From positions 1 through 64,000 of the forward strand of contig NZ_JAUSFI010000110.1 of NCBI RefSeq assembly GCF_030651495.1: 64,000 nt of DNA. The letters run 5' to 3'. The notes below the pieces were generated by a model that saw nothing but the letters and a program-made list of their open reading frames with translations, was not told the DNA's origin and did not search any database. Source of the stretch: Undibacterium sp. (GTDB taxonomy: Bacteria > Pseudomonadota > Gammaproteobacteria > Burkholderiales > Burkholderiaceae_D). The translations under genes and the position numbers were made by a program. Of the stretch, positions 1 through 64,000 are shown piece by piece (the first letter of the stretch is position 1; each line of letters opens with the position of its first letter).

Positions 1-209
1 CTCTCAAGTGGTTTAGTGTCACAGCTCCACTTTGGCACATCGATGCCGTTGAGTCGCGAGAATCCTTCGTCTTTTTGTAGCTATTGCCCGTATCCATCAT
101 GCCGCTCCTTATGGAGGTGGAAGGCGTTCATTCCATTTCCCAAGGCATTAATCGACTTCCTCTCTCCCTCCATGAACACTGCAAACGTTAGCTAAGTTTG
201 CCTAAGAAA

Positions 210-244
210 CCCCTAAGTAATCAACGACTTAGGGGATTTTTTTC
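210..244 (+). terminator. Intrinsic terminator-like hairpin upstream of the integrase remnant
   Basis: A perfect 9-bp stem, CCCCTAAGT (210-218) and ACTTAGGGG (227-235), encloses an 8-nt loop and is followed directly by an A and a run of T. This is the classic form of a Rho-independent terminator and probably ends whatever gene lies left of the window. Its position just before a P4-type integrase start also fits an attachment-site region, but the target gene is not visible, so that part is inference. Confidence 0.7.
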
Positions 245-338
245 GCCTATGGCTGCAAAGTGCGCCCATTGATAGCCGCAACTTGTGACAGTATCTTTGG
301 CAGCATCTGCTGTCAAAAGAAAATCGGATATTGTCAAG

Positions 339-506
339 ATGCCTAAATTAGCTACGCTGCTCACCGATATTCAGGTTAAGAACGCGGAGAAAAAAGCGAA
401 GGATTACAGGCTGACAGATGGCGGCGGCATGTTACCGATTGCCTCCATCACTCGCAAGGTTATATCTGTGCACGCTTCTGTCGCATCTTCAATTGCTATG
501 TGCTAG
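339..506 (+). pseudogene. Truncated P4-type tyrosine recombinase (integrase), N-terminal remnant
   Basis: From the ATG at 339 the translation begins MPKLATLLTDIQVKNAEKKA and continues with KDYRLTDGGGM. This is the characteristic start of the Arm-DNA-binding domain (DUF4102) of P4-like phage and island integrases. After about 31 residues the similarity stops where YLLV-type residues would follow, and the frame ends at 506. No catalytic R-H-R-Y domain follows on either strand. The gene is therefore a broken relic of an integrated element, presumably deleted together with its cargo. The start codon is chosen because MPKL matches the usual family N-terminus. The call rests on motif recognition only. 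Confidence 0.7.
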
Positions 507-1088
507 TGTCAGTCTGTGCTTCATTTGCTTCGTGTTCTCCTTTACTGATTTCGCATTGGTCTGCAAGTGTTTCGCGGTTGTTCAGTGGCGTTGCTCTGTT
601 CAATTTTCTACCTCCGCAAACATATATTTGCAGAGAGCTTGGGGCTACGATATAAGCAACTGAACGCCAATCACGCTGCAATGCGAAAGTCTGGTTTAGA
701 CTGAGCCATTGTGAAGCCGTCTCAGAACTTCACGCACTAAGGATATGGGCCGCGAGTAGTGTGGGAGTGCGCTAAAAATTGGCTAACCCAGAATTGCTGG
801 TGCATAAAGATACATTGATCAGGATGCCAGATTGCAGTGGCTTTCGGATCACGACCAGCATCATGAGGTTTCAGTATCAAGTGCCCATATTGTAAGTATA
901 AAAAATCATGGAAGCGCCTAGTTTTTACTTAACATTATTTCGCATGTCGACGGCATTCCACACATTTTCTAATTAGTGCAATGCATTTGACCGATATCAT
1001 TATTAAAACGTGTGGAGAGGTCCGGGTACCATAGAATTACATCATCATACGTTAGCACCTGTTTAAAATTTTTTACTAATAAAAAACT
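507..1088. other. Gene-poor stretch, about 580 bp
   Basis: Only short, low-quality open frames occur here and none resembles a known protein. The segment follows the integrase remnant and is probably decayed mobile-element DNA plus the promoter region of the NRAMP-like gene. No clear repeat, RNA gene or hairpin with a T-run was seen. Confidence 0.5.
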
Positions 1089-2366
1089 ATGGATATATTG
1101 AAAGCTGTCTCTCAGGAGCATGAAGAGTCATTGCTTAAAAAACTCGGTCCTGGACTGATCACTGGGGCAGCTGATGACGATCCAAGTGGTATTGCCACCT
1201 ATTCGCAAGCCGGTGCTCAGTTTGGTTTCAATATGTTGTGGACAGTGCTATTCACATACCCTTTAATGGTCGGCATACAAGTGGTCAGCGCCAGAATCGG
1301 GCGGGTAAGTGGCCATGGTCTCGCTACTAATATTCGACGGCACTACCCTGCATGGCTGTTATATAGCGTAGTTGGACTTTTGTTGATCGCAAATACAATC
1401 AATATTGCGGCTGATATCTCCGCCATGGGCGAGGCATTAAAACTTATTATTGGAGGGCCTGCGCAAATATATGCCGTGGCGTTTGGGCTTATCTCTTTAC
1501 TGCTTCAAGTATTTATTCCGTACCGGCGCTATGTCAGTATTTTAAAATGGCTGACGCTTGCTTTGCTGGCATACGTCGCAACGGTATTTGTTGTGCAGAT
1601 TCCTTGGTCACAGGTGCTGGTCAAAACGCTGTTGCCTCATCTATCCTGGACTCCTGAATACATCACGACAGTCGTTGCAGTATTTGGTACTACGATCAGC
1701 CCTTATCTGTTCTTCTGGCAAGCTTCACAGGAAGTTGAGGATCAATTAGCAGATCCTCATGCCCAACCGTTGATTGTGGCACCGCAACAGGCAACGGTTA
1801 ATTTAAGACGTATCAAGATAGATACTTACGTTGGTATGGGGTTTTCTAATTTAGTCGCATTCTCCATTATTTTGACGACAGCGGTAACGCTCAATCTGCA
1901 TGGTATTAGCGATATTCAAACATCGGCGCAAGCGGCAACGGCGCTTCGCCCGATTGCAGGTGAGTTTGCTTTTATGTTGTTCAGTGCCGGGATCATTGGC
2001 ACGGGATTACTTGCAATCCCGGTTTTATGTGGGTCGTCCGCTTATGCCATGGCTGGTGCATTTAAATGGAAAAATAGCCTGGAACGCACTCCAATGAAGG
2101 CAAAGCAATTCTACGGAATCATCGCAATCTCAACAGTGATCGGTATTGCACTGGGTTTTACCGCTATCGATCCGATTAAAGCTTTGTATTGGAGTGCCGT
2201 CATTAACGGCGTCATTTCCGTCCCTATTATGGTTTTGATGATGTTAATGGCCGTCCGGCCTGAAATTATGGGGCAGTTCGTCATTACAATAAGGCTGAAA
2301 ATATTGGGTTGGTTAGCTACTTTGATGATGTCGGTAGCGGTTTGCGCTATGTTCTTGACCATTTAA
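1089..2366 (+). CDS. NRAMP-family divalent metal transporter, variant motif
   Basis: A 425-residue integral membrane protein with about 11 hydrophobic segments and the NRAMP opening KKLGPGLITGAADDDPSGIA. NRAMP proteins couple import of Mn2+, Fe2+ or related metals to protons. In canonical members helix 1 carries DPGN and helix 6 an Ala-x-x-Met that contribute metal ligands. Here helix 1 reads D31-P-S-G-I, so Asn is absent, and the helix-6 region reads FFWQASQEVEDQ without the expected Met. It belongs to the divergent proteobacterial branch, and its metal choice cannot be assigned from sequence. No regulator such as MntR or Fur lies next to it. It sits alone between two gene-poor, mobile-element-rich gaps. 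Confidence 0.85.
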   Translation: MDILKAVSQEHEESLLKKLGPGLITGAADDDPSGIATYSQAGAQFGFNMLWTVLFTYPLMVGIQVVSARIGRVSGHGLATNIRRHYPAWLLYSVVGLLLIANTINIAADISAMGEALKLIIGGPAQIYAVAFGLISLLLQVFIPYRRYVSILKWLTLALLAYVATVFVVQIPWSQVLVKTLLPHLSWTPEYITTVVAVFGTTISPYLFFWQASQEVEDQLADPHAQPLIVAPQQATVNLRRIKIDTYVGMGFSNLVAFSIILTTAVTLNLHGISDIQTSAQAATALRPIAGEFAFMLFSAGIIGTGLLAIPVLCGSSAYAMAGAFKWKNSLERTPMKAKQFYGIIAISTVIGIALGFTAIDPIKALYWSAVINGVISVPIMVLMMLMAVRPEIMGQFVITIRLKILGWLATLMMSVAVCAMFLTI

Positions 2367-3015
2367 AATGAGGTTGCTGCATGAACCGATATTCAGAGAC
2401 CGTTGCATGACAGGGTTAACAACATCTATTTTTTGCCAAGGTCGAATTTTTAAAAAATAAAACGACGTATTTATAGTGATTTAGCTCTCGATAGCTTATT
2501 TTTTGCTGTTTTTCATCAAAGTGCGGGCTATTTGCCCTCGCTGCTGTTTTTTTTAGGCATAACTATCCTGGTAGTCGCGTAAATCTCTTAGCGTCGCCCC
2601 CCCCGCGTTTGAGATGGTAGGCGATGCACATCAGTCCAAATCGGGTGTAATTGCTGGCCACTCCACGGTATCTGGCTTGCCGCGCTTTTGCTGACCAGTT
2701 AACGGTGATCAACTGATAAGCGCATGGACATCATTCAGTTCGGTGGGTGCTCTGTGCTTTGCGATCAAGCCATCGGCAAGACTCCGATGTTTGATATTTT
2801 CCTACGCCTGGATCGCTACTTTTTCAATTATTCCGTTGTTATTGTTGCATTTTAGGTAAACGTCCTGCTGGCTTTTTATCGTACAAAGGTCTCAATGTAT
2901 ATACTCCCGACTAAGGGCGAGAATATGGTCAATTGCAGTGAGTTTTAATAGTTTCTGTATGGAACTGGAAGCAATTACAAGAACACTTGAAAATGACTTG
3001 AATTAATACAAATCC
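2367..3015. other. Intergenic region with IS remnant
   Basis: About 650 bp without an intact gene. The middle holds the decayed transposase described separately. The last 150 bp are AT-rich and presumably carry the promoter of the glycosyltransferase at 3016. No other feature could be supported. Confidence 0.5.
2565..2860 (-). pseudogene. Decayed IS5-like transposase, C-terminal remnant
   Basis: On the minus strand one frame reads VNWSAKARQARYRGVASNYT followed by RFGLMCIAYHLKRG, which matches the end of IS5/IS1182-type transposases (K-x-R-Y-R-G then a hydrophobic helix). A second frame just upstream reads ADGLIAKHRAPTELNDVHAL, matching the segment that normally precedes it. The two parts are out of frame and separated by a stop, so the gene is dead. 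No terminal inverted repeats could be delimited. A C8 homopolymer at about 2597-2605 lies inside the remnant. Confidence 0.55.
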
Positions 3016-4770
3016 ATGAAAAATAACATAGAAATGATTGCCTCAGGCACTGTCCAATACGGCCTTTCATTTTTGCTTAAACAGCGTCGTTATTGGATAC
3101 TCGCTCAGGATTCACGCATTTTTTATTTAGTCGGTTTTGCCGGACTCTGCGCACTCACGCTCCTCGTTGTTTTTTATCGATTAGGAGATCACGGCATCGT
3201 CAACGGTAACGAATCACTGTATATCGAGTCGGCTCGGGAGATGCTGCTATCGAGAAATTTTGCAATCCCTACCCTGAATGGATTGCCGTATTTGGAGAAA
3301 CCGCCCCTTTTGATTTGGCTGCTAGCCTTCTTTATCCATTTATTGGGAATAAGCGAGTGGGTGGCGCGGCTAGTGACGGCCTTGGCGACGCTAGCATTGA
3401 TCATCAGTATTTCAAGATTTTCAAAATTACTCCGTATTTCTACCACTGGCATTAGCGCCGGGCTCTTTCTTATCACCAGTGTTGGCATTGATGTCATGTC
3501 CCGCGTGGCAATGCCGGATATGCTTTTGACCACGCTGTTTACAACAGGCTGCATCAATTTTATGGCGGCACTTCAAACGCAACGCCGTGGCTACCTAAGA
3601 CTATGTGCGGCACTTTTGGGGGCGGCTAGTTTGATAAAAGGATTCTTGCCGATAGTGCTCTTCATCATCATTCTCGCGACCTTCTACTGGCAACAAGACC
3701 ATAGGCGTGCCGATATCCTGAAGCTCATTCGCGATCCGGTGGCTGTTTTGTTACTGTTTTCACCGATGATCTTATGGTTAATCGCCATTGAATTCAAACA
3801 GCCGGGAGCGATCTATGATTTCATCATTAATGAGCATGTCTTGCGCTACCTTGGGATGCGAGAGCCACACGATTACTATTCCGGCTCCGTGTTCTACTAT
3901 GTGCCGCGCCTTTTTCTATTTTTCTTTCCCTGGGCAGGGGTTCTTGCTTTCGGCTGGTGGGCCACAGCACGCAGCCAAGTCCCGTCCAAGTTGGAAATCA
4001 GAAACTTTCTTTGGCTGTGCGTATGGATACCTTTCGGTTTCTTTTCATTGTCGAGCGCCAAGGCGAACTATTACATCATTCTTTGCCTGCCACCAATGGC
4101 CTTGCTTGTGGCGGATTATTTGCCAGCGTTGCTTAAAGATAGGCAGCGCATCAATCTAGCAATGGCCATTACTGCCCCCGTAATGATACTCATCGCACTA
4201 TGGACGTATCGACTTTGGGCGTTATCGACAGGAAGAATTTTGCCATTTTTCCCCGCTCGGGACGGCAGTCTGCCAATGACAATAGGGATCGTGCTGGTGC
4301 TGGCACTTATTGCCGTGCTTTTCCTGCATGCCGGTTGGCGACGTGCCTCAATATTCTGTCTGGGAGGGGTGATCATTCCCTTATCATTGGAGTTTGATCA
4401 TATTGTTGCCCGAGCTGAACCTTTGATGTCGGCACGCACGATGGCAACTTACATACAAAATAAGTTTTCTGACAGACCTGTATTTTTGTTTCAGGATTTC
4501 GAAAGTTTTGGCTCTTTGCCGATATATTTGAAACGTACTATTCCCGTGATTGATTCAACCAGTGCTGACTTATATTCAGGACATAAAAAATTCCCTGATC
4601 ACCCTAATTTTTTGACCGAGAATCAGGCTGTAGCGGGCGGTTCTGGCACTCTCATCGTGGTAATGCACAATAAAGAACAAACCTTTATGCAAACGAAGCT
4701 GCAGAAGCAATGTGTGAAAATAGTCGAAATTGGTTCAGCCGCTCTTTATACGATAGCACCCCAAAAATGA
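3016..4770 (+). CDS. ArnT-like glycosyltransferase of the PMT/GT83 superfamily
   Basis: A 584-residue protein with about 12 hydrophobic segments. The first periplasmic loop has the layout of ArnT-type enzymes (R-L-G-D-x-G-I-V-N-G-N-E-S-L-Y, then E-S-A-R-E-M-L), followed by the EKPPLLIWL motif typical of this family. These enzymes move a sugar such as 4-amino-arabinose from undecaprenyl phosphate onto lipid A or another envelope acceptor. The residue before the conserved Glu is Asn where ArnT normally has Asp (DE-x-RY), so either the donor or the chemistry may differ. No arnBCADEF or undecaprenyl-sugar synthesis gene lies nearby, so this is an orphan copy whose donor must be made elsewhere. 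The substrate is unknown. Confidence 0.8.
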   Translation: MKNNIEMIASGTVQYGLSFLLKQRRYWILAQDSRIFYLVGFAGLCALTLLVVFYRLGDHGIVNGNESLYIESAREMLLSRNFAIPTLNGLPYLEKPPLLIWLLAFFIHLLGISEWVARLVTALATLALIISISRFSKLLRISTTGISAGLFLITSVGIDVMSRVAMPDMLLTTLFTTGCINFMAALQTQRRGYLRLCAALLGAASLIKGFLPIVLFIIILATFYWQQDHRRADILKLIRDPVAVLLLFSPMILWLIAIEFKQPGAIYDFIINEHVLRYLGMREPHDYYSGSVFYYVPRLFLFFFPWAGVLAFGWWATARSQVPSKLEIRNFLWLCVWIPFGFFSLSSAKANYYIILCLPPMALLVADYLPALLKDRQRINLAMAITAPVMILIALWTYRLWALSTGRILPFFPARDGSLPMTIGIVLVLALIAVLFLHAGWRRASIFCLGGVIIPLSLEFDHIVARAEPLMSARTMATYIQNKFSDRPVFLFQDFESFGSLPIYLKRTIPVIDSTSADLYSGHKKFPDHPNFLTENQAVAGGSGTLIVVMHNKEQTFMQTKLQKQCVKIVEIGSAALYTIAPQK

Positions 4771-5422
4771 GGAAATTTCTACATGAGGTCCCATGTTGTT
4801 TCTAGTGCGGCCGCCACACCTGCATGACCAAAAATATGGTGAGCTAAAGGGCCGGTAGTCGTATCTGGTACGTTACCAAGTGGTGCAAAAGTTATCGCCT
4901 TGGATGCACTTGCCCGCTGCTGGTCGCCGCACTTTGGCCATGGTCGTGGCAATTTTCCGCGGGCGAAGCCTGCGTTTTGGCAAGATGGAGTAGAAGCGGT
5001 GGTCGCTGACAATCAGTGGCTTTGGTGGATGCCTGGAAGGCTGCGCGTTCCGCGTCAGAATCACCGCAAGCGAGTGCAGATCTGTCGTCAGTACTGATAA
5101 AAGCGGCGTCGCAGATACGCAAAGTTTTATTCTTAAGCGTGTAAGGAATGGTATTGCGGAAGTGAAATACAGGCATGCCCAGCGCGCATATCCCATGCGC
5201 CTCTCCAGCCGGTCTGGCCTGCAAGCCGCATGGGATATGCGTAGTGGGCCTGGTCACTTTTTGATTTCAATAAAACCTGGCCACTAGGTGTTTTAAAATA
5301 AAAATCCGGGTACGGACGCAAGTTAAAATGCCTATTTTTAGCTGGGGGGGGCGGACTTTGTCATCCAACTTCGCTAAGCTCATTCGCGCTAGTGTCTGAG
5401 AAAAATGCAGTAAACTAGACGC
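4771..5422. other. Intergenic region, GC-rich, no recognisable gene
   Basis: About 650 bp. Open frames exist on both strands between 4779 and 5321, but none reads as a known protein and all run through compositionally biased DNA. The region contains the first copy of the dispersed palindromic repeat (5185-5241) and a G-tract near 5344. A decayed gene is possible but cannot be shown. Confidence 0.45.
5185..5241. repeat. Dispersed palindromic repeat, copy 1
   Basis: A perfect 15-bp inverted pair, CGCATATCCCATGCG (5185-5199) and CGCATGGGATATGCG (5227-5241), encloses CCTCTCCAGCC...GGCCTGCAAGC. The same arms and the same inner words (TCTCCAG, CCTG-AAGCCGCAT) recur at 6879-6934 and 12534-12590, all in intergenic DNA. 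This is the behaviour of a REP-like or small MITE-like element. Copy 1 is the best preserved. Confidence 0.75.
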
Positions 5423-5857
5423 ATGGAAATATCAGATACCAATTTGCTGCAGATTACTAATACCGTCGCGATTGCCCTCAGCGAGATATCGTTTAATGCG
5501 ATCCGCGCGCAAGGCCCCGGCGGCCAAAATGTGAATAAAGTCTCTTGTGCGATTCACCTGCGTTTTGATATTGGCGCTTCATCGTTGCCGGAGGCATATA
5601 AAGAACGTTTGCTCGCGATGCATGATCAGCGCATCAGCAAAGAGGGCATCATCGTAATTAAGGCGCAGCGCTCGCGTAGCCAGGAAAAAAATAAGGTAGA
5701 GGGATTGCAAAGATTGCAAGAGCTGATCTTGCTCGCGGCTGTGGTGCCATTGGTGCGTAGAATCACCAAACCGACGCGTGGCTCACAAGTGCGGCGGGTC
5801 GAAAGCAAAGTTAAACGTGGACTAAGTAAAGCGATGCGAGGACGGGTGGTAGATTAA
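5423..5857 (+). CDS. arfB: Alternative ribosome-rescue peptidyl-tRNA hydrolase ArfB
   Basis: A 144-residue protein of the class-I release-factor superfamily without the codon-recognition domains. The GGQ motif lies at residues 33-35 within RAQGPGGQNVNKV, and the C-terminus is strongly basic (RRVESKVKRGLSKAMRGR), as needed for ArfB/YaeJ to bind the empty mRNA channel. ArfB enters stalled ribosomes and hydrolyses peptidyl-tRNA as a back-up to tmRNA. The length matches E. coli YaeJ (about 140). The gene is followed after 9 bp by the potassium channel gene, so the two may share a transcript. Assignment is confident. The alternative, PrfH, is longer and has a different C-terminus. Confidence 0.9.
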   Translation: MEISDTNLLQITNTVAIALSEISFNAIRAQGPGGQNVNKVSCAIHLRFDIGASSLPEAYKERLLAMHDQRISKEGIIVIKAQRSRSQEKNKVEGLQRLQELILLAAVVPLVRRITKPTRGSQVRRVESKVKRGLSKAMRGRVVD

Positions 5858-5866
5858 GCGTCGTTA

Positions 5867-6766
5867 TTGATGAATGTCAATGACTGCAGATGGCATTTCG
5901 CGATGATAGGAAAATGGGGTAGTCATATTTTGGCAAGAGATGAAATGAAAAAAAAACGTTACGGATATGACAGGAATGGCGGCGGATTTTTTCCTTTGAC
6001 GCAAAAGTTTGTGACTTGGTTTTCGCGCCCCGTATTGCTGGCAGGTTTGTTATTGTCGATTCCGGCCTTTTATCTGTTATTGGATGGGGAGGGGGAATCC
6101 ACGCGACTGGCAGGGCACGGTTTATATGTTGTCTCTGCTTTACTCATGAGTGTCGACACTTTTTGGCAATGGCGAAAACACCGGCATCAGCAACGAAGAA
6201 GTGGAAAAATGATGCTGGACATGGCGATTATCGTCGCTTGTCTTATTAGTAGTTTCCCATCGGAATTGCATTGGGGCGTACTCGAATGGCTGCTTAGGTT
6301 GGGTCTGTGTTCTGTCATTCTGCTACGTATTGCCATGCTGGTGCTGCAGTACATGAAGCCCAGTTACCTGATTAAATTGATTTTTTCGGCCTTGTTCATG
6401 CTTACCAGTGCAGGCGCAGGGTTTTATTGGCTAGAACCAACGGTACTGAGTTATGCGGATGGTGTATGGCTGGCATTTTCTACCGTCGCCACGGTCGGCT
6501 ATGGGGATATTGTTCCTTCTACGGCGGCATCGAAAATATTTGCAGTGTTTATTGTGTTGCTGGGTTACGCCATGTTTTCTATTGTTACTGCCAACATTGC
6601 CGCCTTGTTTGTCGGCGAGGAAGAGGCTGGATTTGAGCGCGAATTACATGGTGATATCCGTGCGCTACATCAGGAAGTGGCCGCCTTGCGCCGCGAACTG
6701 CGCGCTCAGGATGCGCAAATGAACAGCTATATTCATGATGCAGCAGCGAAAAATGATGCCCCTTGA
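5867..6766 (+). CDS. Two-pore-helix type potassium channel protein
   Basis: A 299-residue membrane protein with about four N-terminal hydrophobic segments, a pore helix and the potassium selectivity filter TVATVGYGDIVPS near residues 205-217, followed by a last transmembrane helix. The C-terminus (after about residue 250) is a charged stretch that looks like coiled coil. There is no RCK/TrkA-N domain, so gating is not by that route. It most resembles Ion_trans_2 / Kv-like bacterial channels. The start at 5867 keeps 26 extra residues. An ATG at 5945 preceded by AAGAGA is an equally good start and would give a 273-residue protein. The physiological role cannot be told from sequence. Confidence 0.8.
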   Translation: MMNVNDCRWHFAMIGKWGSHILARDEMKKKRYGYDRNGGGFFPLTQKFVTWFSRPVLLAGLLLSIPAFYLLLDGEGESTRLAGHGLYVVSALLMSVDTFWQWRKHRHQQRRSGKMMLDMAIIVACLISSFPSELHWGVLEWLLRLGLCSVILLRIAMLVLQYMKPSYLIKLIFSALFMLTSAGAGFYWLEPTVLSYADGVWLAFSTVATVGYGDIVPSTAASKIFAVFIVLLGYAMFSIVTANIAALFVGEEEAGFERELHGDIRALHQEVAALRRELRAQDAQMNSYIHDAAAKNDAP

Positions 6767-7145
6767 ATCTGGGATTCGTGCAGGTTACTCTCGAAGATCG
6801 GGATTGCATAGTCAGGACTGAGCAAGCTTAAGTCAGCCTGGAAAAATTAAAAAATATCTAGGCCAATGCAGCCACTACGCATATCCCATGCGGATTTCCA
6901 GCCACTTCGGTCTACGGGCGGCATCGGGATTGCGTGTTGATCCTGCCTCTATGTTAATTTTGTATTGTGCCGCATGAATTTCGTCTAAACATCGGCCCGG
7001 TCGCCAGTTTTTAATGAGTTTGCCGGTCAAAATAGCCCTGAAGACTTTCCTCAACAAGCGAAATCCATAGATTTGCGTCGATAGTCTTGCTGTATTTAAC
7101 GCGCAGCGGAATTTTTTTGCGCTTCAGATAAGGTAAAATTGCAGC
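6767..7145. other. Intergenic region upstream of dnaX
   Basis: About 380 bp. It holds the second palindromic repeat (6879-6934) and, near its right end, the presumed dnaX promoter. No gene is supported on either strand. Confidence 0.5.
6879..6934. repeat. Dispersed palindromic repeat, copy 2
   Basis: The left arm CGCATATCCCATGCGG (6879-6894) is identical to the left arm of copy 1. The adjoining CCACTA (6873-6878) also matches sequence just outside copy 1, on its opposite strand. The right arm GGCATCGGGATTGCG (6920-6934) is degenerate. The inner sequence TTTCCAGCC...GGTCTACGGGC aligns with copy 1 throughout. Confidence 0.65.
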
Positions 7146-9353
7146 ATGTCATATCAAGTTCTCGCCCGAAAATATCGTCCCAAAAGCTTTGAAACGCTGG
7201 TGGGGCAAGAGCACGTGGTTCGTGCCTTATCCCATGCGCTGGATCAGCAGCGGCTGCATCACGCCTATCTGTTCACAGGAACACGCGGGGTGGGTAAAAC
7301 GACGCTGTCGCGCATTTTAGCCAAGGCCTTTAATTGTGAAACCGGGATTACCTCACAGCCTTGCGGCGTGTGTGGTGCCTGCATGGCAATTGATGCCGGG
7401 CGTTTTGTCGATTACATCGAGATGGATGCCGCGTCTAATCGTGGTGTCGATGAGATGGCGTCCTTGCTGGAGCAAGCGGTTTATGCCCCGTCGAATGCAC
7501 GCTTCAAGGTCTACATGATAGATGAGGTTCACATGCTGACCAACCACGCCTTCAACTCGATGTTGAAGACGCTGGAAGAGCCGCCGGAGCATGTCAAGTT
7601 TATTCTGGCGACCACCGATCCGCAAAAAATTCCTGTTACGGTGTTGTCGCGCTGTTTGCAATTTAATCTGAAGCAGATGCCGCCAGGGCATATCGTCAGT
7701 CATCTGGAAAATATTTTAGGGCAAGAGCAAATCGAGTGTGATGTGCCCGCCTTGCGCTTGCTGGCGCAAGGCGCTCATGGTTCCATGCGCGATGCCTTGT
7801 CGCTGACCGATCAGGCGATTGCGTATGCCGCTGGCAGGGTCACGCTGGAAGCGGTGCAGAGTATGTTGGGCTCACTGGATCAATCCTACCTGATCCGTTT
7901 GCTCGATGCCTTGGCACTGCAAGATGGCAAGAGTTTGCTGGATGTCGCGGATGAAATGGCGGCGCGTAGCCTGTCATATAAGGCCGCGTTACAAGATCTT
8001 GGCACCTTATTGCATCTGATTGCCGTGGCGCAAATGGTGCCGGCCGCGCTGGCCGATGATTTGCCGGAACGCGCCGATGTATTGCGTTTATCAACATTAT
8101 TTGGCAAGGAAGAAATACAGCTGTTTTACCAAATCGTGGTGCATGGGCGCAATGAACTGGGCCTGGCACCGGATGAATATGCCGGATTTAGCATGACCTT
8201 GCTGCGTATGCTGGCATTTCGCCCGACTGAAGGTGGTGAGATGCAAAGCACGGGCGGATCAGGTGGGATGCCTTCGGCTCGACCGCTGCCATCTAAACCG
8301 ACCAGTGCGCCGCTGGCAGTGACACCAGTCAATGCCGTACGGATTAGTGCCGCGGCTCCCGCTGCGGCCATGCCGCAACCAGCGCATCCGCAACGTGAAG
8401 CGGTTGCACCAACAACAGCGCCCACCGTAGCGCCAATTACTACCCCGATTTCGGCGGCTTCTGTTGCGGCAGGCGTCGCTCCGGCACGCGCTGCCATCAG
8501 CCCTGCGATGGCAGCATTAGCAGCGGCCCGCGCTGGCAGTAACAAGGCTTTGGGTTCTGCTAAGGCAACTAGAAATGTTTTGCCTGCGGCGCCAGTTACT
8601 CCTATAGTTGCCCCCGTCGCTGCTGCGACTCCGGTAGCTCAGCCTGTACGTGTTCCAACGCCGCAAGTTGTTGCCCCTATTGCTGCAAATAGGGAAGTAC
8701 AGTTTGAACCCGCCGGGATGGATGACATGCCACCTCCCTGGGATGATGAGGCCATGTTTGCCAGCGCTCCTGCGGCGGTAATTGCTGTACCAGCAAAAAT
8801 TATACAGTTGCCAGCCACAGTTGCCGCTCCGGCTGCGCAGGCTAGTGTTGATGCTTTTTCTGCCATAGAGCCAGTTCCAGAAACGGATGCAGCTAGGATT
8901 GAGCCGCTTATTTCCGAAGCCGCGGTGATCAGTGCCAGCCCATTTGTGGCGATTCCAGTAAGCGAGTTGAACTGGGATGGACATTGGCCCAATCTCGCCG
9001 CATCATTGCCGGTACGCGCGGTGGCCCAGCAATTGGCACAGCAGAGCGAGCTGGTGAAATGCGAAATCAATGGCAATGCCGTGGTGTTTCATTTACGCGT
9101 ACCGTTGCCAACCTTGCTGTCATCCGGTAGTGTGGATAAACTAATGCTGGCGCTGTCAGAGCGTTTTACGCGTGACGTCCGGATAGAAACGCAAATCGGC
9201 GCAGTGGAGCAAACTGCCAATGCGCAAGCGGTAACAGAACGTGCCGCACGTCAGGTGAATGCAGAAAAATCGATACGAGGCGATTCCTTTGTGCAGACTT
9301 TAATGCGAGAATTCGGCGCGACGATTGCCACCGGCAGCATTAAACCTATTTGA
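7146..9353 (+). CDS. dnaX: DNA polymerase III subunits gamma and tau
   Basis: A 735-residue clamp-loader ATPase. It opens MSYQVLARKYRPKSFETLVG, has the Walker A GTRGVGKT at residues 45-52, the zinc-finger cysteines in C-E-T-G-I-T-S-Q-P-C-G-V-C-G-A-C, the DEVHML Walker B and the LSRC sensor. Residues about 370-620 form a long Ala/Pro/Val-rich linker. The C-terminal 120 residues form the tau domain that contacts the polymerase alpha subunit. The product loads the sliding clamp and joins the polymerase to the helicase. No clear A-AAA-AAG slippery site was noticed, so a separate gamma form is not evident. It is followed by ybaB and recR, a very common order. Confidence 0.97.
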   Translation: MSYQVLARKYRPKSFETLVGQEHVVRALSHALDQQRLHHAYLFTGTRGVGKTTLSRILAKAFNCETGITSQPCGVCGACMAIDAGRFVDYIEMDAASNRGVDEMASLLEQAVYAPSNARFKVYMIDEVHMLTNHAFNSMLKTLEEPPEHVKFILATTDPQKIPVTVLSRCLQFNLKQMPPGHIVSHLENILGQEQIECDVPALRLLAQGAHGSMRDALSLTDQAIAYAAGRVTLEAVQSMLGSLDQSYLIRLLDALALQDGKSLLDVADEMAARSLSYKAALQDLGTLLHLIAVAQMVPAALADDLPERADVLRLSTLFGKEEIQLFYQIVVHGRNELGLAPDEYAGFSMTLLRMLAFRPTEGGEMQSTGGSGGMPSARPLPSKPTSAPLAVTPVNAVRISAAAPAAAMPQPAHPQREAVAPTTAPTVAPITTPISAASVAAGVAPARAAISPAMAALAAARAGSNKALGSAKATRNVLPAAPVTPIVAPVAAATPVAQPVRVPTPQVVAPIAANREVQFEPAGMDDMPPPWDDEAMFASAPAAVIAVPAKIIQLPATVAAPAAQASVDAFSAIEPVPETDAARIEPLISEAAVISASPFVAIPVSELNWDGHWPNLAASLPVRAVAQQLAQQSELVKCEINGNAVVFHLRVPLPTLLSSGSVDKLMLALSERFTRDVRIETQIGAVEQTANAQAVTERAARQVNAEKSIRGDSFVQTLMREFGATIATGSIKPI

Positions 9354-9386
9354 TTTAATTGAGTAAAATTTGTTCCAGGAGAAAAT

Positions 9387-9713
9387 ATGATGAAAAACCA
9401 ACTCGCAGGCTTAATGAAACAAGCCCAGGCCATGCAAGACAATATGAAAAAAGCCCAGGATCAATTGGCTTTGATAGAAGTCGAAGGACAGTCTGGCGCT
9501 GGCTTGGTGAAAGTGCTGATGACTTGCAAGAATGATGTCAAGCGCGTCACGATTGATCCTTCGCTGTTTGGCGACGATAAAGATATGCTGGAAGATCTGG
9601 TTGCCGCCGCTTTCAATGACGCGGTGCGCAAGGCTGAAGCAACCAGTGCAGATAAAATGTCAGGCTTGACTGCAGGCATGCCTATGCCACCGGGCTTCAA
9701 ATTGCCATTTTAA
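9387..9713 (+). CDS. ybaB: YbaB/EbfC family nucleoid-associated protein
   Basis: A 108-residue protein that begins [20 protein letters not shown] and carries the conserved [10 protein letters not shown] and [20 protein letters not shown] segments of the YbaB/EbfC family. Members form tweezer-like dimers that bind DNA and are nearly always found between dnaX and recR, as here. Length matches E. coli YbaB (109). A GGAGAA ribosome-binding site precedes the ATG at 9387. The ATG at 9390 would serve equally. Confidence 0.95.
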
Positions 9714-9734
9714 GCAAGTCCATTACGTGACCTG

Positions 9735-9759
9735 AGGTGCGCTTTCTGTGGGCGCACCT
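9735..9759. other. Hairpin between ybaB and recR
   Basis: An 8-bp perfect inverted repeat, AGGTGCGC (9735-9742) and GCGCACCT (9752-9759), lies in the 75-bp gap. It is not followed by a T-run, so it is more likely an RNA-stability or processing element than a strong terminator. Confidence 0.45.
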
Positions 9760-9788
9760 GACCAAATTCCCAACCCAAAAGACCCCCC

Positions 9789-10385
9789 GTGAAACACCTT
9801 AGCAGTCTTGAATTACTCGGCGAAGCTTTACGTCGCTTGCCCGGAGTCGGGCCTAAATCGGCACAACGCATGGCCTACCATCTGCTACAGCATGATCGTG
9901 AAGGGGCGGCCATGATAGGGCGCGCCATGATGCAGGCCGTCGATAAAATTAAGAACTGCATTTCTTGCAATACCTTTACTGAAAATCAGCAGTGCGACAC
10001 TTGCCTCGATGCCGAACGTGACGTATCCAAACTGTGTGTGGTCGAGACCCCGACCGATCAATTGATGATAGAGCAGACCTTGACCTATAAGGGCTTGTAC
10101 TTTGTCTTGATGGGACGCCTGTCGCCGCTCGACGGTATCGGGCCGAAAGATATTCATCTGGATCGATTGATCGCGCGAGCCACCGATGGTGTCGTGACTG
10201 AAGTGGTGCTGGCGACCAATTTTACCAATGAAGGTGAGGCGACGGCGCACTATATCAGCGAGACGCTGAAGGCGCGGGGTTTGGGTGTTACACGTCTGGC
10301 GCGCGGGGTACCGGTCGGAGGCGAATTGGAATATGTCGACGCGGGCACCATCGCTCGTGCCATGCTGGATCGACGCGTTACCTAA
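9789..10385 (+). CDS. recR: Recombination mediator RecR
   Basis: A 198-residue protein starting at a GTG codon. It has the N-terminal helix-hairpin-helix ([20 protein letters not shown]), the four-Cys zinc finger [16 protein letters not shown], and a Toprim domain with [14 protein letters not shown]. RecR acts with RecO, and with RecF where present, to load RecA onto gapped DNA. The length is the family norm (about 200). The upstream ribosome-binding site is weak, and translation may depend partly on the ybaB transcript. Confidence 0.97.
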
Positions 10386-10439
10386 ACAGTTAAATCCTCA
10401 GTTAGATAGATAGTTAGTTCGATACTTACATCCGCAGCA

Positions 10440-11690
10440 ATGACAGATTCAAAAAAAACCATAGCAGGCCCGCTGGCGGGCATTAAGGTACTCGAACTTG
10501 GTACCTTGATAGCCGGCCCATTTTGCTCACGGATGCTGGCAGAATTCGGCGCTGAAGTGATTAAGGTTGAATCACCGGAGGGCGGCGATCCATTGCGCCA
10601 ATGGCGCGTCCTCAAAGATGGCACTTCGCTATGGTGGAGCGTACAGGCACGGAATAAAAAAAGTATTACGCTCAATATGAAGACCGCGCAAGGACAGGAA
10701 ATCGCCCGGCGCCTGGCCCTGGAAGCGGATATCGTGATCGAGAACTATCGCCCCGGTGTGCTGGAAAAATGGCAGCTCGGTTATCAAGCGTTAGCCGCGC
10801 TCAATCCGGCCATGATCATGGTGCGCTTGTCCGGCTATGGCCAGACCGGGCCGATGAAAGATATGCCAGGTTTCGGTGCGATTGCCGAATCGATGGGCGG
10901 TTTGCGCTATGTGTCCGGACATCCGGATCGGCCGCCGGTGCGGGTCGGTATCTCCATCGGTGATTCGGTGGCGGCGATGCACGGCGTGATCGGTGCCATG
11001 ATGGCGCTGCGTCATCGTGATGTCACGGGTGGCCGCTGGAATGGCAAGTCGGGTGCTGAGTGCATCGCCGGGCAAGGGCAAATGGTGGATGTGGCCTTGT
11101 ATGAATCCGTGTTCAATTTGATGGAGTCGCTGGTGCCGGAGTTTGATCATGCCGGTGTCGTACGCGAACGCACTGGCGGCGCTTTGCCCGGTATCGTGCC
11201 ATCGAATACCTATACGACCGGTGACGGCGAAAACATCGTCATTGCCGGCAATGGCGATGCGATTTTTCATCGGCTGATGCTGGCGATAGGACGTGCCGAT
11301 ATGGCCCATGACAGCCAACTGGCGCGCAATGATGGCCGCGTGCCACGCACCGCAGAGATCGATGCGGCCATTCAGGCTTGGTGCGCGACGCAAGACATCG
11401 ATAGCGCCTTGCAGTTACTGACGCAGGCTGACGTGCCGGTAGGTAAAATCTACTCGGTACGCGACATGATGAGTGATCCGCAATTTCTGGCGCGCCAGAT
11501 GTTTGAGCAACATGCGTTTGACGATGGCACCCCCGTCAAGTTGCCAGCGATTTCACCGAAGATGTCGCTGACGCCGGGACAAACGCACTGGCTGGGGCCA
11601 AAGCTGGGGCAGCACAATGCAGAGGTGTTGGGCAGTCTCGGATACAGCGAAGTGGAAATCGCACAGATGCAAGAGAATAAAATTATTTAA
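10440..11690 (+). CDS. Family III CoA-transferase (CaiB/BaiF type)
   Basis: A 416-residue protein opening LAGIKVLELGTLIAGPFCSR, the start of the CaiB/BaiF/formyl-CoA transferase fold. Further on are GYGQTGP and SIGDSVAAMHG, whose Asp matches the position of the catalytic aspartate that forms the acyl anhydride. These enzymes move CoA between organic acids. The substrate pair cannot be predicted, because no decarboxylase, dehydratase or acyl-CoA dehydrogenase gene is adjacent. The small membrane-protein gene follows within 25 bp. Confidence 0.88.
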   Translation: MTDSKKTIAGPLAGIKVLELGTLIAGPFCSRMLAEFGAEVIKVESPEGGDPLRQWRVLKDGTSLWWSVQARNKKSITLNMKTAQGQEIARRLALEADIVIENYRPGVLEKWQLGYQALAALNPAMIMVRLSGYGQTGPMKDMPGFGAIAESMGGLRYVSGHPDRPPVRVGISIGDSVAAMHGVIGAMMALRHRDVTGGRWNGKSGAECIAGQGQMVDVALYESVFNLMESLVPEFDHAGVVRERTGGALPGIVPSNTYTTGDGENIVIAGNGDAIFHRLMLAIGRADMAHDSQLARNDGRVPRTAEIDAAIQAWCATQDIDSALQLLTQADVPVGKIYSVRDMMSDPQFLARQMFEQHAFDDGTPVKLPAISPKMSLTPGQTHWLGPKLGQHNAEVLGSLGYSEVEIAQMQENKII

Positions 11691-11715
11691 CCGCAAGAGA
11701 ACCGGAGTAGCCGTG

Positions 11716-11868
11716 ATGAACAAACAATTTTTCAAGCAATTTGCGATCGCCTTAGTGCTGTTTTTGTTAGGCTATTTTACTTTTAACAGTAAGTTGTTTG
11801 CTGCCGGGATGACGCACAATGTGCCTACTTCACGCATCGCGGCAGCGGTATTCAACGTAGAAATTTAA
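11716..11868 (+). CDS. Small single-pass membrane protein, 50 residues
   Basis: Begins MNKQFFKQFAIALVLFLLGY, giving a short basic N-terminus and one hydrophobic helix at about residues 8-24, then a polar tail ending AAAVFNVEI. ACCGGAG lies 9-15 bp before the ATG, a usable ribosome-binding site. The stop codon overlaps the stop of the convergent marC-like gene by 4 bp, which argues for compaction around two real genes. I do not recognise the family, and no function is proposed. Confidence 0.55.
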   Translation: MNKQFFKQFAIALVLFLLGYFTFNSKLFAAGMTHNVPTSRIAAAVFNVEI

Positions 11869-12467
11869 CTCAGGGTTTTCAGGTAATCCCTGATTCCTGC
11901 CAGCAGCATTTCGACTGACATCGCCGTCAAAATTAACCCCATCAGGCGCTCAAACGCCGTCATGGCGCGGATGCCAAGTACGCGCTGCAAGCGCTCAGCG
12001 CTCAGCAATACCACCAGCCACACGATGGCCACGGCGGTTAAGGCCGCCACATGAATCGCGACGTCGAGCCTGCTATCGGAAGAGAATAACAATACCGTGG
12101 CCAGTGCCGAAGGCCCTGCCAGCAGCGGAATCGCCAGCGGCACAATAAATGGCTCGTGGTCAGGTTCGGTGTCGCCAAAAATACCGCCTTCTTGCGGAAA
12201 AACCATGCGCAAGGCGATCAGGAATAAAATCACGCCGCCACCAATACGTAATGAGACTTCAGACAATTGCAGCGCAGCCAGAAAATGCTTGCCGAAAAAC
12301 ATAAATAGCAAGAGCAGCATAAAGGCAATCGCGCATTCGCGTACCACCACGCGCCAGCGCCGCTCTGGCGCGACATGTTTGAGTGCACTGACGAAAATGG
12401 GGATACTGCCAAACGGGTCGGTCACCAAGATTAGTAGCACGAAGGCTTGAAAAAAATTTTGACGCAT
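11865..12467 (-). CDS. MarC/YchE family integral membrane protein
   Basis: About 200 residues with six hydrophobic segments. It starts MRQNFFQAFVLLILVTDPFG and contains IPIFVSAL, PLAIPLLAGPSALATVLLF and a final MLLAGIRDYLK, all hallmarks of the MarC family (UPF0056). The family is membrane-embedded with no firmly established function; the old link to multiple antibiotic resistance was not upheld. The ATG at 12467 is chosen because it gives the normal family length. A TTG at 12503 would add 12 residues of poor similarity. The gene is convergent with the 50-residue membrane protein. Confidence 0.88.
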   Translation of the reverse strand: MRQNFFQAFVLLILVTDPFGSIPIFVSALKHVAPERRWRVVVRECAIAFMLLLLFMFFGKHFLAALQLSEVSLRIGGGVILFLIALRMVFPQEGGIFGDTEPDHEPFIVPLAIPLLAGPSALATVLLFSSDSRLDVAIHVAALTAVAIVWLVVLLSAERLQRVLGIRAMTAFERLMGLILTAMSVEMLLAGIRDYLKTLS

Positions 12468-12503
12468 TAATATTTTCTTTATGGATTCTGTAACCGGTTG
12501 CAA

Positions 12504-12835
12504 TAGGGATTTGAAAATATGACCAGCCGCTCGCGCACTATCTATGCGCTTCTCCAGACACTGTTGCCTGTAAGCCGCATAGGGATTGCGTCTTCAGGGA
12601 TTGCATGGCGGTCAGTAAATACAAATAATTCGGTATGTGTCACATTTGGCGAGATTCTCTCGCCTAAGACGGTTAAGTGTCAATCCGCCGATTTTGTCGG
12701 CTGTGATTAGCCCGCTCGCCAGGTTGTTCGTTGTGCAAATAGAATACACTCACCAGACTAGACTGATAATTTTAACGTTACTATAACGCGTTCGGTATGT
12801 AATAGATCGTTTCTTCAATAGAATGAAATTTAACA
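12504..12835. other. Intergenic region with repeat copy 3
   Basis: About 330 bp between the divergent marC-like and DUF1289 genes. It contains the third palindromic repeat, a small perfect hairpin GGCGAGA-TTC-TCTCGCC (12648-12664) and AT-rich DNA before 12836 that should hold a promoter. Open frames across it are not credible genes. Confidence 0.5.
12534..12590. repeat. Dispersed palindromic repeat, copy 3
   Basis: CGCACTATCTATGCGC (from 12534) and CGCATAGGGATTGCG (12576-12590) form imperfect arms around TTCTCCAGAC...TTGCCTGTAAGC. The layout, length (57 bp) and inner words align with copies 1 and 2, but the arms have diverged. Confidence 0.6.
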
Positions 12836-13024
12836 ATGAATGAAAAAACAGAACGCCCCGATACGCCCTGTGTCGCTGTGTGCTCCACCACCTTTGATGA
12901 GGTCTGTCGAGGTTGTGGCCGCACGGTGGCTGAGGTGGCTGAATGGGTGTTTATGTCGGAACCGGAAAAAAACAGGGTCTGGACCCGGATACTTGCCGAA
13001 GGCTATCCACGGCGCAATCGCTGA
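12836..13024 (+). CDS. DUF1289 small cysteine protein
   Basis: A 62-residue protein with TPCVAVCSTTFDEVCRGCGR and a following EVAEWVFMS segment, the signature of DUF1289. Four cysteines in C-x3-C-x7-C-x2-C spacing suggest a metal or Fe-S site. Function is not established for the family. It lies 65 bp before the molybdenum hydroxylase gene on the same strand, which could place both on one transcript. That is weak evidence of a link. Confidence 0.85.
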   Translation: MNEKTERPDTPCVAVCSTTFDEVCRGCGRTVAEVAEWVFMSEPEKNRVWTRILAEGYPRRNR

Positions 13025-13089
13025 AGTACTGAAACGTGACGACTACGTTGGATATTTGAAAAAATAAAATACTTGATGGAGACACTGGA

Positions 13090-15354
13090 ATGACAGAACC
13101 AAAGAAAAAATCTCGCCGCCGCTTTATTTTGGGTGGCTTAGGTGTAGCAGGAGCATTGGTCGTCGGCTGGGGCGTACTGCCGCCACGTAAGCGTTTGCAC
13201 GGCGCATTACCGTTGCTAGCCGATGCCGGCGAGGTAAGCTTAAATGGCTGGATCAAGATTGCCAAAGATGGCAGCGTGACGGTGGTCATGCATAGAAGTG
13301 AGATGGGGCAGGGCATACACACGGCCTTGCAGATGTTGGTGGCAGAGGAGTTGGATGTTCCTATGAACATGGTAAAACCTATGCATGCACCGATTGATAA
13401 GATTTACGGCAATATTGCTGTGTTGGCAGACGGCTTGCCGTTTCATCCGGATGATACCGGTACCCTCAAGAAAACCGCACAATGGATGACAGCCAAACTG
13501 GCGCGTGAGTTGGGGATACAAATGACAGGCGGCTCGTCTAGCGTCAAGGATGCCTGGATGCCCTTGCGCGAGGCGGGGGCGACAGCACGTGCGATGCTGG
13601 TGAATGCTGCTGCAAAAGAGTGGGGTGTGCCCGCTGCTCAATGCACTGTGCAGGATGGTGTGGTGTCTCATGCATCAGGCAAGCAGGCAGGTTATGGTGC
13701 TTTGGCGGCCAAGGCGGTTGCTAGCGAGCCAGCTGAAATTCATTTAAAAGATGCTAAAGATTTTAAGCTGATCGGCACCCCTCAGTCGCGTACTGACACG
13801 CTTGCCAAGATCAATGGCACGGCGCAATTTGGCATCGATGTGCGCCCGCCGGGTTTGCTGTATGCCGCTTTGAAAATGAGCCCTGTGATAGGTGGCACGG
13901 TTAAAAAAGTGGACGCCGATACGATTCAATCCATGCGCGATGTGATTCAGGTGGTGGATTTTTCTCATGCTGTCGGAGAGACTGGTGTGGCGGGTGTGGC
14001 CGTAGTTGCCAAGTCTTATTGGAGTGCAAAACAAGCTGTTGCAGCTCTGCCAGTGACATGGGATGCCGGAGAACATGCCAACTTATCTAGTGCTGGCGTA
14101 TTTAAAGAGTTAAGCGACAAACTCGAGTCGGAATCTGGTTTTACCTATTATAAGCAAGGTGACCCGGCAGCCGCCTTAGCGATCAAAACAGCAAAAATTA
14201 TCAAGGCAGAATACCGCGCTCCGTTTTTGGCACATACCACGATGGAGCCGATCAATTGCACCGCGCAATTTAAAGACGGTAAGCTCGATTTGTGGGTGTC
14301 AACCCAGGTGCCGAGTATTGCGGTGGGGGTCGCCGCCAAGCTTGCCAACATTAAATCTGAAGATGTTCGCTTGCACATGACGTATTTGGGGGGCGGTTTC
14401 GGTCGCCGTCTGGAGGTCGATATGGTCGTGCAGGCAGTCGCTATTGCCTTGCAGACTAAGGGCGCGCCGGTGCAGTTGATCTGGAGTAGGGAAGAAGATA
14501 TTACGCATGACATGTATCGCCCGGCGGCCATGGCACGTTTTACTGCCGCGTTGGATGCGAATGGAACGGTGACCGGTTATCAGAACAAGTCGGCTTCCGG
14601 CTCAATCACGCATCAGGTTTTGAAGCGTACCTTTGGCCTGATGGGCGCGGGGCCCGACAAGACGACTGCCGAGGGCGAGTTTGATATGCCCTATGAATTT
14701 GAACATCAACAAATTGCTCACGTCATTGTGCCAACTCCGGTGCCTCTGGGATTCTGGCGCTCGGTAGGTCATTCACATAATGCGTTTTTTAAGGAAAGTT
14801 TTATTGATGAACTGGCAGATGCTGCCGGTAAACATCCTGTGGCGTTTCGTCGCGAGCTGTTAAAAAAGCATCCGCGCCATCTTGCTGTACTTGATGCGGC
14901 GGTCGCCAAAGCCGGGCAGCCTCAATCCGGTCGTGCTCTCGGCGTTGCCTTGCACCAGTCGTTTGGTACTATCGTTGCCGAAGTCGCTGAAGTATCGATT
15001 CAAGACAATCAAATCCGCGTGCATAAAGTGACCTGCGCGGTCGATTGCGGTATTGCGGTCAATCCTAATATCATCGCCCAGCAAATGGAATCGGGTGTAA
15101 TTTTTGGTTTGAGTGCTGCCTTGTATGGCGAAATTACGATTAAAAATGGTCAGGTAGAACAAAGCAATTTTCATGATTACGCCGCTGTGCGAATGAATGA
15201 GGCGCCAGAAATAGACACCGTCATTATCAAGAGTGCAGAACCGCCAGAAGGAATAGGGGAACCCGGTACGCCACCGATTGCGCCAGCGGTAGCAAATGCT
15301 ATTTATTCGCTGACGGGAAAACGTTTGCGTAGTTTGCCATTGCGGTTGGTCTGA
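13090..15354 (+). CDS. Tat-exported molybdopterin hydroxylase, large (beta) subunit
   Basis: A 754-residue protein of the xanthine-oxidase superfamily, in the IorB-like (isoquinoline 1-oxidoreductase beta / periplasmic aldehyde dehydrogenase) branch. The N-terminus KKKSRRRFILGGLGVAGALV is a twin-arginine signal, so it is exported folded with its cofactor. Molybdopterin-contact motif GGGFGRR is at residues 434-440 and the catalytic Glu is E724 in GIGEPGTPP. Partners normally encoded next to it, a [2Fe-2S] small subunit and a cytochrome c, are absent here. The electron acceptor and substrate are unknown. A GGAGA ribosome-binding site precedes the start. Confidence 0.88.
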   Translation: MTEPKKKSRRRFILGGLGVAGALVVGWGVLPPRKRLHGALPLLADAGEVSLNGWIKIAKDGSVTVVMHRSEMGQGIHTALQMLVAEELDVPMNMVKPMHAPIDKIYGNIAVLADGLPFHPDDTGTLKKTAQWMTAKLARELGIQMTGGSSSVKDAWMPLREAGATARAMLVNAAAKEWGVPAAQCTVQDGVVSHASGKQAGYGALAAKAVASEPAEIHLKDAKDFKLIGTPQSRTDTLAKINGTAQFGIDVRPPGLLYAALKMSPVIGGTVKKVDADTIQSMRDVIQVVDFSHAVGETGVAGVAVVAKSYWSAKQAVAALPVTWDAGEHANLSSAGVFKELSDKLESESGFTYYKQGDPAAALAIKTAKIIKAEYRAPFLAHTTMEPINCTAQFKDGKLDLWVSTQVPSIAVGVAAKLANIKSEDVRLHMTYLGGGFGRRLEVDMVVQAVAIALQTKGAPVQLIWSREEDITHDMYRPAAMARFTAALDANGTVTGYQNKSASGSITHQVLKRTFGLMGAGPDKTTAEGEFDMPYEFEHQQIAHVIVPTPVPLGFWRSVGHSHNAFFKESFIDELADAAGKHPVAFRRELLKKHPRHLAVLDAAVAKAGQPQSGRALGVALHQSFGTIVAEVAEVSIQDNQIRVHKVTCAVDCGIAVNPNIIAQQMESGVIFGLSAALYGEITIKNGQVEQSNFHDYAAVRMNEAPEIDTVIIKSAEPPEGIGEPGTPPIAPAVANAIYSLTGKRLRSLPLRLV

Positions 15355-18051
<2,697 letters not shown>

Positions 18052-18064
18052 GCTTTATTTGATA

Positions 18065-18105
18065 CAAGAAGTCCCTCTTTTTTGTGAGGGGCTTCTTGTT
18101 TTTTT
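18065..18105 (+). terminator. Intrinsic terminator after the M4 protease
   Basis: CAAGAAGTCCCTC (18065-18077) pairs with GAGGGGCTTCTTG (18086-18098), with one G-T wobble, over an 8-nt T-rich loop and is followed by seven T. It separates the protease from the gsp operon, so the two are transcribed independently. Confidence 0.9.
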
Positions 18106-18334
18106 AGTGATTACAGCTATGTTACATTTTTGTGATCAAGATGAAATATATCTAGTGTAGAGTAAGTGATGATCACGCATAATAAGCAGCCATGCTGGGA
18201 CATGTAGTATAGAGTAGTAATTATTTACAAAAGCTTAGCCTTTGCTTGTTGCCCGCAAATTTCATGCTAGGATTTCTGACTGACAATTTTTGTCGATTTC
18301 GAATTGAGAAATCGGCGTATTTTTATATTTTTTT

Positions 18335-18814
18335 ATGAATAAACAAAGTTATCTATTGAATCTTCAAAACAATAAAGCTCGCCGCTTTATTGTTCGTCGG
18401 TCCCGCGGTTTTACCCTGATCGAAATCATGGTGGTCGTTGTCATTATGGGAATTTTGGCTGCATTGGTGGTGCCAAAATTGATGGGGCGTACTGACGATG
18501 CGCGTATCGTGGCGGCTAAACAGGATATTTCCACGATAATGCAAGCATTGAAGTTGTATAAACTCGATAACATGCATTATCCAAGTACCGAGCAGGGCGT
18601 TCAGTCCCTGATTGTCAAGCCAACATCAGGACCTTCTGCAAATGGATGGAAAACCGGCGGTTATATTGATAAATTACCCAAGGATCCATGGGGTAATTCT
18701 TACCAGTATCTGTCTCCAGGAATAAAGGGCGAAGTAGATGTTTTTTCCCTGGGTGCCGACGGTCAACCAGGCGGTGCTGGTAACGATGCAGATATTGGTT
18801 CTTGGGATTTGTAA
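18335..18814 (+). CDS. gspG: Type II secretion major pseudopilin GspG
   Basis: A 159-residue pseudopilin with a 25-residue basic leader and the prepilin peptidase site RG-FTLIE (cleavage after G25, Glu at mature position 5), then a hydrophobic helix. The C-terminal half has the GspG signature YPSTEQG, LPKDPWGN, YQYLSPG and DVFSLGADG, which forms the calcium-binding loop. GspG builds the periplasmic pseudopilus that pushes substrates through the secretin. It is the first gene of the operon here, and the roughly 230-bp gap after the protease terminator must hold its promoter. Confidence 0.97.
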   Translation: MNKQSYLLNLQNNKARRFIVRRSRGFTLIEIMVVVVIMGILAALVVPKLMGRTDDARIVAAKQDISTIMQALKLYKLDNMHYPSTEQGVQSLIVKPTSGPSANGWKTGGYIDKLPKDPWGNSYQYLSPGIKGEVDVFSLGADGQPGGAGNDADIGSWDL

Positions 18815-18839
18815 TTTTCAATTTGACTAATTACAAATC

Positions 18840-19310
18840 GTGAACAAATTTAACACACAACGCGGCTTTACCTTGCTTGAGTTGCTAGTGGTGTTGGTGA
18901 TCATAGGCATCATGCTTGGTGCGGTATCCTTCAGTACGATGCAAAGTAGCCGTCAGCGCCTACAGACCGATGCTCAACGCATTGCTTTGTTGTTGCAGTT
19001 GGTACGCGAAGAGGCGATTGTTCGTAATCGTCCTACGGCATTTGAGGCAAATGAAAATAGTTACCGTTTTTTAGTTCGCAACGACAATAAATGGGAACTG
19101 ATTCGAGATCTTGATATGCTGCGTGAGCGTGATTTCACTCTTTCCCCTACTAAACTTTTGATGACACCTGCCACACGTCTTGATGGGAATGAATTGCGTA
19201 TTGTCTTTGGCCGCGAGCCAGTGGATAAGCCTTTTGTGCTTGATCTGACTCTTGGCGAGGACCATGTCGCGATTCGTGCAGATGGCGTTGGTCATTTTGT
19301 TGTTGATTGA
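18840..19310 (+). CDS. gspH: Type II secretion minor pseudopilin GspH
   Basis: A 156-residue minor pseudopilin starting at GTG. The leader is short, with cleavage G9/F10 in RGFTLLELLVVLVI and Glu at mature position 5. The remainder fits the GspH/FimT domain (variable beta-rich segment, REEAIVRNRP). It sits between gspG and gspI, in the usual order. No strong ribosome-binding site precedes the GTG. Confidence 0.92.
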   Translation: MNKFNTQRGFTLLELLVVLVIIGIMLGAVSFSTMQSSRQRLQTDAQRIALLLQLVREEAIVRNRPTAFEANENSYRFLVRNDNKWELIRDLDMLRERDFTLSPTKLLMTPATRLDGNELRIVFGREPVDKPFVLDLTLGEDHVAIRADGVGHFVVD

Positions 19311-19317
19311 GTAGTAA

Positions 19318-19716
19318 ATGAATCCTAGGTCATTGTCATTTTTTCGTAAATCCTTCTCCAGTGGTTTTACCCTGCTTGAAGTGTTGGTTGCGCTGGTGAT
19401 CGTAGGAACGGCGCTCGGCGCAAGTTTGCGGGCAGTGGGCAGTCTGACTCAAAACAGTGGTGATTTGCGCGCCGCGATGATGGCGAGTTGGTCGGCGGAA
19501 AATCGCTTATCACAAATACGACTCGGGCATGAATGGCCAGCCTTCGGTGAGCGTAGCTTTCCCTGCCCTCAGGGTGAGTTGAACCTGATTTGCGAAGAGC
19601 ATGTGTTGGCAACGCCGAACCCCACTTTTAGAAGAGTTGAAGTGCTGGTCTTTGAAGCCGCCCATCCTGATAGACGCATAGTAAAACTCACGCAAGTGGT
19701 ACCAAATGCGCTTTAA
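19318..19716 (+). CDS. gspI: Type II secretion minor pseudopilin GspI
   Basis: A 132-residue minor pseudopilin. The peptidase site is SSG-FTLLEVLVALVIVGTAL with cleavage after G16. The segment SWSAENRLSQIRLGHEWP matches the conserved GspI core (W-x-x-x-N-x-L). GspI forms the tip complex with GspJ and GspK. The end overlaps gspJ by 11 bp, indicating translational coupling. Confidence 0.93.
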   Translation: MNPRSLSFFRKSFSSGFTLLEVLVALVIVGTALGASLRAVGSLTQNSGDLRAAMMASWSAENRLSQIRLGHEWPAFGERSFPCPQGELNLICEEHVLATPNPTFRRVEVLVFEAAHPDRRIVKLTQVVPNAL

Positions 19717-20359
19717 AGCAACGCCAACGAGCTCGGGCTTTACCCTTATCGAACTGTTAGTGGCGATTACGATACTTGCTATTATTGCCGTGTTGGGGTG
19801 GCGTGGTCTGGACAGTATTGTTCGAGCGCGGATGAGTCTGACTAGTGAGCTTGAACAAACCAGAGGCACGCAAATTAGTTTTGCTCAGTTGGAAAACGAC
19901 AGCACACATCTTGCTGGGACAAACCTTCTCCCCACTCATGAAAGTTTGCGCGCTTCGCAGCAACGGCTGACAATGATACGCACTGTCTATGAAGATAATC
20001 AGCCTAGTCGTTTGCAGGTTGTCGCTTACCGTGTAGTTGATGGTGTATTGAGTCGACGCGAATCGGTTGCTACGCGTGACCTTCAGGTGCTGGACGCAGA
20101 TTGGCAAAGTGCGCTCAACGAGTCCGATAATATGTCTGTGGTTATGCTGCAGACTGATGTGCTATCGCTTGATATGCGCACCTGGAATCCTGATGAAAAT
20201 ACCTGGCGTGTTGCTGGTAGCGATATCGCAACAAATGCGAATGTTGCTGGTGTCAGTACTGGCAAAGGTATTCCCTTAAAAACCGGCTTAGAAGTTTCTT
20301 TGCAATTGCGCGGACGTGAACACCCGCTGCTCAAGGTGTTTTTGCTGGGAGCCGCATGA
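19706..20359 (+). CDS. gspJ: Type II secretion minor pseudopilin GspJ
   Basis: A 217-residue minor pseudopilin with cleavage G11/F12 in SSGFTLIELLVAITILAIIA and the GspJ family core WRGLDSIVRAR and FAQLENDSTHL. It joins GspI and GspK at the pseudopilus tip. It overlaps gspI upstream and gspK downstream by 4 bp (ATGA). Confidence 0.93.
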   Translation: MRFKATPTSSGFTLIELLVAITILAIIAVLGWRGLDSIVRARMSLTSELEQTRGTQISFAQLENDSTHLAGTNLLPTHESLRASQQRLTMIRTVYEDNQPSRLQVVAYRVVDGVLSRRESVATRDLQVLDADWQSALNESDNMSVVMLQTDVLSLDMRTWNPDENTWRVAGSDIATNANVAGVSTGKGIPLKTGLEVSLQLRGREHPLLKVFLLGAA

Positions 20360-21372
20360 AAAAATACAAACAAAGCGGGGTTGCTGTGGTGACGGCACTT
20401 CTATTAACTACGCTAGCAATTACTATTGTTGCCAGTCTGTTTTGGCAACAGCAGGTGCAGGTGCGTTCGATAGAGAATCAACGTTTTCAGTTGCAAAAAA
20501 AATGGGTATTGAGAGGCGCTTTGGATTGGGCTCGATTAATTTTACGGGAGGATTTACGAACTAACCGTGATAACGTTGATCATTTGGGAGAGCCGTGGGC
20601 AGTAACACTAGGCGAAACTCACCTGGACCAGTACGTCGAAAACGGTAAGGGTGATTCTGATGATAGTGAGGCGAGTTTGTCGGGGCAAATAACAGATGCT
20701 CAATCACGATTTAATTTGAATAATCTAGCCATAAATGGTGTGCCAAATTTAAATGAAGTTGCGATGTTTTCGCGTTTGCTTACCAACTTGCGGATGGACC
20801 CTTCCTTAGCGCAGAACGCGGCATCCATGGTTGCTTCCACTCAAAGTAAAACAATTACTGCTGGCACGGGGTCTGGTTCAATCAAAGAAAATGCATCCTC
20901 TGGTTCTGCTTCTTCAGTGAACTCGCCGGATGCTTCAAAAAGCGCATCGGCAGAATCCATTCCTGAAGTACAATTCTTGCGTTTTAGTCAAATTGATGAC
21001 CTGTTGGCGGTGACGGGTTTTACGTCTGAAATGGTCTTGAGATTGAGGGACTTTGTTGCCGTTTTGCCATATAAAACCAGTATCAATCTTAATACGACTT
21101 CGAAAGAAGTGATGGCGTCGCGTTTGGATATTGGTCTCACCGATGCTGCGTTGATTGTGGCAGGTCGTGACAGGGCGTATTTTTATGGTTTGTCCGATTT
21201 TAATATGCGCTTTCCAAAAAAAATCGGCGCGTACGAAAATGATATTTCTTTTTCTACAAAATATTTTTTCGTCAATGGCAAGGTGAAACTAAGTCGTTCG
21301 GCGTTGGAAGTAAATGCCTTGTTGGAACGCACTGATGTGGCGACCAAAGTACTGTGGGTAAGAGAAAATTGA
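20356..21372 (+). CDS. gspK: Type II secretion tip pseudopilin GspK
   Basis: A 338-residue protein, the large minor pseudopilin. The leader cleaves after G8 in SGVAVVTALLL. Mature position 5 is not Glu, as expected for GspK, which caps the pseudopilus and therefore does not need it. The segment DAQSRFNLNNL and the later PYKTSINLNTTSKEVMASRL are typical. A Ser/Ala-rich insert occupies about residues 165-195. Confidence 0.93.
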   Translation: MKKYKQSGVAVVTALLLTTLAITIVASLFWQQQVQVRSIENQRFQLQKKWVLRGALDWARLILREDLRTNRDNVDHLGEPWAVTLGETHLDQYVENGKGDSDDSEASLSGQITDAQSRFNLNNLAINGVPNLNEVAMFSRLLTNLRMDPSLAQNAASMVASTQSKTITAGTGSGSIKENASSGSASSVNSPDASKSASAESIPEVQFLRFSQIDDLLAVTGFTSEMVLRLRDFVAVLPYKTSINLNTTSKEVMASRLDIGLTDAALIVAGRDRAYFYGLSDFNMRFPKKIGAYENDISFSTKYFFVNGKVKLSRSALEVNALLERTDVATKVLWVREN

Positions 21373-21418
21373 GAAGTTGTTACACCCAATGAAAGATGGT
21401 CAAAGGCATAAATAAGAT

Positions 21419-22705
21419 ATGGCAAGCACACTGTACATACTGTTACCCTCAAAAGCTATGGCACGCGAGTTGCCTGATTGGAGTAAGTTTGCTCGTCCAT
21501 TTGCGCTAATCTCGGAAGACGGAACGATACTGCAGCAAGGGCAACAAATTTTGGCAGACTTAAAAGGTCTAGCAGCGAATGCGCGTCAAATTTCTTTGTT
21601 GTTAGCTGCTAGTGATGTTAGTTTGATCAGTGTAAAAGTTCCGCCGATGTCTGCCACCAAACTTAAGACGGCGTTACCAAATTTACTGGAAGACCAACTG
21701 CTCAGTGATCCTGCTGAATTGATTTTGCACTCCACCGTACCTGCTGGTGGTATGTGTACCATTGCGGTGGTAGACCGCTCATGGATGGAGTCATTGCATG
21801 ATCAGATGAAAATTTTTGGTACTAAAAAATTGACTGCGTATGCTCTTTCGATGACGATGCGATCGGCATCGGATGCAATGTATGCCATCATTACACCCGA
21901 TGAGAAAGTGATAGAGTTGGCTTTTCGTCCTGCTGGCCAGACTGGAGCAGGTTTGACGTTTAATCCTGATGTAAATATTAATTCACAAACAGAAGTGGTC
22001 CAGCAAGTTTTACAGACATTAAGTTTGTTCGGAGCTGAATCAGGTGTGAATGTATTACTTCCGTCCGATCAATTAACGACCTATCAGCAAGTTTCTGAGC
22101 GCGACAGTGTGTTGGCGCAGCGCTTTCATTTTCAAGCGGTCGAATGGAATGCGCTGATAGCGAATTTAAGTTCTTCTACCATTGATTTAATGTCTTCGGT
22201 TTCTCACGCCAATCAATCTTCTTTTGATTGGCGCCGATGGCGTTGGTCGCTAGGTTTGGCTGCAGCCATATTGCTGATCAATTTGACGGGTTTAAATCTT
22301 CAATGGTTGTCGATGAAGCGCGAGGCGCGCGGCTTAAGCGATTCGCTGACACAAACCTATAGAACTAGCTTCCCTAAAGAGAGTGTGATACTTGATCCAA
22401 TTGCTCAAATGCAACAAAAAATCAATCTTTCCCGCAAATTTGCTGGCCTTTCTACCCCAGACGATTTTTTGGTGCTGGCAGCACAATTTGGGCAAGTATG
22501 GGATGCGGTAACTGCGGGGAAACAGGCATCTCCTTCGGTTGTTTCATTGGAGTATCGGGAGCACAATCTTTTCGTGAAGATCAAATCTTCAGGCCTTTTG
22601 TCGTTGGAACCATTCAAAGCGGGTTTACAAGAACACTCGCTGGTACTAGTGTCGTCGACCGACGGAATACTGCAGATCCGACCTAGACGAGGAGAAGGCA
22701 AGTGA
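21419..22705 (+). CDS. gspL: Type II secretion inner-membrane protein GspL
   Basis: A 428-residue protein: an actin-like cytoplasmic domain (about residues 1-250) that recruits the ATPase GspE, one transmembrane helix at about 280-297 (WRWSLGLAAAILLINLTGL), and a ferredoxin-like periplasmic domain to the end. The family match includes VKVPPMSATKLKTALPNLLEDQL. It links cytoplasmic ATP hydrolysis to the periplasmic pseudopilus. The stop overlaps the gspM start by 4 bp. Confidence 0.92.
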   Translation: MASTLYILLPSKAMARELPDWSKFARPFALISEDGTILQQGQQILADLKGLAANARQISLLLAASDVSLISVKVPPMSATKLKTALPNLLEDQLLSDPAELILHSTVPAGGMCTIAVVDRSWMESLHDQMKIFGTKKLTAYALSMTMRSASDAMYAIITPDEKVIELAFRPAGQTGAGLTFNPDVNINSQTEVVQQVLQTLSLFGAESGVNVLLPSDQLTTYQQVSERDSVLAQRFHFQAVEWNALIANLSSSTIDLMSSVSHANQSSFDWRRWRWSLGLAAAILLINLTGLNLQWLSMKREARGLSDSLTQTYRTSFPKESVILDPIAQMQQKINLSRKFAGLSTPDDFLVLAAQFGQVWDAVTAGKQASPSVVSLEYREHNLFVKIKSSGLLSLEPFKAGLQEHSLVLVSSTDGILQIRPRRGEGK

Positions 22706-23205
22706 AAAAAAATGTATTCATAGAAATGATTAATATATTTTGGCAGCAGAGGAATGCGCGCGAACGTCAATTCCTCGCCATATTAACAATCGTTATCTCG
22801 GTTGCTGTTATTTACTTAATATTTGTGAATCCAGCCATCAGTAACAGGTCTAAATTAGAGACGGCAATACCGCAATTGCGGCAGCAAGTAAGTGAAATGA
22901 CTGCCATGTCTGGACAGTATGCGCAAATCGCCACTGCAATGACGGAGACAATTGCACCAGTGACGCGAGAAGTCATTGAGGCATCTTTACTGCGTCGTGG
23001 CATCAAGGCTCAAACCTTGGCTGCGTCGGAGGAAATTGTTCGCTTACAAGTGGCAACGGTAGCTTACTCCAATATTATGGAATGGATACTTGAAATGCAA
23101 AAGGCAGCGCGACTAACTGTCGAAGAGGCAAAAGTGACTGCTTTGCCAGAAACCGGGCAGGTTAGCGTGGTACTGACGCTAAGGCAACAGCGGGGCGCAT
23201 CCTGA
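22702..23205 (+). CDS. gspM: Type II secretion inner-membrane protein GspM
   Basis: A 167-residue bitopic protein: a short cytoplasmic part with NARERQFLAILTIVISVAVI, one transmembrane helix, then a small periplasmic ferredoxin-like domain. This matches GspM in length, topology and position directly after gspL. It stabilises GspL in the assembly platform. Sequence similarity within this family is low, so context carries much of the weight. Confidence 0.88.
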   Translation: MKKNVFIEMINIFWQQRNARERQFLAILTIVISVAVIYLIFVNPAISNRSKLETAIPQLRQQVSEMTAMSGQYAQIATAMTETIAPVTREVIEASLLRRGIKAQTLAASEEIVRLQVATVAYSNIMEWILEMQKAARLTVEEAKVTALPETGQVSVVLTLRQQRGAS

Positions 23206-23206
23206 C

Positions 23207-23986
23207 ATGTCACAAAAAACTGTTTTCATCTGGATAGGTGCAGCCATTCTGAGTACAGTCGCGACAGCATTTATTTTTTTGCCTGCAAGTTGGTTGGCAT
23301 TTCTCTTAGAGAAACAAACGGCAGGTAGATTAAGTCTGGGTGAAGTACAAGGTAGTTTTTGGCGTGGATCGGCGTTTGTTGGTGGCGCTTCAGGAATCAA
23401 CAGTCCGGTTACTCCATTGTTTCCTGGTCGTTTTTCCTGGCGTATTTCCCCTATGATTTTGTTGGGGCAGATTGATGTTGAACTGGAGAATGCAGCAGTT
23501 CTATCGTCAGCAGCAAAACTGCTTGGTAATTTGAGTCAATGGCGTCTTGCAGCGTCAAGTTTATCCTTGTCTCCAGAGCGATTAGAGGCTTTAGGTGCTC
23601 CGTTGAATACGATCGGCCCCTCTGGTCAATTACGTTTGAATTGGAATATGCTTGAATTTACTCGATATGCTGAAAAAATTGATGTGACAGGATCGATGCA
23701 GTTAACCATGATAGATATGGCATCGAGATTGTCTTCCATTAAACCCTTGGGCAGTTATCAACTCTCATTTGACTGGCGTGGCCAAATTGCAGACATCGTT
23801 TTGGCTACGACCAAAGGGCCAATGTTGCTGAGCGGAAATGGAAGTTTGAATGGCGGACGTTTTCAGTTTTCTGGGAAGGCGATGGCTGAGGTTGGACAGG
23901 AAGAAAAGTTGGCAAATTTACTTAATTTGCTTGGGCAGCGTCGTAGAGACGGCGATAAAGATGTAATAGCGTTAGAGTTCAAATGA
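23207..23986 (+). CDS. gspN: Type II secretion protein GspN
   Basis: A 259-residue protein with one N-terminal transmembrane helix (VFIWIGAAILSTVATAFIFLP) and the T2SSN-family core (GEVQGSFWRGSA, FSWRISPMILLG). GspN is present in only some type II systems and its exact role is unsettled. It begins 1 bp after gspM ends and overlaps gspD by 4 bp. Confidence 0.88.
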   Translation: MSQKTVFIWIGAAILSTVATAFIFLPASWLAFLLEKQTAGRLSLGEVQGSFWRGSAFVGGASGINSPVTPLFPGRFSWRISPMILLGQIDVELENAAVLSSAAKLLGNLSQWRLAASSLSLSPERLEALGAPLNTIGPSGQLRLNWNMLEFTRYAEKIDVTGSMQLTMIDMASRLSSIKPLGSYQLSFDWRGQIADIVLATTKGPMLLSGNGSLNGGRFQFSGKAMAEVGQEEKLANLLNLLGQRRRDGDKDVIALEFK

Positions 23987-26139
23987 TAAAATATCCATTG
24001 AAAGCCATACCCAACAGAACAGCAATGAAGTTAACTGTGCCGCGTACCTTGCTGTGGCGTCAATTGCCCATCGTTGCCATGTTAAGTGCTAGTTGCATTT
24101 TATCGGGCATCTCGCAAGCTTATGCGCAAGATCCATCTCAGAATGCCGCAGCGCTGAACTTTGTCGGTGCCGATATCGAATCTGTGGTGAAAGCGATAGG
24201 TCATTATACCGGCACGACTTTCATCATCGATCCTCGCGTTAAGGGACAGATTAATCTGGTTTCTGAAAAACCGCTAAGCAAAGATCAGGCGTTTAAGCTG
24301 CTGGCATCGAGTTTGCGTTTGCAAGGTTACGCGGTAGTGACCGCAGATGGCTATTCTAAAGTGGTACCGGAAGCCGACGCCAAATTGCAGGCAGGCCCAA
24401 CACAGACGGATGCGGTGAAGGGGGACCAGATCGCCACGCAGATTTACCGCTTGAACTATGAATCGGCGAACAATATCGTGACGGTATTAAGGCCTTTGAT
24501 TTCACCAAACAATACGATTAATGCCAATCCCGGTAATAACTCTATCGTGATTACTGATTACGCAGACAATCTGAAACGCTTGTCAAAAATTATTGGTGCG
24601 TTGGATGTGCCTGCGAATAATGATTTAGAAGTTGTGCCGATTAAATATGCGATCGCCAGTGATATTGCTACCATGGTCGCACGTTTGACTGATAGTAATC
24701 AGGTCGGTGCGGGAGACAGCGGACGCACGGTGTTGCTGGCTGATCCTCGTACCAATTCGGTTTTAATCAAGGCGCCTTCTACTGCTCGTGCCAATCTAGT
24801 CAAGTCTCTGATCGCAAAGTTAGACCAGCCAACTGCTTTACCGGGCAATGTCCACGTGGTTTATCTGAAAAATGCTGAGGCAGTAAAGTTAGCGCAAACT
24901 TTGCGTTCTATTTTAAGCTCGGATAGCGCGCTCCCATCTAGCGGTGGAGCTAATTCATCGCTTACCCCAGCGGTCGCAGTAAGTGCAGGGTTAACGGGCG
25001 CGGGTGCGGCGAATACCAGCGCCGGCAGTACTGGCTTGCCTGGCAGTTCATCGAATAGTTCTCAATCTTCAGGTACAGGCGGTGGCTTTATACAGGCTGA
25101 TTCTGCTACCAATACGCTGATCATTACCGCCAGTGAGTCTGTCTATCGTAATCTACGCGGCGTGATTGATCAATTGGATGCTCGCCGTGCTCAGGTGTAT
25201 GTTGAGGCGCTGATAGTAGAGGTCGCAGCGGATAAATCAAATGAGTTTGGCATTCAGTGGTTGGCTGCGACTGGGGACGAGAATAGTAAATATCGGGTTG
25301 GTGCTGGCTCATCGTTTGGGTCCGGCAGTAATAGTTTGTTCGACTTGGCGAAAGCCAATGTAGCCACTAAAGGATCGCTGTTACCTGGGGCAGGAATGAC
25401 TGTTGGCCTTTTCAGGCAAATCGGAGGCCAACTGGGTTTGGGAGCGCTCGCGCATGCGCTTGAATCGGATGGTAATACCAATGTTCTGTCGATACCAAAC
25501 TTACTTACGTTGGATAATGAAGAGGCAAAAATTGTTGTAGGTCAGAATGTGCCTTTTATCACGGGTCAGTATACTTCCGCCGGTACAGCGAACGCGAATC
25601 CATTCCAGACTGTAGAGCGTAAGGATGTCGGCTTGAAATTGACAGTCAAGCCGCAGATATCCGAGGGCGGGACGGTTAAACTTGCTATCTATCAGGAAGC
25701 ATCATCGGTGATCGAAAAAAGCATCAGCAATGCCTCCGGTCTCACGACTAATCAGCGCTCTATTTCAACCACGGTATTGGTTGAAGACGGACAGATCATT
25801 GCTTTGGGTGGTTTGATACAGGATGATAAAACCGATAATGTCGATAAGGTCCCCCTGCTAGGAGACATCCCTTACCTTGGCAATCTTTTTAAGTACCAGG
25901 GAAAAAAGCGGACGAAAACTAATTTGATGGTGTTCCTTCGCCCAACCGTGATACGTAATGCGGAACAGAGTAATAGTGTTTCTTTGGATCGCTACGATTA
26001 TATGCGTACACAAATTACGCCAGATACTGAAAGCGGGAGAGAATCCTTTTTACCAAAGACAGAGAAGGGCTATTTAATGAGTACCCCTTTGTCTATTCCG
26101 GCAGAAAAACCAAAAACTGACAACACAGGCGCGAAGTAA
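23983..26139 (+). CDS. gspD: Type II secretion outer-membrane secretin GspD
   Basis: A 718-residue secretin. A signal peptide ends near SQAYAQDPS. N0 to N3 domains follow (FVGADIESVVKAIGHYTG for N0, then three KH-like repeats), with a Ser/Gly-rich insert in N3 at about residues 315-365. The C-terminal secretin domain contains VPFITGQYTS and VPLLGDIPYLGNLFKY. The multimer forms the outer-membrane channel. A later ATG at 24025 is a possible start and would give a more ordinary signal peptide. No pilotin gene was seen. Confidence 0.96.
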   Translation: MIKYPLKAIPNRTAMKLTVPRTLLWRQLPIVAMLSASCILSGISQAYAQDPSQNAAALNFVGADIESVVKAIGHYTGTTFIIDPRVKGQINLVSEKPLSKDQAFKLLASSLRLQGYAVVTADGYSKVVPEADAKLQAGPTQTDAVKGDQIATQIYRLNYESANNIVTVLRPLISPNNTINANPGNNSIVITDYADNLKRLSKIIGALDVPANNDLEVVPIKYAIASDIATMVARLTDSNQVGAGDSGRTVLLADPRTNSVLIKAPSTARANLVKSLIAKLDQPTALPGNVHVVYLKNAEAVKLAQTLRSILSSDSALPSSGGANSSLTPAVAVSAGLTGAGAANTSAGSTGLPGSSSNSSQSSGTGGGFIQADSATNTLIITASESVYRNLRGVIDQLDARRAQVYVEALIVEVAADKSNEFGIQWLAATGDENSKYRVGAGSSFGSGSNSLFDLAKANVATKGSLLPGAGMTVGLFRQIGGQLGLGALAHALESDGNTNVLSIPNLLTLDNEEAKIVVGQNVPFITGQYTSAGTANANPFQTVERKDVGLKLTVKPQISEGGTVKLAIYQEASSVIEKSISNASGLTTNQRSISTTVLVEDGQIIALGGLIQDDKTDNVDKVPLLGDIPYLGNLFKYQGKKRTKTNLMVFLRPTVIRNAEQSNSVSLDRYDYMRTQITPDTESGRESFLPKTEKGYLMSTPLSIPAEKPKTDNTGAK

Positions 26140-26144
26140 TTAGC

Positions 26145-27575
26145 ATGTTAGAAAATCGCTTATTGCCGTACGCCTTTGCGCGTGATTTTTCGGTTCTTGC
26201 CAGCAGTGATAGCAGTGGCGAAGCTGCTAGGGTTGAACTGACCGTGTCGAAAGAGACCAGTCCGACAGCGATTGCGGAAGCAGGGCGGCGTTTTGGCATG
26301 GTAAAGCTCAAGGTGATGCCTCACGCCGAACTGTTACTGGAAATCGCTAAAGCCTATGCAGGTTCGGGGGGCGATGCTGCCGATGTCGTCGGCGAGGTTG
26401 AGTCTGACCTTGATCTTGCTAAGCTGATGCAGGAAATGCCCGCGATAGAAGATCTACTGGAATCCGCCGATGATGCGCCAGTGATACGTATGATTAATGC
26501 CTTGTTGACGCAGGCCTTGCGCGAAGGTGCATCAGATATCCATATTGAACCGTTTGAACAAATTTCCGTGGTGCGTTTTCGTATTGACGGCTCGCTACGT
26601 GATGTCGTGCGACCAAAAAAACAGATTCATGCATCCTTGATTTCTCGTATAAAAATCATGGCGCAGTTGGATATTGCAGAAAAACGTTTGCCGCAAGATG
26701 GTCGAATTACTCTGCGTATAGGTGGCAAACCAGTTGATGTTCGGGTTTCCACTTTACCGACAGGGCATGGCGAGCGCGCGGTCTTGCGTTTGCTCGACAA
26801 AGAAGCGGGTAAGCTTGACCTGAGCAATCTGGGGATGAGTGATAGCGTACTACAGCAGTTTGATAAATTGATCGCGCAACCGCATGGTATTGTACTTGTC
26901 ACAGGGCCGACAGGTTCAGGTAAAACTACGACACTGTATGCGGCATTATCTCGAGTCAATTCTGGCACTACCAACATTCTTACAGTAGAAGATCCGATCG
27001 AATACGAGTTGGCAGGTGTCGGGCAGACTCAGGTGAATGCCAAGATCGACATGACTTTTGCCAAGGCACTGAGGGCGATTTTGCGGCAGGATCCTGACGT
27101 TATTATGATCGGTGAAATTCGAGATCTGGAAACGGCACAGATCGCAGTGCAAGCTTCGTTGACAGGACATTTGGTACTGGCAACCCTGCATACGAATGAC
27201 TCTGCGGCAGCCGTCACGCGCTTGTTGGATATGGGGATTGAACCATTTTTACTTTCTTCTTCTCTGCTTGGTGTGGTAGCGCAACGTCTGGTGAGAAAGC
27301 TATGCAGTCATTGCAAGCGCTTCGATGGAGAGCGCTGGCACGCTGAGGGCTGCGACCATTGCGGCCATACCGGCTATCAGGGGCGGGTTGGCGTGTATGA
27401 GTTGCTGCACACCACAGAGGCTATCCGTTCGCAAATTCATCATCAGGCGCCAGAGGCGGAGATTCGTGCTGCAGCACAGCGCGATGGCATGAAAACGATG
27501 CGCGAAGATGGCGAACGCTGGTTGACAGCAGGGGTGACTACGCAGGAAGAGATATTGCGTGTCACTAAAGAGTAA
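26145..27575 (+). CDS. gspE: Type II secretion ATPase GspE
   Basis: A 476-residue cytoplasmic AAA-like ATPase. It has the N1E/N2E region, Walker A GPTGSGKTTT at about residue 254, the Asp box and Walker B (RQDPDVIMIGEIRD), the His box (LATLHTND) and a tetracysteine zinc element C-S-H-C ... C-D-H-C. It powers pseudopilus growth through GspL and GspF. It lies 5 bp after gspD. PilB of type IV pili is the main alternative, ruled out by context. Confidence 0.96.
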   Translation: MLENRLLPYAFARDFSVLASSDSSGEAARVELTVSKETSPTAIAEAGRRFGMVKLKVMPHAELLLEIAKAYAGSGGDAADVVGEVESDLDLAKLMQEMPAIEDLLESADDAPVIRMINALLTQALREGASDIHIEPFEQISVVRFRIDGSLRDVVRPKKQIHASLISRIKIMAQLDIAEKRLPQDGRITLRIGGKPVDVRVSTLPTGHGERAVLRLLDKEAGKLDLSNLGMSDSVLQQFDKLIAQPHGIVLVTGPTGSGKTTTLYAALSRVNSGTTNILTVEDPIEYELAGVGQTQVNAKIDMTFAKALRAILRQDPDVIMIGEIRDLETAQIAVQASLTGHLVLATLHTNDSAAAVTRLLDMGIEPFLLSSSLLGVVAQRLVRKLCSHCKRFDGERWHAEGCDHCGHTGYQGRVGVYELLHTTEAIRSQIHHQAPEAEIRAAAQRDGMKTMREDGERWLTAGVTTQEEILRVTKE

Positions 27576-27610
27576 AACGAGTACTGCGGAATAAGAGAGA
27601 ATCCAATACT

Positions 27611-28831
27611 GTGCCTGCATTTCGATATGAAGCCGTTGATGATAGCGGCCTGACCAAAAAAGGCGTACTCACCGCAGATAGCGCGCGTGCGGCAAGGGCC
27701 GAGTTGCGTACTCAAGGCTGTGTACCCGTGACGGTGGAATTGATTGTTAATCAGATGGATGGTGAGGGCAAACGGCGTCGCAGTTTGTTTGGTGAGCACT
27801 TATCCACAGTTGAATTGGCGCTATTCACCCGTCAGTTGGCTAGTTTGCTGGAGGCCGGTTTACCGCTAGAACAATCGCTATCGGCTTTACTGGAGCAGTC
27901 CGAGCGTATATATATTCGTGATCTGATTGCCTCTATTCGTTCTGAAGTCATGGCTGGTGCGGCTATGTCGGATGCACTGAAGCAGCACCCCAACGATTTT
28001 GCGGATATTTATTGTGCCTTGGTCGCCTCAGGTGAGCAGATAGGCCATTTGTCCCGTGTTTTGTCCCGATTGGCAGACTATATTGAGCGACGCAATGCAC
28101 TAGTACAAAAGGTTAAACTGGCATTTACCTATCCTGCAATCGTGACGGTAGTTGCTTTTGCTATTGTTATTTTCTTACTTACCTACGTAGTGCCGCAAAT
28201 CGTTTCGGTGTTCGCCAATACCAAACAAAAATTGCCGCTCCTGACGGTAATGATGTTGGCAATCTCAGATTTTGTACGCCAATATGGCTGGTTGCTCGCG
28301 TTGATTTTTATTGCTGCTTTTTTTGGTTGGCGTTACGCTTTGACAAATCCTAACATCAAAATGCGCTGGCATACCTGGTTGCTCACTGCACCTTTGTATG
28401 GCAAGTTTGAGCGTAGTTTGAATACGGCGCGTTTTGCCAGCACGCTGGCAATTACCACTGGGTCAGGGGTGCCGATCCTACGCGCTTTGCAAACTAGTCG
28501 CGAGACTTTATCTAACGTTGCCATGCGAGCGCAGGTAGAAGAGGCGACTGCAAGCGTACGTGAAGGCGTTAGTTTGGCGCGTGCCTTGTCAGCACATAAA
28601 CATTTTCCTCCGATGTTGATTCATATGATACGTGCTGGTGAGGTGACCGGTGAATTGCCCGCCATGCTGGAGCGTGCTTCAAACGCGCAAGAGCAGGATC
28701 TGGAGCGTCGCGCTCTGACTATTGCTGGCTTGCTTGAGCCGGCACTGATACTGGCAATGGGCGTGGTTGTCTTATTGATTGTGTTGGCGGTTCTAATGCC
28801 AATTATTGAAATTAATCAATTGGTTCGCTAG
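27611..28831 (+). CDS. gspF: Type II secretion inner-membrane platform protein GspF
   Basis: A 406-residue polytopic protein starting at GTG, with two T2SSF domains (about residues 70-195 and 275-395) and three transmembrane helices. Conserved pieces are FTRQLASLLEAGLPLEQSL and MIRAGEVTGELPAMLERAS. It is the platform on which pseudopilins are assembled. Confidence 0.95.
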   Translation: MPAFRYEAVDDSGLTKKGVLTADSARAARAELRTQGCVPVTVELIVNQMDGEGKRRRSLFGEHLSTVELALFTRQLASLLEAGLPLEQSLSALLEQSERIYIRDLIASIRSEVMAGAAMSDALKQHPNDFADIYCALVASGEQIGHLSRVLSRLADYIERRNALVQKVKLAFTYPAIVTVVAFAIVIFLLTYVVPQIVSVFANTKQKLPLLTVMMLAISDFVRQYGWLLALIFIAAFFGWRYALTNPNIKMRWHTWLLTAPLYGKFERSLNTARFASTLAITTGSGVPILRALQTSRETLSNVAMRAQVEEATASVREGVSLARALSAHKHFPPMLIHMIRAGEVTGELPAMLERASNAQEQDLERRALTIAGLLEPALILAMGVVVLLIVLAVLMPIIEINQLVR

Positions 28832-28865
28832 TGTTAATTGAATTTTGGTTTAAGCAAGGAATAAA

Positions 28866-29378
28866 ATGAAGCGTTTACCTTTGTTATTCAGTTTTTTTAT
28901 GTTTATTTTAATGTGTATGTCCCTCAGTTATTGGGGGATGCAAGTGTTTAAGCCTAAGGTGCGAGCGGTAGTTGCCCCTGTTATTTTTGCCGCATTTGAG
29001 CCGGGCATCGGGCAGTGGGGAGCTGTTTTTGGACGAAGTCCGATTACTCAGATTGCGGCGAGCAACTATCAATTGAAAGGTGTGATCGTTGCAGCTAAAC
29101 AAGGCGATAGCGCCGCAATTTTGAGTGTGGATGGCAAGCCAGAGCAAACTATGGCTATCGATAAAGAGTTGTCTAAAGGTGTTACATTAAAAGAAGTTCA
29201 TGAAACATATATTCTTATCTCTGAATCAGGAATATCTAAACGTGTAGATTTACCTCAAACGAGTTCATTGCCGGCATCGGTTCCAATTGTGCCAGCCAAA
29301 AAATATGCTGCGTCTTCTACAAACCCAATAATGCCAACCGCACCTGTTTCATCTGCTGCGTCGGATAATTCACGCTAA
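28866..29378 (+). CDS. gspC: Type II secretion protein GspC, short form without PDZ domain
   Basis: A 170-residue bitopic protein: a hydrophobic helix near the N-terminus, then a homology-region-like domain (ITQIAASNYQLKGVIVAAKQ through SESGISKRVDLP) and a Ser/Pro/Ala-rich tail. Canonical GspC is about 270 residues and ends in a PDZ or coiled-coil domain; here there is none. GspC joins the inner platform to the secretin N0 domain and helps choose substrates. Its place at the end of the operon, after gspF, is unlike the usual first position. An AAGGA ribosome-binding site precedes the ATG. Confidence 0.85.
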   Translation: MKRLPLLFSFFMFILMCMSLSYWGMQVFKPKVRAVVAPVIFAAFEPGIGQWGAVFGRSPITQIAASNYQLKGVIVAAKQGDSAAILSVDGKPEQTMAIDKELSKGVTLKEVHETYILISESGISKRVDLPQTSSLPASVPIVPAKKYAASSTNPIMPTAPVSSAASDNSR

Positions 29379-29383
29379 CATCT

Positions 29384-30208
29384 ATGAGAAACAGGCAAGC
29401 AACGGTACCGCAATTTCCTGATGTAATACAGAAAGCATTAAAGTCGGTACATATTTCTTGGCTGCCAGTGTTGATTGATGGATTGAACGCGATGTATGTC
29501 GCTGATCCAACATACTTAGACAGTTTGATAGACGGGCATTTTTTACCAGAAAATGGGCGAATGTTTGCGGCATTTTCGATTCCGATCAATCAGGTGCGAT
29601 ATGTGTTGATTGGAGAGGGTCCGTATCCTAGGGCTGCGAGTGCGACGGGTGTTTCTTTTATGGATGGCGCCGTGAACGAGTTATGGTCCAATGAAACACA
29701 TGGAGGCTTGTCAAAAAAAGTGAATCGTGCAACTTCGCTGCGTAATTTTATTAAAATGTTGCTGGTTGCCGATGGACTTCTTGACGTAAATAACACCACA
29801 AATTCTGCGATGATCTCAGTATCGTCATTTGCACGTCAGGCAGATTCCGGCTTGATAAAGAGTTTGTCTGAGTTGCAGTCAAATTTAATCTTACATGGTT
29901 TTTTATTGTTGAATGCAACTCTTGTCTATCGGCTAGAAGTCGCGCCCCGTCGCGATGCCAAAGCATGGCAACCGTTTCTACAGGTGATTTTTTCTGCATT
30001 AAATGATCATCAGAAAACGATTGATGGAAAATCGGTTATATTATTGCTTTGGGGTAAGGTTGCAGAACTTTTAAAGCAAATTCCGGCAATTGATTATTTC
30101 TCGTCTATTTTGGCTGAACATCCCTATAATTTATCGTTTATAGCGAATAAAGCGATGCAGTCTTTTTTCTCTCCGTTGCACTTAATGCGCAAACAAAAAA
30201 AACGTTAA
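29384..30208 (+). CDS. Uracil-DNA-glycosylase-fold protein with altered catalytic motif
   Basis: A 274-residue protein that aligns along most of its length with family-1 uracil-DNA glycosylase (UNG). VRYVLIGEGPYP (residues 71-82) sits where UNG has the water-activating loop GQDPYH. GVSF (89-92), GFLLLNATL (172-180, Asn177), VILLLWGK and EHPYNLSF (His246) follow in the UNG order. The catalytic Asp of GQDPYH is Gly79 and the His is Pro82, while the uracil-pocket Tyr81, Phe92, Asn177 and the late His246 remain. Ordinary UNG chemistry is therefore unlikely. The gene starts 6 bp after gspC and appears to be the last member of the gsp transcript. Its role is unknown. Confidence 0.75.
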   Translation: MRNRQATVPQFPDVIQKALKSVHISWLPVLIDGLNAMYVADPTYLDSLIDGHFLPENGRMFAAFSIPINQVRYVLIGEGPYPRAASATGVSFMDGAVNELWSNETHGGLSKKVNRATSLRNFIKMLLVADGLLDVNNTTNSAMISVSSFARQADSGLIKSLSELQSNLILHGFLLLNATLVYRLEVAPRRDAKAWQPFLQVIFSALNDHQKTIDGKSVILLLWGKVAELLKQIPAIDYFSSILAEHPYNLSFIANKAMQSFFSPLHLMRKQKKR

Positions 30209-30320
30209 TTTTTGCAGGAGCGTCATATTTGCATCCAATGCACACGGTTCATTCTAAAAAATTCTCTAGATAATTGGTATTAATTGTCATAGCTCTGTCA
30301 ACTATGAGCAAGCTCAGGAT

Positions 30321-31562
30321 ATGTTAAAAAAAATTAATGTTAAGCAGTTAAGAATTGGTATGTATATTCAGGAACTATGCAGTTCTTGGATGGATTCGCC
30401 ATTTTGGCAAAAATCTTTCATGCTTGAGAATCAGGCGAGTCTTGATAAAGTCAATGGAAGTAAGATACAGGAGGTCTGGATAGATACCAACAAGGGGCTG
30501 GATACGGTTATAGATAGGATTGTTATCGATACCCCTTCAAAGCCAGAGGAAAAATTAGTGCCTGTCGTAAAAATTCCAATGTTATTTAAGGATATTCCTC
30601 CCGTATCGATGGATGAGGAGATGGTGCGTGCCGTCAATATTGTTGACAACTCTAAGCAGGCGGTTTTTTCGATGTTTAATGAAGCCAGAATGGGAAACGC
30701 AGTAGATGCAGAAAAAGCGATGCCATTAGTTGAGGAAATTGCCTCCTCAGTGATGCGCAACCCGGGCGCGTTAATAGGTCTGGCAAGATTAAAAACGGCT
30801 GATGACTACACCTATATGCATTCTGTTGCCGTCTGCGCGTTGATGATTGCCTTGTCTAGACAGCTCGGCCTTGACGATGATAAAACTCGCGAAGCTGGTT
30901 TGGCAGGCTTGTTACACGATATCGGTAAAATGGCTGTGGATTTGGATATCTTAAACAAACCAGGAAAGCTTACTGATGCTGAATTCGTTTCGGTTAAGGA
31001 GCATCCCGCAGCAGGTCACAGAATGTTATTGGAAGCAAATGGAGTTGGTGAGATTGCCCTTGACGTTTGCTTGCATCATCATGAAAAAATGGATGGCAGC
31101 GGTTACCCAGATCGTTTATCTGGTGATCAAATTAGTCTTTATGCGCGAATGGGGGCTGTTTGTGATGTTTATGATGCGATTACCTCAAATCGCCCATACA
31201 AACAGGGTTGGTGTCCAGCAGAGTCATTGCGTAAGATGTCAGAATGGAGCAAAGGGCACTTCGATGAGGCTGTATTTCAGGCTTTTGTGATGAGTATTGG
31301 CATTTATCCTGTTGGAACTCTTGTTCGCCTTCAATCCGGTAGGTTGGGTGTCGTTATTGAGCAGCAAGTCGGAAAATCATTAATGTCGCCTAAAGTAAGA
31401 GTATTTTTCTCTACCAAATCTTCAACATATATCACTCCTGAATTACTCGATCTTGCGGGGCCCGGTTTACAGGACAAAATCGTTATGCGAGAGGATGCGA
31501 ACAAATGGGATTTGAAAGACATTAACCGGTTTTGGTTGGGCGACGCAGTAAACCCAACTTAA
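30321..31562 (+). CDS. HD-GYP cyclic-di-GMP phosphodiesterase with DUF3391 N-terminus
   Basis: A 413-residue cytoplasmic protein. Residues 1-130 match DUF3391 (INVKQLRIGMYIQEL...). The HD-GYP domain (about 140-330) has an intact metal site: H199-D200 in LLHDIGKM, HHHEKMDGSG and GYP at 261-263, then DAITSNRPYK. HD-GYP enzymes hydrolyse c-di-GMP to GMP or pGpG and so influence biofilm, motility and secretion. It follows the secretion operon after a 112-bp gap. A regulatory link to the T2SS is possible but only inferred. Confidence 0.92.
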   Translation: MLKKINVKQLRIGMYIQELCSSWMDSPFWQKSFMLENQASLDKVNGSKIQEVWIDTNKGLDTVIDRIVIDTPSKPEEKLVPVVKIPMLFKDIPPVSMDEEMVRAVNIVDNSKQAVFSMFNEARMGNAVDAEKAMPLVEEIASSVMRNPGALIGLARLKTADDYTYMHSVAVCALMIALSRQLGLDDDKTREAGLAGLLHDIGKMAVDLDILNKPGKLTDAEFVSVKEHPAAGHRMLLEANGVGEIALDVCLHHHEKMDGSGYPDRLSGDQISLYARMGAVCDVYDAITSNRPYKQGWCPAESLRKMSEWSKGHFDEAVFQAFVMSIGIYPVGTLVRLQSGRLGVVIEQQVGKSLMSPKVRVFFSTKSSTYITPELLDLAGPGLQDKIVMREDANKWDLKDINRFWLGDAVNPT

Positions 31563-31576
31563 GTATAGATCTGAAT

Positions 31577-31615
31577 TCGACGCACCTATTGCTAGGTTGT
31601 TGCAAGGTGCGTCGA
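31577..31615. terminator. Bidirectional terminator-like hairpin
   Basis: A perfect 11-bp inverted repeat, TCGACGCACCT (31577-31587) and AGGTGCGTCGA (31605-31615), with a 17-nt loop sits between the convergent HD-GYP and quinone-reductase genes. The T-run is poor (TATTGTAATT) on the plus side. Confidence 0.6.
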
Positions 31616-31623
31616 TATTGTAA

Positions 31624-32604
31624 TTATTGTTCAGGGTGTATGATGACTTTACCCGTTACTTTTCGAGCCGCAATATCATTCAATGCAGTAGCCGTGTCTT
31701 TTAGTGCGTAGCGACCCGAAATATGTGGATTGATCTTGCCCTCGGCCAACCAGCCCATTAATTCGCGCATTGCGGCTAAATTTGCTTTGGGTTCGCGTTT
31801 GGCAAACTCACCCCAAAATACACCAATCAGAGATGCCCCTTTTAGCAGAGTCAGATTCAGCGGTAGTTTAGGAATCTCACCATTGGCGAAGCCGACGACT
31901 AAGTAACGCCCACGCCAACCGATAGAGCGAAACGCAGGTTCCGCATAGATGCCGCCGACTGGGTCATAAATGACATCGGGCCCCTTGCCATCGGTTGCAG
32001 CCTTGATTGCTTCACGCAGGTCTTCTGTGCTGTAATTGATCGTTTTATCTGCACCATGTTGCCTGCAAATATCGAGCTTTTCATTGGTTGATGCTGCCGC
32101 AATGACGTGCGCGCCGAGAGCCTTACCGATTTCGATTGCCGCTAGCCCAACCCCCCCCGCTGCGCCCAATACCAACATAGTCTCACCAGCTTTTAACTGA
32201 GCACGATCAACCACCGCATGATGAGATGTGCCATATGTCAAAGTGATCGCGGCAGCGGTATCGAAATCCATGCCGGGTGGCATAGGCATAATCGAATTTG
32301 CGGGAGCTAAGACTTGTTGTGCGAACGCCCCGTGACCAATAAAAGCGATAACCTTGTCGCCTGGTTTTGTGCTAGTGACACCTTCACCTATAGCGCGTAC
32401 GACGCCAGAGAGTTCACTACCAGGTATAAATGGGAGTTCTGGCTTGAATTGATATTTATTTTGGATGATCAATACATCAGGGAAATTGACTCCTGCCGCT
32501 TTGACATCAATTGTAATTTGGCCTGGACCTGGAATAAGATCTGGCAATTCTTCCAATACCAAGGTGTCAGGTAAACCCCATTCTTTGCAAACAATAGCTT
32601 TCAT
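31624..32604 (-). CDS. Zinc-independent quinone oxidoreductase (MDR family)
   Basis: A 326-residue medium-chain dehydrogenase/reductase of the Qor type: GroES-like domain (VKAAGVNFPDVLIIQNKYQF), nucleotide-binding fold LGAAGGVGLAAIEIGKALGA, and no structural-zinc cysteines. It probably uses NADPH to reduce quinones or enoyl substrates. A strong ribosome-binding site (AGGAGA, 5 bp before the ATG on the minus strand) supports the start. It stands alone, convergent with the HD-GYP gene and divergent from surE. Confidence 0.9.
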   Translation of the reverse strand: MKAIVCKEWGLPDTLVLEELPDLIPGPGQITIDVKAAGVNFPDVLIIQNKYQFKPELPFIPGSELSGVVRAIGEGVTSTKPGDKVIAFIGHGAFAQQVLAPANSIMPMPPGMDFDTAAAITLTYGTSHHAVVDRAQLKAGETMLVLGAAGGVGLAAIEIGKALGAHVIAAASTNEKLDICRQHGADKTINYSTEDLREAIKAATDGKGPDVIYDPVGGIYAEPAFRSIGWRGRYLVVGFANGEIPKLPLNLTLLKGASLIGVFWGEFAKREPKANLAAMRELMGWLAEGKINPHISGRYALKDTATALNDIAARKVTGKVIIHPEQ

Positions 32605-32711
32605 ATTTGTCTCCTTTATTTAAAATAGTACGACCGTTTGATTTTATAATTATGCAGTAAAAACCAATATCCGGAGAAATTTATATTGATGCATCAGGTA
32701 AAATGCACAAT

Positions 32712-33449
32712 ATGAAAATCCTGATAAGTAACGACGATGGTTACCTCGCTCCCGGCATCTTGGCCTTAGTCGATGCCTTGAGTCCTATAGCCGAAATTAT
32801 TGTGGTGGCACCAGACAGCAATCGCTCTGGGACATCGAATGCTTTGACGTTAGATCGACCTCTTTCAGTGTATCGCGCCGCAAATGGTTTTTATTTTGTG
32901 AACGGCACGCCCTCAGATTGCGTTCATATTGCGTTAACTTCTATTATGGCGGATAGACCAGATTTAATTGTTTCTGGTATCAATCAGGGTCAGAACATGG
33001 GTGACGACACGCTTTATTCCGGTACTGTGGCAGCAGCGACTGAGGGATATTTGTTTGGTGTTCCAGCGATTGCCTTTTCCCAATTGGAAAAAGGTTGGGC
33101 CTATCTTGACGATGCTGCACGTATCGCAAGAGATATGATAGAGCGCGGCTTCCCTTCTCTTGACCTGCCTTATTTGTTAAATGTAAATATTCCAAATCTT
33201 CCATATTCGAAAATTAAAGGAATACATACCGCAAGACTGGGTAAGCGCCATACTTCGGAACCGGTGATTAAAATGCAAGATCCACACGGCCGCGATATTT
33301 ACTGGATTGGGCCTCCAGGTGCGGTAAAGGACGCGGGAGATGGCACTGATTTTTACGTTACATCCAGAGATTATGTCTCCGTGACGCCACTGCAGGTTGA
33401 TCTGACGAATGCAAAACAAATGGCTCAATTAAAAGCGGATCTGGTATGA
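32712..33449 (+). CDS. surE: 5'/3'-nucleotidase and survival protein SurE
   Basis: A 245-residue phosphatase that starts [19 protein letters not shown] with the metal-binding N-D-D pair, then [15 protein letters not shown] and [20 protein letters not shown]. SurE dephosphorylates nucleoside monophosphates and is linked to stationary-phase survival. The ATG at 32712 gives the standard N-terminus; one at 32703 would add MHN and is nearer the AGG at 32696. It heads the surE-pcm-nlpD-rpoS cluster and overlaps pcm by 4 bp. Confidence 0.96.
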
Positions 33450-34309
33450 CCGAAAAGGACAGGAAATTTCCTTTGCTTTTATCGTCAATCGTCAACAAGT
33501 CAAGTAGATTGGATGCACAGACATCGTGCTTAGTACGCACTGAGATGCCGCAGACTGCAATGAGAAATGCGGTAAAAAATGCGCGACTCCAATCTGTCAG
33601 TACCGTCACATTGGCAATGCCACTCGAAAATGCGCCACGTGTAAAGGCCGGTAAGGTAGTTCAAGAAACCAGCGGACTAGTTTCAATTGGAATACGGCGC
33701 GCAATGGTGGCGCGGGTGGCGCGGCAGGGCGTGACTGATAGTATGGTCTTGGCAGCAGTGGAAGCAATTCCACGGCATTTATTTATCGAATCCGGTTTGG
33801 CAAGTCAAGCGTATATTGATGCCTCATTACCTATAGGTCATCATCAAACCATATCACAACCGTATATCGTTGCTCGCATGATAGAAATTATGCGAAATGG
33901 AGGTGAGTTGAGGCGGGTACTGGAAATAGGGACTGGTTGTGGTTATCAGGCCGCTGTTTTGTCACTGGTGGCGAAGGATGTCTACTCAATAGAGCGTATC
34001 AAAGCATTGCATGAACTGGCAAAAAGCAATTTGCGTCCAATGCGAATTGCCAATATACGTTTGCACTACGGTGATGGTATGCTCGGTTTGCCTCAGGTCG
34101 CGCCTTTTGACGGTATTATATTAGCTGCCGCTGGGCTGGAGGTTCCGCAGGCTCTATTGGAGCAACTGTCTATTGGCGGGAGATTGATTGCCCCGGTGGG
34201 CGGCGGTCATCAGGTGCTTCAATTGATAGAGCGCATTGCAAAAAACGAATGGAAAAGTTCGATACTAGAGAAATGTCACTTCGTTCCTCTGCGCCAAGGT
34301 GTGATATGA
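33446..34309 (+). CDS. pcm: Protein-L-isoaspartate O-methyltransferase
   Basis: A 287-residue SAM-dependent enzyme that starts repair of isoaspartyl residues in aged proteins. The PCMT domain begins near residue 75 ([17 protein letters not shown]) and includes [12 protein letters not shown] and the SAM motif [14 protein letters not shown]. The N-terminal 70 residues have no recognised domain and exceed E. coli Pcm (208 residues). Because the start overlaps surE as ATGA, translational coupling makes the long form plausible, but internal ATGs at residues 34 and 40 are alternatives. Confidence 0.94.
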
Positions 34310-34335
34310 AACAGTCGATCAAACGGAAGTAAGTA

Positions 34336-35301
34336 ATGAGCAAAAACAAAATACCTTTAGTTGTACAGATACTTTTTACAGGAGCATTGATCAGCATCAT
34401 CTCTGCCTGTACTACTCCCCTGAATAATGCGCCAGTCGTGGACCGGATTGGGGATGTAAATTCGAATTCTGGCAAATCCGGACCTGTTGTCGTAAGTTCG
34501 GCAAGTAAATCGCTTACGGACACGCGAATCAGTTATGTCGTGAAGCGAGGCGATACTTTGTTTCGTATCGCACTGGACCATGGTCAAAATTATAGTGATA
34601 TTGTGGCATGGAATAGTTTGAAAAATCCGAATGACATCAAAGTTGATCAAGTGTTACGAGTGGCTCCACCTGATGGAAATGCAAATAGCGCGGTACAAAC
34701 CGCCAGCGTATCTTCAGGTGCGGGTGTTGAAGTGAGAAGCTTATCGTCAGTGAATCTTGCAACGAATAAAACTGGTCCGCGAGGTGATAAACGTCCCTAC
34801 TCAGAAGTCACTTTGGCTGAGTTGCAAAAAACGGATGTCGCGGTAACGTCAGGTATTGTGCCTGTTATAAAACCAGAAATTGTGATCGCAAAACCTATAG
34901 AAAAAATAGTAGCTCAACCTGCCGTGGAAACAGATACTGTTGACTGGATGTGGCCAACAGAAGGTAGAGTCATTAGCAATTTTGACGATGCAAAAAACAA
35001 AGGGCTGGATATCAGCGGTAAGCTTGGACAGGACGTGTTTGCTGCAGGTGCAGGAAAAGTGATGTATGAAGGGAGTGGAATCCGAGGTTATGGTAATCTG
35101 GTGATCATTAAACATAACAATAATCTATTGTCTGCCTACGCACATAATAAAGTTAATCTGGTTAAGGAAGGTCAGGCCATTAGTAGAGGGCAAAAAATTG
35201 CCGAAATGGGTAATTCTGATAGTGATTCGATTAAATTGCATTTTGAAATAAGACAACAAGGAAAACCTGTCGATCCTGCAAAATTTTTGCCAGGTCGATG
35301 A
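34336..35301 (+). CDS. nlpD: Lipoprotein NlpD, LysM and degenerate M23 domains (amidase activator)
   Basis: A 321-residue outer-membrane lipoprotein: signal and lipobox SIISAC near residue 24, a LysM domain (about 70-115, ISYVVKRGDTLFRIALDHGQ) and a LytM/M23 domain from about 225. The M23 metal ligands are not all kept: the HxxxD site reads KGLDISG and the HxH site reads KLHFEIR. It should be a catalytically dead activator of the AmiC-type amidase, as in other NlpD proteins, rather than a peptidase. It sits upstream of rpoS. In enterobacteria the main rpoS promoter lies inside nlpD. Confidence 0.93.
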   Translation: MSKNKIPLVVQILFTGALISIISACTTPLNNAPVVDRIGDVNSNSGKSGPVVVSSASKSLTDTRISYVVKRGDTLFRIALDHGQNYSDIVAWNSLKNPNDIKVDQVLRVAPPDGNANSAVQTASVSSGAGVEVRSLSSVNLATNKTGPRGDKRPYSEVTLAELQKTDVAVTSGIVPVIKPEIVIAKPIEKIVAQPAVETDTVDWMWPTEGRVISNFDDAKNKGLDISGKLGQDVFAAGAGKVMYEGSGIRGYGNLVIIKHNNNLLSAYAHNKVNLVKEGQAISRGQKIAEMGNSDSDSIKLHFEIRQQGKPVDPAKFLPGR

Positions 35302-35355
35302 TGGCGCGGAATTCACGCTAACATTCAATCTGAAAAATGACTTCAAATTATAACT

Positions 35356-36402
35356 ATGCCCAATTCTTCAGCTAATTTTCAGTTGCAATCATCGGTAACG
35401 GATGATGATCAGGACGTGGTTTCTGAGATTCAGGGGGCGCATCAGACGGAGTCAGCCGATTTTTCAGATGAGCATGGCGAAGATGCAAATGATACCGAGA
35501 GTGACAATCCTGTCTCGTTAATTGTTGCTCCACTAGATGAACTCAAGACTGTGCTTGCGGCTGAGTTATCGACAGATACTACGCAACATTATCTCAATCA
35601 GATTGGAACTCGGCCCTTATTTGGTTCGGCCGAGGAATTGCATTTTGCAACGCTTGCTAAACAAGGTAATTTTGAAGCTCGTCAAAAAATGATTGAGCAC
35701 AATTTACGGTTGGTCGTCTCAATAGCGAAGCACTACATCAATCGTGGCGTTGCCTTGCTGGATATGATCGAAGAAGGCAATCTGGGATTGATGCATGCGA
35801 TAGAGAAATTTGAACCCGAACGTGGTTTTCGTTTCTCGACCTATGCAACTTGGTGGATACGTCAAAGCATAGAGCGAGCTATTATGAACCAGGCTCGCAC
35901 TATACGCTTGCCAGTACATATGGTGCGGGAGTTGAATCAAATTTTACGGGCTAAATACCACCTGGAATCTCAGCAGCGAGATGGTAGGGATGCGGCGATT
36001 GAAGATATCGCACATTTGGTTGGACGACCAATTGACGAAGTCCAGGATATTCTGGCGTTGTCTGAGCATGCTACCTCACTCGATACCCCGCTAGATAATG
36101 ATCCGCAATCTAGTCTTATGGATATGTTGCCAGGTGACAGTGAAGATACGCCAGATATTCGTGCTGAGCACCATGAAATGAACATCCTGGTGCGGGATTG
36201 GCTATCCAAGTTGCCAGACAAGCAGCGTATAGTCATTATGCGCCGTTTTGGTTTAGATAACGATGATCCCGCAACGTTGGAAACATTGGCGGATGAAATG
36301 GGTATCACTAGAGAGCGTGTTCGTCAAATTCAGCAGGAAGCCCTGCTTAAACTAAAGCGCTCTTTCGCATCGCGTGGCGTCGGTAGAGATGCTCTCCTCT
36401 GA
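35356..36402 (+). CDS. rpoS: RNA polymerase stationary-phase sigma factor RpoS
   Basis: A 348-residue group-2 sigma-70 factor. Region 1.2 is [20 protein letters not shown]. Region 2 has [40 protein letters not shown] and [14 protein letters not shown]. Region 4 has the helix-turn-helix [20 protein letters not shown]. The acidic N-terminal 70 residues are longer than in E. coli RpoS (330 residues). Context after nlpD confirms the subtype over RpoD or RpoH. No strong Shine-Dalgarno sequence precedes the ATG, which would allow post-transcriptional control, for example by Hfq-dependent RNAs (inference). Confidence 0.96.
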
Positions 36403-36531
36403 AAAGCCACCACTCATTTTCTCGCTCACGCCATTGAGATAAAGTGAAATTTGCTTTGTCGTTTCTTTTATAATCTCCCTTTTGAAATCAATCCTTTTTT
36501 GGCTTGACCTGCCGGTCTTGCTGCATTCATC

Positions 36532-37866
36532 ATGAATACTATTACTATCCGTTCCTTCGATATGGACGCTCGTGGCGTTGGCCATCTTGAAAATGAAGAT
36601 GGCACACCGGGCAAGGTGGTGTTCGTCGAAGGCGCACTACCTGGCGAGGTGGTCGGCTTCAATGCCTACAAGAAGAAACCGACTTGGGAAGTCGCTACTA
36701 TGGGCACACTATTTAAAGAGTCATCACAAAGGATGCCACCAAAATGCAAGTATTTTGGCATTTGTGGTGGGTGCTCGATGCAGCATCTGGAGCCAAATGC
36801 ACAAGTCGCAATGAAGCAGCGCGTACTCGAAGATAACTTGGGGCATATCGGTAAGGTCAAGCCAGAAATGATGATGCGGCCAATTTATGGGCCAACTTGG
36901 GGTTATCGGTATCGTGCACGCCTTTCCGTGCGCCATGTCCGCAAAAAAGGCTCGGTACTGGTCGGTTTTCATGAGAAAAAATCGCGCTATGTCGCCAATA
37001 TGGAAACCTGTGAAATTTTGCCACCACATGTGTCCGCAATGCTGATGCCATTGCGAGCACTGATTGCCTCGCTGTCAATTATTGAGGAGTTGCCACAGAT
37101 TGAACTGGCAATCGGGGAGGGTATCACCGCGATGGTGTTACGTATTATTGCGCCGTTGACAGTTGAGGATGAAGTTAAGCTAAAGGTTTTTGCTGATCGT
37201 TATCAAGTGCAATGGTGGTTGCAAGCCAAGGGACCTGAGACTGCAGAGCCATTTTATCCAGAGGATGGCGATTTACATTATTTATTGCCTGAGTTTGGCG
37301 TAAAGATGCCATTCAAGCCAACTGATTTTACCCAAGTTAATCATCATATTAATCGGGTATTGGTTGCGCGCGCCTTGCGTTTGCTGGATGTGCAAAAGGA
37401 TGAACGTATTGCTGATTTGTTTTGTGGTCTTGGTAACTTTACATTGCCGATCGCAACCATTGCCAGAGAGGTCGTCGGGATCGAGGGGAGCTCTACTTTG
37501 ACTGAGCGTGCTTTGGAGAATGCCAAAGCCAATGGCTTGAGCGCGAAAACGGTATTTGGTACACGTAATTTATTTGAGGTAACTGCAGAAGATTTTGTTG
37601 TGCTAGGTAAATTTGACCGCTTTTTGGTTGATCCTCCTCGCGACGGTGCAATGGCAGTTTGTCAGGCATTGATTGATCTAGGAAAATTTGCTCCCGAATT
37701 GAAGCCTAAACGTATAGTCTATGTGTCTTGCAGTCCATCTACGTTAGCCAGGGATGCCGGTATGTTGGTCAATCAGGCGGGTTACCGCTTATCTAAGGCC
37801 GGGGTGATTAACATGTTTCCGCATACCTCGCACGTAGAGTCGATGGCGGTATTTGATTTGATTTGA
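36532..37866 (+). CDS. rlmD: 23S rRNA (uracil-1939-C5) methyltransferase RlmD
   Basis: A 444-residue enzyme with an N-terminal TRAM domain, a [4Fe-4S] site (C72, C78, C81 in KCKYFGICGGC, with a further Cys near 161 in METCEIL), and a SAM-dependent methyltransferase domain (DLFCGLGNFTLPIA, DPPRDGA). The nucleophilic Cys is in VYVSCSPSTLARD. It methylates U1939 of 23S rRNA. The family also includes RlmC and TrmA; the full Fe-S motif and TRAM domain favour RlmD. Confidence 0.94.
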   Translation: MNTITIRSFDMDARGVGHLENEDGTPGKVVFVEGALPGEVVGFNAYKKKPTWEVATMGTLFKESSQRMPPKCKYFGICGGCSMQHLEPNAQVAMKQRVLEDNLGHIGKVKPEMMMRPIYGPTWGYRYRARLSVRHVRKKGSVLVGFHEKKSRYVANMETCEILPPHVSAMLMPLRALIASLSIIEELPQIELAIGEGITAMVLRIIAPLTVEDEVKLKVFADRYQVQWWLQAKGPETAEPFYPEDGDLHYLLPEFGVKMPFKPTDFTQVNHHINRVLVARALRLLDVQKDERIADLFCGLGNFTLPIATIAREVVGIEGSSTLTERALENAKANGLSAKTVFGTRNLFEVTAEDFVVLGKFDRFLVDPPRDGAMAVCQALIDLGKFAPELKPKRIVYVSCSPSTLARDAGMLVNQAGYRLSKAGVINMFPHTSHVESMAVFDLI

Positions 37867-38277
37867 GAGTGTTGGAACACAGAAAAGTGCGGTGGAGTAA
37901 TGCCGTTTTTGTTTAACTGGTTTCAATCTGGCAAATCTAAAAGTAAGCGGGCCCACCGCGCCCGTGCGCCTTTTTCGGGGATGTCCTCTGAACCTGTTGA
38001 ATATTGCATATTGAGCCCGTAGTTAATTGATTTTGAAAATTTCAGGATAAAAATAATCAGTTGAATCAGTTGAATGAGGGGGGAGTCAGAAACGCCCGTC
38101 GACGGATGCGTACTTTTAGTTGCTCGAATAGACGCACTGGTTTAATTTGAAGTTAATTTATTTTAGTCATAGTGATTCTTGACAAAACCCTTGTAAAGAG
38201 GGTTTCATGATAAAATCTAAGGTTAGATGAATTATTGAATTTTTATCTTAACCCTTTCATTTTATTGGAGTTTTTAG
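37867..38277. other. Intergenic region upstream of ndk
   Basis: About 410 bp. It contains the candidate small ORF, a tandem 9-bp repeat (ATCAGTTGA twice, about 38055-38072), a G6 tract near 38077 and, towards ndk, a TTGACA box at 38179-38184 that could be a -35 element. A perfect 7-bp hairpin, AAACCCT (38185-38191) and AGGGTTT (38199-38205), starts just after that box. Confidence 0.5.
37900..38022 (+). CDS. Candidate small ORF, 40 residues
   Basis: An ATG at 37900 preceded by GGTGGAG opens a 40-codon frame, MPFLFNWFQSGKSKSKRAHR then ARAPFSGM..., with a basic middle. The spacing between the Shine-Dalgarno core and the ATG is only 2 bp, and I know no family for it. It may be no more than a chance frame downstream of rlmD. 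Confidence 0.25.
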   Translation: MPFLFNWFQSGKSKSKRAHRARAPFSGMSSEPVEYCILSP

Positions 38278-38703
38278 ATGGCTATCGAACGCACATTGTC
38301 TATTATTAAGCCAGATGCAGTTGCAAAAAACGTTATCGGTCAAATTTACAGTCGTTTTGAAGGTGCTGGCCTGAAAATCATTGCTGCTCGCATGATTCAC
38401 TTATCTCGCGCTGAAGCGGAAGGCTTTTACGCTGTTCACGCGGCTCGGCCTTTCTTTAAAGATTTGGTTGACTTCATGATTTCAGGTCCTGTTATGGTTC
38501 AGGCTCTTGAAGGTGAAAATGCCATTTTGACACATCGTGATCTGATGGGTGCTACTGATCCAAAGAAAGCAGAAAAAGGTACGATACGTGCGGATTTCGC
38601 TGATTCTATTGATGCAAATGCAGTTCATGGTTCGGATGCAGCAGAAACAGCGGCGGTTGAAATCGCTTATTATTTTCCAGCTTTGAACGTGTATTCACGT
38701 TAA
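38278..38703 (+). CDS. ndk: Nucleoside diphosphate kinase
   Basis: A 141-residue enzyme that balances nucleoside triphosphate pools by phosphate transfer through an active-site His. It opens [20 protein letters not shown], and the active-site region reads [20 protein letters not shown]. Length and sequence match bacterial Ndk closely. A GGAG ribosome-binding site is 9 bp before the ATG. Its place before rlmN is conserved in many beta- and gammaproteobacteria. Confidence 0.98.
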
Positions 38704-38777
38704 TTTTTTATTGCTATTGATGAATGATGCTCTGATTCCTGATGTTTAGTGGGCTTGGAGCGTGAAAGATTAAGCAC

Positions 38778-39935
38778 ATGACGGTTCTCACCAATTTGTT
38801 GGATCTGGATCCTGCGCAACTGATCGCTTATTGCGGTGAGTTGGGTGAGAAACCGTTTCGCGCAAAGCAATTGCAACGCTGGATACATCAATTCGGGGCG
38901 AGCAATTTTGAAGAAATGACGGATCTCGCAAAATCCTTGCGGGAAAAACTATCCGGGCGTGCTTATATCGCGGCACCTGCCGTTGTTAGTGATCACACTT
39001 CCTTAGATGGAACGCGCAAATGGTTGCTGGATGTCGGACAGGGTAATGCAATAGAAACCGTTTTTATCCCTGAGGAAAATCGCGGAACCTTATGTATATC
39101 TACGCAAGCTGGTTGTGCTGTTAATTGTCGTTTTTGCTCAACTGGAAAACAGGGTTTTAATCGCAATTTGAGTGTGGGGGAAATTATTGGCCAGTTGTGG
39201 ATGGCAGAATTTGAACTGCGAAAAAGTAAGGGTATTGAGCCTGGTCATAAAGGTGAACGTCAAATCACGAATGTCGTGATGATGGGCATGGGTGAGCCTT
39301 TATTGAATTTTGAGCCTACCGTTACTGCATTACGGTTAATGTTGGATGACAATGCTTATGGCTTGTCGCGCCGCCGCGTGACTTTGTCCACAAGTGGCGT
39401 TGTGCCAATGATCGATAAGTTGTCCCAGGAGTGCCCGGTTGCATTGGCTGTATCGTTGCATGCATCGAATGATGCGTTGCGTGATAGTTTGATCCCGTTA
39501 AATAAGAAACATCCATTGCAAGAGTTGATGGCTGCTTGCAAGCGTTATCTTGATTATGCTCCCCGGGATTTCGTTACTTTTGAATATTGCATGCTTGATG
39601 GTGTTAATGATGGTGATCATCATGCAAAAGAATTAATACAGCTGGTAAAAAACGTACCGTGCAAATTTAATCTTATTCCATTCAACCCATTTCCTGAATC
39701 GGGTTTGAGGCGATCAGTCAATCCGAGAATTAAAGCTTTTGCCCAGGTGTTGATGGATGCTGGTATTGTAACAACGATTCGCAAGACGCGTGGTGATGAT
39801 ATCGATGCGGCTTGTGGGCAGCTCGCTGGCGAAGTGCAGGATAGGACGCGGGTCCAGGAACGTATGCAAAAGATGGATGAATATAAGAAAAAATTTGGTG
39901 AAAATTTTGGCAAAATTGTCGAGGTATCTAGTTGA
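38778..39935 (+). CDS. rlmN: Dual-specificity rRNA/tRNA methyltransferase RlmN
   Basis: A 385-residue radical-SAM enzyme that makes 2-methyladenosine at A2503 of 23S rRNA and A37 of some tRNAs. The Fe-S motif C-x3-C-x2-C is C113, C117, C120 (CAVNCRFC). The methyl-carrying Cys is in [12 protein letters not shown] near the C-terminus. [12 protein letters not shown] and [10 protein letters not shown] are also typical. The stop overlaps pilW by 4 bp. Confidence 0.97.
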
Positions 39936-40732
39936 AAATTTTTCGATTGCACTACCCTATTTTGTTGGGTGCTTTATTTGCCCTGATTTTGTCAGCATGT
40001 GCAAACCGAAAACTCGAAGGGGGCCAGCCTGAAGTAAATTCCCGGACTGAAAACGTTGAATTGCAAAATCGTGCTGGGATACGCATGCAATTAGCATTGG
40101 GTTATTATCAGCAAGGCTTACATAAAGTTGCATTGGATGAAATAAAACATGCATTGTTAGCAACTCCTGATTTGGTTGATGCCTACAGTCTTCGTGCGTT
40201 GATTTTTATGGATACCGGGGAAATTCAACTTGCAGAGGATAATTTTTTGCATGCAATGAAGTTAGCTCCAAACAATTCTGATATTGCCAATAACTACGGA
40301 TGGTTTTTATGTCAGAACGGACGAGAAAAGCAGTCCATTCCTTATTTTGAAAAAGTAATTAAGGATTTAACTTATCCTACCCCAGCAAAAGTGCTCAACA
40401 ACGCAGGGGTGTGTAGTCTGAGATTAAAGGACGTTATCAATGCGGAACGTTATTTCATGTTGGGATTTCGTGAGCAGCCAGGAAATCCTTCAATTAATGT
40501 AAATATCGCAAAAATTCTCTTTGATCAAGGCGATTATGAGAAAGCAAAATTCTATATTGATCGCGTGATAAAAGCTGAAATTATGGCTGCAGATGTGTTG
40601 TGGCTGGCGATTAAGATTGAAAAAAAGCTGGACGATCAGGTGGCAGTTGCTTCTCTTGCTACGCAGTTGCGTCGACGTCATCCAAATTCGAAGGAATATA
40701 GCTTACTCCAACGGGGAGCCTTTAGTGAATGA
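39932..40732 (+). CDS. pilW: Type IV pilus biogenesis TPR lipoprotein PilW/PilF
   Basis: A 266-residue lipoprotein with lipobox ILSAC (Cys near residue 23) and about six tetratricopeptide repeats. [20 protein letters not shown] and [20 protein letters not shown] match PilF/PilW, the pilotin that places and multimerises the PilQ secretin. The gene starts within rlmN (TTG-type start in an overlapping frame) and overlaps rodZ. The rlmN-pilW-rodZ-ispG-hisS order is conserved in betaproteobacteria. Confidence 0.92.
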
Positions 40733-41747
40733 TGCGGGTATGAATCAGTCGTTAGATCCATTGAATACTTCGGGGTTGGATACTAGTACAAAACCTGTCC
40801 TGACGGTAGTGGAATCAGCAGGAAGTTTATTGTCTGCCGCAAGACAACAAAAAAATTGGTCCGTTCAGCAGGTGGCGGAACAATTGAAATTATCTACTAA
40901 GCAGGTAGTGGCGCTAGAAGCGAATGAATTCGATGCTTTGCCGCAAATGGTGATTGTTCGTGGTTTTATTCGCGCTTACGCTAAATTATTGAAAATCGAT
41001 GCCGATACAGTTGTTGCCTTTTTACCTAAAAATGTTAGTAAAGAACAACTGGAATCAGCATTAAAGCCTGGACTTTCCACTCCATTTCAAGAGTCACGTT
41101 TATCTTTGATGGGGCGGCAGGATAGTAATTCTAAATATATACTGGGTGCGGGTTTGCTCGCGGTACTTGCTGTAGGATTTTTTCTGTTGCAAAAATTTGA
41201 ACATGCAGATTTTGTTAAAAATTTACTTTCACCCGCGCCAGTGTTGAGTGAGTCGGTCCCTTTGGCTAGACCGGAAGGGCTGGATCATATAATCGCTCCT
41301 TCATTGCCGAACATTTCGAGCGGTGCGCCCATTCAAGTTAATCCTGCCGTAGGAGTCGCTTCCTCTGTTGATCTAGAAATGCTGGGCGGTCAGAAAGCGG
41401 TCGGGCAGGGTGTCTCGAATCTTAGCAATAAGCCGCTTACTGAAAATTCAACTGGAATTTCAGTAAAAATAAATGATTTTGGTGTCATCTTACCAACGAA
41501 TGCCAGTAATAATGATGTCATGAAGCTTAAATTTCGCCAGGACACTTGGATACAGATTAAAAAAGTAAATGGTAATATTGTGACCTCTCATCTCGCTAAG
41601 GCTGGTACCGAAGAGATTTTTAATGTTAAGGAATCATTGCAGGTCAAAATTGGCAATGCTGCCGGGGTTGAGGGCGTATTGCGGGGTGCTCCATTAGAGA
41701 TTTTGGCTGGCAAGGATAGTAATGTTGTTAATTTGAATGTGAAGTAA
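40725..41747 (+). CDS. rodZ: Cytoskeletal membrane protein RodZ
   Basis: A 340-residue protein: an N-terminal helix-turn-helix ([20 protein letters not shown] through [10 protein letters not shown]), one transmembrane helix near residues 140-160 ([18 protein letters not shown]), a linker, and a C-terminal DUF4115 beta domain ([12 protein letters not shown]). RodZ anchors MreB and keeps rod shape. The GTG at 40725 is chosen because GGGGAG lies 7 bp upstream and the codon overlaps the pilW stop. An in-frame ATG is at 40740. Confidence 0.92.
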
Positions 41748-41749
41748 GT

Positions 41750-43030
41750 ATGACATCTTCTTTATTTGCAGTAAGTTCTGGTTCCCTGGCGCGACGCATT
41801 AGTCGTAATGTGAAAATTGTTTATGGACAACGTGAAATTATAATTGGTAGTTGCGCCCCAGTTGTTATTCAGTCAATGACAAATACAGATACTGCTGATG
41901 TAATTGGAACAGCTATTCAGATTAAAGAATTGGCGCGTGCCGGATCAGAGTTGGTCAGAATTACCGTTAATAATGCCGAAGCAGCAGCAGCAGTGCCTGC
42001 TATACGGGAGCAGCTTGATAAAATGGAAATCGATGTACCGCTTGTCGGTGATTTTCATTACAACGGGCATACCTTACTTAAAGAATATCCGAATTGTGCC
42101 AGAGCCTTGTCCAAGTATCGTATTAATCCAGGGAATGTTGGGCAAGGTGCCAAGCGCGACACTCAATTTGCGCAGATGATAGAAATGGCGTGTCGATATG
42201 ATAAGCCAGTTCGTATCGGAGTTAATTGGGGGAGTCTGGATCAAGCGTTGTTAGCGCGGATCATGGATGAAAATGCCCAGCGTACCAATCCTTGGAGTGT
42301 TCAATCTGTAATGTATGAGGCACTGATTACTTCCGCAATAGAAAATGCTCAGCGTGCTGAAGAATTAGGACTTGCCGGGGATAAAATAATTTTGTCTTGC
42401 AAGGTTTCTGGTGTGCAGGATTTGATTGCTGTTTATCGAGAACTTGCTAAGCGTTGTGATTATCCATTACATTTGGGGTTGACTGAGGCAGGCATGGGAA
42501 GCAAGGGGATTGTAGCCTCTACTGCTGCATTGTCGGTGTTGTTGCAGGAGGGGATTGGCGATACTATCCGAATTTCTTTGACGCCGGAACCTGGTGGAGA
42601 TCGCTGCAAAGAAGTTGTAGTTGGACAGGAAATTTTACAGACAATGGGCTTACGCAAATTCACTCCCATGGTTATCGCATGCCCCGGCTGTGGGCGTACT
42701 ACTTCAACTGTCTTCCAGGAGTTGGCAGATAATATACAGACGTTTTTACGTGATCAAATGCCGGTTTGGAAAAAACAATATCCAGGTGTCGAAGGTATGA
42801 ATGTTGCTGTGATGGGGTGTATCGTAAATGGCCCAGGCGAATCCAAGCACGCTAACATTGGAATTAGTTTGCCAGGTAATGGCGAGTCCCCAGCGGCACC
42901 CGTTTTTATTGATGGGCTCAAGGCAATGACTTTGCGTGGTGAATCTATTGCAGAAGAGTTTCAGTCTATTGTTTTGGAGTATGTCAGGAGTCATTACACG
43001 CCATTGACGCCGGTACACGTAGAAAATTAA
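41750..43030 (+). CDS. ispG: 4-hydroxy-3-methylbut-2-enyl diphosphate synthase
   Basis: A 426-residue [4Fe-4S] enzyme of the MEP isoprenoid pathway that converts MEcPP to HMBPP. It has [19 protein letters not shown] at the N-terminus, and cluster-binding cysteines in [10 protein letters not shown] and [11 protein letters not shown]. Length fits the proteobacterial form that carries the small insert. It begins 2 bp after rodZ. Confidence 0.98.
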
Positions 43031-43045
43031 ATCAGGTAATCAGGT

Positions 43046-44407
43046 ATGTCAGAAAATAAAAAAATAGAAAAAATAAATGGCGTAAAGGGAATGAACGATG
43101 TGCTTCCCGCTGACGCAGCATTATGGGAGTTGTTTGAGAATACGGTGCAGTCCGTACTTAAGAGTTATGGCTTTCAGCAAATTCGGACGCCAATCGTAGA
43201 ATCTACCCATTTGTTTGCTAGAGGTTTAGGTGAGGTTACTGATATTGTTGAAAAGGAAATGTATTCTTTTGACGATGCTCTCAATGGTGATAAACTTACC
43301 TTGCGGCCTGAAAATACTGCCGGCATAGTGCGTGCGGCACTGGAGCATAACCTTACTTACGATGGACCTAAACGTCTTTGGTATAACGGCCCTATGTTCC
43401 GGCACGAAAAACCTCAACGTGGTCGTTATCGTCAATTTCATCAGGTCGGTGCGGAGGCTTTGGGATTTAGTGGGCCCGACATCGATGCCGAATTGATTGC
43501 GATGTGCCAGCGACTCTGGGATGATCTGGGGTTGCAAAACATACGCTTGGAATTAAATTCTATTGGCGATGCCGAAGAACGTCAACAGCATCGTGTGGAT
43601 TTGATTGCGTATTTTGAGCAGCATATAGATCTATTGGATGCCGAAGCACAGCGCCGTCTTTATAGTAATCCTTTGCGTATTTTGGATACAAAAAATCCAA
43701 GCATGCAAACTATGGTCAATAACGCACCGAAATTATTTGATTACCTTGGCGATGAGTCAAAGTCGCATTTTGAGGGCGTACAAAAAATCCTTCGCCATAA
43801 CTGTATTCCGTTTACGATTAACACGCGGTTAGTGCGTGGAATGGATTATTACAACCGCACTGTATTTGAATGGGTGACAGACGAACTAGGTTCCCAAGGG
43901 ACGGTTTGTGGCGGTGGCCGTTATGATTCATTGTTTAGTATTTTCGGTGGCAAGCCAACACCCGCATGTGGTTTTGCTATGGGTATAGAGCGCTTGCTGG
44001 AGTTGATGAAAGCTTCAGGTGAAGCGCACAATTCTAGCCATTGCGATGTATATTTGGCACATCAGGGCGATGAAGCTCAAATGCAATCTTTTGTCTTGGG
44101 AGAGCGTTTGCGCGATGCTGGACTCGATGTTGTGTTACATTGCGCATCGGCATCAGGTGCCGGTAGCTTTAAGTCTCAAATGAAAAAGGCGGATGCTAGT
44201 GGTGCAGCCTATGCCGTCATCATAGGTGAGGATGAGGCTGCAGTAAATACGGTCACGATCAAAGCGATGCGTGCGGAAGATATGGATAATAATCAAATTA
44301 GCGTTCCATTTGAAGCTGCTGTTGACCATATAGTAAACCAAATGACTGGCACGACCGACGCAATCGATTGTTGCGACGACCCTAGTCACATTCATATTCA
44401 TCATTAA
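43046..44407 (+). CDS. hisS: Histidyl-tRNA synthetase with a Cys/His-rich C-terminal tail
   Basis: A 453-residue class-II synthetase. Motif 1 region is GMNDVLPAD. Motif 2 is [17 protein letters not shown]. Histidine-specific motifs are [15 protein letters not shown] and the GGGRYD block, and the anticodon-binding domain is C-terminal. The normal protein ends around DHIVNQM. Here it runs on with a tail ending [13 protein letters not shown], which looks like a metal-binding appendage. Functional core residues are intact, so charging of tRNA-His is expected. Confidence 0.97.
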
Positions 44408-44418
44408 ACGAAAAAAAT

Positions 44419-45087
44419 ATGGCATACGATCTAGAAGAGCAAGAGCAGTTAGATACGCTAAAAGCTTGGTGGAAACAATACGGTAATCTGGTTACTTGGC
44501 TATTGGTGATTGCCTTGTCTGTCTATGCTGGGTGGACGGGTTGGAATACTTATCAGCGCAATCAGTCGACGCAAGCCTCTCAGCTTTATGACGAGCTGCA
44601 AAAATCAATACTAGCAAAAGACAATCTTAAGGTGCAGCGTGCGGCTACTGATTTGGTCGAAAAATTTGCGCGTACTTCATATGCGCCAATGGCAGTTTTG
44701 TTGGCAGCAAAAAGTGCATTTGATACCAATGATTTGAAAATGGCTAAGACTCAATTGCACTGGGTTATCGATCATAGTAATGTTGAGGAATACAAAGTTT
44801 TGGCTAAGGTTCGTTTGGCAGGGATTGCTCTCGATGAAAAAGCTTACGATGAAGGTTTGTCTCTGCTGTCTGGTGATTTTTCTTCCGAATTTTTAGGCAG
44901 TATTGCCGATAGGAAGGGGGATATTTATTTTGCCCAGAATAAGATTGCCGAGGCACGTTCTGCCTATCAACTTGCTTTGGATAAAATGAGTGTTAAAAAT
45001 CCAGCCCGTCAACTGATACAAATAAAACTCGATGCTATTGGCGGTGTTTTGGATAATAAGCTTACAAGCTCAATCGCTACGAAATAG
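44419..45087 (+). CDS. yfgM: YfgM-like ancillary SecYEG translocon protein
   Basis: A 222-residue bitopic membrane protein starting MAYDLEEQEQLDTLKAWWKQ, one transmembrane helix at about 25-42, and a periplasmic TPR-like domain. This matches YfgM/TPR_21, which associates with SecYEG and PpiD and helps hand over periplasmic substrates. The position between hisS and bamB is the conserved one. Confidence 0.92.
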   Translation: MAYDLEEQEQLDTLKAWWKQYGNLVTWLLVIALSVYAGWTGWNTYQRNQSTQASQLYDELQKSILAKDNLKVQRAATDLVEKFARTSYAPMAVLLAAKSAFDTNDLKMAKTQLHWVIDHSNVEEYKVLAKVRLAGIALDEKAYDEGLSLLSGDFSSEFLGSIADRKGDIYFAQNKIAEARSAYQLALDKMSVKNPARQLIQIKLDAIGGVLDNKLTSSIATK

Positions 45088-45100
45088 ATAGGAATTATTT

Positions 45101-46255
45101 ATGCAATTTTCTACCAAATTGGTGGCGGCCGCGATATTGCTTATATTGACAGGATGCACTTCTTTATCATCGATTAATCCATTCTCAAAATCAGAGACAA
45201 AAAATGCGCCCGCCGTGTTGGAGGACTTTAAGCCTGATATGGCGGTAAAGTCAGTTTGGACTTCTTCGGTTGGAGCAAGTGGGCCTTATCTATTTTCTCC
45301 AATTCAGGTCGGCTCGGATATTTATGCGGCTGCTGCGGATGGAACTATTGTAAGATTAAATTCTAATACTGGACATGCATTATGGCGAATTAATGCAGGG
45401 ATCTCATTGACTGCAGGTGTGGGCGCTAATTCAACCACGATAGCAGTCGCTGGTCAAAAAGGGGTTTTGCTAGCTTTTGATTTGAATGGAAAGTTACGTT
45501 GGAAAATTCAAGCATCCAGTGAAATATTGACAGCTCCCGTTATTGGACAGGGCTTGGTCATTGTTCGGAGCATAGACAATCGGGTTGCCGCATATGATGT
45601 CGAATCGGGTGTGCGTAAATGGGCTGTAAATCGTCCGTTACCATCGTTAACGCTTCGTACTGTTGCTGGTGTTGTGTTGACAGATCAATTGGCAATTGTT
45701 GCTTTGCCCGGCGGGAAATTGATTGCTTTGTCTTTAAATAATGGTGGCTTAAAATGGGAGGCCTCGGCCGCAGATCCCAAAGGTGCGACTGAACTGGAGC
45801 GTATTGCTGATGTCTCTGGTACTCCAGCGGTTATCGGTCAGGTGGTTTGCACGGCGGCCTACCAAGGACGGGTTAGTTGTTTTGACTTGGCATCGGGTGC
45901 TGTGCGTTGGTCTAAAAACTTGTCCAGTGAAGTTGGCGTCAGTGTAGATGAACGGTTTGTTTTTGCTGTAGACAATGCCGGTGCGATTTCTGCTTATTCT
46001 CGCGTTGCCGGATCCAGTGTGTGGCGCAATGATAAACTTGCTTATCGTCGTCTATCCGCCCCTACATCTTTCGGTCGTGCAGTCGCCGTAGGCGATGCGT
46101 TCGGCTATCTCCATTTTCTATCAAGAGAAGATGGCTCTTTCATTGGTAGAGTAAGCACCGATGGTAGTCAAATTCTTGCCGCTCCAATTGTGGCAGATTC
46201 AAATTTGATCGTACAAACTAAATCAGGGACAGTGGTTGCTTTTGCGACCGAGTAA
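45101..46255 (+). CDS. bamB: Outer-membrane protein assembly factor BamB
   Basis: A 384-residue lipoprotein with lipobox ILTGC (Cys near residue 19) and an eight-bladed PQQ-type propeller; blades are visible as repeated G-x-x-x-W units such as [16 protein letters not shown] and GAVRWSKN. BamB docks on BamA and helps insertion of beta-barrel proteins. Upstream yfgM and downstream der are the expected partners. Confidence 0.96.
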
Positions 46256-46260
46256 TACAA

Positions 46261-47604
46261 ATGAAGCCGGTAATTGCACTTATAGGCCGACCAAATGTCG
46301 GCAAATCCACGCTGTTTAATCGGCTAACTCGTTCTCGCGATGCATTGGTTGCGGACCTACCTGGTTTAACTAGGGATAGGCACTATGGTGAGGGGCGTAT
46401 TGGTGATCGTCCTTTCTTGGTTATTGACACTGGAGGGTTTGAGCCGGTAGCTAAAGAAGGCATCATGCACGAAATGGCTAAACAAACCAAACAGGCAGTC
46501 GCTGAAGCTGATGTGGTAATTTTCTTGGTCGATGGACGCCAAGGTTTAACCCCGCACGACAAAACTATTACTGATTTTTTGCGAAAATCTGGTCGCTCAG
46601 TGATGTTGGTTGTGAATAAAGCCGAAGGTATGAGGTATACCTCTGTAACCGCTGATTTTTACGAGCTTGGTTTAGGTGATCCTTATGTGATTTCATCTGC
46701 TCATGGCGATGGTGTTGTTGATCTTGTTGAGGAATCGTTGAATATCGCTTTTGCGCAACGGCCACCAGAGGTGGAAGAACCGATTGATACTGTTCGAGGT
46801 ATTAAAATTGCTATTGTTGGGCGTCCTAATGTAGGTAAATCGACTTTGGTGAATACTCTTCTGGGTGAAGAGAGAGTAATCGCATTTGACATGCCAGGGA
46901 CAACTAGGGATTCGATCGAAATTCCATTCGAGCGTGATGGTAAGCATTACACATTGATTGATACTGCTGGTATTCGTCGTCGTGGTAAAGTATTTGAGGC
47001 AATCGAAAAATTTTCTGTCGTTAAAACTTTGCAATCTGTATCTGAGGCCAATGTTGTTTTACTTTTATTAGATGCGCAGCAAGATATTTCTGAGCAAGAT
47101 GCACATATTGCAGGTTTTATTCTTGAGTCTGGACGTGCTTTGGTTGTCGGCGTGAATAAATGGGATGGTTTGCAGAGTGAACGACGCGATGAGATTAAGG
47201 TGGATATTGAACGTAAATTAAATTTTTTAACATTTGCTAAATTTCACTTTGTGTCCGCCTTGAAATCGTCTGGTATTGATCCAATGATGAAGTCCATTGA
47301 TGCTGCATACGCCGCGGCGATGGCAAATCTTTCTACACCAAAATTGACCCGAGCGTTGATTGAGGCAGTAGAGCATCAACAACCAAAACGCAAAGGTTCA
47401 ATTCGTCCAAAAATGCGTTATGCTCATCAAGGCGGACAAAATCCACCGATTATTGTCATCCATGGAAATGCATTGGATTCTATTGGGGATGTCTATAAAC
47501 GTTATTTAGAAAAGCATTTTCGTGAGACTTTTTCATTGACTGGCACGCCTTTGCGTATAGAGATGCGATCAGGAAAAAATCCGTTTGCAAAAGCGGAGAA
47601 GTAG
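46261..47604 (+). CDS. der: Ribosome-biogenesis GTPase Der (EngA)
   Basis: A 447-residue protein with two tandem GTPase domains, each with its own P-loop GRPNVGKST (near residues 8 and 184), DTGGF and DTAGIR switch motifs and NKAE/NKWD specificity motifs, followed by a KH-like domain. Der is essential for 50S subunit maturation. It begins 5 bp after bamB. Confidence 0.98.
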
Positions 47605-47746
47605 TTATCAAAAGGAAATCATTTCTTAATGAAATAGGCAGTAAATTAAAAAAATAAATTTAGTTATATCGTAGTTGTCTTTCTGGATACTTGAGTTTTT
47701 TTAATGTATCCCCATTTGATAACTACAACAACACTATGGAGCTGTT

Positions 47747-47983
47747 ATGAGTAATAAAGGGCAACTGTTACAAGACCCGTTCTTGAATGCGCTACGCAAG
47801 GAGCATATTCCTGTATCCATTTATTTGGTAAATGGAATTAAATTGCAAGGGCACATTGAATCCTTTGATCAATATGTCGTTTTGCTGCGCAATACTGTTA
47901 CCCAGATGGTTTATAAACACGCCATTTCTACTGTTGTTCCTGCCCGTGCTGTGAACATCAATAATGAGTCGGAAACAGAGTAA
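47747..47983 (+). CDS. hfq: RNA chaperone Hfq
   Basis: A 78-residue Sm-like protein. The Sm1 motif ([20 protein letters not shown]) and Sm2 motif (VYKHAIST) are intact, and [20 protein letters not shown] is the usual opening. Hexamers pair small RNAs with mRNAs. The 142-bp gap after der, with AT-rich DNA, probably carries its own promoter. A GGAGCTGTT ribosome-binding site precedes the ATG. Confidence 0.98.
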
Positions 47984-48021
47984 TTTTTTGATTGTATATC
48001 TTTGAAACCAAATTTTCTTAC

Positions 48022-49146
48022 ATGCGCGCCGTTTTAGTAGGTGTAGACTTCGGTAAAGAAGATTTTACCGCTAGTTTAGAAGAACTTCTCTTGCTCTCAC
48101 GGTCTGCGGGTGCGGATCCAATTTCAATAATTACTTGCAAACGCTCTAATCCTGATGCAGCACTTTTTGTTGGCTCGGGTAAATCAGATGAAATAGCCCA
48201 TGCTGTAGCTGATAATCAGTTAAATATTGCCATATTCAATCATGTGCTATCACCAGCTCAGCAACGAAATCTTGAGCGTCACCTCAAAATTCGAGTTATT
48301 GATAGAACAAGTCTGATTCTCGATATTTTTGCTCAACGCGCCCATAGTCACGAGGGAAAAGTTCAAGTTGAATTGGCTCAATTGCAGCATTTATCAACTC
48401 GGTTGATCCGTGGATGGACTCATTTAGAGCGGCAAAAAGGAGGAATCGGTTTGCGCGGACCTGGTGAGACTCAGCTGGAAACTGATCGTCGGCTGTTAGG
48501 TGATCGTGTAAAAATGCTTAAAGCTAAGATGGAAAAACTGCATAAGCAAAGAGAAACTCAGCGTCGCTCGCGTGGTAGAGGAAATGCCTTTTCGGTATCA
48601 TTGGTGGGTTATACCAATGCGGGAAAATCGACCTTATTTAATGCGTTGACCAAGGCCGGAGCCTATGCTGCCGATCAATTGTTTGCGACTTTGGATACGA
48701 CTTCACGACGTTTATATTTGGGTGACGCAGGTAGTGTGGTGATTTCCGATACCGTGGGATTTATACGTGAATTGCCACCTCAGTTGGTGGCAGCATTTCG
48801 TGCCACTTTAGAGGAAACTATTCATGCCGATTTATTAATCCATGTTGTCGATGCAAGTAGTCCGGTTCGTCTGGATCAAATACAGCAAGTCAATCAGGTG
48901 TTAAAAGAAATTGGGGCAGATCATATTCCTCAGTTGTTAGTGTGGAATAAGATTGATCTTGCGTCCTTGGAGCCGAGTTTGGAGATGGGAGAGTATGATA
49001 AAATTCATCGAATTTTTTTGAGTGCCCACTCTGGTGCTGGGATGGATTTGTTACGACATGCGATTGCTCAGCATGCAAACCTTGAAGCAGCCAAGCGTAA
49101 TAATGATCATCAATCAGTTGAACTGAATGATGCTCGTTTTAATTAA
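48022..49146 (+). CDS. hflX: GTPase HflX
   Basis: A 374-residue ribosome-associated GTPase with an N-terminal HflX domain (FVGSGKSDEIAHA, QVELAQLQHLSTRLIRGW), a Gly-rich GIGLRGPGETQLETDRR loop and a G domain with GYTNAGKSTLFNAL and DTVGFIRELPPQL. HflX splits stalled or hibernating 70S ribosomes after stress. The ATG at 48022 gives the usual MRAVLVGVDFG start. A TTG at 47992 would add ten residues. Confidence 0.96.
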   Translation: MRAVLVGVDFGKEDFTASLEELLLLSRSAGADPISIITCKRSNPDAALFVGSGKSDEIAHAVADNQLNIAIFNHVLSPAQQRNLERHLKIRVIDRTSLILDIFAQRAHSHEGKVQVELAQLQHLSTRLIRGWTHLERQKGGIGLRGPGETQLETDRRLLGDRVKMLKAKMEKLHKQRETQRRSRGRGNAFSVSLVGYTNAGKSTLFNALTKAGAYAADQLFATLDTTSRRLYLGDAGSVVISDTVGFIRELPPQLVAAFRATLEETIHADLLIHVVDASSPVRLDQIQQVNQVLKEIGADHIPQLLVWNKIDLASLEPSLEMGEYDKIHRIFLSAHSGAGMDLLRHAIAQHANLEAAKRNNDHQSVELNDARFN

Positions 49147-49189
49147 ACTTATTTGTAGCCCAACCCACCATTAATTGGATAGCGACAGA

Positions 49190-50470
49190 ATGTTTGTTTC
49201 ACTTCTAAAAAGAATTGGTTTGACGTTTTCGCTGAACGATCCCCAGTGGGGCCGCGGTTCTCAAAATAATAATCAGAATGGCAAAAAACCGAATGAAGGT
49301 CCGCCTGATCTCGACCAGCTTTGGCGTGAATTCAACCAGCGTGTAAATCGTATGCTTGGAAAAAAAGGGGAGGGTGGCGGTAGCGGTGATGGTGGATTTT
49401 CGCCGGATGTGGCTGGAGCAAAAAAAGGTATCGCTATTATTGTTGCCGTTCTTGTTTTCATCTGGATTGTGAGTGGCTTTTTTATCGTACAAGAAGGCCA
49501 AACAGGCGTTATCACCACATTTGGTAAATATAGTCACTCTACAATGGCTGGTTTTAACTGGCGTTGGCCTTCTCCTATACAGGGGCATGAAATTGTAAAT
49601 GTTTCGCAGGTGCGTACTGTGGAAGTTGGTTATCGATCGAATGTCAAAAACAAACAACCCAAAGAGGCGCTGATGTTGACTGACGATGAAAATATTATTG
49701 ATATTCAATTTGCGGTTCAGTACAAGCTGAAAAACGCAGCTGAGTGGCTTTACAATAATCGTGATCAAGAAGAAATGATACGTCAGGTCGCTGAAACTGC
49801 AATTCGTGAAATTGTTGGTCGAAGTAAAATGGACTTTGTTCTTTACGAAGGTCGTGAGAAAGTGGCATTGGATGTGGGTAGTTTAATGCAGCAAGTTCTC
49901 GAGCGTTACAAGGCTGGCGTACAAATTACTAATGTCACAATGCAAGGTGTTCAACCGCCTGAGCAAGTGCAAGCAGCTTTCGATGACGCTGTGAAGGCAG
50001 GACAGGATAAAGAACGTCAAAAGAATGAGGGGCAGGCATATGCCAATGATGTTATCCCTAAGGCGCGTGGTGAAGCTTCACGCTTGCTGCAGGAGTCTGA
50101 AGCCTATAAAGCGCGTGTAGTTGCTAGTTCCGAAGGTAATGCTGCTCGCTTCAAACAAGTGTTAGTTGAGTACCAAAAAGCACCTGTTGTGACTCGTGAT
50201 CGTATGTATCTGGAAACAATGCAGCAAATATTTTCCAATACGACTAAGCTTATGATAGATGTAAAAAATGGTAATAATATGATCTATCTGCCTTTGGATA
50301 AATTGTTGTCTCAGTCGGATGTTACATCTGGTTTGAAGAATGCACCTGTTCCTGCTTCAAACGTACCGGTAGGGCAAACGCCTGAGCAAGTGCCAACAGT
50401 AGAAATGCGATTTAATAAAGATGGACGATCCCGTGATGTCAGGGACTCACGTGACCGCGAGGTAAGATAA
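49190..50470 (+). CDS. hflK: FtsH protease regulator HflK
   Basis: A 426-residue SPFH/Band-7 membrane protein: a Gly-rich N-terminal part with NDPQWGRGSQNN and GPPDLDQLWREFNQRVNRML, one transmembrane helix at about 85-105, then the Band-7 domain (VQEGQTGVITTFGKYSH). HflK with HflC forms a cage around FtsH and moderates membrane-protein degradation. The ATG at 49190 is used; a TTG lies at 49175. It overlaps hflC by 1 bp. Confidence 0.96.
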   Translation: MFVSLLKRIGLTFSLNDPQWGRGSQNNNQNGKKPNEGPPDLDQLWREFNQRVNRMLGKKGEGGGSGDGGFSPDVAGAKKGIAIIVAVLVFIWIVSGFFIVQEGQTGVITTFGKYSHSTMAGFNWRWPSPIQGHEIVNVSQVRTVEVGYRSNVKNKQPKEALMLTDDENIIDIQFAVQYKLKNAAEWLYNNRDQEEMIRQVAETAIREIVGRSKMDFVLYEGREKVALDVGSLMQQVLERYKAGVQITNVTMQGVQPPEQVQAAFDDAVKAGQDKERQKNEGQAYANDVIPKARGEASRLLQESEAYKARVVASSEGNAARFKQVLVEYQKAPVVTRDRMYLETMQQIFSNTTKLMIDVKNGNNMIYLPLDKLLSQSDVTSGLKNAPVPASNVPVGQTPEQVPTVEMRFNKDGRSRDVRDSRDREVR

Positions 50471-51372
50471 TGAATAAGTTCGCTTCTTCTCTGATTGTTG
50501 CAGTTCTCGTATTGCTAGTGTTGTCTTCAACGATTTTTGTAGTTGATCAGCGTTCTCATGCGATCGTTTTTGCATTGGGTGAGGTTAAGTCTGTGATCAG
50601 TGAACCAGGCCTTCATTTTAAGCTTCCGCCACCGTTTCAAAATGTTATGTTTTTGGATAAACGTATTCTGACCATAGAATCTTCTGAGGCAGATCGATTC
50701 ATTACCGCTGAAAAGAAGAATATTTTAGTAGATACTTATGTTAAGTGGCGTATTACAGAACCAAAATTGTATTTCGTTAGTTTTGGTGGCGATGAAAGTC
50801 GCGCTCGGGACCGTATGTCGCAGATTGTTAAAGCTGCGTTGAATGATGAAATAACAAAGCGTACTGTGCGTGACGTTATATCAGGCGAACGAGACAAAGT
50901 GATGCAAGCAATTCGAAATAAAGTTACTGAAGAAGCTAAGCAAATTGGTGTCCAAATCGTTGATGTTAGATTGAAGCGCGTTGATTATGTTGAACAGATA
51001 AATAACTCAGTATATGATCGTATGAAGTCGGAACGTAGTCGCGTTGCTAATGAGTTGCGTTCTACGGGTTTTGCGGATTCTGAAAAAATTCGAGCAGATG
51101 CAGATAAGCAACGTATTGTTATACTTGCCGAGGCCTATCGCGAAGCGGAACAAACCCGAGGTGCTGGCGATGCTGAAGCGTCACAGATTTATGCCCAGGC
51201 GTTTGGACAAAACCCTGAATTTTATAAATTTTATCGAAGCCTCGAGGCATATCGTTCAAGTTTTAAAACGAAAACTGATATGTTAGTCGTTGATCCAAAT
51301 TCTGAATTTTTTAAGTACTTTAAAACACCCATTGTGTCCGGGTCTACAAATGGAACAGGAAAAAGCAAATAG
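50470..51372 (+). CDS. hflC: FtsH protease regulator HflC
   Basis: A 300-residue SPFH/Band-7 protein with an N-terminal transmembrane anchor (SLIVAVLVLLVLSSTIFVV) and VDQRSHAIVFALGEVKSVI, the partner of HflK in the FtsH complex. The segment FYRSLEAYRSSF and DPNSEFFKYF near the C-terminus is typical of HflC. A strong hairpin follows the gene. Confidence 0.97.
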   Translation: MNKFASSLIVAVLVLLVLSSTIFVVDQRSHAIVFALGEVKSVISEPGLHFKLPPPFQNVMFLDKRILTIESSEADRFITAEKKNILVDTYVKWRITEPKLYFVSFGGDESRARDRMSQIVKAALNDEITKRTVRDVISGERDKVMQAIRNKVTEEAKQIGVQIVDVRLKRVDYVEQINNSVYDRMKSERSRVANELRSTGFADSEKIRADADKQRIVILAEAYREAEQTRGAGDAEASQIYAQAFGQNPEFYKFYRSLEAYRSSFKTKTDMLVVDPNSEFFKYFKTPIVSGSTNGTGKSK

Positions 51373-51396
51373 CATTAACATATTTGAGCAGATTTG

Positions 51397-51442
51397 AACG
51401 TCAAGAGACTGCAAACAATTTGAATTGCAGTCTCTTGACGTT
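51397..51442 (+). terminator. Long perfect hairpin between hflC and hisZ
   Basis: An 18-bp perfect inverted repeat, AACGTCAAGAGACTGCAA (51397-51414) and TTGCAGTCTCTTGACGTT (51425-51442), around a 10-nt loop. The downstream T-run is broken (TTGTCGCGTTTT), so it may be a leaky terminator or an RNA-stability element. It separates the hfq-hflXKC block from hisZ-purA. Confidence 0.75.
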
Positions 51443-51508
51443 TGTCGCGTTTTGCGTCGTATTTCTGCTTATTTTCATCCTCTCTAACCGTTTTTTGAAT
51501 TTAATCTC

Positions 51509-52660
51509 ATGCCAAATTGGCTTTTACCTGAAAATATTGCCGATGTCTTGCCTTCAGAGGCGCGCAAGATAGAGGAATTACGACGTTTGTTGCTTGATAA
51601 CTTTAGGAGTTATGGTTATGAACTAGTCATGCCTCCCTTGCTGGAATACATTGAGTCTTTGTTGACCGGTGCCGGACTCGATATGGATTTACGTACCTTT
51701 AAGTTGGTGGACCAATTATCTGGTCGCACCATGGGTGTGCGAGCCGATATGACTACACAAGTTGCCAGAATTGACGCGCATTTATTGAATCGATCATCAG
51801 TGACGCGTCTTTGCTACTCAGGTAGTGTTTTACAAACACGCCCTTCAGGGCTGCATGCGACTCGCGAGCCAATACAAATTGGTGCTGAGATTTATGGTCA
51901 CGCCGGTCTGGAGGCGGATGCTGAAATTCAGGAGCTGGTTCTTGCATCACTGGCTCTCGCAAATATTTCTGAAGTGCGGCTTGATTTGTGTCATGTGGGG
52001 GTGTTGCGAGCTTTGCTTGAGATTGATCCTCTTGCTAAAAAACATGAGGCGCAATTATTTTCTTTACTTGGGGCTAAGGATTTACCCGCATTAGAGTGTA
52101 TTTCTAGGAATTTTAGTCTAGTAGTCCGAAAAGCTCTTCTTGACTTGCCAAATTTATATGGAGATATTTCGGTGATTGAACGCGCTCACCATCTTCTACC
52201 AAAATTAAGCGGCATTGCTATAGCACTTGATGAGCTTGAATATCTTGTTAAATTATCTGGGAATGCACATGTTACGATTGACCTCGCGGACTTGCGTGGA
52301 TATCACTATCATAGTGGCGTGATGTTTAATGCGTATGCTCCTGGCTTGCCAAATGCAGTCGCTCGTGGTGGGCGTTATGATCATGTAGGTGAGGTTTTTG
52401 GTCGCGCTAGGCCAGCTACCGGGTTTTCATTGGATTTGAGAGAGTTGGCGCGTTTAATGCCTGTGGCGGAGCGTAAAAATGCAATTCTTTCTCCTTGGAG
52501 TCAAGATCCGGCACTGCGACAAACAATTGCCGAATTACGTAAGGCAGGAGAAGTCGTGATTCAAAGTTTGCCAGGACACGAGAGCGAACAGGACGAATTT
52601 GATTGCAATAGAGCAGTCGTATTTGATGATGGTAAGTGGATTCTTAAAAACGTAGGCTGA
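51509..52660 (+). CDS. hisZ: ATP phosphoribosyltransferase regulatory subunit HisZ
   Basis: A 383-residue paralogue of the HisRS catalytic core without the anticodon domain ([49 protein letters not shown]). With short-form HisG it makes the active first enzyme of histidine synthesis. Its location before purA is a known betaproteobacterial arrangement. It ends 3 bp before the purA ATG. Confidence 0.95.
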
Positions 52661-53977
<1,317 letters not shown>

Positions 53978-53999
53978 GCGGGAGTAAGGAGCGCTTTGT

Positions 54000-54545
54000 A
54001 TGAATATGCCAGTTTCAACGGATAAGGATCTTTGGATTTCCTGGGATACCTATCATCAATCAATTGAGCAACTTGCCTTAAAAGTCCATGAGTCGGGTTG
54101 GAAATTTGATCAGGTTTTATGCCTTGCACGTGGTGGTTTGAGGCCTGGAGATATTTTTTCACGTATTTTTGATGTTCCGCTGGCAATTTTGTCCACAAGT
54201 TCTTACCGGGAAGATTCGGGAACAGTGCAAGGATCACTCAATATTGGCAAGTATATTTCTATGACCAGGGGTAGTCTGAAAGGGCGTGTACTGGTGGTAG
54301 ATGATCTGGTTGATTCTGGAATTACTTTAGAGAAGGTTTTACAACATCTGCGTGAAAATTTTACGACAGTCACTGAAGTAAAATCTGCTGTCATTTGGTG
54401 CAAGGCGTGTTCTTCAATACAACCAGATTTTTATCTGGAATATCTGACCAGCAACCCATGGATACATCAACCATTTGAGGAGTACGACGGCATTAGACCG
54501 CATCAACTAAATGCGTGGTTGAAAAAAGGTGAAACAAAAGTATAA
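54000..54545 (+). CDS. Purine-type phosphoribosyltransferase
   Basis: A 181-residue type-I PRTase with the PRPP-binding motif VLVVDDLVDSGITLEKVL and the VLCLARGGLRPGDIFSR segment that resembles xanthine/hypoxanthine-guanine enzymes. It follows purA closely, which fits purine salvage. The exact base cannot be set from sequence. A strong terminator follows. Confidence 0.88.
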   Translation: MNMPVSTDKDLWISWDTYHQSIEQLALKVHESGWKFDQVLCLARGGLRPGDIFSRIFDVPLAILSTSSYREDSGTVQGSLNIGKYISMTRGSLKGRVLVVDDLVDSGITLEKVLQHLRENFTTVTEVKSAVIWCKACSSIQPDFYLEYLTSNPWIHQPFEEYDGIRPHQLNAWLKKGETKV

Positions 54546-54551
54546 TATTGT

Positions 54552-54587
54552 AACGGGAGCAAAGTGATTTGCTTCCGTTTTTTTTTG
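54552..54587 (+). terminator. Intrinsic terminator after the phosphoribosyltransferase
   Basis: AACGGGAGCAAA (54552-54563) pairs with TTTGCTTCCGTT (54568-54579), with one G-T pair, over a 4-nt loop. The last stem bases run into a stretch of T, the classic plus-strand terminator form. It closes the hisZ-purA unit. Confidence 0.92.
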
Positions 54588-54678
54588 CGAAAAATGGGAA
54601 TTTTTTGTTTGGACTATTGTGCTGGTATGTTGAGAGAAAATTTGTTTGAGCTGGTGTCTGAAATAGACGTTAAAAGTA

Positions 54679-54710
54679 AAAAAACCTCGCCGACAAAGTC
54701 GATGAGGTTT
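54679..54710 (-). terminator. Minus-strand terminator after the tRNA-Leu at 54720
   Basis: Read on the minus strand, AAACCTCATCGAC and GTCGGCGAGGTTT pair with one mismatch/wobble and are followed by a run of T. It lies just past the tRNA 3' end. Confidence 0.8.
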
Positions 54711-54719
54711 AAAATTACT

Positions 54720-54804
54720 TGGTGCCCACGGAGGGACTCGAACCCCCACACCCGAAGGCACATGGACCTGAACCATGCGCGTCTACCAATTCCGCCACGT
54801 GGGC
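54720..54804 (-). tRNA. tRNA-Leu (anticodon CAG), copy 1
   Basis: On the minus strand an 85-nt cloverleaf with a long variable arm starts GCCCACGTGGCGGAATTGG and ends with an encoded CCA. The anticodon loop reads TTCAGGT, giving CAG, which reads CTG codons. The acceptor stem GCCCACG/CGTGGGC pairs perfectly. Confidence 0.97.
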
Positions 54805-54951
54805 AACGAAGGCGAAATTATATATTAATAGATCAAGCTTTGGACAATTAAATGCAAAAGAAAGTCAAACGATCTTTTTTGAGAATATTATGGCTAAAAA
54901 ATATATTAACAGCGAAAGATGTTAATTGTATGTAAAATTAATGTCATATGA

Positions 54952-54981
54952 AAAAGCCCGTTGACGAATCAACGGGCTTTT
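54952..54981 (-). terminator. Terminator between the two tRNA-Leu genes
   Basis: A perfect 13-bp stem, AAAAGCCCGTTGA (54952-54964) and TCAACGGGCTTTT (54969-54981), with loop CGAA. Because it is symmetrical with A and T ends it can work in both directions. In context it ends transcription of the tRNA at 54990. Confidence 0.9.
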
Positions 54982-54989
54982 AAAACATA

Positions 54990-55074
54990 TGGTGCCCACG
55001 GAGGGACTCGAACCCCCACACCCGAAGGCACATGGACCTGAACCATGCGCGTCTACCAATTCCGCCACGTGGGC
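54990..55074 (-). tRNA. tRNA-Leu (anticodon CAG), copy 2
   Basis: Identical over all 85 nt to the copy at 54720-54804, including the encoded CCA and CAG anticodon. The two genes have unrelated flanks and separate terminators, so they are separate transcription units or a dicistronic pair with attenuation between them. Confidence 0.97.
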
Positions 55075-55175
55075 AGCGAAGACAGGAATTATAAAGTATC
55101 CGTGGCTTATGTCAATGGCTTGATTCATTTTTACTTGTTATTGAACAATAATAATTTTCGGAACGTTAGGTAATT

Positions 55176-57734
55176 ATGGTGCTCTCCGGTAAACTAGCGG
55201 GAGTAGGTGCGACGGCACTGACAATCAGTATTTACAACAGAAAAGATTTTCAACTCTTGAATAAACATTCCTATCCCATTCCTAGTCGCGAGGAAATTCT
55301 CGGCATCCTGCGTACCTCCAAGAGTCAACAGACATTGGAAACGATTACAGACACTCTGGGTGTGAAACCTGAGGAGCTTGACGGTATCGTACGACGGCTC
55401 AACGCGATGGAGAGAGACGGCCAACTAAAGCAGGATAAGTTGGGAACTTATACGCTTGCCAACCAAGAGAACTTTATTTCTGGTCGAGTCAGCAGTCATC
55501 GCGATGGCTATGGTTTTTTAACGCCTGATGATGGCAGTGAAGACTTGTTTTTACCTGAGCGTGAAATGCAGCGAGTCCTGCATGGTGATCGCGTCACTGC
55601 GCGTATCGTTGGGACAGATCGCCGTGGACGGTTGGAAGGCGGTATTGTTGAAATTCTTGAACGTGCTAACACACACGTTATTGGGCGCTTGTTAAATGAA
55701 AATGGTGCTTGGATTATCGCACCAGAAGACAATCGATTTAGTCAAGACATCTTACTTGCCGGCTCTCCGGGAAAAGCAAAGTCGGGCCAGGTTGTCAGCG
55801 TTGCATTGATTGAGCAGCCGACAAAGTATGCGCAAGCTGTGGGTAAAATAGTCGAAATATTAGGTGATGTTGATGATCCTGGTATGGAAATTGAGATTGC
55901 TGTCAGGAAGTTCGGCGTACCACATGAGTTTTCCGAGGCAGCAAAAAAAGCTGCGAGCAAATTACCTGTGGAGGTCAGAGAATCCGATCTGGACGCGCGC
56001 GTCGATTTACGTGATATCCCTATGGTTACCATCGACGGTGAAGATGCACGCGATTTTGATGATGCAGTGTATTGCGAACCGGTGAAAATCGGTCGTAATA
56101 AAGGTTATCGTTTGATCGTAGCAATTGCGGATGTTAGCCATTATGTAAAACCAAATGATGCGTTAGATGCCGACGCACTGTTACGTAGTACGTCGGTTTA
56201 TTTTCCACGTCGCGTCATTCCAATGCTGCCGGAAAAATTATCAAATGGCTTGTGTTCACTTAATCCCGATGTGGATAGATTAACGCTGGTATGCGATATG
56301 GTCATCACTCTTCAGGGTGATGTCACAGCTTATCAGTTTTATCCGGCTGTGATTCATTCTGCTGCCCGTTTTACCTATACCGACGTTGCTGCTATTTTGG
56401 GCAATACTAAAGGGCCGGAGGCGAATAAACGCCTGATACTGGTGCCGCATCTATTACATTTGTATGAGTGTTTTCAGGCGCTCCTGAAGGCGCGTCATAG
56501 GCGTGGTGCGATTGATTTTGAGACGACTGAAACTTATATTGTCTGCAACGCAGCTGGAAAAATAGAAAAAATCTTGCCGCGTACCCGTAACGATGCACAC
56601 AAACTGATAGAAGAATGCATGCTGGCTGCCAATGTCTGTGCCGCTGATTTTTTAGCGCAGTACAAACATCCTGGTACTTATCGTATTCATGCTAGTCCAA
56701 CCAAAGAAAAACTGACGCAAGTTAGGAATTTTTTGAAGCAGATAGGCTTACATCTGGGAGGAGGGGATTCGCCTTCGGCTTCGGATTATGCAGAATTAAT
56801 GAGTAAAATTAAAGGGCGTCCAGATGCCCCATTGCTGCAAACCATGTTGCTACGCTCCATGCAGCAAGCTGTTTATAGTCCAGATAATATTGGTCATTTT
56901 GGTTTGTCTTACGATGCTTACGCTCATTTCACCAGTCCAATTCGTCGCTATCCTGATTTGTTGACGCATCGCGCGATTAAAGCTATTTTGCAAGGCAAAC
57001 AATATGAGCCAAAGGGTATCGATGTCAGTTTGCTTAATACTACTATCTCTAACGCTGCACGCAAGCAACAGGTGTTGGATAAGGCTGCTGGCAAGAAAAA
57101 GCTAGAAAAAGATTTAACAATTTGGGATGCATTGGGAACGCATTGCTCAGCCAACGAGCGCCGAGCTGATGAAGCCTCGCGCGATGTTGAGGCGTGGTTA
57201 AAGTGTTATTTTATAAAAAACAAATTGGGCGAGGAGTTTGCAGGCACCATTTCTGGTGTTACGCAGTTTGGTATTTTTGTTCAACTTGATGATATTTTTA
57301 TCGAAGGCTTGGTGCACATTACCGAGCTTGGGGCAGATTATTTTCAATTTGATGATGCTCGACATGAATTGCGTGGAGAACGTACTGGCAAACGCTATCA
57401 GTTGACTGACCGGGTGCGGGTTCAGGTTAGTCGCGTTGATCTAGATGCGCGTAAAATTGATTTGACGCTTGTTCAGCAGCCCTCGGTGCGTGCAGCCCAG
57501 CTGGGTGATCGTGAACGTATTATTGCAAATGATCGAGTAATAAACGGTAAAGTGGTCAATGGAAAACAGTCTTTAAAAAACAATAAACTCGCGGCGAAAT
57601 CTTCTGTAAAAAGAGCATCAACATCAAAAGTTATTGCTGCGCCGGCTAGTTCGGGGCGAGTTAAGGGAGATGGATCCTCTGAGCATACAGCGTCAACATC
57701 AAGAAGCACCAGAGCTGGTAAGAAAAAACGCTAA
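55176..57734 (+). CDS. rnr: Ribonuclease R
   Basis: An 852-residue 3'-5' exoribonuclease: a winged-helix start (PIPSREEILGILRTSKS), cold-shock domains, the RNB catalytic domain with the Asp cluster (DGEDARDFDDAVYC), an S1 domain (AGTISGVTQFGIFVQLDDIF), and a Lys/Ser-rich tail ending RAGKKKR. RNase R degrades structured RNA and takes part in tmRNA-linked decay. The first 27 residues (MVLSGKLAGVGATALTISIY...) are not usual for the family. A TTG at 55257 giving LNKHSYPIPSREE is an alternative start. Confidence 0.96.
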   Translation: MVLSGKLAGVGATALTISIYNRKDFQLLNKHSYPIPSREEILGILRTSKSQQTLETITDTLGVKPEELDGIVRRLNAMERDGQLKQDKLGTYTLANQENFISGRVSSHRDGYGFLTPDDGSEDLFLPEREMQRVLHGDRVTARIVGTDRRGRLEGGIVEILERANTHVIGRLLNENGAWIIAPEDNRFSQDILLAGSPGKAKSGQVVSVALIEQPTKYAQAVGKIVEILGDVDDPGMEIEIAVRKFGVPHEFSEAAKKAASKLPVEVRESDLDARVDLRDIPMVTIDGEDARDFDDAVYCEPVKIGRNKGYRLIVAIADVSHYVKPNDALDADALLRSTSVYFPRRVIPMLPEKLSNGLCSLNPDVDRLTLVCDMVITLQGDVTAYQFYPAVIHSAARFTYTDVAAILGNTKGPEANKRLILVPHLLHLYECFQALLKARHRRGAIDFETTETYIVCNAAGKIEKILPRTRNDAHKLIEECMLAANVCAADFLAQYKHPGTYRIHASPTKEKLTQVRNFLKQIGLHLGGGDSPSASDYAELMSKIKGRPDAPLLQTMLLRSMQQAVYSPDNIGHFGLSYDAYAHFTSPIRRYPDLLTHRAIKAILQGKQYEPKGIDVSLLNTTISNAARKQQVLDKAAGKKKLEKDLTIWDALGTHCSANERRADEASRDVEAWLKCYFIKNKLGEEFAGTISGVTQFGIFVQLDDIFIEGLVHITELGADYFQFDDARHELRGERTGKRYQLTDRVRVQVSRVDLDARKIDLTLVQQPSVRAAQLGDRERIIANDRVINGKVVNGKQSLKNNKLAAKSSVKRASTSKVIAAPASSGRVKGDGSSEHTASTSRSTRAGKKKR

Positions 57735-57800
57735 GGTTTAATCACATTAATCAAATGTGAAACAGATGTAAGTAGGTTAAAAGTAGATTGAGAAGTAAAT

Positions 57801-58541
57801 ATGAAAAGTAAAATGATTTTTGGTTTCCATGCTGTGACCTCGCGCATTCGTCATGAGGCCTCTACAGTGGAGGAAATTTATGTTGATAGTGGGCGTTCTG
57901 ATCGACGTATGCAAGAGTTGATACATGCGGCCAAGTCAGCTGGAGTGCGTGTTATTCCAACAGACGATCAACGTTTGTCGAATATCGTCGGTACCCGCCG
58001 CCATCAAGGCGTGGTGGCTAAAGCGGGTGAGTTATCATTGGCGCGCAATCTTGATGAATTGCTTGATGCGATAGAAGGTCCGCCTTTGCTTTTGGTCTTG
58101 GATGGCATTACGGATCCGCACAATTTGGGCGCTTGTTTACGCGTTGCCGACGGAGTCGGTGCACATGCCGTGATAGCTCCAAAGGACAGGGCAGTGGGGT
58201 TGAATGCAACAGCGGCCAAAGTGGCAAGCGGCGCGGCTGAGACAGTTCCTTATATTACGGTTACTAATCTTGCACGTACTTTGCGCGAATTGAAAGAGCG
58301 CGACATCATGTTAGTAGGCACGACAGATGACGTAGATAAAAATATTTATGACGTTAATTTTAAGGGTGGCGTTGCTATCATCATGGGTTCCGAAGGTGAG
58401 GGTATGCGCCGTTTGACTAGAGAAACTTGTGATGTGCTTGTTCAAATTCCAATGTTTGGATCCGTAGAAAGCCTGAATGTGTCCGTCGCTTCGGGGGTTT
58501 GTCTTTATGAGGCACGCAGGCAGCGATTGGTGCGCGAATAG
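57801..58541 (+). CDS. rlmB: 23S rRNA (guanosine-2251-2'-O) methyltransferase RlmB
   Basis: A 246-residue SPOUT methyltransferase. [17 protein letters not shown] is the N-terminal substrate-binding domain. Motifs [36 protein letters not shown] and [20 protein letters not shown] form the knotted SAM site. rnr-rlmB pairing is conserved across proteobacteria. Confidence 0.97.
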
Positions 58542-58640
58542 TTCTCTTTCTGGCATTTGACCACATTCTTAGAAGCGCGCTGCAAGTTTTCTCTGAACAA
58601 GCTAAGATGTCTGTCCTCTTCTTTTTTCCTTCGGTTTTCC

Positions 58641-59390
58641 ATGTTCAGCCATTTGCGCGAAGATATTGCTAGCATTATTCAACGAGACCCCGCCGCCCGT
58701 AACGCATGGGAGGTAATGACTTGTTATCCTGGTTTTCATGCTGTTGTTATGCATGGCTGGGCTAAATGGTGCTGGTCACGTGGATTGAAATGGTTAGGTA
58801 GATTTATTGCATATCTAGCGCGCATTTTAACTGGGATAGAGATACACCCTGGGGCGATGATAGGGCGTCGAGTTTTCATTGATCATGGATTTGGTGTCGT
58901 GATAGGTGAGACTGCTGAAATTGGTGATGATTGCACCATTTATCAGGGTGTAACGCTGGGCGGGACTTCCTTGTTTAAGGGGACAAAACGGCATCCTACG
59001 CTTGAGGCGGGAGTGATCGTCGGTGCCGGTGCGAAAGTGCTGGGGGGATTTACTGTCGGTGCCGGAGCGAAAATTGGATCTAACTCGGTGGTAATGAAGC
59101 CAGTCCCCGCTGGTGCGACAGCGGTAGGAAATCCTGCGCATATCCTACAAAAGGACGTAGCACTTCAAGTGGATGCTGATTCAAACCAACGATTTAGTGC
59201 CTATGGCGTGACTGCCAATGGAGGGGATCCGATTTCTAAAGTATTGCACAAGTTAATAGACCATGCTGTGTCACAACAAGAGCAAATTGAAAAATTAACT
59301 GCGGCACTCTCTGGTGCAGGAATTGTGTGCGAAAAGCAGGCAGAAGAAAGTAAATTAAATCCTAGTCAGATCAATAGTCTTGTGGATTAA
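58641..59390 (+). CDS. cysE: Serine O-acetyltransferase
   Basis: A 249-residue left-handed beta-helix acyltransferase that makes O-acetylserine for cysteine synthesis. The start [20 protein letters not shown] and the hexapeptide region [20 protein letters not shown] then [18 protein letters not shown] are typical. The ATG at 58641 is chosen over an upstream TTG because it gives the standard N-terminus. It is the shorter plant/bacterial type, with a C-terminal extension of unknown role. Confidence 0.95.
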
Positions 59391-59419
59391 CATTGATTTA
59401 ATTTAATCAATAAATTTAG

Positions 59420-59502
59420 ATACTCCCCAAAAAATATTTTCAAACTATCTAGTTCGCGCTTAATAGATGCGTAACTTAAGAAAATACTAGGGGGGGAGTA
59501 TT
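59420..59502. repeat. Imperfect inverted repeat pair between cysE and lpxH
   Basis: ATACTCCCC...ATATTTTC (from 59420) is mirrored by GAAAATACTAGGGGGGAGTAT (to 59501), leaving a spacer of about 38 bp. It could form a long hairpin between the convergent cysE and lpxH genes or be the relic of a small element. No target-site duplication was recognised. Confidence 0.45.
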
Positions 59503-59514
59503 GTATTGCAATGA

Positions 59515-60309
59515 TTAAAAAATATTATTGATGTTGCCGTCTAGATGGTGAAATAAAATTTCCCCATTGTCATAGATAGCTAGCCAGCCACCGCGCGATT
59601 TTTCATTTTCTATGTCGCATTCCCAATCCGGTAAGACATAGCGAACCCCCTCTACATCCAGATGTCTCGCAGGCCGGTGGGTGTGACCATGGATTATGGT
59701 TTTTACATTGTTATCAAGAAAAAGTCGGCAAATCGCATCAGGATTCACATCCATAATAGTAAGCGTTTTTTCTTTTTTTTCTATTTTGCTATCTTTGCGC
59801 AAACCTTCAATAATGGTTTTGCGCTGGGAGAGCGGAAGTGACAAAAATTCTTTTTGCCATTGTTCTTGCCTGACCATAGCTCGAAAAGACATATATGCCA
59901 GATCATCGCTGCACTGTGCATCTCCATGGGTGATGAGTATAGGTCGACCAGCAATATGAATAACACTAGGGTCAGCGAGCAACTGAGCGCCAGTGGCATC
60001 AGCAAAGCCAGTACCAATTAAAAAATCACGGTTTCCTGCGATCCAAAATACTTTGGTTCCGGTATCGCTAACAGCACGTATTGCGGCGATTACTTCTTGA
60101 TGATAGGGGGTGTCCATGTCATCATCTCCCGCCCAATATTCAAACAAATCACCCAGTAAATACAATTGGTCAGCTTGAGGGGCATGTTGTTTAAGGAAAT
60201 TGAAAAAAAACTGGGTCGTGCGTGGCAATGAGGGCTGAAGATGGATATCAGAAGCAAAAAGCGCAACCAGTTTTGGCTGCGTATTCGTCTGGATTTGTTG
60301 GACGGTCAC
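59515..60309 (-). CDS. lpxH: UDP-2,3-diacylglucosamine diphosphatase LpxH
   Basis: A 264-residue calcineurin-like phosphoesterase with the metal motifs FASDIHL, GDLFEYWAGDD, GNRDFL and GHTHRPA. It removes UMP from UDP-diacylglucosamine in lipid A synthesis at the inner membrane face. It lies 24 bp after ppiB on the minus strand, the common Burkholderiales pairing. Confidence 0.95.
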   Translation of the reverse strand: MTVQQIQTNTQPKLVALFASDIHLQPSLPRTTQFFFNFLKQHAPQADQLYLLGDLFEYWAGDDDMDTPYHQEVIAAIRAVSDTGTKVFWIAGNRDFLIGTGFADATGAQLLADPSVIHIAGRPILITHGDAQCSDDLAYMSFRAMVRQEQWQKEFLSLPLSQRKTIIEGLRKDSKIEKKEKTLTIMDVNPDAICRLFLDNNVKTIIHGHTHRPARHLDVEGVRYVLPDWECDIENEKSRGGWLAIYDNGEILFHHLDGNINNIF

Positions 60310-60333
60310 TGGGCTAACTTGAATTTAGATCAA

Positions 60334-60822
60334 TTAAATAATTTCTGCTTTTTCAATGATAACGTTCTCAACAGGAACGTCTTGAAACATTCCAGTGCGT
60401 GTTGTTTTTACACTTTTAATTCTATCCACAACTTCACTTCCTTCGGTAACCACACCAAATACGCAATAACCCCATCCATCTTGTCCGGGATAGTCGAGAA
60501 AGCTATTGTTTGACATGTTGATGAAAAATTGTGCCGATGCAGAGTGAGGATCTCCAGTACGTGCCATAGCTAGCGAGTATAAAGTGTTCTTTAATCCATT
60601 ATTTGCTTCATTTTCGATTGGCGCCTTGGTTGGCTTTTGTCTCATCCCAGCTTCAAATCCGCCACCTTGAATCATGAAACCATCAATAACACGATGAAAA
60701 ATAGTGTCATTATAATGGCCGGATTCGACGTAAGAAATGAAATTAGCAACCGTTTTTGGCGCTTTTTCTGCATCCAGCTCAATTTTGATATTGCCCATAT
60801 TGGTGGTCAAGATAACAGCCAT
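60334..60822 (-). CDS. ppiB: Cytoplasmic peptidyl-prolyl cis-trans isomerase B (cyclophilin)
   Basis: A 162-residue cyclophilin without a signal peptide. It begins [17 protein letters not shown] and has the active-site segments [15 protein letters not shown] and [10 protein letters not shown]. The ATG at 60822 is chosen because it gives the standard start; the open frame extends 14 codons further upstream. Confidence 0.96.
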
Positions 60823-60866
60823 GATAGTTCCTGAGAAAATAATACGATTGTAGATACGACGCAAAC

Positions 60867-61529
60867 TTATTTAAGGAGCTTAATTGATTCAATGGTGATG
60901 ACTACGGAAGGTACATTTTCCATCATGCCGGAATTGCCTGTTTGCACCGATTTTATCTTCTCGACGGTTTCCATACCTTTGATGACTTTACCAAATGGGG
61001 TATAGCCAGCGGTCGCGAGTAAAGCTTGTGCACGTGGAGCGGATATAATCTCGCCTCGCCTTAAATATTGTACTGGGTCACCTTCAGGCAAGATCTGATG
61101 ATTCAAAAAATCATTATCACTGACATTAATGAAGAATTGTGCCGTGGCGGAATTGGGATCATTCGTGCGGGCCATGGCAATCGTACCGATCTCATTTTTT
61201 AAACCGTGATCTAATGCATAACGCGCTTCGAGTGCGACAGGCTTATTGGTTGGTTTTTCTTTCATTTTTTGATCAAAGCCACCTCCCTGGATCATGAAGT
61301 TTCCTATTACGCGGTGAAAAATGGTATTGCTGTAGTGCCCAGCTTTGACGTAACGAATAAAGTTTTCTACCGTTCTTGGCGCTTTTTCCGGATAGAGTTC
61401 AAGAACAATTTCTCCCATTGAGGTTTTTATCACGACTTTTGTGAGTTCTTCACATAAAGCGAATGACGTATTCAATGCCAGAATTGCTCCGACAAGCAAT
61501 GTGCGTAATTTGCGGCTGATAGAAAACAT
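60867..61529 (-). CDS. ppiA: Periplasmic peptidyl-prolyl cis-trans isomerase (cyclophilin)
   Basis: A 220-residue cyclophilin with an N-terminal signal peptide ([26 protein letters not shown]). Core motifs are [15 protein letters not shown] and [17 protein letters not shown]. The ATG at 61529 is favoured by a GAGG Shine-Dalgarno sequence 6-9 bp upstream; an ATG four codons earlier is possible. It is a paralogue of the neighbouring ppiB, probably by tandem duplication followed by addition of export. Confidence 0.94.
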
Positions 61530-61544
61530 GGTTAACCTCATTAA

Positions 61545-62813
61545 TTAAACTTGAGCTTCATAAATGATGCGCCATCTTGACGCTTCCTTAATCCAGTATT
61601 GACGCTTGCGTATACTCGTTTTACTTTTTCCCGATAGCGTGTCTTGAGTAAAGGTACTGACGATCATTTCATCTTTCCCAGGATAGCGAAATTGTGTGAT
61701 ATCGCGTAATTTAATAGAGATCTCATGCAGACCTTGTAATGATTGCTGCTGTTTTGAAAACCACACATTTAGATTCTCTCCCTGCAAGGTTTTGAAATTC
61801 CGAGAGTAATTGGTCATCAATCGGTTTGCATTAAGACTTTCCATATCAGATCGCCAATCCTCCATGAGTTTGCTCGCAATTTGTCTGTCAGTATTCCATT
61901 TTGTTCGATTGACGAATTCTATCTGCTCACTAATGATGACAGGCGTTTTTCCAATATCAATGGACGCGGCAATTTTTAAGAAATCTGGATTAGTCAATAC
62001 GACACAGCCATCCGAAGCGAGGGGAGGTCGGCTAAAATTTTCTGACGGCACTCCATGAAGCCAAATGCCCGATCCACTGCGGCCATTGAGCTTATCCCAT
62101 TCATTTGGATAGTTAATAGGGAGGGCACCTGGACCGTAAAAATCTGGCAATTTGGCACCCGACAGGTGGCTTGTGATGTAGTACACACCTGCTGGGGTCT
62201 TTTGGTCTCCTTCTTTAAATTTATTAATTCCAAATTTCCCCTGGCTGATGTAATAGTCGCTGACAAGCCTCAGTTGGCCTGCATTATTTTCATACAAATA
62301 TAAACGCGACCGTTTAGCATCTACTACTAATGCTTGTTTCTGATCATCCCTCATTTGAAGAATACTGCGTGGTATTAAATCTGGATCGGGCCTTTCGCGC
62401 ATCGCCCTAATTCTGGCGATGGCCTCTTCACGAAAGTCTTTGAGTTTTTCAGGTGTTGCATTTTGGGTGGCACCAAAACTAGTCACTGAGCGGGTATGCA
62501 TTAGTAGTAAATCACCACGTATCAACTGCCCCAGTTGAAAATGGGGATAGGCTTGGGTTAATTCATCTATTTTAAGCTGTGCCTTCTGAAGATTGTTCGC
62601 TGCCAGATTTTTATATACTTCTATAAGTTGCACATCAGGATTTAGAATAGGAGAATTTGCATTGTATAAATTTTCCTTTGCATAAAGATTTTTGGCGCAA
62701 GATATCGACGGCAATATAATGATTGTCGTTGATATCAATAAAAAAATGCGAACAAGAAAAAATTTTCCAACCCGCCTAGATGTTGGAAGTGAACTTAATA
62801 CGAAACGAAACAT
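61545..62813 (-). CDS. L,D-transpeptidase (YkuD) family protein with NTF2-like C-terminal domain
   Basis: A 422-residue exported protein: a signal anchor (residues about 16-40), an N-terminal helical segment, the YkuD domain (about 160-300) with H253 in WLHGVPSENF and catalytic C270 in SDGCVVL, and a C-terminal domain (about 305-422) like NTF2/SnoaL. The HGVPS...RPPLASDGCVVLT block is closest to the YafK/DpaA branch, whose E. coli member cleaves the Lpp-peptidoglycan link rather than making crosslinks. The ATG at 62813 overlaps the stop of the TPR gene. The open frame extends to 62846. Confidence 0.88.
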   Translation of the reverse strand: MFRFVLSSLPTSRRVGKFFLVRIFLLISTTIIILPSISCAKNLYAKENLYNANSPILNPDVQLIEVYKNLAANNLQKAQLKIDELTQAYPHFQLGQLIRGDLLLMHTRSVTSFGATQNATPEKLKDFREEAIARIRAMRERPDPDLIPRSILQMRDDQKQALVVDAKRSRLYLYENNAGQLRLVSDYYISQGKFGINKFKEGDQKTPAGVYYITSHLSGAKLPDFYGPGALPINYPNEWDKLNGRSGSGIWLHGVPSENFSRPPLASDGCVVLTNPDFLKIAASIDIGKTPVIISEQIEFVNRTKWNTDRQIASKLMEDWRSDMESLNANRLMTNYSRNFKTLQGENLNVWFSKQQQSLQGLHEISIKLRDITQFRYPGKDEMIVSTFTQDTLSGKSKTSIRKRQYWIKEASRWRIIYEAQV

Positions 62814-63820
62814 CAGCTGCCTGTGTGCTCCAAAGTGATAAGCCATTTCCCGTCCTGTTTGACCATCTCTAAGGACTTTCGACTATTAGCGGTTAACTGG
62901 TCAGAACTATAAATTTGTCTAAATCTTATAATCGCAGTATGACCTTCAATTGTTACCTTCGGAGTCTCAATTTTTACGTTGATATGCCCTTTTCCCTCAA
63001 TACGAGCGCGACGCTCTTCAGCCCAAACCTTACGAGATTCTCCTTTTGGCGTTTGGAAATTCTTGGCGTAGTGTGCAAGATAGCCGTTTGTATCTTTGCT
63101 ACTCCAGGCTTTTGCCCAGTTTTCTGCCGCCTTAAGTACATCATCCTGATCGGTATTGGTTGCGATGACTGGTTTGTTAGTTGATTTTATTTCAACTTTA
63201 GCAGGTGCGGGTTCTGGCTTGGTTGTCGCTACTTGCGGCTGCTTAGTTGCAACGGTAGTTGGTACGGGGGTCACTTGCAACCCGGCCTTAGGATTTGTAC
63301 CACCAGTAGTATTGCCAACTAAATTTTTGACCAGCGTCAACTTCAGTTTTGCCCCAGAGTTGCCAGAGTCTAATTGCAATGCCTTGTCGTAGGCCTGACT
63401 CGCCAGTTTTGCGTAAATGTCACCAAGATTTTCATGTGCAGTTCCGTAAGTCGGATTGGTCCTGATCGCCATCTCTAGTGCAGCGCGTGCTTTATCGTAT
63501 TGACCGTTTGATGCATAAAGAACTGCCAGATTGTTGTAGGGTTCGGGTAACTCTGGATAGTCATCTGTTAATTTCGCAAAAATCGCAATCGCTTCAGCAT
63601 TTTTGTTTTGTTCTGCGAGAATCAATCCTTTCATAAAGCGCATTTGGGCATCTTTGGGACGTTGTGCCAATACCGCATCCACTTTTTGCATTGCTTCAGT
63701 GAATTGACCACTCTTTAATAACTTGCTTGCATCTGATGCGTCATCTGCAAATGTTAGTGCTGGCAGCATTGCCAAAGATACATAAGATAAAACAAAAACA
63801 CTTCTTAAAAAATGGCGCAT
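62813..63820 (-). CDS. Exported TPR protein with NTF2-like C-terminal domain
   Basis: A 335-residue protein with a signal peptide (MRHFLRSVFVLSYVSLAMLP ALTFA), three or four tetratricopeptide repeats (about 30-165), a Pro/Thr/Lys-rich linker and a C-terminal NTF2/SnoaL-like domain starting at about ENWAKAWSSKDTNGYLAHYA. That domain resembles the C-terminus of the next gene. Starts at 63841 or 63904 are possible but give odd N-termini. Function unknown; an envelope role with the transpeptidase-like partner is inferred from coupling and the shared domain. Confidence 0.85.
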   Translation of the reverse strand: MRHFLRSVFVLSYVSLAMLPALTFADDASDASKLLKSGQFTEAMQKVDAVLAQRPKDAQMRFMKGLILAEQNKNAEAIAIFAKLTDDYPELPEPYNNLAVLYASNGQYDKARAALEMAIRTNPTYGTAHENLGDIYAKLASQAYDKALQLDSGNSGAKLKLTLVKNLVGNTTGGTNPKAGLQVTPVPTTVATKQPQVATTKPEPAPAKVEIKSTNKPVIATNTDQDDVLKAAENWAKAWSSKDTNGYLAHYAKNFQTPKGESRKVWAEERRARIEGKGHINVKIETPKVTIEGHTAIIRFRQIYSSDQLTANSRKSLEMVKQDGKWLITLEHTGS

Positions 63821-63944
63821 AGCATATTGATTTGGTTTCATGTGGGAACAGAAAAACATCGGAACAGCAATGTTATACTGAACGTAAAAGCGACATCTTA
63901 ACAAATATGCGCGGAAAATGGGTTTTTGATACTCTCGTGCCTCT

Positions 63945-64000
63945 ATGCGTCCCCCAAATGATGAAAAAAGTTATTTACTTGGAGTGTTTTTCGTCTTTCT
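63945..64000 (+). CDS. Possible start of a gene running off the window
   Basis: An ATG at 63945 opens MRPPNDEKSYLLGVFFVF and stays open to the end of the window. The hydrophobic start suggests a membrane protein. Only 18 codons are visible, so neither the frame nor the product can be confirmed. It would be divergent from the TPR gene. Confidence 0.25.
   Translation, partial: MRPPNDEKSYLLGVFFVF

Follow-up and report, generated by a model that had tools for sequence, protein, structure and literature searches.

Positions 29384 to 30208 of the window, the 64,000-nucleotide stretch of Undibacterium sp. DNA that was analysed, encode a protein resembling uracil-DNA glycosylases (UDGs) in which the catalytic Asp of motif 1 is replaced. 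The Asp of GQDPY belongs to the textbook catalytic machinery, and canonical UNG without its Asp is several orders of magnitude less active. The question raised by this locus is whether the protein is a pseudo-enzyme, a protein-protein adaptor or an enzyme with changed chemistry, all of which had been suggested in an earlier note, and whether its position behind gspC ties it to type II secretion.

Sequence, fold and relationship to known UDG families

The gene and its direct neighbours are:

28866..29378, plus strand: gspC (Pfam T2SSC, E 1.6e-9), a lineage-specific neighbour 5 bases upstream
29384..30208, plus strand: ORF with ATG start, CDS of the GEGPYP uracil-DNA-glycosylase-like protein of 274 aa
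30321..31562, plus strand: downstream gene for a protein with DUF3391 and an HD domain (Pfam)

The UDG fold proposed for this protein was confirmed by sequence and by structure comparison. Its nearest solved proteins by sequence are PDB 5x3g (E 1.8e-39, residues 19-271) and 5x3h (E 4.4e-38), titled as wild-type UNG and Y81G mutant UNG of Nitratifractor salsuginis, followed by 2zhx with E 1.1e-7. A profile search returned 5x3g/5x3h with E 3.4e-57. The protein was modelled with AlphaFold2 from a five-sequence alignment (mean pLDDT 76.6, pTM 0.78) and Foldseek placed the predicted fold closest to 5x3h/5x3g (probability 1.00, TM 0.73-0.83), with other UNGs next. In this model the active-site loop, residues 80-97, falls below a pLDDT of 50, and the geometry of Glu78 is thus not readable. 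Scores with family models were low, namely 20.6 bits with Pfam UDG (cut-off 24.3), E 3.2e-13 to 4.7e-6 with the NCBIfam ung models at scores far under their cut-offs, and 48.9 bits with the curated ung model TIGR00628 (cut-off 185.75).

Nitratifractor salsuginis UNG has the same fold and a mean identity of about 41% to both groups of homologues described below, and it shares the PYPR...SA.G loop, the LLLN stretch and the EHPYN motif 2. The homologue from Legionella adelaidensis shares 41.3% identity with the 5x3g stretch. Whole-protein kinship, PYPR loop and EHPYN motif place the window protein with the Nitratifractor-type branch, but the doublet differs, being Gln-Asp in N. salsuginis (GQDPYPR) and Glu-Gly here. 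The N. salsuginis enzyme was described in 2017 in FEBS J. It is an active UNG and is not known to be inhibited by Ugi. With family-1 UNG, represented by E. coli UNG, the protein shares the UDG fold and the pocket of motif-1 Tyr, Phe, Asn and leaving-group His, the loop being placed with low confidence in the model. In contrast to family 1, GQDPYH is changed to GEGPYP, so that the GQDPY motif with its catalytic Asp is absent, and HPSPLS is changed to HPYNLS.

The Glu-Gly doublet and the motif-2 His are found in family-4 UDGs (UDGa), whose motif 1 is given as GE(A/G)PG (PMC10359453). Unlike these, the window protein lacks the 4Fe-4S cysteines; there is no cysteine among its 274 aa and hence no 4Fe-4S cluster. 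It has Tyr81 where family 4 has Gly, and TIGR00758 was not among the five NCBIfam families listed for it at E up to 10. UdgX, a covalent uracil-DNA binder with the motif GEQPG, likewise has a Glu at the equivalent motif-1 position, but its KRRIH loop, GEQPG motif and Fe-S cysteines are missing from the window protein.

Distribution and conservation of the active site

Matches at E 0.001 or better were found in 175 of 195 genomes of the window's family, its own genome included; the family is taken here to be Oxalobacteraceae and the class Gammaproteobacteria. In the order sample, 13 of 399 genomes matched, all belonging to the window's family. The class sample gave 25 matches in 369 genomes (the window's genome, one canonical UNG in G633 and 23 others), and the phylum sample six in 398, of which four belong to the window's family, one is a canonical UNG (G983) and the last is G969. 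A further homologue, on a Legionella adelaidensis plasmid record, bears the label 'uracil-DNA glycosylase family protein'. The genomes G003 and G194 each contain two matches to the window protein, one of them possibly a second copy.

An origin from phages or plasmids was considered and rejected. Two viral-contig scans contained no relative, phage matches were distant and the plasmid records yielded three matches. Thirteen Flavobacterium phage records carry a distant relative of about 25% identity, and the copy of FPSV-S29 (L157) is annotated as uracil-DNA glycosylase. Plasmid records of the actinomycetes Embleya and Nonomuraea (L158:1426-3048 and L159) encode proteins with an N-terminal UDG-like domain that has GQNPYPR, i.e. 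Asn for Asp. In the L158 protein this domain is followed by one for ADP-ribosyltransferase (Pfam ART, E 1e-9), and Pfam UDG did not match the protein at E 0.001.

Conservation was assessed on 106 homologues, taken from 77 of the 175 family genomes, four loci (L001-L004) and 25 further sources (23 genomes of the class sample, G969 and Legionella adelaidensis), among which genomes and named loci may partly represent the same species. The residues concerned are:

29612..29629, plus strand: motif 1, G77-E-G-P-Y-P82, with E78 in 106/106 homologues and Gly (81/81) or Ser (25/25) as residue 79
29615-29620, plus strand: the E78-G79 doublet inside motif 1
29657..29659, plus strand: Phe92, at the position of the Phe which we take to stack on uracil as in family-1 UNG, in 106/106
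29912..29914, plus strand: Asn177 in LLLN, the uracil-recognition Asn, in 106/106; this role is described for E. coli N123 (PMC5387724)
30116..30130, plus strand: motif 2, E245-H-P-Y-N249, with the leaving-group His246; H246, P247, Y248 and N249 in 106/106, E245 in 104/106

Motif 1 occurs in two forms and no third, GEGPYPR in 81 Oxalobacteraceae-type sequences and GESPYPR in 25. Mean identity is 60% within the GEGPYP group, 48% within the GESPYP group and 43% between them. Position 79 is the sole site that is fixed in each group and yet different between them. Of the 274 positions, 38 are strictly invariant, ten of them within residues 77-92, and this set includes G77, E78, P80, Y81, P82, R83, F92, N177, W195 and H246, the latter being the only invariant His. 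Tyr81, Phe92, Asn177 and His246 were thus present where the earlier note had placed them and did not vary. Met93 and Arg183 are fixed in the GEGPYP group (81/81 each) and Trp101 in both groups, and all three are unlike 5x3g.

The catalytic Asp had been described as lost. Gly79 does replace it, but 'lost' holds only relative to canonical UNG, as the doublet is fixed in 81/81 sequences. Recent decay is ruled out by the identical motif throughout the GEGPYP group. The replacement of His by Pro82, which the earlier note had also pointed out, is no sign of inactivity and carries little weight because 5x3g (GQDPYPR) and six of seven outgroup rows have Pro at this position of GQDPYH as well, and these relatives carry Asp or Asn.

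A quick tree of 72 rows, with 39 of the 81 GEGPYP and all 25 GESPYP sequences, placed 5x3g inside the GESPYP group and joined to G969, a position subject to a long-branch warning. When G969 and three outgroup rows were omitted, 5x3g stood at the base of the GEGPYP group with a support of 75, and a tree uniting all GE[G/S]PYP rows reached a better likelihood and could not be rejected (p-AU 0.74). The Gln-Asp of 5x3g may be ancestral or a reversion.

Gene neighbourhood and co-occurrence with canonical UNG

The gene starts just after gspC, with 5 bases between the gspC stop (29378) and 29384. It had been regarded as the last gene of a type II secretion operon, but this position is not established, since the DUF3391/HD-domain gene, encoded in the same direction, starts downstream at 30321. 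gspC lies directly upstream in 14 of the 81 GEGPYP loci, namely in all 11 sampled genomes of the same genus as well as in G042, L003 and L004, and a match to the HD-domain gene is found downstream in all 14. No gspC match was detected beside the gene in the other 67 GEGPYP loci and no gsp match in any of the 25 GESPYP loci, with a flank of only about 1.5 kb at some of the surveyed loci. The homologues therefore do not always follow gspC, an outcome that the earlier note had counted against its own reading, and the constant linkage to gsp genes expected of a type II secretion component was not seen.

The frequent neighbour is uvrB. In 45 of the 81 GEGPYP loci it lies upstream in the same orientation and ends within 300 bases of the gene, in two more (L001 and G088) it ends within 1.4 kb, and in four it is the next gene downstream on the opposite strand. 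In 13 loci downstream matches to iscR/iscS are the only ones, and three have none of gspC, uvrB and iscR/iscS. uvrB and iscS were named with NCBIfam on one representative each and then traced with tblastn; iscR and the aminotransferase mentioned below were named from reading the sequences only. In the GESPYP group, ubiG follows the gene in seven of 25 loci (NCBIfam; also annotated in the Legionella record).

In three genomes of the same genus uvrB lies elsewhere, about 52 kb away in G085, and no iscR, iscS or UDG match was found in the approx. 1.5 kb alongside uvrB. An aminotransferase that adjoins uvrB in other genera is retained in two of these three genomes and in the window's genome, where uvrB sits at a contig end with only one side visible. 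As uvrB of the same genus is found elsewhere without a UDG-like gene beside it, the gspC neighbourhood is most simply explained by a relocation in a limited group, probably in this direction and without a role in secretion. Since different genes again flank the GESPYP loci, none of the contexts can be called the oldest. The tie between a DNA-repair fold and secretion genes is not supported by these counts (gspC in 14/81 and 0/25 loci vs uvrB in 45/81).

Canonical UNG was scored as present when a protein exceeded the TIGR00628 cut-off. In the class comparison, from which 20 unmatched genomes were left out, UNG was present in none of 24 GESPYP genomes vs 19 of 52 others (Fisher p 0.0003); the remaining 33 of the 52 have neither UNG nor a GESPYP protein. 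UNG is patchy in general, with 21 of 195 family genomes and 38 of 150 order genomes. Within the family, it was found in 17 of 175 genomes with the GEGPYP gene, which thus hold both proteins, vs four of 20 without, a difference that is not significant (p 0.24). Ten family genomes of at least 90% completeness have neither. The 21 UNG carriers of the family are confined to three genera, with 12 of 12 sampled genomes in g6, 8 of 11 in g40 and 1 of 12 in g19. In these genera, the four genomes without the GEGPYP gene (G072, G106, G133 and G171) all carry UNG, which hints at replacement, although the cases are few and g6 is UNG-positive regardless. The overall pattern is supportive of a stand-in role, but not decisive.

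No UNG exceeds the cut-off in the window's genome, whose completeness is 95.3 and contamination 8.5, so that certain contigs may be foreign. This genome encodes three further PF03167 proteins, one being a DNA-deoxyinosine glycosylase over its cut-off with 172.3 bits and the other two being family-4-like and under the NCBIfam cut-offs. The protein at L048 (C172:4049-4498) is family-4-like with the odd motif VGENSLDEG and 117.5 bits (cut-off 125.3). At L047 (C7:7524-7973), a UDG-superfamily protein with GQAPGKKVHETGLPF and a weak family-4 score is encoded.

Catalytic role and alternative explanations

The Glu-Gly doublet is known from active enzymes. According to the available passages of Xia et al. 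(PMC5387724), Glu41-Gly42 of T. thermophilus UDGa is catalytically competent; E41Q costs about three and G42D about two orders of magnitude of activity, while the double swap to Gln-Asp is only 5-fold under wild type. Glu-Gly of family 4 and Gln-Asp of family 1 are named correlated doublets there. The scaffold of this mutagenesis is a family-4 and not a family-1-type enzyme, and the passages do not cover Glu-Ser. The motif-2 His is described as the main catalyst and most sensitive residue of family 4, with the Asn N89 placing the water (PMC5387724); no counterpart of N89 conserved in both groups was evident in residues 178-195. For UdgX, activation of the nucleophile or of a water has been reported for the equivalent motif-1 residue, Glu52 (PMC10359453).

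Literature searches, which left most subscription papers outside, returned no activity data for GE[G/S]PYP proteins by motif strings and Xia et al. alone for the QD doublet together with uracil. Uracil-DNA glycosylase combined with Oxalobacteraceae gave only three titles, on tick, frog-skin and wheat-grain microbes.

The protein is probably a functional family-1-type UDG of the Nitratifractor branch with Gln-Asp exchanged for Glu-Gly, its catalysis being inferred. The doublet would have been exchanged as a unit, to Glu-Ser in the GESPYP group. A flipped uracil would enter an intact pocket in which Tyr81 would exclude thymine, Phe92 would stack on the base and Asn177 would read N3/O4. Hydrogen bonds to uracil O2 from His246 and from the backbone of residue 78 would stabilise the departing uracilate as the bond breaks in an SN1-like manner, so that excision would be driven by His246 together with a re-tuned O2 contact at residue 78. 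The water attacking C1' may be positioned by Glu78 as the leading candidate, or by another group, without an Asp. In vivo, the GE[G/S]PYP proteins would serve base excision repair in general, in many cases where the genome lacks canonical UNG, and might be able to stand in for that enzyme. Of the three possibilities in the earlier note, changed chemistry is therefore favoured, because the Asp is replaced jointly with its neighbour, Glu-Gly occurs in competent family-4 UDGs and the pocket is invariant in 106/106 homologues; the pseudo-enzyme and the secretion adaptor are disfavoured.

An unlikely alternative is a non-catalytic binder of uracil-DNA or abasic sites that reads uracil, leaves the bond uncut and either flags the damage or brings in other repair factors, UvrB for example. 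The Asp is gone while the base-reading residues stay, and the linkage to uvrB would suit a hand-over. However, His246, the counterpart of which is the most sensitive catalytic residue of family 4 (PMC5387724), is invariant; the joint difference at the Asp site and its neighbour yields a doublet of active enzymes, and the absence of UNG from 24/24 GESPYP genomes tested suits a replaced activity better than binding. Less probable still is an active glycosylase that prefers a substrate other than plain U:A or U:G DNA, e.g. another damaged base or single-stranded or modified DNA. Certain branches of the superfamily do work on other bases (PMC5387724), and Met93, Arg183 and Trp101 set the proteins apart from 5x3g. 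The invariant Tyr81, Phe92 and Asn177 argue against it, as they line the family-1 uracil pocket.

It is highly improbable that type II secretion has taken up the protein as a protein-protein adaptor. The gap to gspC is 5 bases in the window and the arrangement is consistent in all 11 sampled genomes of the genus, with the HD-domain gene match downstream each time, but gspC matches are missing elsewhere (67/81 and 25/25 loci, some with the short flanks), the three genomes with uvrB apart from the gene fit a relocation, and such a role gives no reason for an invariant base pocket. The analysis has thus made a little-recognised UDG variant more likely and a secretion-tied pseudo-enzyme less likely.

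Returning to the glycosylase reading, it is conceivable, and proposed here only tentatively, that the GE[G/S]PYP proteins constitute a family of their own within the UDG superfamily, with a family-1-type scaffold, a natural lack of the Asp, the family-4 doublet and Glu78 or a new group for the water, which would be a principal UDG in most Oxalobacteraceae and in some UNG-less Gammaproteobacteria. The large and strongly conserved Asp-less set with a coupled family-4 doublet offers a natural experiment on the change of an active site as a unit. The correlated-doublet hypothesis (PMC5387724) becomes directly testable in a family-1-type scaffold. Concerning annotation, the Legionella adelaidensis copy already carries a uracil-DNA glycosylase family label, but UNG models score GE[G/S]PYP proteins under their cut-offs, and genomes may therefore appear to lack UNG although that is not necessarily so.
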